Source of the DNA: Candidatus Kapaibacterium sp.
GTDB taxonomy: Bacteria; Bacteroidota; Ignavibacteria; Kapaibacteriales; UBA2268
Direction of reading: 5' to 3'
DNA length: 35,943 bases
Assembly (NCBI GenBank): GCA_026390675.1
Contig: JAPLFM010000198.1
Coordinates: forward strand, 2,903 to 38,845
Positions 1 through 35,943 of the stretch are shown piece by piece. The translations under genes were made by a program, and so were the position numbers. The notes under the pieces are model-generated. The model did not search any database. It was not told the origin of the DNA and worked only from the letters and a program-made list of their open reading frames with translations. Numbering within the stretch: the stretch's first letter is position 1; the number at the start of each line of letters is the position of its first letter.

Positions 1-101
1 TTGAATTAACTATATGTAAATGTAGCGTTTTTGCTAGTTTATTGCATATAATGGCTAAATATATACTTTCTTTGTGCTAAAAACTAAACATCTGTAAACT
101 T

Positions 102-443
102 ATGGACATTTGGGCTGATTTTAAGCAACGAAGAGATGATGGAAACTCTAAGGTAATGGAAGCTGATTTTCTACCTTTTAAGAGATTCTATAATTTAGAT
201 ACACTTGCTTATCAAGAAGGTGCAATTAATGAAAAGAGCAAAGAATTAATTGGTCTTGCTTGTTCATTGATACTACGTTGTAATGATTGCGTGCTTTACC
301 ATATAGAAAGATGTTTTTTGACTGGAAGCAATAAAAGTGAAATAACTGAGGCAATGAATATTGCATTAGTTATTGGTGGATCAATAGTTATACCTCATTT
401 GAGGTTTGCATATCAAGCAATTGCAGAATATAAAGAAAATTAA
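102..443 (+). CDS. AhpD-like / carboxymuconolactone decarboxylase family protein
   Basis: A 113-aa protein with the core of the CMD/AhpD fold. Cys60-x-x-Cys63 followed by His67 (RCNDCVLYH) is the redox/proton-relay motif of alkylhydroperoxidase-like members; the helical stretch after it (EITEAMNIALVIGG) also fits. Members act as small cytoplasmic oligomers, either as peroxidases using the CxxC pair or as decarboxylases. The Cys pair here favours a thiol-peroxidase-type activity; the physiological substrate cannot be told. The ATG has no clear Shine-Dalgarno, as is common in Bacteroidota. It lies 20 nt upstream of the J-domain gene on the same strand and may be cotranscribed with it. Family call is firm, function inferred. 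Confidence 0.88.
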   Translation: MDIWADFKQRRDDGNSKVMEADFLPFKRFYNLDTLAYQEGAINEKSKELIGLACSLILRCNDCVLYHIERCFLTGSNKSEITEAMNIALVIGGSIVIPHLRFAYQAIAEYKEN

Positions 444-463
444 ATGATTAGGATTAAATTTTT

Positions 464-1306
464 ATGTTAAATAAAAACTCTAATGATATATCAATTATGT
501 TAAAAAGACTTCAAGAAGCCAAAAATGAGCTTTTAGATGTTTTAGATGATTGGCATTATATGAAACATATATTAAAACCTCGATTAGATTTTACTTATGA
601 TGCTATTTTTGGGGATTATGAATTCGAATTAAATTTAAGAATTAATCACGCTGTTGAGCTTGATAGAAGAATAGAAATTATTTCTTTTAAATTAAACAAA
701 GGCGAACAAATCAATCCTAAAACATTAAAGTCAATTAATAATATTGTTGAAAGAGAAAATAAAAATAAAAGTGAACTATCTAATAATTGGAATTTTAAAC
801 AGAATCAATCTTCAAATCCAGAAGAATTATCTACACTTTATAGACAATTAGTAAAAAGAATTCACCCTGATGCTGCTGGCGAAAATAATGATTTATTTCA
901 ATATTGGGAAAATGTTCAAAGCTCTTATAAAACTGGTGATTTGAATAGAATAAAACTTTTTTATCAAACAATTTGCAAAGAAGTACTATCAGATTTGCAG
1001 AATAATCAAGACGAAGAAAGGATATTACGAAATGAAATTGCTTCAATTGAAACTAATATTATTCAGGAAAAGAAGAAAATTGATAAATTGAAAACTGAAG
1101 AGCCATTCTGTTTTCAAGATAGATTTAAAGATAATCATTGGGTTCAAACTAGAATTAAATTAATTCAAGATCGTATTTTGAATACCGAAATGAAAATTCA
1201 AAGAAACAAAAGATATATTTCAAGATTTGATAAAACTGAACCTTCATCAATTTATTTTAAAAGTCAAAACTCAAATAGTTCTTACAAACAAAGTTACGCT
1301 TCGTAA
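464..1306 (+). CDS. J-domain (DnaJ-like) protein with coiled-coil flanks
   Basis: A 280-aa protein. Residues about 120-165 look like a J domain: LYRQLVKRIHPD carries the HPD tripeptide (His134-Pro135-Asp136) that stimulates DnaK ATPase. The domain sits in the middle of the chain, not at the N-terminus. Upstream (about 10-105) and downstream (about 180-255) are charged, helical, probably coiled-coil segments, and there is no zinc-finger or DnaJ C-terminal domain, so it is a type III J protein, not DnaJ itself. It would recruit DnaK to a particular client, unknown here. The tail is Ser/Asn-rich. It is convergent with radA, with only 9 nt between stops and no visible terminator. Confidence 0.75.
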   Translation: MLNKNSNDISIMLKRLQEAKNELLDVLDDWHYMKHILKPRLDFTYDAIFGDYEFELNLRINHAVELDRRIEIISFKLNKGEQINPKTLKSINNIVERENKNKSELSNNWNFKQNQSSNPEELSTLYRQLVKRIHPDAAGENNDLFQYWENVQSSYKTGDLNRIKLFYQTICKEVLSDLQNNQDEERILRNEIASIETNIIQEKKKIDKLKTEEPFCFQDRFKDNHWVQTRIKLIQDRILNTEMKIQRNKRYISRFDKTEPSSIYFKSQNSNSSYKQSYAS

Positions 1307-1315
1307 AATATAATT

Positions 1316-2674
1316 CTATTTAATTATACTAGCAAGGGCGAGTGATATCCTTTCTGATGCTATCATTTTAATATTTACTTTTTTTGTGAATTTTTCAGCA
1401 TTTAGTTTTGGTACAATTACATTTTTGAAACCAAGTTTTTCAGCTTCAAGTACTCTTTGTTCAAAATTTGATACAGAACGCACCTCTCCAGTTAAACCTA
1501 TTTCACCTATTATTACTGTGCTTGGAGCAATAGTTTCATCTCTAAGTGAGCTTACTAATGCTGATGCTACTGCCAAATCTACTCCAGGGTCATTCAATGA
1601 TACTCCTCCAGCAATATTTACAAATACATCATTTTTGAAAAATCTACTGCCTAATCTTTTTTCTAATACTGCAAGTATCATTTGAAGTCTTCGCAAATCA
1701 AAGCCAGTTGCAGTTCTTTGAGGGACTGCAAAACTTGTTGGAGTAACAAGAGCTTGGATTTCCAATAAAATCGGTCTAGAACCTTCTATTGTAGCTGCAA
1801 TTGCAACTCCAGATTCTTCAGTCTGCCTGCGAGATAAAAATATTTCGGATGGGTTCTTCACTTCTTCTAAGCCATGCTCATTCATATCGAAAATACCGAT
1901 TTCATTGGTTGAGCCATAGCGATTTTTTAAAGTTCTTAATATACGGTAAGAGTAAGTTCTTTCACCTTCAAATTGCAAAACACAATCCACCATGTGTTCA
2001 AGCATTTTAGGTCCAGCAATTATACCTTCTTTGGTTACATGACCAATTATAAAAATTGTTTTACCACTTTGTTTTGCTGTTTGCATCAATAGGGCAGTAC
2101 ATTCTCTCACTTGATTAAATGAACCTGGAGTTGAATCAACATAATCGCTATATACAGACTGAATTGAATCAACTACAGCAATTTGACAATCAGAATTTTT
2201 TATAGTTGAAACAATAGTTTCAAGATTAGTTTCAGACATTAGATTTAAGGTATCAGGTATATTTTTTAACCTATCAGCTCTATGTTTTATCTGTTGTAAA
2301 GATTCCTCTCCAGTAATATATAATGGATTGTTATTAATAAGATTAGCACACATTTGCAGAGTCAGTGTTGATTTGCCAATTCCTGGGTCACCTCCTATTA
2401 ATATTAAAGAGCCGGGTACAATTCCACCACCTAATACTCTATCAAATTCACCAATATTAGTTTTAATCCTAAATCCACGCTCATTTGAAATTTCACCTAA
2501 TGAAAAAATCTCGCCCTTTCTTGCTCTAGTAGTTCTCAATTCCTTTTTTTGATCATTTGCAGATTGTGTATCTTCTTCAAATGTATTCCAATCATTACAT
2601 TGCGGACATTTACCTAACCATTTGGCAGTTTTATAACCACAATTTTTGCAATTAAACGATGTTTTTATCTTCAT
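1316..2674 (-). CDS. radA: DNA repair protein RadA (Sms)
   Basis: RadA/Sms, a hexameric DnaB-like ATPase that promotes branch migration and processing of recombination intermediates. N-terminal C4 zinc finger (CKNCGY...GKCPQCNDW), then a RecA-type core with Walker A GGDPGIGKST, the RadA signature KNRYG (usually KNRFG), and a C-terminal Lon-protease-like domain (GFDLRRLQMILAVLEKRLG and the GEIGLTGEVR region). I place the start at the ATG at 2674, giving MKIKTSFNC just before the zinc finger, 452 aa and normal length. A TTG at 2704 would add ten poorly conserved-looking residues. All domains are intact. Confidence 0.95.
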   Translation of the reverse strand: MKIKTSFNCKNCGYKTAKWLGKCPQCNDWNTFEEDTQSANDQKKELRTTRARKGEIFSLGEISNERGFRIKTNIGEFDRVLGGGIVPGSLILIGGDPGIGKSTLTLQMCANLINNNPLYITGEESLQQIKHRADRLKNIPDTLNLMSETNLETIVSTIKNSDCQIAVVDSIQSVYSDYVDSTPGSFNQVRECTALLMQTAKQSGKTIFIIGHVTKEGIIAGPKMLEHMVDCVLQFEGERTYSYRILRTLKNRYGSTNEIGIFDMNEHGLEEVKNPSEIFLSRRQTEESGVAIAATIEGSRPILLEIQALVTPTSFAVPQRTATGFDLRRLQMILAVLEKRLGSRFFKNDVFVNIAGGVSLNDPGVDLAVASALVSSLRDETIAPSTVIIGEIGLTGEVRSVSNFEQRVLEAEKLGFKNVIVPKLNAEKFTKKVNIKMIASERISLALASIIK

Positions 2675-2770
2675 TTTATGTTTTTGTTTAATATTTTTTA
2701 ACAAATTTAAATTTAATTTTTGGAATTAATAACTATATTTCATAATTTTAATAAATATTAACATCTTTTA

Positions 2771-3088
2771 GTGAGTATTAATTTGAATTTATCAGTTGAT
2801 CCATTTATTTTAGAGCTTTTACCAGAATTTATTGAAAGCTGGATTTCGGATATGGGGAATTATAAAACACTGCTTGAAACTAAAAATTCAACAGATTTAT
2901 ACCGACTAGCCCATACTTTAAAAGGTTCTTGTTTCCAATTTGGTTTAAACGAAATTGCAGAGCTTGGGGTTGAGCTTCAAGGAGTTGCAAAAGCAGAAGA
3001 TTTTGAAAAAGCTGCAACTTATGAAGCAAAATTGAATGAAAAGTTTTTAGAAGTTAAAAACTACTTAGATGAACAAGGTATAAAGTAA
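2771..3088 (+). CDS. HPt domain phosphotransfer protein
   Basis: A 105-aa stand-alone histidine phosphotransfer (HPt) domain. The motif LAHTLKGSC places the phospho-accepting histidine at His48, with the Lys-Gly pair typical of HPt helix 2; the rest is a helical bundle. HPt proteins shuttle phosphate between receiver domains of hybrid kinases and response regulators in the cytoplasm. No kinase or receiver is encoded nearby, so partners are unknown. The start is GTG at 2771; no other in-frame start lies before the conserved part. Three nt separate it from the next gene, so these plus-strand genes through coaBC probably form one transcript. Confidence 0.88.
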   Translation: MSINLNLSVDPFILELLPEFIESWISDMGNYKTLLETKNSTDLYRLAHTLKGSCFQFGLNEIAELGVELQGVAKAEDFEKAATYEAKLNEKFLEVKNYLDEQGIK

Positions 3089-3115
3089 AAAATGTTTTAT
3101 AAATTTGAGAAATTA

Positions 3116-3607
3116 ATGAAATCTATTCTTATTTTAATACTTTTGACTTTTTTTAGTATTAACCTAAACTCTCAAGTAAGAATTGCAGTTTTACCATTTA
3201 AAAATATGGATGGTAAAATGAACAAGAATATTTGGTGTTATAATCTTCAAGATACAATTTATAAAGAATTGGTAAAAGCAGATCCAGAGAAAAAATCTTA
3301 TATCATTGTTTCACCTGATTCACTTGAAGATGAATTAGCAAAATTAAACCTTGACCCTTCCAATCCTCAGTATGAATCTGATGTATGGAAAGCTGTGGCT
3401 AATCTTAAAATTAAAAAAGTTGTAATGGGTAATTTTAATTTAAGAGGGGAAAGTCGCTTCTTAATGAATGTTTATATTTTTGATGCTAAAATGAAACTTG
3501 CTGATTCTAAAAATCAAATCAGAGACTTATTTAGAGATGAAAAAGAACTTTATACAACTGTTCCAGAAATAATGAATGCTATTTTGCCTGGGCTTATTAA
3601 AAAATGA
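3116..3607 (+). CDS. Exported protein of TolB-N/CsgG-like fold (putative)
   Basis: A small exported protein, 163 aa from the ATG at 3116 (an ATG at 3092 would add eight residues before the signal peptide). The N-terminus MKSILILILLTFFSINLNSQ is a signal peptide, and the mature part opens with VRIAVLPFKNMDG. That is the start of the fold shared by TolB N-terminal, FlgO and CsgG-type periplasmic or outer-membrane proteins, including a later segment KKVVMGNFNLRGESRF that would be a second strand pair. There is no lipobox Cys. It overlaps coaBC by 4 nt (ATGA), so the two are translationally coupled although functionally unrelated. Function unknown; fold assignment is by motif only. Confidence 0.6.
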   Translation: MKSILILILLTFFSINLNSQVRIAVLPFKNMDGKMNKNIWCYNLQDTIYKELVKADPEKKSYIIVSPDSLEDELAKLNLDPSNPQYESDVWKAVANLKIKKVVMGNFNLRGESRFLMNVYIFDAKMKLADSKNQIRDLFRDEKELYTTVPEIMNAILPGLIKK

Positions 3608-4809
3608 GTTTAAATAGTAAAAATATTGTTTTAGGTGTTTGTGGTTCAATATCAGCATACAAATCTCCTATGCTTTTAAGGGAGCTAGTGAAAAAAGGTG
3701 CTAATGTAAATGTTGTTATAACTGAATCAGCAAAGGAATTTGTTTCTCACAAAGTGCTTTCAAATTTAAGTCGCAATTCTGTAATTTGTAATATGTTTGA
3801 CGAAACAAATCAAAATGATGGTTCTTGGCATATTTCTCTTGCTCACAAAACTGATTTGATGATAATTGCACCTTGTTCAGCTACTTCTTTAGGCAAACTA
3901 GCAAATGGTATTTGTGATAATGCTTTAATTGCATTAACAATTGCATTGCCACATAATATTCCTATTCTTATAGCTCCTGCTATGGATACAACTATGTGGG
4001 AAAGCAAAGCTGTACAAAGGAATGTTGAAACTTTAATAAGCTATGGCTATCAAATAATCCAACCAGAAGTTGGTGAACTTGCCTCTGGTATTATAGGCAA
4101 AGGTCGTTTACCTGAAATTGAATCTTTAGTTTTTAATATTGAAGAATTACTAAAAAAAAAAATTAGTTCAAAACTTTCTGGTAAAAAAGTATTAATTACA
4201 GCAGGACCTACACTTGAAAAAATAGATGATGTAAGATACATTTCAAATCATTCTTCTGGTAAAATGGGATATTCACTTGCCATTGCTGCTCAAGAAATGG
4301 GTGCAAATGTTACTTTAATTTCAGGACCTGTTAATATACCAATACCTGACTCAATCAATATTATTAATATAAATTCAGCACAAGAAATGTATGATGAAGT
4401 TATGAAAGTACAATCGGAAAATGACATTTTAATAATGTGTGCTGCTGTTTCTGATTTTACTCTAAAAGATACTTTCAAAGGTAAAATAAAAAAAGGAAAT
4501 GATGAATCTCTTATTTTAAAATTGGATAGGACAAAGGATATTCTTGCAGAATTAGGTGAAATCAAAACCTCAAAACAAACATTAATTGGGTTTGCTTTAG
4601 AAAGTGATAATGAAATTGAAAATGCTAAAAGCAAATTAATAAATAAGAAATGTGATTATATAATTTTAAACTCTTCCAACAAAGAAAATTCTGGCTTTGG
4701 GGGTGACAAAAATACTGTAACAATTTTAAGTAAAACTAAAGAAATAAAAAGCTTACCTACTATGTCAAAAAGCAAATTAGCTTTTGAAATATTTAATGAA
4801 ATCATTTAA
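3604..4809 (+). CDS. coaBC: Bifunctional phosphopantothenoylcysteine decarboxylase / phosphopantothenate-cysteine ligase (CoaBC)
   Basis: CoaBC (Dfp), two steps of coenzyme A synthesis. CoaC part (1-185): flavin-binding GVCGSISAYK, active-site His76 in WHISLAH, and PAMDTTMW (125-132), the PxMNxxMW substrate clamp with Asp in place of Asn. At the position of the E. coli active Cys (ACG) this protein has ASG (Ser161); I recall the same ELASG form in Bacteroidota homologues, so it is probably a lineage trait. CoaB part (192-401): ITAGPTLEKIDDVRYISNHS with SSGKMG is the nucleotide-binding hallmark, followed by AAVSDF. The 401 aa match the family. Convergent with the T9SS cargo gene, 5 nt between ends. 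Confidence 0.95.
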   Translation: MSLNSKNIVLGVCGSISAYKSPMLLRELVKKGANVNVVITESAKEFVSHKVLSNLSRNSVICNMFDETNQNDGSWHISLAHKTDLMIIAPCSATSLGKLANGICDNALIALTIALPHNIPILIAPAMDTTMWESKAVQRNVETLISYGYQIIQPEVGELASGIIGKGRLPEIESLVFNIEELLKKKISSKLSGKKVLITAGPTLEKIDDVRYISNHSSGKMGYSLAIAAQEMGANVTLISGPVNIPIPDSINIININSAQEMYDEVMKVQSENDILIMCAAVSDFTLKDTFKGKIKKGNDESLILKLDRTKDILAELGEIKTSKQTLIGFALESDNEIENAKSKLINKKCDYIILNSSNKENSGFGGDKNTVTILSKTKEIKSLPTMSKSKLAFEIFNEII

Positions 4810-4814
4810 TTTAA

Positions 4815-6659
4815 TTACCACTTATAAAAACTATCTACCTTGTTATTAATTTTAACTAAATACATCCCACTTAAATAATAACTCAAATCAACATCCAATT
4901 CATTAGTTCCAATCGAAATAGATTTTTCATATATTTTGTTTCCTAAAATATCAAATATTATAATAATATTGGTTTTTTCAGATTCATTTGAAAACTTGAT
5001 TTTTAAATTGTTTTGTGCTGGATTGGGTGAAATTAATATTTCTGATTTGTGTGACAATTCATTTTCTATTGAAGTATTCATTCCAAAGTCCGATAATTTA
5101 CGTTTGTATACTCCAAAACCCCAAGTATAAGAATATATATAATCTCCAATTATTGCCAAGTCGTTTTTGACATTATTGGGTAGGTTCATTAATTCTTTTT
5201 TCCATGAATCACCATAATTTGTTGAAATATATATTTGGTAACCATCTCCAGCAATTATTTCATTGTTGTATTTTAGTAAAGAAGTTACTCCACCAATTGT
5301 ATCAATATTCACCCAAGATTTATTGTTATTATTCGACTGATAAAACTTGTAACCATCAAACCCTACAAAAAAGTATTTATCAAATGTTAAAATGGCTCTA
5401 GCATATCCAAAACTAAAACTTGATGAAACTGTCCCCCAGCTTTCACCAAAATTTGTTGTAAGCATTATTTTATCATTTTCTGGACCTACATAAAAAGTAT
5501 TACCATTTACAAAAGTAGCTGGTATTGAAACAACATTACGTTCAAAAATAATTTTGTTGTTCCAGCTTTGACCGAAATTTGTAGAAACAAAAACTGAATA
5601 CAAAGACGAGGCAAATATATAATCACCAACATTATCAATTTTATAAATACTTGTAAATGAAGAATCTATGTTATATAAAGTCCAATCTTCTCCATTATTT
5701 TTGGATATATATATTCCTTTTTCTGTTCCTATATAGACATTGTTTTTTAATGATAGTATTGATAAAATATATTTAGATTCCAAACCTTTACTTTTATCAT
5801 TCCATTTAGTTCCATTATCATTTGAAAAATAAACTTTACCACCATTTGTTCCAATCAAAATAGTCTTAGAAGTTGTGTCGTAAGAAAAACATCTAATTAT
5901 TCTATCGTTAATATTTCTACTACTCCAAGAAATACCATTATCACTAGAATAATAAAAGCCATCACTTTTAGTACCTACAAATACATTATTTAAGAAACTA
6001 GAAATTGATGTTATATTCTTATCAATACTACTCTTTATCCAATTATCTCCATTATTTGTTGAAGCATAAAGTCCATTACTAGTTCCTGCAAAGATAGTAT
6101 TAGTATTTGTATACAAAGTTTGAATATAGTAATCTTTTATCCCGTTGTTTTTTGATTGCCAATTCTTTGAATTGTTGTTTGAAGTGTATATACCTCCTCC
6201 TTTAGTACCTGCATAAATAATATTATCTTTGATTGTTAAAGTTTGAATATTGGTGTTTATTATATTCGAACTATATTTTATCCAATTATTTCCATTATTT
6301 GAACTTAAATATATACCATCATTAGTTCCAATATAGCAATTTGAATCAATTAAAGCAATAGAAAAAACTTCTAAATTTTCAATACCGTTATTTTTTGATT
6401 CCCATGAATTACCTAAATTAGTTGAAATATAAAATCCATTATTTGTACCTGAATACATTATGCTTTTATCACCAACTTTTATAAAATTAACATTTATGTT
6501 TTCTAATTGTTGATTGTTCTTATATAAATAAAATCCAATATCATTTTGTATTATACCTTGGTTTTTCATTCCAACATAAATTTGCGAATTATAAGTTACA
6601 AATGTATTTATTTTATAAAAAGAATTCATTTTACCTTCTTGTACCCATGTAATTCTCAT
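4815..6659 (-). CDS. T9SS-secreted BNR/YCF48-type propeller protein, main fragment (frameshifted)
   Basis: A 614-aa reading frame built of about a dozen repeats of the form G-x-Y-x-S-T-N-N-G-x-x-W (for example GIYTSNNNSKNWQSKNNG), the BNR/YCF48 or sialidase-like beta-propeller blade. It ends in a type A T9SS sorting domain: ILISPNPAQNNLKIKF, then a DILGNKIYEKS and SGMYLVKINN segment. It would be exported and either released or anchored at the surface. It has no signal peptide of its own; that is encoded in the overlapping upstream frame at 6631-6852. Both frames contain Thr-Trp-Val at the junction, and removing 19 nt would fuse them into one 672-aa protein (see findings). The apparent ATG at 6659 is therefore probably not a natural start. 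Confidence 0.85.
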   Translation of the reverse strand: MRITWVQEGKMNSFYKINTFVTYNSQIYVGMKNQGIIQNDIGFYLYKNNQQLENINVNFIKVGDKSIMYSGTNNGFYISTNLGNSWESKNNGIENLEVFSIALIDSNCYIGTNDGIYLSSNNGNNWIKYSSNIINTNIQTLTIKDNIIYAGTKGGGIYTSNNNSKNWQSKNNGIKDYYIQTLYTNTNTIFAGTSNGLYASTNNGDNWIKSSIDKNITSISSFLNNVFVGTKSDGFYYSSDNGISWSSRNINDRIIRCFSYDTTSKTILIGTNGGKVYFSNDNGTKWNDKSKGLESKYILSILSLKNNVYIGTEKGIYISKNNGEDWTLYNIDSSFTSIYKIDNVGDYIFASSLYSVFVSTNFGQSWNNKIIFERNVVSIPATFVNGNTFYVGPENDKIMLTTNFGESWGTVSSSFSFGYARAILTFDKYFFVGFDGYKFYQSNNNNKSWVNIDTIGGVTSLLKYNNEIIAGDGYQIYISTNYGDSWKKELMNLPNNVKNDLAIIGDYIYSYTWGFGVYKRKLSDFGMNTSIENELSHKSEILISPNPAQNNLKIKFSNESEKTNIIIIFDILGNKIYEKSISIGTNELDVDLSYYLSGMYLVKINNKVDSFYKW

Positions 6660-6852
6660 TTACCCATGTTGCTCCATTATTAGTAGAAGTATAGAACCCA
6701 ATATCTGTTCCAGCATAAATTTTATTATTATTAAATTCAAGACAATTAATTGAAACATTTGGAATCCCATTATTTATTTGCTCCCACTGAGAATATGAAC
6801 ATGAAAATGATATTAATATGATCAATGTAATATTTTTTATAGAATTTTTCAT
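6631..6852 (-). CDS. N-terminal fragment of the T9SS propeller protein (signal peptide plus first blade)
   Basis: 73 aa. MKNSIKNITLIILISFSCSYSQ is a signal peptide; the remainder (INNGIPNVSINCLEFNNNKIYAGTDIGFYTSTNNGATWV) is the first propeller blade in the same style as the frame at 4815-6659. The frame then stops after a few non-homologous residues (NENYMGTRR). The two frames are offset by one base, and the junction lies between two copies of a 9-bp repeat 19 nt apart. It is therefore the 5' part of a split gene and not a separate small protein. The short gap to ybbR (38 nt) suggests it is either the last gene of that minus-strand transcript or has its own promoter, which I cannot see. Confidence 0.85.
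   Translation of the reverse strand: MKNSIKNITLIILISFSCSYSQWEQINNGIPNVSINCLEFNNNKIYAGTDIGFYTSTNNGATWVNENYMGTRR
6642..6669. repeat. 9-bp direct repeat (19-nt period) at the T9SS gene frameshift
   Basis: TACCCATGT occurs at 6642-6650 and again at 6661-6669. On the minus strand both copies are read as ACA TGG GTA (Thr-Trp-Val), the first in the upstream frame and the second in the downstream frame. Recombination or slippage between the copies would delete exactly 19 nt and restore one continuous frame. Confidence 0.9.
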
Positions 6853-6889
6853 AAAGGATTACTCTTTTATTGAATTTAAAATGTGAAAA

Positions 6890-7882
6890 TTATTTAATTT
6901 TATTATATGACAGACTTAATTTTTTATAATGGTATAGATAAGGAGGATTCATTGAAATAACTTCTACGCCAGATGGAAATGATATCTTAGGTTTAATTAT
7001 ACCAGTAGTATCATTTTGTATAGTTTTCAAATCCAAATAAGCAGTTATCATATCAGGAGTAACCTTTTCAATTTGGTTTATACCGCCTCTTAATGTAATA
7101 CTAATAATTTCAGGCTTTATTATATCTTTATTTCTGTAATTTCCCCAATCAATATTAATAGGAACATCATTAAATGTTGCTTCAGCAATTCTTTGAACAT
7201 TTATACTAACAGCTACTTGATTACTTGAAAGTTTGAGTATAGTTCTAATTGAATCAGAAATAAATATATTAGTAACAAATGATTTTCGCACATTATCAAA
7301 AGTTACTTTATTTGTTGAAATAAAGCTTAAACTTTTTAAAATCTTTTCATTACCTTTTACTTTTATTTTTGAAGGTTTAACTAAATAATCTCCAACAACT
7401 GTATATCCAGGAGCAGTTTTTATTTCAATATTTGGCTTAACTTCAACAAAACTTTCGCTTATTGGACCTGTTTTTAAACTTAATGTTTCAGGAATCACTT
7501 CTTTAGCCTCAACATTTACCAAATTTTCTAATGATTTAACAATTACAGATCTATTTATTAAATAAAAGTTGTCTTTAATATCAGTACCATCTAGATTGAT
7601 ATTGCACAATTTATTATTGTTAAAAAAAATCAAATTAAATAAATGCCAACCTGTTCCTTTTACTTCAACATTTATTTCAACTGGGAGCGAATTTTCAATT
7701 GCTCTATTTTGAGGTACATTTACAATCAGAGGTACTTGAACTAATGTTACATAGGTTTCATTCAAACTTGCATAAGCCCACAATGCTACAGCAAAAATAA
7801 TAGAACCATAAACTGACTTTGAAAAAAGTAATTTACGGATAATCGATTTTTTTTCTTTAGTATTATTTAGCTCTGGTTGCAT
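6890..7882 (-). CDS. YbbR-like domain protein (CdaR type)
   Basis: 330 aa from the ATG at 7882, one base after the dnaG stop codon; a GTG at 7912 would overlap dnaG and is less likely. There is a single N-terminal membrane segment (SVYGSIIFAVALWAYASL) followed by an extracytoplasmic beta-rich region. Repeated YbbR units are visible, each with a core like LPVEINVEVKGTGWHL, APGYTVVGDYLVKPSKIKVKG and DVPINIDWG...PEIISITLRG. In Firmicutes such proteins (CdaR) regulate the diadenylate cyclase CdaA; no cyclase is encoded in this window, so that role is not shown here. Last intact gene of the ppk1-dnaG-ybbR transcript. Confidence 0.8.
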   Translation of the reverse strand: MQPELNNTKEKKSIIRKLLFSKSVYGSIIFAVALWAYASLNETYVTLVQVPLIVNVPQNRAIENSLPVEINVEVKGTGWHLFNLIFFNNNKLCNINLDGTDIKDNFYLINRSVIVKSLENLVNVEAKEVIPETLSLKTGPISESFVEVKPNIEIKTAPGYTVVGDYLVKPSKIKVKGNEKILKSLSFISTNKVTFDNVRKSFVTNIFISDSIRTILKLSSNQVAVSINVQRIAEATFNDVPINIDWGNYRNKDIIKPEIISITLRGGINQIEKVTPDMITAYLDLKTIQNDTTGIIKPKISFPSGVEVISMNPPYLYHYKKLSLSYNKIK

Positions 7883-7883
7883 T

Positions 7884-9776
7884 TTATGAAGCCTGCAATT
7901 TGTTAATTTCACTTGTTAGTAATTTTATCTTTTGCAATATACCAATTTCTAAATTAGCATCTATGTTTTTCAAACTTAAAGTCAAACTTTCTCTTTCCTC
8001 TATTAGTTTTGACTTCTTTAATTTGTTAATACTATCGCTTATTATTCTTTTCCAATTGGTCTCACTAGATATTTCGGCAGTTTTCTTCCAACTATCGCTT
8101 GGACTTTCATTTATAATAGCTATTCCTAATAAAAGTTCTTTTGATTCTTCATTTAGTTCTTGAGACAATGAAATAGCATCTAAAATACTTGAAGTTCCAT
8201 CAAAATGTAAAGTAGCAAGTAAAGCCAGAAGTGACTTTCCATTCTCTGTTGTAAACAAATCAGTATCAACATGATGAATATCAAAAATTTCTTCTAACTC
8301 TTTAAATCCAAGCAAACAATATCTAATTATATTTAATTCTTCATTTTTTAAACTATCACTTAATATTTTTTCTTGTCTAATTCTATTTGCTGATTCTTGT
8401 TCTAAATCAGTATTTTTAATTAAATTTAAATCTTTGGATTCTTTTTTTCTGAATTCAACATATTTGGATTGTTCAATTTCGCTTTTTTCTTCATAAACTC
8501 TACGAAGTTGAGTTTCACTCAATTCAAACTTTTCCGCTAATTCTCTAATAAACAAGTCATGTTGCAATCTATCAGGTATTTTAGAAATCAAATTAATCAA
8601 TTCACGAGTTGCTTTAGCTCTACTTGCTGGAGTTTTTAACAAGTTCTTTTCTTGATAAAGTTTAGCTTTGTATTCTATAAAGGTAATCGCTTTTCTAAAG
8701 AAAATATTAAACGTATTTACACCACTTTTCCGAACAATGCTATCTGGATCTTCACCTTTAGGTAATTCAACAATAAGAATATTAAATCCAAGATCAATTG
8801 CTAATTCAATTCCTTTTTCTGTTGCTTTTTGTCCAGCATTATCACTATCATAAATAAAATAAATGTTTTTAGTAAGCTTTAGTAGAGCAGATAATTGATC
8901 TTGAGTTAAAGCTGTACCACTAGAAGCAACAACATTTTCTATTCCAGCTTGGTGCAATGATATTACGTCAGCATAGCCTTCAACCAAAATCACACTATCT
9001 TGATTTAATATTGCCCTTTTAGATTCAAACAAACCATAAATTTCTTTTCCTTTATGGTAAACTAATGTCTCAGGAGAATTTAAATACTTAGCACCATCTT
9101 TGTTTTCTTCATTTAAATCCCTTGCTCCAAATCCTATTATTCTACCTACCGAATTTCTGATTGGAAACATTGCTCTATTTCGGAATCTATCATAAAAGTT
9201 ACCATTATCTTTTTTGATTATTAGTCCAGCATCTTCAAGAGTAATATTATCAATATTTTGACTATGTAATGATTTGAGTGTATAATCCCAAGAATCTGGA
9301 GAGTAACCTAATTTAAATTTACTAATTGTATCTGATAAAAAGCCACGTCTTTGGAAATATTTAATTGCTAGGCTTTTTTCATCATCAAACATAGCTTTAA
9401 TATATAAATCAGTTGCAAGTAAAAGGGATTCCAATATTTGATCTCTTTTAGAAACTTCTTTTATAAAATCAGGATTGGAACTCGACTCAATAGAAATACC
9501 AATTCGTTTGGCAAGGAATTCAATAGCTTGGGGAAAAGTTACTGATTGATTTTCCATTACAAAAGAGTAAACATTACCACTTTTACCGCATCCAAAACAT
9601 TTGTAAATTTGTTTTTCTGCACTTACATTAAATGATGGAGTCTTTTCATTATGAAATGGACATAATCCTTTATAATTACGACCAGCTTGTCTTAAATGAA
9701 CAGTCTCTCCTATCAAATCAATTATGTTAGTCTGTTCCCTTATTGAATCTATTATATCTTGAGTATATGTGCTCAA
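7884..9776 (-). CDS. dnaG: DNA primase DnaG
   Basis: Replicative primase, 630 aa. N-terminal CHC2 zinc-binding module (Cys39, His42, Cys60, Cys63 in CPFH...CFGCG), then the catalytic core with the TOPRIM motifs EGYAD (266-270) and DSDNAG (310-314) that hold the metal ions, and a C-terminal helical region for helicase binding that is diverged, as usual. The start is TTG at 9776: it overlaps the ppk1 stop by four bases (TTGA), and no ATG lies upstream of the zinc finger. The weak TTG and coupling to ppk1 may keep primase levels low. Somewhat longer than the E. coli protein (581 aa), the excess lying in the C-terminal half. Confidence 0.96.
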   Translation of the reverse strand: MSTYTQDIIDSIREQTNIIDLIGETVHLRQAGRNYKGLCPFHNEKTPSFNVSAEKQIYKCFGCGKSGNVYSFVMENQSVTFPQAIEFLAKRIGISIESSSNPDFIKEVSKRDQILESLLLATDLYIKAMFDDEKSLAIKYFQRRGFLSDTISKFKLGYSPDSWDYTLKSLHSQNIDNITLEDAGLIIKKDNGNFYDRFRNRAMFPIRNSVGRIIGFGARDLNEENKDGAKYLNSPETLVYHKGKEIYGLFESKRAILNQDSVILVEGYADVISLHQAGIENVVASSGTALTQDQLSALLKLTKNIYFIYDSDNAGQKATEKGIELAIDLGFNILIVELPKGEDPDSIVRKSGVNTFNIFFRKAITFIEYKAKLYQEKNLLKTPASRAKATRELINLISKIPDRLQHDLFIRELAEKFELSETQLRRVYEEKSEIEQSKYVEFRKKESKDLNLIKNTDLEQESANRIRQEKILSDSLKNEELNIIRYCLLGFKELEEIFDIHHVDTDLFTTENGKSLLALLATLHFDGTSSILDAISLSQELNEESKELLLGIAIINESPSDSWKKTAEISSETNWKRIISDSINKLKKSKLIEERESLTLSLKNIDANLEIGILQKIKLLTSEINKLQAS

Positions 9777-11869
9777 TTATTTTTTTGTCTTTGTTTGTGA
9801 GTCTTCTTTAAGAAGAAATCCTGAGCAGAAAATTGTTTTTCACCATCTTTTGGGCTAATTTTTTCATATTCACCACTTTCTAAAAGTCTCCAAGAGTTAG
9901 TATTATCTGACCAATAGCTTTCTAAGATTTCTTTAAGTTTTTTAGTATTTCGTTTCTCATAAATTGGAATTTCTAGTTCAACCCTTTGATGTAAGTTCCT
10001 TGTCATCCAATCTGCACTAGAAATATAATATTCTTCATTACCATTATTTTTGAAATAAAAAATTCGACTGTGTTCTAAAAATCTTCCTATTATACTTCTT
10101 ACTTCAATATTTTCACTAATACCTTTGATTCCTGGTTTTAAACAGCATACTCCTCTAACTAATAGTTTGATTTTAACACCTTTTTGAGAAGCTTTATATA
10201 ATGCTTGTATTACTTCTTTATGAGCTAAAGCATTCATTTTTGCAATTATTTCCCCTGGGTTTTCTTTAGTACTTTTATCAGCTTCTCGATTAATCATTTT
10301 AATTATTTCTTGTCTTAGATTAATTGGTGCTACATGGAATTCTTTCCAATCTTTAAAGTGAGAAATGCCAGTTAGATAATTAAAAAGAGTAACTGCTTCT
10401 TTAGCAAAACTATCCTTTGCAGTAAACAATGCTACATCTGTATAAAGCTTAGCTGTTCCTTGGTTATAGTTGCCTGTTGATATATGAAGGTAAGTTTTTA
10501 ATTTATTGTTTTCATTTCTAACTACCATAGCTATTTTGCTATGTGTTTTAAGTCCACTAACTCCATAAATTACGTGAACACCAGATTGCTCTAATTCACG
10601 AGCCCATATTATATTATTTTCTTCATCAAATCTAGCTTTTAGTTCAACAAAAGCAGTAACATTTTTGCCAAGTTCTGCAGCCTTTTGCAATGCTTTTATT
10701 ATTAATGAATCGCCACCTGTTCTGTATAATGTGATTTTAATCGCATAAACACTACTATCTAATGCTGCAGCTTCTACAAACTTAACCGTACTAGAAACAA
10801 ATGAATCAAAAGGATGATGAACTAAAATATCTTGCTTTTTTATTTCATCAAACAAATTTGAGTTTTCAACTTGAAAACCTAAATTTGTTATTGGTTTAAA
10901 TGACTCATCTTTTAATTTTGGATGATCTATTTTCATTAGACTCATAAAATCTGGTAAATTTAGTGGTCTATTTACTATATAAATATCATCTTTTTCTAAA
11001 TCTAAAACATCTGAAAGTAATTTTAAAAGATGTGCAGGCATTTTGTGATTTACTTCTAATCTTACTGGATCTTTTCCCCATCTGCGTAACTTAATTTGCT
11101 CTTCAATTTCAGAAATCAAATCTTCTGCTTCATCTTCAGCAATTTCAATATCTGCATCACGAGTAATTCTAAAAGTATTAGCTTGTTCAATAATTAATCC
11201 GGGAAATAAATTTTCAGCAAATTCTTTAATTATACTTTCGATTAATACATAATTTTCATCTGGTCTGCTTTCAAGTTTTAAAAAACGAGGTAAATTCATT
11301 GGAATTTGTAAAAAAGCCAAACTTGTTTCTTCGTTTTTCTTTTCGGGATCTTTGATAATAAATGCAATATTCAAACTTCTATTTACTAATCTTGGAAAAG
11401 GGTGGGATGCACTTAGTATTAATGGAGTTAATAAAGGGAAAATACTATCAAAAAAGTAATCTTTAAAATATTCCTTATCTTTTTTCATCAAATTTTCAGA
11501 TCTCAAAACGTGAATACCATGTTTAGAAAGTTCAGGTAGAATTTCTTTAATAAGTATATCTTCTTGAAGTTTGTAAATTGGTAAAAGCTGTTTTCTGATT
11601 TCTAATAATTGTTGCTCTGCTGTTTTGCCATCATAAGATAAATAATTAATTCCTGCTGCAACTTGACTTTTAAGCCCAGCTACTCTAATCATAAAAAATT
11701 CATCTAAATTGGAACTAAGAATTGTCAAAAACTTAAGTCGTTCTAAAAGTGGGTGCTTACTATTTGCACCTTCTAAAAGTACTCTTCTATTAAATTCGAT
11801 TAAACTTAATTCTCTATTAAAATAATATTTTGAATCACTTAGGTCGTGTTGTTTGATATCTTTATCCAT
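9773..11869 (-). CDS. ppk1: Polyphosphate kinase 1
   Basis: PPK1 reversibly transfers the ATP gamma-phosphate to inorganic polyphosphate at the inner membrane. 698 aa, normal length. The N-terminal domain begins YYFNRELSLIEFNRRVL...LTILSSNLDEFFMIRV, as in all PPK1. Autophosphorylated His443 lies in THSKIAMVVR (E. coli His435), and the second conserved histidine is His600 in FLEHSRIFYF (E. coli His592). HISTGNYNQGTA is also conserved. First gene of the operon with dnaG (4-nt overlap) and ybbR. The ATG at 11869 has a 473-nt non-coding region upstream, which should hold the operon promoter. Confidence 0.96.
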   Translation of the reverse strand: MDKDIKQHDLSDSKYYFNRELSLIEFNRRVLLEGANSKHPLLERLKFLTILSSNLDEFFMIRVAGLKSQVAAGINYLSYDGKTAEQQLLEIRKQLLPIYKLQEDILIKEILPELSKHGIHVLRSENLMKKDKEYFKDYFFDSIFPLLTPLILSASHPFPRLVNRSLNIAFIIKDPEKKNEETSLAFLQIPMNLPRFLKLESRPDENYVLIESIIKEFAENLFPGLIIEQANTFRITRDADIEIAEDEAEDLISEIEEQIKLRRWGKDPVRLEVNHKMPAHLLKLLSDVLDLEKDDIYIVNRPLNLPDFMSLMKIDHPKLKDESFKPITNLGFQVENSNLFDEIKKQDILVHHPFDSFVSSTVKFVEAAALDSSVYAIKITLYRTGGDSLIIKALQKAAELGKNVTAFVELKARFDEENNIIWARELEQSGVHVIYGVSGLKTHSKIAMVVRNENNKLKTYLHISTGNYNQGTAKLYTDVALFTAKDSFAKEAVTLFNYLTGISHFKDWKEFHVAPINLRQEIIKMINREADKSTKENPGEIIAKMNALAHKEVIQALYKASQKGVKIKLLVRGVCCLKPGIKGISENIEVRSIIGRFLEHSRIFYFKNNGNEEYYISSADWMTRNLHQRVELEIPIYEKRNTKKLKEILESYWSDNTNSWRLLESGEYEKISPKDGEKQFSAQDFFLKKTHKQRQKNN

Positions 11870-12016
11870 ATTGCTTTTTGATTTTATACAATTTGCAATT
11901 TAATCATTTTCGTTGACTTAAAATAGAATGAAATTCTAATATAAATTGAATTAAATAAGTTTTATTTAATATTTTTAGAAAAATGTAAAACTCTGTCTAT
12001 AATTTACTCTTTGTAA

Positions 12017-12040
12017 CAATGAGCAGAATCCTACTCATTG
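12017..12040. repeat. Inverted repeat CAATGAG/CTCATTG
   Basis: Perfect 7-bp arms (12017-12023 and 12034-12040) around a 10-nt loop. It could be a protein-binding site upstream of ppk1 or a weak hairpin. No strong T tract follows, so it is not called as a terminator. Confidence 0.45.
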
Positions 12041-12221
12041 AATTTTAGCTTTCATTTATTTATTAAAGTAAACTAATTTCTCAATAAATGCTTACATAAG
12101 AATAAAAAATATTGGAAAGATATTTTAGATGTCATATAATTCTAAAAATTACATTAGGCTAATGATTATTTGGAAAAGTAAATGGCTGAATTAATTAAAT
12201 ACTTATTTTAGTTCAGTTCTT

Positions 12222-12254
12222 TTCACTTCATTTAAGAAATTTAAATAAAGTGAA
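12222..12254. repeat. Long inverted repeat, 14-bp arms
   Basis: Left arm TTCACTTCATTTAA (12222-12235) and right arm TTAAATAAAGTGAA (12241-12254) pair with one mismatch around a 5-nt loop. It lies 88 nt downstream of the stop of the minus-strand gene at 12343-13017 and may act as a transcript end or 3' stabiliser for it. The lack of a T run makes intrinsic termination uncertain. Confidence 0.45.
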
Positions 12255-12342
12255 TTTAGGAATTGTATTAGAAAACATAATCGTTTTTATCTATAAGTTC
12301 TATATGATATTTTCAAAAACTTACGGGTGAAAACTGAATAAA

Positions 12343-13017
12343 TTAAAAGTAAATTCCTGCAGTTAATGAATAGAATTTCTTTAATTCTTCACCATCAAGT
12401 CTTCCAATTACATTTGGTTGATTAATTTTAGCTTCTAAAAAAAATTTAATCAGTATTAGATTACCTTCAGCACCAACACCAAATCCATAGCCCATTCTAT
12501 TTTGAACTTCAGATTCTTGGTAACTAATAGGTAAAGCTGTAGAAGAATTACCAATTTTAATATCAGTTGAATATGTAATGTAATTGTAATCTATTTCACC
12601 ATTTAAGTAAATTTTTACAACTTTCATGTTAAGAACATTAAAATTTATTCCAGCAGACAAAGGTATAATATTCTGAACTGTATTTAATTGAGGAAATGTT
12701 TTACTTGGATTAGTTGGATCAGTTATAGTAAGAGTATTTTGAGTAAATCTATGAATTCCAAATCCACCATAAATATCAATGATTGGCAGTAAAGTAGTGC
12801 GAATAGTAACTCCCAAATGATAACCTGAGCTAGTTTGGTCAGTAATTTTAGAAAGCAAGTTAGATTTGGAAGTATCAGTCAAATTACCATAAACTTTATC
12901 AAAATCACCACTTGGAACAGAAATCCCAACTTTAAAACCAAAATCAATTGGACCTGCAGCAAACAGATTTAATGCACTAAAGCAAAATACTATCACTATT
13001 TGTTTTGTTATTCTCAA
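12343..13017 (-). CDS. Outer-membrane beta-barrel protein (putative)
   Basis: 224 aa with a signal peptide (MRITKQIVIVFCFSALNLFAA). The mature chain alternates hydrophobic and polar residues (DFGFKVGISVPSGDFDKVYG, GYHLGVTIRTTLLPIIDIYGGFGI, MGYGFGVGAEGNLILIKFFLEAKIN) and ends in Phe (SLTAGIYF), as expected of an eight- to ten-stranded outer-membrane barrel. The start is TTG, supported by AGGTGA six bases upstream; no ATG lies before the signal peptide. Ligand and role unknown. Divergent from the OmpA-family gene at 13132, with both starts in a 114-nt AT-rich gap. Confidence 0.72.
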   Translation of the reverse strand: MRITKQIVIVFCFSALNLFAAGPIDFGFKVGISVPSGDFDKVYGNLTDTSKSNLLSKITDQTSSGYHLGVTIRTTLLPIIDIYGGFGIHRFTQNTLTITDPTNPSKTFPQLNTVQNIIPLSAGINFNVLNMKVVKIYLNGEIDYNYITYSTDIKIGNSSTALPISYQESEVQNRMGYGFGVGAEGNLILIKFFLEAKINQPNVIGRLDGEELKKFYSLTAGIYF

Positions 13018-13131
13018 AATATCACCTAATAATTAAAATATTTTTGCTATTTAAATGTTATACAAATTTAAAATTAATAATTTAATAAATTCAATTAAAT
13101 TTTGATTAAATTTATCACATTCGGGGGAATT

Positions 13132-15027
13132 GTGCAAAAGAAAAGCCTAACCATTTTATTATTTGTTCTATTTAATCTCAGCTATTCATTTTCAGCTGAT
13201 AAAATTCTGCCATTTAATATGGGTCTTTATTTAGGTGGGAATTTGAATATGCACAATCCTAATTTCACTTCTAATACATTTACAAATCTTTCAAATAATG
13301 TGAATTTTAGTAATAGTAAAAACAGTTTTGGTTTAAATGTTGGTGCAATTTTTAATTATCCATTTAATTCGATTTTTACTTTTTCAGGTAGAATAGGATA
13401 TAATGCTTTAGGAACGGATCTAGTAAAAAATGATAATACATTACTATCATCTTTGGGATATTTAGAAATATCTCCGACTGTTAAATTTGACAAAATTATT
13501 CCTATTGATAATATATATCTACTTGGTGGGCTAGAAATAGGTATTCCTATTACCAAATCATATTCTATTAATTCTTCAACTAATACAGTTGTTCCTATCT
13601 CTGATTTGCCAGATGCTAATCTTAGAATTGCTGCAGTAATTGGTGCCGGATATAATTACGAAATAAAAAAGAATTTGTATCTATCTCCTGAAGTTAGTTT
13701 TAGATTACCTTTTTCAAAAGTTTCAAACAATTCATATTTTAATTCATGGGATATACCTCAGTTGAGACTTGGTGTAAATTTGACTTTTGGATTTGGTAAA
13801 AATGATGATCTTGTAGAAAGTACTAATTCTCCATTTGATGTTGGGTTTAGACAAGTAAGAGCTTATGATAAAAATGGCAACAAGTATGACGTAAAAAAGA
13901 TATCAGTAGAACAAGTACAATATACTGAACTTTTCCCATTACTTAATTTTACATTCTTTGACGAAAATTCTAGTGAGCCAAACCCAAAATATATTAAACT
14001 TTCAACTGATAATGAAACTGGTAAATTTTCAATTAATGCACTTGAACCAAATTCAACAGATATTAATAAAAACACCCTTGATATTATTGGAACTAGAATG
14101 CAAAAGCTAAAAAATGCTAATTTGCTTATTACAGGAACTAATGATAATATTAATGAAAAAAACAATATAGAACTTTCTAAAAAAAGATGCGAAATTGCAA
14201 AAAATTATATAGTTATAAACTATGGAATTGATGCATCTAGAATTAAAATTGAAGCTAGAAATTTACCTGAAAAGCCATCATCATCTAAGGATAAAGATGG
14301 TATTGCAGAAAATAGAAGAATTGAATTTAGTTCCACATCAAAAGAATTATTGCAACCTATTTTAATTGAAAAAGAAAAACAAACTATTTCAGATCCTTCT
14401 ACGCTTGAATTTATACCATTTGTTGAAACTAAAGATTCAATTAGCTCTTGGGAATTAACTGTAACTCAAGCAGATAGAAATATTAAATCATTTGTTGGTA
14501 GTGGTCATCCTAATATTCTCCAATGGACTATTTTACCAAACGAACTTGCTCCTTCAGAAATACCTATTGAATATTCTTTTGTTGCTAGGTCTTTTAATGA
14601 TAAAAGTGGTAGAAAGTCTGGTACTATACCAATTGAATTTTATTCTTATTCAAAGAAAAAATCTGAAGAAAATCTTGATAAGACAGTTTCAAAATTTAGT
14701 TTGATTGTCTTTGAATTTGATAGTCCAAATATATCTGATTTTGATAAGGATATTCTTGATATGAATGTATTACCAGCTATTAAATATAATAGTACTATTC
14801 AAGTATTTGGGTATTCTGATAGGATTGGAGAAGAAGATTATAATAAGAAACTGGCTTTAGCTCGTGCTGATAATGTAAAAAATTACTTGCAGACTAAAGC
14901 AAAGGGAGCTAAATTTGAAGTCTTCGGAGTGGGAGAAAACATTTTACTTTTTGATAATGATTCTCCAATTGGAAGAAATTTATCAAGAACTGTGCAAGTA
15001 TATATAGTAACACCAAAAGAGAAATAG
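13132..15027 (+). CDS. Outer-membrane barrel protein with two OmpA-like domains
   Basis: 631 aa from GTG at 13132, preceded by GGGGG; a TTG at 13102 would put 10 residues ahead of the signal peptide (VQKKSLTILLFVLFNLSYSFSA). Residues about 25-235 form a beta-barrel ending LRLGVNLTFGFG. Two OmpA-like peptidoglycan-binding domains follow: one around 330-405 (LITGTNDN, ELSKKRCEIAKNYIV, ENRRIEF) and one at the C-terminus (FEFDSPNISDFDKDIL, VFGYSDRIGEEDYNKKLALARADNVKNYL, GRNLSRTVQVYI). The first lacks the usual conserved Asp/Arg set in places and may not bind peptidoglycan. It probably ties the outer membrane to the wall. dxs begins 9 nt after its stop. Confidence 0.8.
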   Translation: MQKKSLTILLFVLFNLSYSFSADKILPFNMGLYLGGNLNMHNPNFTSNTFTNLSNNVNFSNSKNSFGLNVGAIFNYPFNSIFTFSGRIGYNALGTDLVKNDNTLLSSLGYLEISPTVKFDKIIPIDNIYLLGGLEIGIPITKSYSINSSTNTVVPISDLPDANLRIAAVIGAGYNYEIKKNLYLSPEVSFRLPFSKVSNNSYFNSWDIPQLRLGVNLTFGFGKNDDLVESTNSPFDVGFRQVRAYDKNGNKYDVKKISVEQVQYTELFPLLNFTFFDENSSEPNPKYIKLSTDNETGKFSINALEPNSTDINKNTLDIIGTRMQKLKNANLLITGTNDNINEKNNIELSKKRCEIAKNYIVINYGIDASRIKIEARNLPEKPSSSKDKDGIAENRRIEFSSTSKELLQPILIEKEKQTISDPSTLEFIPFVETKDSISSWELTVTQADRNIKSFVGSGHPNILQWTILPNELAPSEIPIEYSFVARSFNDKSGRKSGTIPIEFYSYSKKKSEENLDKTVSKFSLIVFEFDSPNISDFDKDILDMNVLPAIKYNSTIQVFGYSDRIGEEDYNKKLALARADNVKNYLQTKAKGAKFEVFGVGENILLFDNDSPIGRNLSRTVQVYIVTPKEK

Positions 15028-15036
15028 GAAAATTTA

Positions 15037-16449
15037 ATGTCAGATTCGAATTACAAGTATTTATTGAATATTAATTCACCCGATGATTTGAAAAAACTTC
15101 CCAAATCAGCTTTACCTGAAGTTTGTGATGAAGTTAGAGAATTTGTTGTCGATACAATCTCCAAAATAGGAGGCCATTTTGGTGCTGGGCTAGGAATGGT
15201 TGAATTATCAGTAGCTTTACATTACGTCTTTAATACTCCCAAAGACAAAATTGTAATAGATACTGGACATCAAGCTTACCCTCACAAAATTCTTACAGGT
15301 AGAAGAGACTTACTACATACTATAAGGCAAAAAGATGGTATTTCAGGATTTTTAAAAAGAACTGAAAGTGAATATGATGTATTTGGTGCTGGACATGCTA
15401 GTACTTCTATTTCTGCTGCACTTGGTATCGCAACAGCGAGAGATTTGAACAAAGAAGATTATAGAGTAGTTGCTGTTATTGGCGATGGTGCTATGACTGG
15501 TGGACTTGCTTATGAAGCAATGAATAATTGTGGATTTCAACAAAGAGATATTACTGTTATATTAAACGATAATAACATGTCAATTGCTTCAAATGTATCT
15601 GCTTTTTCAAATTATTTTAACGAAGTTTTTGCATCAACTCCTCTTCAAAAAATAAGAGAGAATATTTGGAATTTAACCCATAAATTTGATCACTTAGGTG
15701 ATAGGCTTAGAAAAGTAGCTTCAAAACTTGAAGATGGTGTAAAGGCTATAATTACTCCAGGTGTATTATTTGAAGCATTAGGTTTTAATTATATTGGTCC
15801 AATTAATGGTAATAATGTTGGGAAATTAGTTAAAATTTTAGAATCAGTTAAAGATTTTCATGGACCAATTCTTCTTCATGTAATAACACAAAAAGGTTAT
15901 GGCTATAAGCCTGCTGAAAATGACAAGCAATTCCTTCATGCAATTGGTAAAATAGATAAACTTACAGGGAAATCTTTAGCCAAAAAACCTGAAATTGTGC
16001 CACCACCTAATTATCAAGATGTTTTTGGGCAAGCAGTTCTAGAAATATGCAAGGAAAACCCTAAAGTTGTTGCAATTACAGCTGCAATGCCTGATGGTAC
16101 TGGATTGAATATTGTGCAAGCAGAAATGCCTGAGAGAGTTTTTGATGTTGGTATTGCTGAGGGACATGCAGTTACTTTTGCTGCTGGCTTAGCTTGTGAA
16201 GGTATTATACCAATTGTTGCCATTTATTCAACTTTTCTTCAAAGAGCTTATGATCATCTGGTTCATGATGTTGCTTTGCAAAAGCTTCATGTGATTTTTG
16301 CTTTGGATAGGGCAGGTTTAGTTGGAGCTGATGGTCCTACTCATCATGGAGTTATGGATTTAGCATATCTACGTCCTGTGCAAAATATTGTTATTATGGC
16401 ACCAAAAGATGAGCAAGAACTTAGAAATATGATGTTTTCTGCAGCTTAA
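15037..16449 (+). CDS. dxs: 1-deoxy-D-xylulose-5-phosphate synthase, N-terminal 470 aa (interrupted gene)
   Basis: First enzyme of the MEP isoprenoid pathway (pyruvate plus glyceraldehyde-3-phosphate to DXP, thiamine diphosphate-dependent). Visible: GGHFGAGLG, GHQAYPHKILTG, the ThDP/Mg motif GDGAMTGGL...NDNNMSIA, then domain II with the catalytic Glu in GIAEGHAV, the Tyr/Arg pair in YSTFLQRAYDH and the His of DGPTHHG. The frame stops after RNMMFSAA, just where the conserved GP-x-x-IRYPRG loop should begin. The rest of the enzyme continues in another frame from about 16449. Roughly 20 residues including the substrate-phosphate-binding Arg of the YPRG loop are absent, so no frameshift could restore it. 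Either a real pseudogene or a local assembly deletion. Confidence 0.9.
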   Translation: MSDSNYKYLLNINSPDDLKKLPKSALPEVCDEVREFVVDTISKIGGHFGAGLGMVELSVALHYVFNTPKDKIVIDTGHQAYPHKILTGRRDLLHTIRQKDGISGFLKRTESEYDVFGAGHASTSISAALGIATARDLNKEDYRVVAVIGDGAMTGGLAYEAMNNCGFQQRDITVILNDNNMSIASNVSAFSNYFNEVFASTPLQKIRENIWNLTHKFDHLGDRLRKVASKLEDGVKAIITPGVLFEALGFNYIGPINGNNVGKLVKILESVKDFHGPILLHVITQKGYGYKPAENDKQFLHAIGKIDKLTGKSLAKKPEIVPPPNYQDVFGQAVLEICKENPKVVAITAAMPDGTGLNIVQAEMPERVFDVGIAEGHAVTFAAGLACEGIIPIVAIYSTFLQRAYDHLVHDVALQKLHVIFALDRAGLVGADGPTHHGVMDLAYLRPVQNIVIMAPKDEQELRNMMFSAA

Positions 16450-16460
16450 CTTCTGACAAA

Positions 16461-16883
16461 ATGGAATCAATTCCATTAGGTACTTGGGAAATTTTGAAAG
16501 AAGGTAAGGATTTAGTAATATTGGCTGTTGGTAAATTAGTAATTGAAGCTACAAATGCAGCGAAGGAATTAGAAAAAGAGGGATATAGTGTCGAAGTAAT
16601 TAATGCTCGATTTATAAAACCTTTAGATTATAAAATGTTGGATTATATTTCTTCTAAGTTTAAAAATGTATTGACTTATGAAGATGGAACAATTATTGGA
16701 GGCTTTGGATCTGCAGTTTTAGAATATTATGCAGAGAAAAAAGTTCATAATGTTAATTTGAAAATATGTGGTTTGCCAGATGTTTTTATAGATCACGCAA
16801 CTCAAGAAGAGCAATATTTTGAATTGAAACTAGATTCTAAAGGTATTCAAAATACTGTTAAAGAAGTTTTAAAAAGTCAATAG
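16461..16883 (+). CDS. dxs: 1-deoxy-D-xylulose-5-phosphate synthase, C-terminal domain fragment
   Basis: 140 aa from an in-frame ATG, matching the transketolase C-terminal (domain III) part of DXS: IPLGTWEILKEGKDLVILAVG, SVEVINARFIKPLD, VLTYEDGTIIGGFGSAVLEYY, and the closing GLPDVFIDHATQEEQ. The frame is open for a few codons before the ATG (LTSDK), so the domain was once joined to the upstream fragment. Alone it has no catalytic residues and is not expected to work. The coding sequence is otherwise well conserved, arguing for a recent lesion or a sequence error. Confidence 0.88.
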   Translation: MESIPLGTWEILKEGKDLVILAVGKLVIEATNAAKELEKEGYSVEVINARFIKPLDYKMLDYISSKFKNVLTYEDGTIIGGFGSAVLEYYAEKKVHNVNLKICGLPDVFIDHATQEEQYFELKLDSKGIQNTVKEVLKSQ

Positions 16884-16916
16884 TTTTGTTAATTTTTCAA
16901 CAAAAAACAGAATTAG

Positions 16917-16948
16917 TTTGTAATTATCAAAAAATCTACTTAACTTTG
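16917..16948 (+). promoter_or_regulatory. Bacteroidota-type promoter of tRNA-Lys
   Basis: TTTG (16917-16920), a 20-nt spacer, then TAACTTTG (16941-16948), a full match to the -33 TTTG / -7 TAnnTTTG consensus of the Bacteroidota primary sigma factor at the expected spacing. Transcription would start near 16955, about 18 nt before the tRNA. Confidence 0.8.
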
Positions 16949-16972
16949 TAATCTTATTTATTTAAGAACGGA

Positions 16973-17045
16973 GATTTCGTAGCTCAGCTGGTAGAGCATT
17001 TGACTTTTAATCAAAGGGTCGGGGGTTCGAATCCCCCCGGAATCA
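16973..17045 (+). tRNA. tRNA-Lys (anticodon TTT)
   Basis: A complete 73-nt cloverleaf. Acceptor GATTTCG pairs with CGGAATC (one G-T), D arm GCTC-AGCTGGTA-GAGC, anticodon stem TTTGA/TCAAA with loop CTTTTAA and anticodon TTT at 17006-17008, variable loop of 5, T arm GGGGG-TTCGAAT-CCCCC, discriminator A. The CCA end is not encoded. Own promoter upstream and intrinsic terminator downstream, so it is a single-gene transcript. Confidence 0.97.
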
Positions 17046-17051
17046 CATAGT

Positions 17052-17090
17052 AAAAAAGCCTTGTTACAATAGTAGCAAGGCTTTTTGGTT
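17052..17090 (+). terminator. Rho-independent terminator after tRNA-Lys
   Basis: A-rich lead, stem GCCTTGTTAC (17058-17067) pairing with GTAGCAAGGC (17072-17081, one T-G) around loop AATA, then TTTTTGGTTTTT. It begins 6 nt after the tRNA. The symmetric A/T flanks could also stop minus-strand transcripts. Confidence 0.92.
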
Positions 17091-17127
17091 TTTATTAGGT
17101 AATTTTATAGCTAAATCACTTTGATAA

Positions 17128-17295
17128 TCAATAAATCAAAAATTTATTTCGATATGTATTTGTAGGAGAAGTAATTTCTATTACATAAGCTCCATTAGGT
17201 AGGAAATTTAAGTCAATTTTAAGGTTTTTCTTTCCAACTTCAAGTCGATTTACTAACTCTTTTATTTTTTGTCCATTTAAGTTTGTAATATAAAA
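17128..17295 (-). pseudogene. Relic of a T9SS C-terminal sorting domain
   Basis: Read on the minus strand, 55 codons are open before a TGA stop at 17128-17130: FYITNLNGQKIKELVNRLEV, then a segment with DLNFLPNGAYVIEI and a final KFLIY. This is the last two-thirds of a type A T9SS sorting domain. An in-frame TGA at 17296-17298 and further stops upstream cut it from any body, no start codon is present, and no cargo gene is found beside it. It is the leftover 3' end of a secreted-protein gene lost by deletion. Confidence 0.75.
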
Positions 17296-17378
17296 TCAAA
17301 ACTCTTAATAAACTAAAATCTAATAGTTTTCGTTTCTATTTAGTCAGTAAATTATAAAATTGATATTTTAATTTAAAA

Positions 17379-18014
17379 ATGCAGAAAATTGGTATTTTCC
17401 CTTTAGGTATAGTTCTCTTTCCACAATCACTTTATCCACTTCATATTTTTGAAGAAAGATATAAAGAGCTTGTGAATCATTGCCTTTCTTCAGGTGAAGT
17501 AATGGGAATTAATTTAGTATCCAATTCCAAAATGTATGAAATTGGTTGCACTGCATCTGTTGCTGATGTTTTCAAAAAATATGAAGATGGTAAACTTGAT
17601 ATTACAATTGAAGGATTAAAAAGGTATCGTTTACTCAATTTTATTGATGGTGAAAAATCATATTTTATGGGTGAGATTGAGTATATTGAAGAAGAAGACG
17701 ATTTCATGGATTACCAAAAGCTTATGGATTGTGTTGAAGTTTACAATGTAATAGTTGAGCAAATCCAAGGCTTTCATCTTGATAAGATTAAATTATCAAA
17801 CGTAAATACTAAAATGCCTTCTTACCTTTTGGCTCAAAAAGCTGGATTAACTCCAAGTCAAAAGCAGGTTCTACTTGAAATAAATAGTGAAAATAAAAGA
17901 TTAGATTATATGTATCAGCACTTGAGAAAGATTACTCCAGTTATTCATCAAGCTGATCAAGTTAATAAAATCATAAGAAATGATGGTTATTTGAAACCTG
18001 ATAATATTAGATAG
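17379..18014 (+). CDS. LON substrate-binding (PUA-like) domain protein
   Basis: 211 aa, a stand-alone homologue of the N-terminal domain of Lon protease: IGIFPLGIVLFPQSLYPLHIFEERY is the diagnostic opening, followed by the MGINLV, IGCTASVADV and DITIEGLKRYRL strands and a helical C-terminal part (about 130-210). There is no AAA+ or protease domain, so it is not a truncated Lon but the separate LonN family; its function is not established. The stop is followed after 3 nt by the gamma-carbonic anhydrase-like gene, an operon that probably continues into yicC. Confidence 0.88.
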   Translation: MQKIGIFPLGIVLFPQSLYPLHIFEERYKELVNHCLSSGEVMGINLVSNSKMYEIGCTASVADVFKKYEDGKLDITIEGLKRYRLLNFIDGEKSYFMGEIEYIEEEDDFMDYQKLMDCVEVYNVIVEQIQGFHLDKIKLSNVNTKMPSYLLAQKAGLTPSQKQVLLEINSENKRLDYMYQHLRKITPVIHQADQVNKIIRNDGYLKPDNIR

Positions 18015-18017
18015 TAA

Positions 18018-18566
18018 ATGAAAAAATACGAAACTGGACAAAGCGGAAGTATTATTACTTACAAAGGTATTACTCCTACTATTCATCCAAGTGCATTTAT
18101 TTGCCAAGGGGTTGTAATAGTTGGTGATGTAGAGATTGGAGAGGATTGCTCTATTTGGTTCAATTCTATTATTCGTGGTGATGTGCATTATATTAGAATT
18201 GGTAATAGAACTAATATTCAAGATATGTGTATGCTTCACGTTACTAATGGCAAATACGCTTTAAATATTGGCAATGATGTTTCGGTAGCTCATTCAGTAA
18301 CACTTCACGGGACTACACTAAATGATAATTGTCTTATTGGTATGAATGCATGTGTTTTGGATAATTCAGTTATTGGAAGTAATTCAATTGTTGGAGCTGG
18401 TTCTGTTGTCAAAGAAAATTTTGTTGTCCCTGATGGAGTACTTGTAGCTGGTGTTCCAGCAAAAATTATTAGGGATTTAAAACCTGAAGAAATTCAGCGA
18501 ATTACAAGTACTGCTCCCAATTATATAAAATACGCAGAAGAATATAGAAATTCAATTGGTAAATAA
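18018..18566 (+). CDS. Gamma-carbonic anhydrase family hexapeptide-repeat protein
   Basis: 182 aa. Left-handed beta-helix of hexapeptide repeats (for example VVIVGDVEIGEDCSIWFNS and DNSVIGSNSIVGAGSVV), closing with a C-terminal helix after VPAKIIRDLKPEE. The three metal-binding histidines of gamma-class carbonic anhydrases are in place: His74 (MLHV), His92 and His97 (AHSVTLHG). Members of this YrdA/PaaY branch bind zinc or iron; many have weak or no measured CO2 hydration, so activity is uncertain. Cytoplasmic trimer expected. The yicC-like gene starts 22 nt downstream. Confidence 0.9.
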   Translation: MKKYETGQSGSIITYKGITPTIHPSAFICQGVVIVGDVEIGEDCSIWFNSIIRGDVHYIRIGNRTNIQDMCMLHVTNGKYALNIGNDVSVAHSVTLHGTTLNDNCLIGMNACVLDNSVIGSNSIVGAGSVVKENFVVPDGVLVAGVPAKIIRDLKPEEIQRITSTAPNYIKYAEEYRNSIGK

Positions 18567-18588
18567 TTTTTTAAATTTTAAATGAGAT

Positions 18589-20301
18589 TTGGTCTTGAAT
18601 AAGAAAAACATAAAGACAGATGATAAGAATGTAAAGCCTAACACTGCTGAAGCAAAACCAACAAATGCTAAACAAAGTGAAGCAAAACAAAATATTACAA
18701 AGCCTAGTAATAATAAGCAACCTGTGAAAAAGCAAGATGTTAAGCCTGCAAATACTAAAACAGTTGAACCAAAAGCAATTGTTGCTAAAAAAACTGAACT
18801 TGCTCAACCTGTTGCAAAGCAACCTGTTTCAAAGCAACCAGTTGCGAAACAACCAATTGCGAAGCAACAAATTGAAAAAACTATTGGTTCAAAACATATT
18901 ACTAACAAGCAAACAGAAGTTAAAAATGAAATTGTTAAACAAGAAGTTAAAGCAGCTGAACCTGTTGTAACAAAACCAGTTGTTGAGCAGCCTGTTACTA
19001 AACATTCAAATCATCACAACACAAAGCAAAACAATTTCAAACAAAGCAGTAATATTAAAACTGAAGTTGCAAAACCTTTACCAACTGCTCAAGTAGCTAC
19101 GCAACCAGTTGCAACACAACCAGTTATAACACAACCTGTTGCGAATCAAGCTGAAGTAGTTAATAAAGATGAAATTAAAAAAGTTGAAGTAAATCAACCA
19201 AATCATCAAAAGCACAATGCACCTGCTCAACATAACAATAACCAAAATAGAAATGTTCCACATAACAATGCTAATCCTAATCAGAATAAACATAATAATG
19301 TAAAGCAAAATCCAAATCATAACAACAATCAAAATAGAAACCCTAATCAGCAAGGTATTGCTCCGCAAAGTAATGCACAACAAAGTAATGCTAATACTTA
19401 CAACCAACAGAAATTTGTAGCTCAATCAATAAAAAGTATGACTGGTTATAGCAAAACTACTATTTCAGACAAAGGTGTTATTATCACTGTTGAATTACGT
19501 AGCCTAAATGGTAGAAATCTTGAGCTTAATTGTAGATTACCTCGCTCTCTTAATCACAAAGAAATTGAAATGAGAGAAATTGTTCGCAAATCACTTTCTC
19601 GTGGATCTGTTGCTTTGAATATTAATATTGAAAATGAAACTGGCGAGCAACCATTTGGAATAAATCTGAAAGCAGCTACTGAAGTTTACAATGCATTAAG
19701 TGACTTGAAAAGAAATCTTAAGATTAAAGACAATGTTACATTTGAAAATGTATTGCAATTTGCTCCTCAATTCCTGCAAAAAGTTGAACTTACTGATGAT
19801 GAAATGCATTGGTCTTTTGTTAACAAAGCATTAAACGAGGGTTTGCAAAAACTTAATGCTATGAGACTAAAAGAAGGAAACAATATTCAAATTGATTTGG
19901 AAAATAGAGTTAAAGCTTTACACGAATTAGTTAAAAAAATTGAAGTTTTAGGTATGGAACGTATTCCTGTTGAAAGAGAACGTATCCGCCAAAAAATTAC
20001 TCAATTATTTGAAAATGATGATATTGATGAGCAACGTTTGCAAACTGAAATTGTACTAATGGCTGACAAATTAGATATTGCTGAAGAATGTGTTAGATTG
20101 CACTCTCACGTAAAACACTTTTTCGAAATTATAAAAGAACGCAATACTGTTGGTCAAAAATTAACTTTCCTACTTCAAGAAATGCATCGTGAAATTAATA
20201 CTATTGGTAGTAAAGTAAATGATACTTCCATTTCACACTTAGTTGTATCAGCAAAAGAGGAAATTGAACGTGTTAGAGAACAAGTTCAAAATGTAGAATA
20301 A
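18589..20301 (+). CDS. YicC family endoribonuclease-like protein with long disordered N-terminal extension
   Basis: 570 aa. The last 287 residues are a complete YicC protein: SMTGYSK at the usual N-terminus, VELRSLNGRNLELNCRLPRS, and the C-terminal DUF1732 core ending LLQEMHREINTIGSK...EIERVREQVQNVE. E. coli YicC is an RNase acting on small RNA. Ahead of it lie 283 residues of Lys/Pro/Gln/Ala/Val-rich pentapeptide repeats (PVAKQ four times, 18808-18867; PVATQ-type, 19102-19146), then an Asn/His/Gln-rich stretch. No stop or frameshift separates them. The start is TTG at 18589 (or TTG at 18595); an internal ATG at 19438 would give canonical YicC. The extension may add RNA or partner binding. 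Confidence 0.88.
   Translation: MVLNKKNIKTDDKNVKPNTAEAKPTNAKQSEAKQNITKPSNNKQPVKKQDVKPANTKTVEPKAIVAKKTELAQPVAKQPVSKQPVAKQPIAKQQIEKTIGSKHITNKQTEVKNEIVKQEVKAAEPVVTKPVVEQPVTKHSNHHNTKQNNFKQSSNIKTEVAKPLPTAQVATQPVATQPVITQPVANQAEVVNKDEIKKVEVNQPNHQKHNAPAQHNNNQNRNVPHNNANPNQNKHNNVKQNPNHNNNQNRNPNQQGIAPQSNAQQSNANTYNQQKFVAQSIKSMTGYSKTTISDKGVIITVELRSLNGRNLELNCRLPRSLNHKEIEMREIVRKSLSRGSVALNINIENETGEQPFGINLKAATEVYNALSDLKRNLKIKDNVTFENVLQFAPQFLQKVELTDDEMHWSFVNKALNEGLQKLNAMRLKEGNNIQIDLENRVKALHELVKKIEVLGMERIPVERERIRQKITQLFENDDIDEQRLQTEIVLMADKLDIAEECVRLHSHVKHFFEIIKERNTVGQKLTFLLQEMHREINTIGSKVNDTSISHLVVSAKEEIERVREQVQNVE
18808..18867 (+). repeat. 15-bp tandem repeat in the YicC extension
   Basis: Four 15-bp units (CCTGTTGCAAAGCAA and variants at 18808, 18823, 18838 and 18853), read as PVAKQ, PVSKQ, PVAKQ, PIAKQ. 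A related run of three units (CAACCAGTTGCAACA type) lies at 19102-19146. Multiples of three keep the frame, so copy number could vary without breaking the gene. Confidence 0.85.
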
Positions 20302-20324
20302 TAGTTCAATAAAAATAATCTTTT

Positions 20325-20354
20325 AAAAAAGGTGGGTTTTCCCCACCTTTTTTT
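20325..20354 (+). terminator. Rho-independent terminator after the YicC gene
   Basis: AAAAAA, stem GGTGGG (20331-20336), loop TTTTC, stem CCCACC (20342-20347), then seven Ts. It starts 24 nt after the stop codon and ends the 17379-20301 operon; the A/T flanks would allow termination on the other strand too. Confidence 0.93.
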
Positions 20355-20446
20355 ATGTCTAATTTAAAGTTACAATATTCTGTCGCATCTTGTTTTAATT
20401 TTGTATTTGAAATTGAAATATTTACAAATATTAAGGAACAAACCTA

Positions 20447-20911
20447 ATGAAAACTTATAATTACAAAGACTTCATATCAACATACTTGATGTATTCACAA
20501 TACAAAGGTGTTGAATACTTTGCTTACTACGAAAGAAAATACAAAGCCTTTTACAAACTCTATAATATTGATTTTGAAAATAAAATCGAATTAAAAAACA
20601 AAAGAGATGACTTTGAATATGAAATTATAAAAGAATACTTTGATAAATCAATTCAGAAATGTTATAGAAAGAATAGCCCCTTCGCTGGACTTATGGAAGC
20701 TAGTGGTAAAGTGGTTGAGTTTTATAAGAAAACTACAGATAAATTTCAAGAAGCTGATAGTATGTATAGTGATGCACATTTCGAGTTACTTTGTGAAGCA
20801 TTCAATTTGCTTTATGGCAAAACCGAGTTGGAATTCACTTCAAATAACTTACTTGCTTTTGGTTTTAACGATTCTGACGAAATCCCAGACGAATTTGATA
20901 ACTTGTATTAA
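20447..20911 (+). CDS. Hypothetical protein upstream of the Type IIG gene
   Basis: 154 aa, not recognised. It is helical and rich in Tyr, Phe and Lys (for example YFAYYERKYKAFYKLYNIDF), ending in an acidic tail (SDEIPDEFDNLY). No signal peptide, membrane segment or metal motif is seen. It stands between the YicC terminator and the Type IIG enzyme, on the same strand with a 71-nt gap that carries a possible -7 box (TATCTTTG, 20945-20952) for the next gene. It may be an accessory or control protein of the restriction system, but only position suggests so. Confidence 0.7.
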   Translation: MKTYNYKDFISTYLMYSQYKGVEYFAYYERKYKAFYKLYNIDFENKIELKNKRDDFEYEIIKEYFDKSIQKCYRKNSPFAGLMEASGKVVEFYKKTTDKFQEADSMYSDAHFELLCEAFNLLYGKTELEFTSNNLLAFGFNDSDEIPDEFDNLY

Positions 20912-20982
20912 TATTTGAAATTAGATAATTTGTAAAATAATGAGTATCTTTGTAAAAATTAATTGAAAATATATAAAACATT

Positions 20983-21291
20983 ATGTCATATCTAAATATT
21001 AGAGAAGAAGAGCTTAAAAACAAAGTCGCACACGATTTTTTTTGGTTATATGATTGCACCAAAATAATTGGTAATGTAGATTTTTGTGTTTGCATGCAAG
21101 AAAGTGACAAACAATTATTTGACCATCATTCACTAATGTGGGCTGAAGCTAAAGCTGGTAAATCTAATATTTATAATTCGTTAGTACAATTAATCCTAAC
21201 TATTGGCAAGGCTCGTACATTTGATAAATTTCTACCTCCTCCATTTCTAGGTGCTTTGGATGCTGAAAAAAATTGCTTTCATCCCTTATAG
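20983..21291 (+). CDS. Type IIG restriction-modification enzyme, N-terminal nuclease fragment (frameshifted)
   Basis: 102 aa. SLMWAEAKAGKSNIYNSLVQ carries an E-x-K pair (EAK) after an Asp (FDHHS), matching the PD-(D/E)xK nuclease core at the N-terminus of fused Type IIG enzymes; TIGKARTFDKFLPPPFLGALDAEK is also typical of that region. After GAAAAAAATT the frame goes out of register (NCFHPL, stop), while the next frame continues the homology (KIAFIPYSEIHEIFYQNDF). The run has seven As; six would join both parts. The start ATG lies 31 nt after a TATCTTTG box. As it stands the fragment contains the nuclease motif without methylase. Confidence 0.82.
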   Translation: MSYLNIREEELKNKVAHDFFWLYDCTKIIGNVDFCVCMQESDKQLFDHHSLMWAEAKAGKSNIYNSLVQLILTIGKARTFDKFLPPPFLGALDAEKNCFHPL

Positions 21292-24124
21292 TGAAATTCA
21301 TGAAATATTTTACCAAAATGATTTCAATTGGAATGTGACTCCATCTAATTATGATACAAAAGAATTTAAACAAATACATGACATAATAAAATCAGTAATT
21401 GATAAAAATGCTTTGCTTTTCAATTTTGATAATGATAAAAATGAATTAATTAAGTTCATAAGAGTAAATTTTAAAGAAAGCAGTAGAGGCTTAACAAAAA
21501 CAAGAATTGATAAAAACAACTTTATGATTGTTTATAACAAATGGATTTCAGAAGTTAAAAATTCAATAAATATAAATTGGGATATTGCTAAAAAGTCAGG
21601 TATTATAGATGGTGATTTTTATCTTGCTGATTTACTTTCGCAAGAAAATTTTACTTTGAAAGATAAATTATATGTGCTTTTAAAAAATGATCATTATGAA
21701 TTAGAAAAAATTCTTGATAGTGCTGGTATGTTTAGTCATAAAACTGCAACATTTACAGATAATCAAAAAGCACATAATCAATTTTGGAATAGATATGAAA
21801 GACCACCAAAAGAAGAATATTGGGAATACATAGTAAGTCGTAGAGATTTGCTTGTTCCACAAGATGTAAGAGAAAGAAAAGGAAGCTTTTATACTCCACA
21901 AATTTGGGTAGAGCTTTCGCAAAAGTATTTGGCTGATACCCTTGGAGAGAATTGGCAAGACGAGTATTATATTTGGGACTGTGCCGCTGGTACTGGTAAT
22001 CTTTTAAACGGGCTTACAAATAAATATTATATTTGGGCTTCAACTCTTGACAAACAAGATGTGGAAGTAATGAAAGACCGTATAAAAAATGGTGCTAATT
22101 TACTTGAAGACCACGTTTTCCAATTTGACTTTTTGAATGATGATTTTACGAAATTACCACAAGAACTTAAAAAGATAATTAATGACACAAAAAAAAGAAA
22201 AAAACTTGTTATGTACATAAATCCACCTTATGCTGAGGCTACTACTGCTAAAACAGTATCGGGTACAGGTGAGAATAAATCTGGAGTTTCTACTTTAAAT
22301 AAAGCTAATGTATTTTTCAAAGATAAAATTGGTAATGCTTCAAATGAAATTTTTGCATTATTTATGGCTCAAATTTATTATAAAATCCCCGATTGCACTT
22401 TAGCTCAATTCTCTAAAATGAAATTTATTCAAGGTACTAATTTTATAAAATTTAAAGATTTTTTTAAAGCAGGGTATAAAAATGGTTTTGTTGTTCCTGC
22501 TGAAACGTTTGATAATGTTAAAGGAAGTTTTCCAATTGGATTTACAATTTGGGATTTAGACAAAAAAGAAAAAATCGATGAAATTCCTTGCGATGTTTAT
22601 AATAACAATGTGAATCAAATTAGAATTAAAACTTTTTATGGTGAATTACCTCAAAGTATAAATAAATGGCTTACTAACTTTTACATATCTAACTCAAAAA
22701 ACTATACTGCTATGTTAAGTAGTAGAGGAAATGATTTTCAAAATCAAAAATTTATTTATTTAGCAGCAAATATTAAAAATAACACGCACGATACAAAAGT
22801 AAATATAAACGAAATCAATTCAATTCCAATTTCAATTTATTTTTCAGTACGCCATTGTATAGATGCCACTTGGCTAAATGACAGAGATCAATTTTTATAT
22901 CCAAATTATGGCTGGGAAAGTGATTTAGAGTTTCAAAATAATTGTTTAGCTTTTACTTTATTTCATGGTCAAAATAGAATATCAAGCAAAGAAGGCACAA
23001 ACCACTGGATACCATTTACTGAAAGCGAAGTAGATGCAAAAGAAAAGTTTGAAAGCAACTTTATGACTAACTTCATAAAAGGCAAAATAAAAAGAGATGC
23101 CACCACCGAACTCAATCTCTTCGATTCAATTGAAACAAAAAATTCCCCTCTTTGGAGGGGTGGATTGCTTCAGCAAGACGGGGTGGTTCTTAACTCAAAT
23201 ACAGGCGAAATCTTGAAAGACGGAGTGCTTCTTAATCAATCTAATGTACCACCCCACCTTTCAGGCACCCCTCCACAGGAGGGGAATTTAGGAAAAGATA
23301 CATTTAATTCTCCTCCAATGGAGGAGTGGCAGACTATGTCTGACGAGGTGGTTCTTAATTCTCCTTCACTTGATGGGAATTTGAAGAAGCGAAACACTGT
23401 AAATTTTATAAGTCTGCCATATAACCCAAAACTTAAGGAAAGAGCAAAAGAACTAAGAAAAGCTGGTAATCTTGCTGAGGTTTTATTTTGGAATGAAGTT
23501 AAAAATGGAAAATTTAAAGGATTAGATTTTGATAGGCAAAAAATTATTGGAAATTATATTGTTGATTTTTATTGTTCTAATACAAATACTGTTGTGGAAA
23601 TAGATGGCAGTAGTCATGATGACAAACAAGAATATGATGCAGAGAGAGACGCATTTTTAATAGGTTTAGGATTGGAAGTAATACATATTTCAGATATAGA
23701 TGTTAAAACAAATTTATCTTCTGTATTTAAAATGCTAGATGAGCATCCAGCTTTTCAGGAAAATTCAATAGAAGAACCACCCCGTCTTTTGCAAGCAAAA
23801 TCCACCCCTCCACAGGATGGGAATGGTTTGGTATTTTCTCCAGAAGCAAAAGCAGTTTTTGATGCTGGTAGAGAACTTTGGAAATATTACCATTCACAAA
23901 TAAAAATACCAAAATTTTCAAATGAAGTAAACAATGCTTCTGTAAATGCTTCATTATATGACATAAGAGAGTATTTCCAAGGTAGAAATGCCAAAGGCAC
24001 AATGAACAGCAAAAGTGATGACGAAGAATATATGAAACTCATCAAAAACTTAAGAGACAAACTAAAAATCTTAGCCAAGAAAATCGAACCAAAAGTATAT
24101 GAATACGGCTTTTTGAAGGAGTGA
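21251..24124 (+). CDS. Type IIG restriction-modification enzyme, methyltransferase part with embedded DUF559 endonuclease
   Basis: 957 aa in the frame one base off from 20983-21291. It encodes an N6-adenine DNA methyltransferase: FYTPQIWVELSQKYL, SAM motif I WDCAAGTGN (from residue 242), catalytic NPPY at 324-327, then a specificity-type region (about 330-620). About residues 631-858 are foreign to this family: peptide copies of GC-rich repeats (NSPLWRGGLLQQDGVVLN; NSPPMEEW...DEVVLN) surround a DUF559/Vsr-like nuclease domain (about 718-835: LRKAGNLAEVLFWNEV, FDRQKIIGNYIVDFYC, VVEIDGSSH). Host homology resumes at FSPEAKAVFDAGRELWKYYH. The true start is upstream at 20983; the first residues here (MLWMLK) come from the shifted frame. 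Confidence 0.85.
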   Translation: MLWMLKKIAFIPYSEIHEIFYQNDFNWNVTPSNYDTKEFKQIHDIIKSVIDKNALLFNFDNDKNELIKFIRVNFKESSRGLTKTRIDKNNFMIVYNKWISEVKNSININWDIAKKSGIIDGDFYLADLLSQENFTLKDKLYVLLKNDHYELEKILDSAGMFSHKTATFTDNQKAHNQFWNRYERPPKEEYWEYIVSRRDLLVPQDVRERKGSFYTPQIWVELSQKYLADTLGENWQDEYYIWDCAAGTGNLLNGLTNKYYIWASTLDKQDVEVMKDRIKNGANLLEDHVFQFDFLNDDFTKLPQELKKIINDTKKRKKLVMYINPPYAEATTAKTVSGTGENKSGVSTLNKANVFFKDKIGNASNEIFALFMAQIYYKIPDCTLAQFSKMKFIQGTNFIKFKDFFKAGYKNGFVVPAETFDNVKGSFPIGFTIWDLDKKEKIDEIPCDVYNNNVNQIRIKTFYGELPQSINKWLTNFYISNSKNYTAMLSSRGNDFQNQKFIYLAANIKNNTHDTKVNINEINSIPISIYFSVRHCIDATWLNDRDQFLYPNYGWESDLEFQNNCLAFTLFHGQNRISSKEGTNHWIPFTESEVDAKEKFESNFMTNFIKGKIKRDATTELNLFDSIETKNSPLWRGGLLQQDGVVLNSNTGEILKDGVLLNQSNVPPHLSGTPPQEGNLGKDTFNSPPMEEWQTMSDEVVLNSPSLDGNLKKRNTVNFISLPYNPKLKERAKELRKAGNLAEVLFWNEVKNGKFKGLDFDRQKIIGNYIVDFYCSNTNTVVEIDGSSHDDKQEYDAERDAFLIGLGLEVIHISDIDVKTNLSSVFKMLDEHPAFQENSIEEPPRLLQAKSTPPQDGNGLVFSPEAKAVFDAGRELWKYYHSQIKIPKFSNEVNNASVNASLYDIREYFQGRNAKGTMNSKSDDEEYMKLIKNLRDKLKILAKKIEPKVYEYGFLKE
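21265..21274 (+). repeat. A7 homopolymer at the Type IIG frameshift
   Basis: The run G-AAAAAAA-TT. With seven As the nuclease frame ends 17 nt later; with six, Glu-Lys-Ile-Ala continues into the methyltransferase frame. The tract is the only repeat at the junction and is of the kind that varies by slippage, and is also a typical site of sequencing error. Confidence 0.85.
23141..23193 (+). repeat. GC-rich palindromic unit A (left cassette end)
   Basis: Two nested hairpins: CCCCTC-TTT-GGAGGGG and TTGC-TTCA-GCAA, then GACGGGGTGGTTCTTAA. Translated NSPLWRGGLLQQDGVVLN. Confidence 0.85.
23248..23288 (-). repeat. GC-rich palindromic unit B (inverted copy)
   Basis: Minus-strand reading: AATTCCCCTCC-TGT-GGAGGGG then GTGGGGTGGT. 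Same family as unit A in opposite orientation; translated on the plus strand as PPHLSGTPPQEGN. Confidence 0.8.
23306..23358 (+). repeat. GC-rich palindromic unit C
   Basis: AATTCTCCTCC-AAT-GGAGGAGTGG, CAGA-CTATG-TCTG, then ACGAGGTGGTTCTTAA. Direct orientation; followed at 23357-23382 by a shorter hairpin (AATTCTCC ... GGGAATT). An in-frame ATG at 23336 inside this unit could start a free-standing DUF559 product. Confidence 0.8.
23773..23823 (-). repeat. GC-rich palindromic unit E (right cassette end)
   Basis: Minus-strand reading: ATTCCCATCCTGTGGAGGGG, then TTTTGC-TTGC-style stem AAAA and GACGGGGTGGTTCTT. It is the inverted counterpart of unit A and closes the cassette. Confidence 0.8.
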
Positions 24125-24134
24125 GGTGGGAGAA

Positions 24135-24680
24135 ATGAAAAATGAAGAAAATGAACTTATTCAAAAATTAAACAATATTATTTCTAAACCTGGAGGTGGA
24201 CAAGCAGCAAGGTTCTTACTTAATATTTTTGGTATTTTACCAGTTATTGGTAGTTTAATAAGTTCATCATCTAATTTGTGGTCTGAAAAGGAACAGGAAG
24301 AAGTTAATAAATTAATATTGGAATTTATCAAACAATCTGATGATAATTTTAATTTAATATTTAAAAAATTAGAGTTAGAATCTATTGAAACTTCAAAGTC
24401 TAATATGATACTATTTTTTCAAGAAGTATTAAATTATAACTTACCTTTAAGTTTTAATGAATATAGTAATAGAAATTTAAGTGTAGTTTTAAATAGTGAC
24501 ACAATTAATGAATTTAAAAGGTTTGAACAAAAAGGTTGGATATCTATGCAATCAATTGGTAATACTACAAATATGGGTGCAAACAACTCTTTTGGTAACT
24601 CAATAGAAGATAAAAAAAGACCTTGGGGTATGGGTTCTGGATTTAATATTGTGATAAATAAATCATTTTATGATGTCTAA
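24135..24680 (+). CDS. Hypothetical protein in the restriction island, with hydrophobic N-terminal hairpin
   Basis: 181 aa from the ATG at 24135 (GGTGGGAG just upstream; a GTG at 24126 is possible). Function not recognised. GGGQAARFLLNIFGILPVIGSLISSSSNLWSEKEQ is a hydrophobic, Gly-rich segment that could enter a membrane, followed by a helical region (EVNKLILEFIKQSDDNFNLIFKKLE). The C-terminal part (FEQKGWISMQSIGNTTNMGANNSFGN...KRPWGMGSGF) looks like a conserved small module. It begins 10 nt after the Type IIG stop, so it is probably cotranscribed. A membrane-acting partner in defence is possible but unproven. Confidence 0.75.
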   Translation: MKNEENELIQKLNNIISKPGGGQAARFLLNIFGILPVIGSLISSSSNLWSEKEQEEVNKLILEFIKQSDDNFNLIFKKLELESIETSKSNMILFFQEVLNYNLPLSFNEYSNRNLSVVLNSDTINEFKRFEQKGWISMQSIGNTTNMGANNSFGNSIEDKKRPWGMGSGFNIVINKSFYDV

Positions 24681-24868
24681 TCTTGCTTTAATGACTAGAT
24701 TAATTAATTTGGTTGTTAGTGTTAAGATAGTGTTAAGTTATTATTATGATAAATAGTAAGTATTTTAATTATGGCTAATTTAGTTTTTTAACAAATTGAT
24801 GTAGAATATTTAAAAGGATTATAGGGTTACTTTCCAGTATTGCAAAATCTTTTCCAATTGGAGCTGTA

Positions 24869-26554
24869 ATGCTATTAGAAACAGGAAATAAAGATGTCCA
24901 ATTTAAAACTAGACCAGTAGAATCAGTTGAAACTGGAATTGGTTTTAGAGAACCTGACGAACTTATTTTAGATGGTCAACAAAGAATTACTTCATTGTAT
25001 CAAACAATTGTATCTAATAAAGTTGTAAAAACCAAAAATGAAAAAGGCCAAGATATTTTTAGATGGTATTATATTGACATTTTAAAAGCCATTGATCCAA
25101 ATGCTGATATAGAAGACTCTATAATTTCTATTAATGAACAAAAACAAATAACTAAAGATTTTGGTAGAGAAATAGTATTAGACTTGTCAAAACCAGAATT
25201 CGAATATCAAAATTTGATGTATCCTGTTTGTATGGTTGATGAGTATGATGATTGGAGAGAGAAATATGAAGAATATTGGGATTATAACAGAGAAAAAATT
25301 GTTTTATTTAAAAAATTTAAAACAGAAATTATTTCAAATTTCAATAATTACTATCTACCAGTAATTACTCTTAAAAAAGAAAATTCTCGAGAAGCTGTTT
25401 GTCAAGTATTTGAAAAAGTAAATACTGGTGGAGTGTCTTTAAATGTATTTGAATTGTTAACAGCCATATATGCGATTGACTCTTTCGATTTAAGAAAAAG
25501 CTGGGAAAAAGTAAAAGAAAAATTTAGCAAACTTAGAGTTTTGAAATATAGCGAAAATACAGATTTTCTTCAAGCTATAACTTTACTTTCAACTTATAAC
25601 AAAAGAATTAATCTTGAAAAGGATAATATTTCAGAAGATAGGCTGCCAGCTGTTTCAGCCAAAAAGAAAGATATACTAAAGCTTACTTTGCAAGAGTATA
25701 AAAATTATTATCAACATGTTGAAGAAGGTTTTATTAAAGCAGCAAAGCTTTTAATAGAAAACTATATTTTCAAAGCTGATGACTTGCCTTATGTATCACA
25801 ATTAGTTCCTTTAAGTGTAATACTTGCAACAATTGGAAACGATATTGAAAACATAACTGTAAAAAACAAAATAATGCAATGGTATTGGTGTGGTGTTTTA
25901 GGTGAACTTTATGGTGGTGCAAATGAAACTAGATATGCTCTAGATTTAACACAAGTAATATCTTGGATAAGAAACGAAAGTGATGAAACAAACGTTAAAA
26001 CTATTTACGAATCTAGTTTTAATCCATCAAGACTAAATACTCTAAGAACTAGAAATAGTGCCGCATATAAAGGTATTTATAATCTAATTATTAATTCAGG
26101 TGCAAAAGACTTTTTAAGTGGAACAAGAATTGATTTATCTGTTTATTTTACTGAAGCTATTGATATTCATCATATATTTCCAAGGAATTGGTGTGAAAAA
26201 CAAAATATACCTTCAAAAGACTACGATTGCATAATAAACAAAACCCCACTTTCTTCAAGAACAAACAAAATAATTGGAGGAATAGCTCCTTCAAAATATT
26301 TAGAAAATATCGAGAAAAGATTAGATTCAAATAGGACTGGTATAGAAGAACTTATTTCTTCACATAAAATAAATGTAGATAAAATTTATTCTGATGACTT
26401 TTATGGCTTTTTTGAAGAAAGAAAAAAGGAACTTGTAAAGTTAATTAGTGATGCAATGTGTAAGAAAATAGATATGAATATTAATATTATAGAACCTGAA
26501 TCAAGCGAAAATAATGAAATTGATACTCAAGAATATTACGAAGATCAAATTTAA
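24869..26554 (+). CDS. GmrSD-like DUF262/DUF1524 protein, N-terminally truncated
   Basis: 561 aa from ATG 24869; homology starts earlier (GLLSSIAKSFPIGAVMLLETG, open from 24800). The DUF262 half has the ParB/sulfiredoxin-like motif LILDGQQRITSLYQ (Asp35-Arg39) and VFEKVNTGGVSLNVFELL. The C-terminal DUF1524 half carries the His-Me finger nuclease motif DIHHIFPRN (His434, His435) with the later NKTPLSSRTNK. Such proteins are modification-dependent, NTP-using restriction enzymes (GmrSD/BrxU type). The usual first motif, of the form I/L-P-x-F/Y-Q-R-x-x-x-W, is missing: upstream the frame is closed, and an adjacent frame (24771-24821, DVEYLKGL) looks like a decayed remnant. Probably inactive, or started from a non-standard codon. 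Confidence 0.8.
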   Translation: MLLETGNKDVQFKTRPVESVETGIGFREPDELILDGQQRITSLYQTIVSNKVVKTKNEKGQDIFRWYYIDILKAIDPNADIEDSIISINEQKQITKDFGREIVLDLSKPEFEYQNLMYPVCMVDEYDDWREKYEEYWDYNREKIVLFKKFKTEIISNFNNYYLPVITLKKENSREAVCQVFEKVNTGGVSLNVFELLTAIYAIDSFDLRKSWEKVKEKFSKLRVLKYSENTDFLQAITLLSTYNKRINLEKDNISEDRLPAVSAKKKDILKLTLQEYKNYYQHVEEGFIKAAKLLIENYIFKADDLPYVSQLVPLSVILATIGNDIENITVKNKIMQWYWCGVLGELYGGANETRYALDLTQVISWIRNESDETNVKTIYESSFNPSRLNTLRTRNSAAYKGIYNLIINSGAKDFLSGTRIDLSVYFTEAIDIHHIFPRNWCEKQNIPSKDYDCIINKTPLSSRTNKIIGGIAPSKYLENIEKRLDSNRTGIEELISSHKINVDKIYSDDFYGFFEERKKELVKLISDAMCKKIDMNINIIEPESSENNEIDTQEYYEDQI

Positions 26555-26563
26555 TACAGAATT

Positions 26564-26794
26564 ATGCTAAATCCAAATTTTATATGTTTTAAGTGCAAAC
26601 ATTTTAATCCTGATAGAAAAGGTGGTTGCAAAGCTTTCCCAAATGATCTTAAAAGTGATATTTTTAATTTATATAGAGCAGGTGTAGCTGGATTAATTCC
26701 AGTAGAATTAATTTCCAAAACAAAACATAAAAAAGTAATAAAAGGGCAGTTTGGCGATTATGTTTTTGAGCCAATCGAAGAGAAACCAATATGA
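26564..26794 (+). CDS. Small Cys-rich hypothetical protein
   Basis: 76 aa. ICFKCKHFNPDRKGGCKAFP has three cysteines in a C-x2-C-x9-C pattern, and the C-terminal GDYVFEPIEE is typical of small uncharacterised proteins with a CKAFP motif; metal binding is plausible but only three ligands are seen. It starts 9 nt after the DUF262/DUF1524 stop and overlaps the next small gene by 4 nt (ATGA), so it belongs to that operon. Role unknown. Confidence 0.7.
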   Translation: MLNPNFICFKCKHFNPDRKGGCKAFPNDLKSDIFNLYRAGVAGLIPVELISKTKHKKVIKGQFGDYVFEPIEEKPI

Positions 26795-26961
26795 GAACAG
26801 AAAGAATAACAGAAAAAGATATGCGAGAAATTGATGTCTTTATTGAAGAATATAGAATCACCAAAGATTACGAAAAATTCAAGAAAGATATGAAAGAATT
26901 CGAATATAAGGGTGGCGGCTGGTCATTATACATCCGCTGGCAACTCGACTCAATCAATTAA
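26791..26961 (+). CDS. Very small hypothetical protein (56 aa)
   Basis: Starts with an ATGA overlap with the 76-aa gene and encodes MRTERITEKDMREIDVFIEE followed by a charged helix and a short C-terminal GGGWSLYIRWQLDSIN. The coupling and continuous charged-helix pattern support a real gene. It ends just where the repeat-rich spacer begins, so its C-terminus may be repeat-derived or truncated. Confidence 0.55.
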   Translation: MRTERITEKDMREIDVFIEEYRITKDYEKFKKDMKEFEYKGGGWSLYIRWQLDSIN

Positions 26962-27303
26962 ACAACACGCAATATCTACACAATATTTCCTTGTTAAATT
27001 CGTTTTCAGGTCCTCTCCATTTGGAGAGGATTTAGGTGAGGTCTCTTTTGTCTTAATTCCTCTCTCCCCTTGGGTGAGGATTGAGGTGGGGTTCTTAAAT
27101 AAAGTTCAAGCCTGAAAGGCTTAAAGATCAAAGCTTGGGGTGAAACCCCAAGAAAAAGATAAACAAGAAAATCAAGCCTGTAAGGATTGAAGAAAATATG
27201 TTTCAGCCCTACAGGCTGAATATGTAATTTAACTAATTAACATAGGGCGTTGCCTTTTGCTATTTCTTTTAGACTTTCAGTCTAAATACTTTATGAAATA
27301 CAA

Positions 27304-27405
27304 ATATACCCTGAAACGAGTTCAGAGTGACAAGAAAAAGTGGTTGAAAAAAACATAAAAAACGCTAAATCACTGCAAAAATTGAAATGACAAAACCTAA
27401 GTAAA
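27304..27405 (+). repeat. About 100-bp direct repeat, copy 1
   Basis: Starts ATATACCCTGAAACGAGTTC and ends CCTAAGTAAA; the 5' part contains the inverted repeat CCTGAA-ACGAG-TTCAG. The second copy is at 27775-27866, about 70% identical by eye (shared blocks AAATCACTGCAAAAA and TGAAATG). Confidence 0.8.
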
Positions 27406-27540
27406 GATTTGGCAAATAAAAATATGCATAAAAAATTATTGGCTGAATTTGATAAAAAATGCACTTTGCACAAAACTTTGGAGCTAATCTGTGCAAATTT
27501 TGCAAAAATTGAATTGGTTTTGGTTTATTCTCCCCTTGGA

Positions 27541-27585
27541 AAATTGCGACAGCAATTTGTCTTTCGCCATCTTGTTTTGTTATTA
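27541..27585 (+). repeat. Second direct repeat, copy 1
   Basis: AAATTGCGACAGCAATTT followed by CTTTCGCCATCTTG and TTTGTTATTA. Copy 2 is at 27678-27736 and carries an extra 15-nt palindromic insert (GGGTCAATCGACCC region). Confidence 0.75.
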
Positions 27586-27677
27586 GTTTTTAAGAAATCT
27601 AAATGAAGAGTGAAAAAAATATAGTCTAAATTTGACAAAAAAACGAACTTTGGAAAACTTATTTGGAAAATTTTTCC

Positions 27678-27736
27678 AAATTGCGAGAGCAATTGGGTCA
27701 ATCGACCCTCTTTCGCCATCTTGATTTGGTATTGGT
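27678..27736 (+). repeat. Second direct repeat, copy 2
   Basis: AAATTGCGAGAGCAATT, then GGGTCAATCGACCC, then CTTTCGCCATCTTG and ATTTGGTATTGG. Compared with copy 1 the GGGTC/GACCC hairpin has been added between the two conserved blocks. Confidence 0.75.
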
Positions 27737-27774
27737 AAAGTGGGGTTCTTAATTGGTTATTTTTAAAATTTTTA

Positions 27775-27866
27775 ATATACCCTGAAACGAGTTCAGGGTG
27801 ACTGAAAAAATAAATCAAAAAATCGCAAAATCACTGCAAAAACTGAAATGGATAAATTTAAGTAAA
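27775..27866 (+). repeat. About 100-bp direct repeat, copy 2
   Basis: ATATACCCTGAAACGAGTTC then AGGGTGACTGAAAAA, ending TTTAAGTAAA. Direct partner of 27304-27405; the perfect CCCTGAA/TTCAGGG hairpin is better kept here. Confidence 0.8.
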
Positions 27867-27929
27867 CTATTGAAATGTAAAGAATTAATGTTATTTATAT
27901 ATAAAATACAAGTAAATGGTTTAAAAATA

Positions 27930-27967
27930 AAAAAAAACTACTCAATTTTATTAGAGTAGTTTTTTTG
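27930..27967 (-). terminator. Rho-independent terminator of the lipoprotein gene
   Basis: Stem ACTACTC (27937-27943) / GAGTAGT (27954-27960) with a 10-nt loop, flanked by a long A run on one side and seven Ts on the other, so it works in either direction. It lies about 20 nt beyond the stop of the minus-strand gene at 27988 and separates it from the repeat region. Confidence 0.88.
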
Positions 27968-27987
27968 GGAGTTCATATTAGAGAATT

Positions 27988-28956
27988 TTATTTAGTTTCT
28001 TTCTTAACAACTTTGTCGCAATCTTTTCCTGCAAGCCAAGCATCAAATATAGCTTGTTGTTCTGGAGTTAAAAGATTTCTAAATGCTTCTAATGCCGCTT
28101 TTTCATTTGCTTCTATTGCTGAATTTAATCTTTCAGTCAAACCTTTTATTTCAGCATCTAATCTAGCTTTTACTTCTGCACTTAATCTATTTGTACCTTC
28201 TTTACAATCAGCTAAAGCACGTTTTGTTTGTTCAAGTTTTGTTTTAATTTCTTTCTGAGTTTCTCTCAATTGTTGTGTTTCTTTCATATAAGTTTCGTAC
28301 ATAGCTGCTTTTTCAGCTTTCATCTTTTCTTCTAAAGCTTTTCTTGCTTCTTTGTCATCACCAACTGTTTTTAATGCTTCTTTGTATCTTGCGCTCAATG
28401 CATCCATTTTAGCTTTAAATTCTTTCTCTGAAGCACTTAATTTTTCATTATTTGCCTTTTCTTTTTCTAATAAGTAAGTAATTATCTTATTAATAGAATC
28501 TTTGTTGATTGTAGATGTTGTGCCACCATTAGCAGCTAAAGCAGCATCTCTAAGAGCTTTTACTTGTAATTCAAATTCTTTTCTAAGTTGAGCATTTTTA
28601 GTTTCTGTATCTTTACGTAATGAAGCAAGTGCAGACATTTGCTCAGTTGAAAGATTTAAACAAGGAAGCGGTAATGCTCGTTTCTTTACGTCCTTTCCTT
28701 TTGAATCTTTTGTTGTATCTTTTCTTTTATCACTATCTTTTCCGCCGAAAGCGTAATAACTACTATTATTGTCATTTTCATCAGTAGTGTAGTTGTTGTT
28801 CAAACTATTATCTGAAGAAGTTAACCCAGAGTTGTTTTTTTGATTAAAAGAACCTAAAGGGTTGTTAGTATCAGAGCAGCTTACCAATCCAGTAAATAGA
28901 GCTGCAATTGCTAATAATGCTAAAGCATTTATTTTGTTTTTTATGATGTTTTTCAT
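27988..28956 (-). CDS. Coiled-coil lipoprotein, Spy/CpxP-like (putative)
   Basis: 322 aa. Signal peptide with lipobox GLVSC (Cys27), a Ser/Asn-rich linker to about residue 75, a basic stretch, then about 200 residues of charged heptad-rich helix (KDTETKNAQLRKEFELQVKAL ... EKMKAEKAAMYETYMKETQQL), closing with LTPEQQAIFDAWLAGKDCDK, which resembles the LTxxQ motif of Spy/CpxP periplasmic chaperones. AAAAGG lies 7 nt before the ATG. Its upstream region holds the same two-part element as the ECF sigma gene (29024-29057), so it is probably a target of that sigma factor and part of an envelope-stress response. Confidence 0.78.
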   Translation of the reverse strand: MKNIIKNKINALALLAIAALFTGLVSCSDTNNPLGSFNQKNNSGLTSSDNSLNNNYTTDENDNNSSYYAFGGKDSDKRKDTTKDSKGKDVKKRALPLPCLNLSTEQMSALASLRKDTETKNAQLRKEFELQVKALRDAALAANGGTTSTINKDSINKIITYLLEKEKANNEKLSASEKEFKAKMDALSARYKEALKTVGDDKEARKALEEKMKAEKAAMYETYMKETQQLRETQKEIKTKLEQTKRALADCKEGTNRLSAEVKARLDAEIKGLTERLNSAIEANEKAALEAFRNLLTPEQQAIFDAWLAGKDCDKVVKKETK

Positions 28957-29023
28957 AATTTTACCTTTTGTTATATTTTTGGTTTTAATGTATTATTGTT
29001 TATATATTTGAAAGCTTTCATTA

Positions 29024-29057
29024 ATAAGAATGCATAAGTTTTACATTTGTTACAGAT
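29024..29057 (-). promoter_or_regulatory. Putative ECF sigma-dependent promoter of the lipoprotein gene
   Basis: Minus strand: ATCTGTAACAAAT (29057-29045), 12 nt, CATTCTTAT (29032-29024). Both blocks and the spacing are identical to the element ahead of the ECF sigma gene (33453-33486). TGTAAC as -35 and CATTCT as -10, 16 nt apart, fit ECF promoters. Transcription would begin about 65 nt upstream of the ATG. Confidence 0.75.
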
Positions 29058-29125
29058 AAATTAAAAATAATTAATATTTTGTTAAATATTTTTTCCTTAA
29101 ATTCAGTCATTAAATTGAGACAAAA

Positions 29126-30277
29126 ATGAAAATCATTTACTTTTTGCTTTTATTAGCACTTGCTTCTACTGATTTAAAGGCATATTTAGAGCCTTTACCC
29201 ATATCAGTAAATTCTTCAACAATTAGATTTACATCTACAATTGATAAATTAGACTCAGATTTCCAAAATCTGATTTTCACAAATAATACTAATCAAAAAT
29301 TTGTAATTGATAGATTTGAATTTAAAGGAGGAAGAGATAAGGATTTTTTTAAAATCACAGATTTTAGTGTAATTCAAAAAGGTGAAATAGAGAAATTTTC
29401 TAGCTTAACAATTACTATAAAATTTCCAGTTATATTTCCTATAACACCAGGAATTAAAGTTGCAGCTTTATTATTCCATTTTCCTGCAAATCAATTTAAT
29501 AAAAATCTGGACTCTTTATTTGTTATTTATCTAATTGGTAATATATTACCAGAGCCTCCTCCTACTTTAAAAGAATATACTTTAGAAATCCCTAAAATAA
29601 ATGCCAAAATAGGCGAATCTTTTAAATTACCAGTGTTATTTAAACAAATACCAGTTATACCTGATAATCAAACAGATAATGTTAAGTTTAGTATTTCATT
29701 TAATGAAACAATGATGACTCCAGAAAACCCAAACCAGCGTGGAAGGTTCTTAGATGGGGATCAAATTGTAGATGTGAATTTAAATACTAATTTACAAAAT
29801 ACTAAAGTTGGTGATACATTATATAGTATTGACTGTATTGCTGGTTTAGGAAATTCAATCGAAACACCAATAGTGATAATTGATAGTACAATAAGATTTT
29901 TTAAAGGTCAAAGGCCTTTATATAATATTAAAACAAAAATAATAGAAGGTGCTTTAACTATCACCGACATCTATGTTGGAGATACAATCCCAAGATTGAT
30001 AACTAATTTTGTAAATGACTTGGCTATAAAACTTGATAACACAACAATAAAAGACAATTCAAACTTAAATTTATACTACTCTGGAAAGGTAAAATTTGTA
30101 GTTTTGGATTTATTAGGTAATATAGTAAAAGATTATTCTAATATTTTGATGGCTCATAATTTACTTTCTGATGAACAATTTGTGTTAGAAAGGAATATTT
30201 TTATTACAAAAGGTATTTATTTATTAAGGTTAACTAAAAATGAAACATCAGTAACTAAACTGATATTGGTTGAATAA
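29126..30277 (+). CDS. Exported protein with a T9SS-like C-terminal domain
   Basis: 383 aa. Signal peptide MKIIYFLLLLALASTDLKA. The first 150 residues resemble an Ig-like choice-of-anchor domain (LIFTNNTNQKFVIDRFEFKG, LTITIKFPVIFP), followed by a cohesin-like or Ig-like middle (IPKINAKIGESFKLPVLF, DNVKFSISFNETMM). The end (GKVKFVVLDLLGNIVKDYSN ... KGIYLLRLTKNETSVTKLIL) has the form of a type A sorting domain, so export through T9SS is likely. It starts a plus-strand pair with the barrel gene (stop and next start separated by 1 nt). Function unknown. Confidence 0.75.
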   Translation: MKIIYFLLLLALASTDLKAYLEPLPISVNSSTIRFTSTIDKLDSDFQNLIFTNNTNQKFVIDRFEFKGGRDKDFFKITDFSVIQKGEIEKFSSLTITIKFPVIFPITPGIKVAALLFHFPANQFNKNLDSLFVIYLIGNILPEPPPTLKEYTLEIPKINAKIGESFKLPVLFKQIPVIPDNQTDNVKFSISFNETMMTPENPNQRGRFLDGDQIVDVNLNTNLQNTKVGDTLYSIDCIAGLGNSIETPIVIIDSTIRFFKGQRPLYNIKTKIIEGALTITDIYVGDTIPRLITNFVNDLAIKLDNTTIKDNSNLNLYYSGKVKFVVLDLLGNIVKDYSNILMAHNLLSDEQFVLERNIFITKGIYLLRLTKNETSVTKLILVE

Positions 30278-30278
30278 A

Positions 30279-31886
30279 ATGTTACTTAGAATTAGTATTT
30301 TGTTTGTTTTATTTTCAAACTTCTTTTGTTTATATTCACAAAGTTGGATTGTTGGTGTTTATACTGACTATAATTTTGTTAGTTATTCTAATGACTTTAC
30401 GAAACTTCCAAATGTAAATAGACCAAATGTACCTTTATCTTTTAGTGATAATAATTTTTTAAGTCCTGGCTTAAAATTCGAATACAACCTTAACGAATTA
30501 TTTAAATTTGGATTAAAAGGTCAATTTTTAGTATTAAAACCAAGCTCAACTGAATTAGAAAAGACATTAATTATCAAGCAAGGTTCACCAATTGAAGCTG
30601 TTTTTGAGAATCAACTTAATTTAACTAATAGGTTTATTAATATACAACCTTATGCTGGTTTAACTTTAAATAACTTTATTAATTTAGACGTAGGATTAAG
30701 TGTTTCATATCAATTTAGTAGTGATTATAATCAAACTTTAAAATTAGTTTCACCATCTGATGTACAAACTTTATATCCAATATCAGCAAAATCAGGACCT
30801 TTAGAAAGTAAAGAGAATTTTATATTTGGGATAAATTCTCGTTTAAGTACTTTCTTTACATTTCCAACTGCTAAAACTTTAAGACTTGAACCTTCAATTA
30901 ATGTTAATTACAATTTTAATTCATTGATCAAAGATGTAAACTTTAAGAACTATTATTTTGGATTTGGATTAGGTTTATCTAAAGAATTTAGACCAAATAA
31001 TATAATAACTAAAATTGATACAATTTATCTAAGAGATACTATAACTATATTTACAGAATCTCCAAGAGAAGTATTTTTGAAAAAGTCAAATACAGAAAAA
31101 ATAAATAGTCAAATAGTTGAAAATATAGAGATCATTACTTTTAAAAAATACGAAAGCTATCAAAAAGAGATACAAAAAACTAACTCAGTTTTAACAGGAG
31201 AACTAAAAACTACATTTATTTTAGAAAATGAAGAAGAGAATGACAAAGTAAAAATAATAGTAAATAAAACTTATATTTCTATTTATGAAGCAAAGAGTTT
31301 AAATGAACTGGAACTTATATTTAAAAATACAAATTCTAATAAATACAAACTAAATGATTTTTCAACTGAAATAGCTAAAATTCCAAAAATAAAATTTTAC
31401 CCTACTTTTTATTCTGAAGCAGGTCTAAAATCTTGGAAAATAAATATTAAAATGAATCGCAGTTTAGTAAAAGAGTTTATTGGTAATGAAGATGAATTAA
31501 AACCAATTATCTGGAATATTGCCAATGAAGTAGATTTTAAAAAGCTTTTGGAATCTCAAATTGAATATGTATATTCTCTTATTGATATTGAAAACCAAGA
31601 ATTACAAATTTCAACAGGAGTAATCAAGTTTGCAATTGATAAAAGAGAAAATAATACGATTGAAAAACAGAGATTTGTATTAATTCCATTAATATTATTT
31701 AATTCAATATTAGAATCTCAATCAAATACATTTCAAGAAAGCCTTAAAAATAAAGAGCTATATTCATCATCTTCAATAAATATTGAAAAGAGTAAATATA
31801 GCTTTAAGATATTGTCAGAAGATTTTATTAAAAACTTAAGTATCATTAAAAGTGATTATCAAAAATACATTCTAATCAAATTTTAG
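30279..31886 (+). CDS. Outer-membrane barrel protein with long C-terminal periplasmic region
   Basis: 535 aa from the ATG at 30279, one base after the previous stop (a TTG at 30270 would overlap it). Signal peptide MLLRISILFVLFSNFFCLYSQ; residues about 22-235 are amphipathic barrel strands (LSPGLKFEYNLNELFKFGLKGQF, YYFGFGLGLSKEF). The remaining 300 residues are charged, with repeated Lys/Glu/Asn segments and no OmpA motif I can identify, although the layout resembles the barrel-plus-OmpA protein at 13132. It overlaps the convergent anti-sigma-like gene by 4 nt. Cotranscribed with the T9SS-like exported protein; role unknown. Confidence 0.7.
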   Translation: MLLRISILFVLFSNFFCLYSQSWIVGVYTDYNFVSYSNDFTKLPNVNRPNVPLSFSDNNFLSPGLKFEYNLNELFKFGLKGQFLVLKPSSTELEKTLIIKQGSPIEAVFENQLNLTNRFINIQPYAGLTLNNFINLDVGLSVSYQFSSDYNQTLKLVSPSDVQTLYPISAKSGPLESKENFIFGINSRLSTFFTFPTAKTLRLEPSINVNYNFNSLIKDVNFKNYYFGFGLGLSKEFRPNNIITKIDTIYLRDTITIFTESPREVFLKKSNTEKINSQIVENIEIITFKKYESYQKEIQKTNSVLTGELKTTFILENEEENDKVKIIVNKTYISIYEAKSLNELELIFKNTNSNKYKLNDFSTEIAKIPKIKFYPTFYSEAGLKSWKINIKMNRSLVKEFIGNEDELKPIIWNIANEVDFKKLLESQIEYVYSLIDIENQELQISTGVIKFAIDKRENNTIEKQRFVLIPLILFNSILESQSNTFQESLKNKELYSSSSINIEKSKYSFKILSEDFIKNLSIIKSDYQKYILIKF

Positions 31887-32896
31887 TTTAGTTTAGATTT
31901 TCTATTAATCCAATCACTATGTTTTTTAGGATTAATATCTTTCATAATATTTAAACATTCTTCAATTTTTTTCAAACCAGTTTCTTTGTTACCAATTTTA
32001 ATATCTAGTAAGCCAAGCTCACCAAGGCATTCTGCTTTCAATTCTGGCATATTCGCCGAACTAGAAAGTTTATAAGCGTTTTCAAGATATATTAAAGCAT
32101 TTCTATCATTATTTGAAAGCGACTTGTAAATCAAACCAATCTTTTTATTTAGAGTAGCTTGCCCAACAATATCTTCGCTATTTTGTTTTTCTTTTAGTTC
32201 TTTTTCAAGATTAATCAAAGTAGCTTTAATTCCAGCATTAGCTTTTTCATTTATTGAACCTTCAGCATTCAAATTTTGAGAATTAGAAGATTTAACTTGA
32301 TTTTCAATTGGTGGAGTTTGTTTAGCAATAGCCATAGCTTTGCCAGCACTAGAAATTGAGTTTGACATTAAATCATAATCAACATCTTCATTTTTAGATT
32401 TTTGAGTTTCTTGTATTTGAATTTCTTGAGGTTTAGTAGAATTAAGATAATTTGAGGTTGATTCAATTTTATGAGTAACAGGTTCTGGGTTTTTTACGAG
32501 AGAATTATTATAATAGAAATATGAACCAGTTGCAAGAGTAGCTACAACAAGTGCTGAAACAGCAAACTTTGCACCAATGCTTCCAACAATTCCCGCAATA
32601 CTAGAAGAAGCAACAGAACCACTAACACTAGCAACATTACCAGAGGCAACACTTCCTGTAGAAGAAGTAAAATTAGCAACTTTATCGCTAAAACCCATAC
32701 CAACTACACCTAAAAACTTCATATCAGATGAATCTAATTCATATTTAGAATCTTCCAATGAAGAATCTATTTTATTCAATAATTCGAAGTCTTCTTTGAA
32801 ACCTGGTTGAGAATCTAAATGTAACAACAATTCAGACATCTCATCAGGAGAAATCGTTCTATCTATATATTTTATGGCTAATTCTTCGTAGTTCAT
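31883..32896 (-). CDS. Anti-sigma-like membrane protein with TPR repeats
   Basis: 337 aa. The N-terminus (NYEELAIKYIDRTISPDEMSELLLHLDSQPGFKEDFELL) looks like a cytoplasmic sigma-binding segment of the anti-sigma type without a zinc motif. A Ser/Gly-rich linker leads to a single membrane helix (about 110-129, AKFAVSALVVATLATGSYFYY). The external part has an unstructured stretch, then TPR-like helices (ATLNKKIGLIYKSLSNNDRNA, ELKAECLGELGLLDIKIGN). It overlaps the ECF sigma gene by 4 nt (32893-32896), the standard sigma/anti-sigma layout. The TPR would sense envelope state; the trigger is unknown. Confidence 0.75.
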   Translation of the reverse strand: MNYEELAIKYIDRTISPDEMSELLLHLDSQPGFKEDFELLNKIDSSLEDSKYELDSSDMKFLGVVGMGFSDKVANFTSSTGSVASGNVASVSGSVASSSIAGIVGSIGAKFAVSALVVATLATGSYFYYNNSLVKNPEPVTHKIESTSNYLNSTKPQEIQIQETQKSKNEDVDYDLMSNSISSAGKAMAIAKQTPPIENQVKSSNSQNLNAEGSINEKANAGIKATLINLEKELKEKQNSEDIVGQATLNKKIGLIYKSLSNNDRNALIYLENAYKLSSSANMPELKAECLGELGLLDIKIGNKETGLKKIEECLNIMKDINPKKHSDWINRKSKLN

Positions 32897-33447
32897 CTTA
32901 ATTCATCTTTATATGGTTTAATTATTTCAGTGAGCATTTTTTTTGCTCTAAAAAGTCTAACTCTAACTAATTCTTCAGATATTTTTAAAGTTTCAGCGAT
33001 TTCTTGATTATTAAAATCACTATAATATCTTAAGTTTATAATTTCTGCAAATTCCTCAGGCAATTTATTTACGCAATTTACTAGAAGTTCTTTCAATCCA
33101 AAATCAGAATCATTTCTAGTATATACTAATTCTTCTTCTAAAATTACATTCTCATCTACATTTTTTCTATTTCTATGCAAGAGTAAACATTGATTTCTTG
33201 CAATTGTCATAATCCAAGCAGTAAAATTACCACCAATAAAACTTTCTTTTTTCTCTAGAACAATAGTTAGAATGCCTTGAAATGTATCTTGAGCAATCTC
33301 TTTAGTTGAACAAGCTTTCAAACAATAAGCATAAAGTCTTTTAGAAAACCTAGAGTAAAGAGTATCAAATGCTAGTCTATCTCCTTTTTGAACCAAAAAG
33401 AAAAGATCTTCATCTGATATATCCTCCGAGAACTTTTTATTAGACAT
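32893..33447 (-). CDS. RNA polymerase ECF sigma factor
   Basis: 184 aa. Region 2 (DEDLFFLVQKGDRLAFDTLYSRFSKRLYAY ... GNFTAWIMTIARNQCLLLHRN) and region 4 (LPEEFAEIINLRYYSDFNNQEIAETLKISEELVRVRLFRAKKML) are complete; no region 3, as in ECF sigma-70 members. It directs RNA polymerase to a small regulon and is held by the anti-sigma-like protein encoded next to it. The element at 33453-33486, identical to one before the lipoprotein gene, suggests it transcribes its own operon. If that -10 box is right, the mRNA would start almost at the ATG, so the transcript may be leaderless. Confidence 0.93.
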   Translation of the reverse strand: MSNKKFSEDISDEDLFFLVQKGDRLAFDTLYSRFSKRLYAYCLKACSTKEIAQDTFQGILTIVLEKKESFIGGNFTAWIMTIARNQCLLLHRNRKNVDENVILEEELVYTRNDSDFGLKELLVNCVNKLPEEFAEIINLRYYSDFNNQEIAETLKISEELVRVRLFRAKKMLTEIIKPYKDELR

Positions 33448-33452
33448 ACACT

Positions 33453-33486
33453 ATAAGAATGATTATAATTAAAATTTGTTACAGAT
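33453..33486 (-). promoter_or_regulatory. Putative autoregulated ECF promoter
   Basis: Minus strand: ATCTGTAACAAAT (33486-33474), 12 nt, CATTCTTAT (33461-33453). Same two blocks and spacing as at 29024-29057; the 12-nt spacers differ in sequence. It ends 6 nt before the sigma-factor ATG. Confidence 0.78.
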
Positions 33487-33612
33487 TATTTTTCAAATTT
33501 AGAATTTTTCTTTAGAATATTCTAATCATATTTTTAAAAGTTGCTTAAATACTCAATTCACAGCATTTTTTATTTGAAAATTATTTTTAAAAAATATTTT
33601 TTTTAAATAGTG

Positions 33613-33653
33613 TTTGTTTTTGTGAACATTGTTAATTATATTAGCATTGTTCA
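33613..33653 (+). promoter_or_regulatory. Promoter and inverted-repeat operator of the TetR-type gene
   Basis: TTTG (33613-33616), 20 nt, TATATTAG (33637-33644; one mismatch to TAnnTTTG). An inverted repeat TGAACATTG (33623-33631) / CATTGTTCA (33645-33653), one mismatch, with centres 22 nt apart, sits on and beside the -7 box. It is where an autorepressing TetR dimer would bind. Confidence 0.6.
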
Positions 33654-33682
33654 TATTTACAAATTTTAAAAAAGGTGATTTG

Positions 33683-34270
33683 GTGGGTAACAAAGAAATT
33701 CAAGAAGAAAGAATGAGAGGATATTTTATCCAATCAACTAAAGATATTCTTAAAGGTGAAGGAATTAAAAATATAAGTGTTAGGAATATTTCAGAAAGAG
33801 CTGGATATTCATTCGCAACACTTTATAACTACTTCAAAGATGTAAAGGAACTAATTTTCTTATGTGTTCAAGACTTCCAAGATGAATGTTTAGAACATGT
33901 AATAATGCGTAGTTCAAATATTGAAAGTGGATTACCAAAAATAAAAGCAATTTGCAATTCATATATTGAATATTTTGTTCAATATCCAGGAATATTTGAA
34001 CTATTTTTTATAGAAAGACTTTCTGATATAGGAAACAACCAAGAATCTTCTGAACTAATTATTTCTTTTCTAAATAGACTATGCGAAAATGAATGGGTTT
34101 CATTAGTTGAAAAAGAAGTTTTAACATTTGAACAAACAAAGGTCAAGAAATCAATCTTAAATTACTCTACAATTGGATTGATGCTTATTTATATGAACAG
34201 AAGACATCCTGAATCTTATAAAGAGTTTTTGGAAGAAGTAAATTTAACTTTAGATACGATACTTAAATAA
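33683..34270 (+). CDS. TetR family transcriptional regulator
   Basis: 195 aa from GTG at 33683, supported by AAAGGTG (33671-33677) upstream; a TTG/ATG further upstream (33629) would add residues overlapping the promoter and operator. N-terminal TetR helix-turn-helix (about 20-55): GEGIKNISVRNISERAGYSFATLYNYFKDVKELIF. The C-terminal ligand domain is all helical (EYFVQYPGIFELFFIERLSD, LNYSTIGLMLIYMN). It stands 143 nt upstream of norCB in the same direction, and the gap resembles its own promoter region, so control of norCB is likely. The ligand is unknown; a nitric-oxide-linked signal would fit the neighbours. Confidence 0.88.
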   Translation: MGNKEIQEERMRGYFIQSTKDILKGEGIKNISVRNISERAGYSFATLYNYFKDVKELIFLCVQDFQDECLEHVIMRSSNIESGLPKIKAICNSYIEYFVQYPGIFELFFIERLSDIGNNQESSELIISFLNRLCENEWVSLVEKEVLTFEQTKVKKSILNYSTIGLMLIYMNRRHPESYKEFLEEVNLTLDTILK

Positions 34271-34312
34271 TCTTAAAAATATTGAAATAAGAATATTAAG
34301 ACCTTAAAATCT

Positions 34313-34342
34313 TTTGTTTGTGAAAAAATATTGTTATATTTG
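34313..34342 (+). promoter_or_regulatory. Promoter of norCB
   Basis: TTTG (34313-34316), 18 nt, TATATTTG (34335-34342), a perfect -7 box. The stretch from TTTGTGAA to ATTGTTGAAT resembles the TetR gene operator (TTTGTGAACATTGTTA ... ATTGTTCA), with small gaps. The leader to norC is about 65 nt. Confidence 0.65.
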
Positions 34343-34413
34343 TATTGTTGAATTTATAATTCTTTGAAAAACTCATAATAATTTTTTTCACTCATAAAAA
34401 AGGGATGTGAATT

Positions 34414-34923
34414 ATGTTATCAAAATCACAAGCTCGGTATTTTTTTCTTGGAGGAACTATTGTAACTTTTGCAATATTTCTCGGATTGTCGTGGATGTCT
34501 TTGAGTACAGAAGTACCCAAAAGAACTCACGAAGAAAACTTAACACCTCAAGTAATTAGAGGTAAACATCTTTGGGAATCTAATAATTGTATGGGCTGTC
34601 ATACAATTTTAGGGGAAGGTGCATATTATGCCCCAGAACTAACAAAAGTATTTACCAGAAGAGGCGAAGCTTATATGAAAGCTGCTTTAATGTCACCTGT
34701 ACCTTGGTCACCTCGTGGTAGAAAAATGGTTGCCTATAAATTTTCTGAAAGCGATGCAAATGATTTAGTTGCATTTTTCAAATGGATTGGAGAAATAGAT
34801 TTAAATGGATTTCCACCAAAACCAGACTTGCAAGGTCCAGCACCTGTTGTTACTCCTGAAAGTCCATCAGCTGAGGTTCAAACAGAACCAGTTCTTCAAG
34901 ATTCAACTAACGAAGTTAAATAA
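34414..34923 (+). CDS. norC: Nitric oxide reductase subunit C (cytochrome c)
   Basis: 169 aa. N-terminal membrane anchor (YFFLGGTIVTFAIFLGLSWMSL), then a periplasmic cytochrome c domain with the heme motif CMGCH in NNCMGCHTILGEGAYYAPELTKV, typical of NorC, and a candidate Met ligand in GRKMVAYKFS. It passes electrons from soluble cytochromes to NorB for 2 NO to N2O. The C-terminal 35 residues are a Pro/Glu-rich tail beyond the usual end. AGGGATG lies 6-12 nt before the ATG. norB follows after 16 nt. Strong call. Confidence 0.94.
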   Translation: MLSKSQARYFFLGGTIVTFAIFLGLSWMSLSTEVPKRTHEENLTPQVIRGKHLWESNNCMGCHTILGEGAYYAPELTKVFTRRGEAYMKAALMSPVPWSPRGRKMVAYKFSESDANDLVAFFKWIGEIDLNGFPPKPDLQGPAPVVTPESPSAEVQTEPVLQDSTNEVK

Positions 34924-34939
34924 ATTATAAAGGACAAAA

Positions 34940-35943
34940 ATGAAATACAAATCTCAAAAAGTAGCCTATTGGTTCTTTGCATTTTCGATGCTTCTGCTTA
35001 CTTTGCAGATAATTTATGGATTTATAATGGGATTTGCCCACCTGGGTTATGATGGGCTTCATAGTTTTATAGCTTTCAATACAGCAAGAGCTGTTCATAC
35101 TAATTTATTAGTTGTTTGGTTACTTTCAGGTTTTATGGGTGCAGCCTACTATATTATACCTGAAGAAGCAGAAAACGAGCTTTATAGTGTTAAATTAGCT
35201 TATATTCAGCTAATTTCTCTAGCAGTTGTTGGTGTAACAGCAGTTATCGGCTATCATTTTAATTATTGGGAAGGTAGGAAATTTTTAGAAATCCCAAGAC
35301 CTTTAGATTATTTAGTTGTTGTAAATGTTCTTACTTTCTTAGGTATAATTTTAGCAACATTATATCAGGGTAAAAAGCGTACAACAACTTCTTTGGTCTT
35401 AACAATGGGCTTAGTTTTCGCTGCTTTACTATATTTACCCGGAATGATATGGTTTGATAATCAAACTATGGATTCATTCTTCCGTTGGTGGGTAGTTCAC
35501 TTATGGGTAGAAGGAGTATGGGAATTAATTATGGGTGGTATTTTATCATTCCTATTAATTAAAATTACAGGAGTAGATAGAGAAGTAATTGAAAAATGGC
35601 TTTATGTAATTGTTGGACTTACTTTTATATCAGGCATATTAGGAACTGGACACCATTATTACTATATTGGAGTTGGTAAAATATGGTTAATAATTGGTGG
35701 TATATTCTCTGCAATGGAGCCTTTGGCATTTTTAGCTATGGCACTTTTTGCTGTTAGTATGTATAGAAAAGGAGAGAAAAAACATCCAAACAAGATTGCT
35801 TTATATTGGACTCTTGGCACTTCAATTACATCATTTGTTGGAGCTGGATTATTAGGACTTGCACATACATTACCACAAGTAAATATGTACACTCATGGTA
35901 CATTGGTAACTGCAATGCATGGTCACCTTGCATTTTGGGGAGC
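34940..35943 (+). CDS. norB: Nitric oxide reductase subunit B (partial, runs off the window)
   Basis: The first 334 codons of NorB, the catalytic heme-copper-oxidase-like subunit with a binuclear heme b3/Fe(B) site. Ligands visible: His53 (AVHTNLL, low-spin heme), His187 with Glu191 and Glu195 (VVHLWVEGVWE; equivalents of Pseudomonas His207, Glu211, Glu215), His238/His239 (GTGHHYYYIG), and the HTLPQVNMYTHGTLVTAMHGH segment at the end. It lacks the long N-terminal extension of quinol-type qNor, which agrees with a separate norC, so this is cNOR. AGGAC precedes the ATG. The stop is outside the window. Confidence 0.95.
   Translation, partial: MKYKSQKVAYWFFAFSMLLLTLQIIYGFIMGFAHLGYDGLHSFIAFNTARAVHTNLLVVWLLSGFMGAAYYIIPEEAENELYSVKLAYIQLISLAVVGVTAVIGYHFNYWEGRKFLEIPRPLDYLVVVNVLTFLGIILATLYQGKKRTTTSLVLTMGLVFAALLYLPGMIWFDNQTMDSFFRWWVVHLWVEGVWELIMGGILSFLLIKITGVDREVIEKWLYVIVGLTFISGILGTGHHYYYIGVGKIWLIIGGIFSAMEPLAFLAMALFAVSMYRKGEKKHPNKIALYWTLGTSITSFVGAGLLGLAHTLPQVNMYTHGTLVTAMHGHLAFWG

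Follow-up and report, generated by a model that had tools for sequence, protein, structure and literature searches.

Several described systems bring together palindromic DNA, small genes and nucleases. In a REPtron, a single small gene for an HUH tyrosine transposase (RAYT/Y1) lies between inverted palindromes (REPs), solo copies of which are dispersed in the genome. Homing endonuclease genes, such as that of the EDxHD enzyme I-Bth0305I, show sporadic gain, decay and loss, and inteins place a nuclease in frame within essential enzymes. Rickettsia palindromic elements (RPEs), which are short and carry no gene, are palindromic repeats found in frame in protein genes.

The new analysis concerns a 35,943-nucleotide stretch of DNA from Candidatus Kapaibacterium sp., hereafter the window. 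An earlier note on this DNA had claimed that inverted GC-rich units bound an in-frame DUF559 domain within a DNA methyltransferase gene, and both the Pfam match and the location of the units agree with it. The insert is probably one copy of a small mobile element made up of a single DUF559 nuclease gene with an inverted palindromic unit on either side.

An in-frame nuclease cassette in a methyltransferase gene

The host gene is a 957-aa open reading frame (ORF) that contains no stop across the whole methyltransferase and DUF559 stretch. The N6-DNA methyltransferase motifs GSFYTP, CAAGTGNLL and NPPY can be read directly in its translation, and its sole Pfam match is DUF559 (PF04480; residues 727-827, E 1.2e-26, 93.1 bits vs a curated cut-off of 20.6). 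Six whole or partial copies of the unit surround the nuclease domain; the outermost two, A and F, are complete and inverted, and B, C, D and E lie between them, in line with the extra internal copies noted earlier. The cassette ends at about 23826, three bases beyond the 23823 first given.

21251..24124, + strand: host gene, the N6-DNA methyltransferase of a Type IIG-like restriction enzyme, split in frame by the cassette (motifs, Pfam, homologues of 801-853 aa without the insert)
23141..23826, + strand: whole cassette, inverted palindromic units around the DUF559 domain with the host frame open (homologues without the insert, unit location)
23141..23193, + strand: outer left unit A, AATTCCCCTCtttGGAGGGGTGG-ATTGCttcAGCAA-GACGGGGTGGTTCTTAA (unit location)
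23216..23235, + strand: half unit B, tail only, GACGGAGTGCTTCTTAA (unit location)
23246..23289, - strand: unit C, inverted (unit location)
23306..23358, + strand: unit D, CTCCTccaatGGAGGAG ... CAGACtatGTCTG ... GACGAGGTGGTTC (unit location)
23367..23382, - strand: half unit E, inverted, hairpin arm only (unit location)
23429..23731, + strand: DUF559 nuclease domain of the Vsr / I-Bth0305I fold, with all family-invariant residues present (Pfam, sequence, predicted fold)
23771..23826, - strand: outer right unit F, inverted, partner of unit A (unit location)

A run of seven A at 21266-21272 marks the point at which an ORF with an EAK nuclease-like motif (20983-21291) stops and the methyltransferase ORF starts in another frame. 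Because the homologues are 801-853 aa long, this arrangement suggests a single host ORF that a one-base slip or an assembly error has interrupted at that run. Downstream of the host gene lies a GmrSD-type (type IV restriction) gene at 24869-26554, and the cassette therefore probably sits in a defence island.

Comparison with related host genes defines the insert. Specifically, a relative of the host gene is present in 20 of 123 genomes of the window genome's order, and the alignment with insert-free Type IIG homologues (801-853 aa) that the earlier note had proposed fixes the borders of the insert between ...LFDSIETK and LVFSPEAK... The DUF559 domain is not a conserved part of the host enzyme's orthologues: in at least ten relatives in which both anchors were found, the linker reads straight through and the insert is absent. 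Among the relatives, only G000 (957 aa) and G016 (1142 aa) carry the insert, with a shared linker and differing unit variants. The one homologue found to share the DUF559 position (G016) likewise has flanking units, and is not the unit-free counterexample that the note had named as refuting. A target duplication was sought in the window and in the leucyl-tRNA synthetase (LeuRS) gene discussed below, and no clear one was found.

The nuclease itself carries all the family-invariant residues (R26, E33, W37, Q53, D62, E73, G76 and H79). The AF2 model of its domain has a pLDDT of 89, and the predicted fold matches PDB entries 3hrl and 3r3p and, more weakly, Vsr (1cw0). The relation to the homing endonuclease I-Bth0305I (3r3p) is seen both in sequence (E 1.9e-5) and in fold (probability 1.0), and sequence and predicted fold also point to NGO0050 (3hrl). 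Profile, invariant residues and predicted fold thereby agree on the Vsr-like nuclease fold that had been proposed. Values of dN/dS among related DUF559 nucleases range from 0.04 to 0.26, and the nuclease is under strong purifying selection. That family members act on DNA in vivo follows from Caulobacter, where the DUF559 protein VsrA is responsible for a DNA-damage response in a methyltransferase mutant (PMC12907096).

The units have a more elaborate architecture than first described. Each comprises hairpin 1 (CCCCTC-loop-GAGGGG), TGG, a hairpin 2 of free sequence and GACGGGGTGGTTC facing inward; hairpin 1 had been recognized correctly, but the description of a single hairpin missed the second, palindromic one. 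The sequence of hairpin 2 varies freely while its palindromy is kept by covariation, with a mean stem of 5.06 bp in 31 units vs 2.39 bp when the arms are re-dealt (maximum 3.16 in 500 rounds). The tail motif GACGGGGTGGTTCTTAA, allowing up to three mismatches, has four matches in the window, all within the cassette, and none in 100 shuffles. Genome-wide, seven of its eight matches lie at two DUF559 loci, and a reversed control pattern of equal looseness has nine matches; a stricter two-part unit pattern yields 20 matches in the whole genome vs none for its control. Chance was considered as an explanation and is excluded by shuffles and offset controls. The units end in GACGGGGTGG or GGGGTGAGGG; REPs are tagged GTAG or CGTC at the hairpin foot. 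Several solo units of the window genome (L083, L085, L092, L094, L099) adjoin CGTC/dRS3-like palindromes (TGTCATTCC...GGAATCCAG), a class of repeats reported without a known transposase (PMC3733652).

The suggestion that the element tolerates coding sites because it is translatable is not supported, with 0.67 of the six frames open in units vs 0.63 in random DNA of the same loci. On these figures, landing in frame is better explained by selection among insertions.

Paired units across phyla

The search for other unit-flanked DUF559 loci, likewise proposed in the earlier note, finds many of them, both among relatives and in other phyla. The window genome has five DUF559 genes, all of which were inspected; four have inverted units nearby, of three different kinds, and among the relatives nearly every close DUF559 gene has them as well. 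In a named set of 80 genomes (Chloroflexota, Pseudomonadota, Nitrospirota, Cyanobacteriota, Patescibacteria, Verrucomicrobiota and others), which the narrow scan alignment biases towards KFRRQHP-type nucleases, 64 of 78 testable loci score above their own shuffles and 54 of 78 reach a score of 36. Such pairs occur at none of 276 control placements 1.3-2.2 kb away. Pooled over many phyla, an inverted unit pair lies close to 101 of 156 DUF559 loci, and about a third of the 156 are without a strong pair. Distant DUF559-like domains, found as ORFs of 270-280 aa or as weak matches in large ORFs, showed no inverted units and probably represent another branch. The commonest unit in the named genomes reads CCCYCTCCC-loop-GGGAGRGGG-NN-GGGGTGAGGG, with the tail inward. 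In some pairs of cassettes from different sites, homology runs exactly from unit to unit and ends at the outer units (L060/L066, L024/L047).

In Neisseria gonorrhoeae (L274), the DUF559 protein matches structure 3hrl (NGO0050), and GC-rich units of its own type lie beside the gene. Spread by phages was considered and set aside, only three phage records having a match. Legionella segments with a transposase and DUF559 have been described as recombination hotspots (PMC12308824).

In E. coli, the unit TCCCCTCGCCCCTCTGGGGAGAGGGTTAGGGTGAGGGG is present in 1-7 copies per genome. Among 30 evenly sampled strains, 12 carry it between pstB and pstA, and in 17 it is absent from otherwise matching DNA. 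The difference spans 92 bp with an 8-bp direct repeat, AACCGTGT, on both sides; either insertion with duplication or recombinational loss between the repeats would fit. The DUF559 gene of E. coli, ycjD, has no strong inverted pair, with units downstream only. It was rejected as a clean empty site, as ycjD-less strains have an efflux operon there and thus differ by a whole operon; clean, near-identical empty sites were found for a solo unit and none for a whole cassette. At the intergenic ypfG-tkt site, some strains carry a DUF559-type unit and others have another GC-rich repeat instead (L322, L332 vs L331, L333).

These distributions bear on an alternative that we regard as unlikely, although it is the strongest of the rivals, in which the units are independent REP-like repeats and DUF559 is a homing endonuclease that uses them as landing or repair sites, as targets and not as ends. 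It would fit the fact that solo units are common in genomes and remain in E. coli strains without ycjD. However, the two arms of a pair resemble each other (median 0.71) more than they resemble the arms of other loci (0.23), unit polarity is mostly fixed with the tail inward, and landing in one unit would give two halves, not two complete inverted units. Moreover, genomes without DUF559 have essentially no excess units (median 0 in 127 genomes vs 8 in 124 with strong DUF559; MWU p 3e-20), a comparison drawn from 297 genomes of the phylum and partly confounded by ancestry and base composition.

The nuclease and its units also vary together. Unit similarity tracks nuclease similarity with a Mantel rho of 0.45 (permutation maximum 0.16), partly confounded by ancestry and base composition, and within Bacteroidota alone rho is 0.26 vs a permutation maximum of 0.14, with shared ancestry still included. 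More doubtful again is the idea that DUF559 is a passenger and that another enzyme, a Y1/RAYT transposase or one not yet known, moves the units. RAYTs are thought to move REPs, and the terminal inverted repeats of RAYT relatives share GGGGWSAS (PMC3733652), a motif with which the common tail GGGGTGAG agrees. Yet in 60 genomes in which Y1 and DUF559 loci were compared, inverted palindromes flank 11 of 15 Y1 loci, the positive control of the method, and these are of their own type: none is unit-like, as opposed to 31 of 37 DUF559 pairs. The strong purifying selection on DUF559 likewise argues against a passenger, and movement of the units by RAYTs is unsupported in this order, whose Y1 loci have different palindromes. 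The Y1 genes of the order (L339, L341, L344, L346, L349 and others) have their own bounding palindromes and form a separate REPtron-like set.

Residence within essential proteins

DUF559 domains are found in frame within a wide range of proteins. Specifically, Pfam places them inside LeuRS, MetRS (three), ValRS, another class I synthetase, MetH, PriA and MnmE, as well as Mur ligase (two), riboflavin synthase (RibE), PurL and a class III aminotransferase. The restriction-type hosts are HsdM, HsdR, HsdS, MmeI, Eco57I-like and type ISP enzymes. In one DUF559-bearing HsdR ORF (L122, G310), a GIY-YIG nuclease domain also sits in frame at residues 251-317, so other nuclease families may form similar cassettes. 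On the nuclease tree, built from few alignment columns and with many forks open, stand-alone and fused forms must have interchanged at least 26 times.

Restriction-modification proteins make up about half of the fused hosts, the window's included, which is what would be expected if DUF559 had been recruited as the restriction nuclease domain of methyltransferases and the fusion were a working restriction enzyme. This explanation is very improbable in view of the aminoacyl-tRNA synthetases, MetH, PriA, MnmE, Mur ligase, RibE and further proteins among the other hosts, and of the absence of the domain from most homologues of the window host. In addition, flanking units are equally frequent at fused (31/49) and stand-alone (68/107) copies.

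The LeuRS genes of family f32 record the history of one such site. The insert is absent from most LeuRS genes in the 151 genomes of this family, and 26 genes that were read comprise 12 intact inserts, three decayed ones and empty sites. The decayed inserts have lost their catalytic residues and units and have kept the frame. The host tree requires at least seven changes of insertion state among the 26 genomes, and some sister pairs differ, so the insert has been gained or lost repeatedly at this one site. LeuRS is essential, and the sole LeuRS of three near-complete genomes (G109, G156, G086) has the insert; the fused enzyme therefore presumably works. Other in-frame repeats occupy the same loop in L297 and L300 (G405, G465) and L289 (G470) (GTCATTGCGAGCGAAGC...AAGCAATC, IASEAKQS; ISAPLNHQNS), which marks it as permissive for repeats.

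That DUF559 proteins are Vsr-like mismatch-repair enzymes beside which the palindromes are incidental is scarcely credible: Vsr is among the next fold matches and Caulobacter VsrA has been interpreted in this way (PMC12907096), but such repeats are missing from all the control placements, and insertion in linkers of unrelated proteins is unexpected for a repair gene.

A candidate mobile element among known systems

The data are best accommodated by a nuclease gene that travels with its own palindromic ends. The nuclease would cut or nick DNA at a unit or target, and during repair of the break the whole unit-gene-unit cassette, or a single unit, would be copied in. Solo units would represent the non-autonomous form of the element, as REPs do for RAYT transposases. 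Copies that land in frame in a protein loop or linker would survive, since an additional folded nuclease domain leaves the host protein functional, and would later decay in place. The paired ends and empty homologues agree with the earlier proposal that the units are the ends of a homing-like, spreading nuclease element; we infer the transposition itself, including the role of the DUF559 nuclease in moving the units, its site of cutting, the copying of the element by repair, and the link between cutting and copying.

On balance, we lean slightly towards a broader reading, in which a previously unrecognized class of mobile elements in bacteria, spread over many phyla and represented in E. coli by YcjD, consists of a Vsr-like nuclease with palindromic ends that spreads itself and its ends and routinely resides inside essential proteins as a tolerated, unspliced extra domain. 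The open-licence papers on DUF559 contain nothing on palindromes or cassette mobility, and an earlier description elsewhere is possible. If correct, this reading would give a function to a large 'unknown' family, with ycjD of E. coli K-12 and Neisseria NGO0050 among its members. It would also account for a frequent type of GC-rich palindromic repeat and indicate that bacteria tolerate nuclease domains parked unspliced inside essential enzymes. Laboratory E. coli has both a DUF559 gene and polymorphic units, and the idea is thus directly testable there.

On present evidence, the odds that this strong form holds are about even. Set against known systems, the cassette does not show a defining feature of each: the Y1 enzyme of REPtrons, the intron or intein of homing genes, and the gene-free state of RPEs. 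The claim that it is neither an intein nor an insertion sequence (IS) is upheld, with Pfam finding only DUF559 and the Y1 loci of the compared genomes having different palindromes. Like inteins, the cassettes place a nuclease in frame in essential enzymes, but no splicing domain is recognised in them (no fused ORF scanned matches Hint), and the insert should stay in the protein. No DDE or serine transposase lies between the inverted repeats of the window (ORFs, Pfam), and Pfam finds no Y1/HUH transposase in the window ORF. With EDxHD homing endonuclease genes (I-Bth0305I), the cassette shares a related catalytic domain, by sequence and predicted fold, and, at a single site in LeuRS, the sporadic pattern of gain, decay and loss; unlike them, it has palindromic ends and no intron or intein and occupies many unrelated sites. 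RPEs resemble it as in-frame palindromic repeats in protein genes, whereas the DUF559 unit pair encloses a nuclease gene. With REPtrons, it has in common a single small gene framed by inverted palindromes, scattered solo copies and gene-specific ends. In contrast, its enzyme is a PD-(D/E)XK/Vsr-like nuclease and not an HUH tyrosine transposase, the palindromes of the two do not overlap in shared genomes, and DUF559 cassettes often lie in frame in essential genes.
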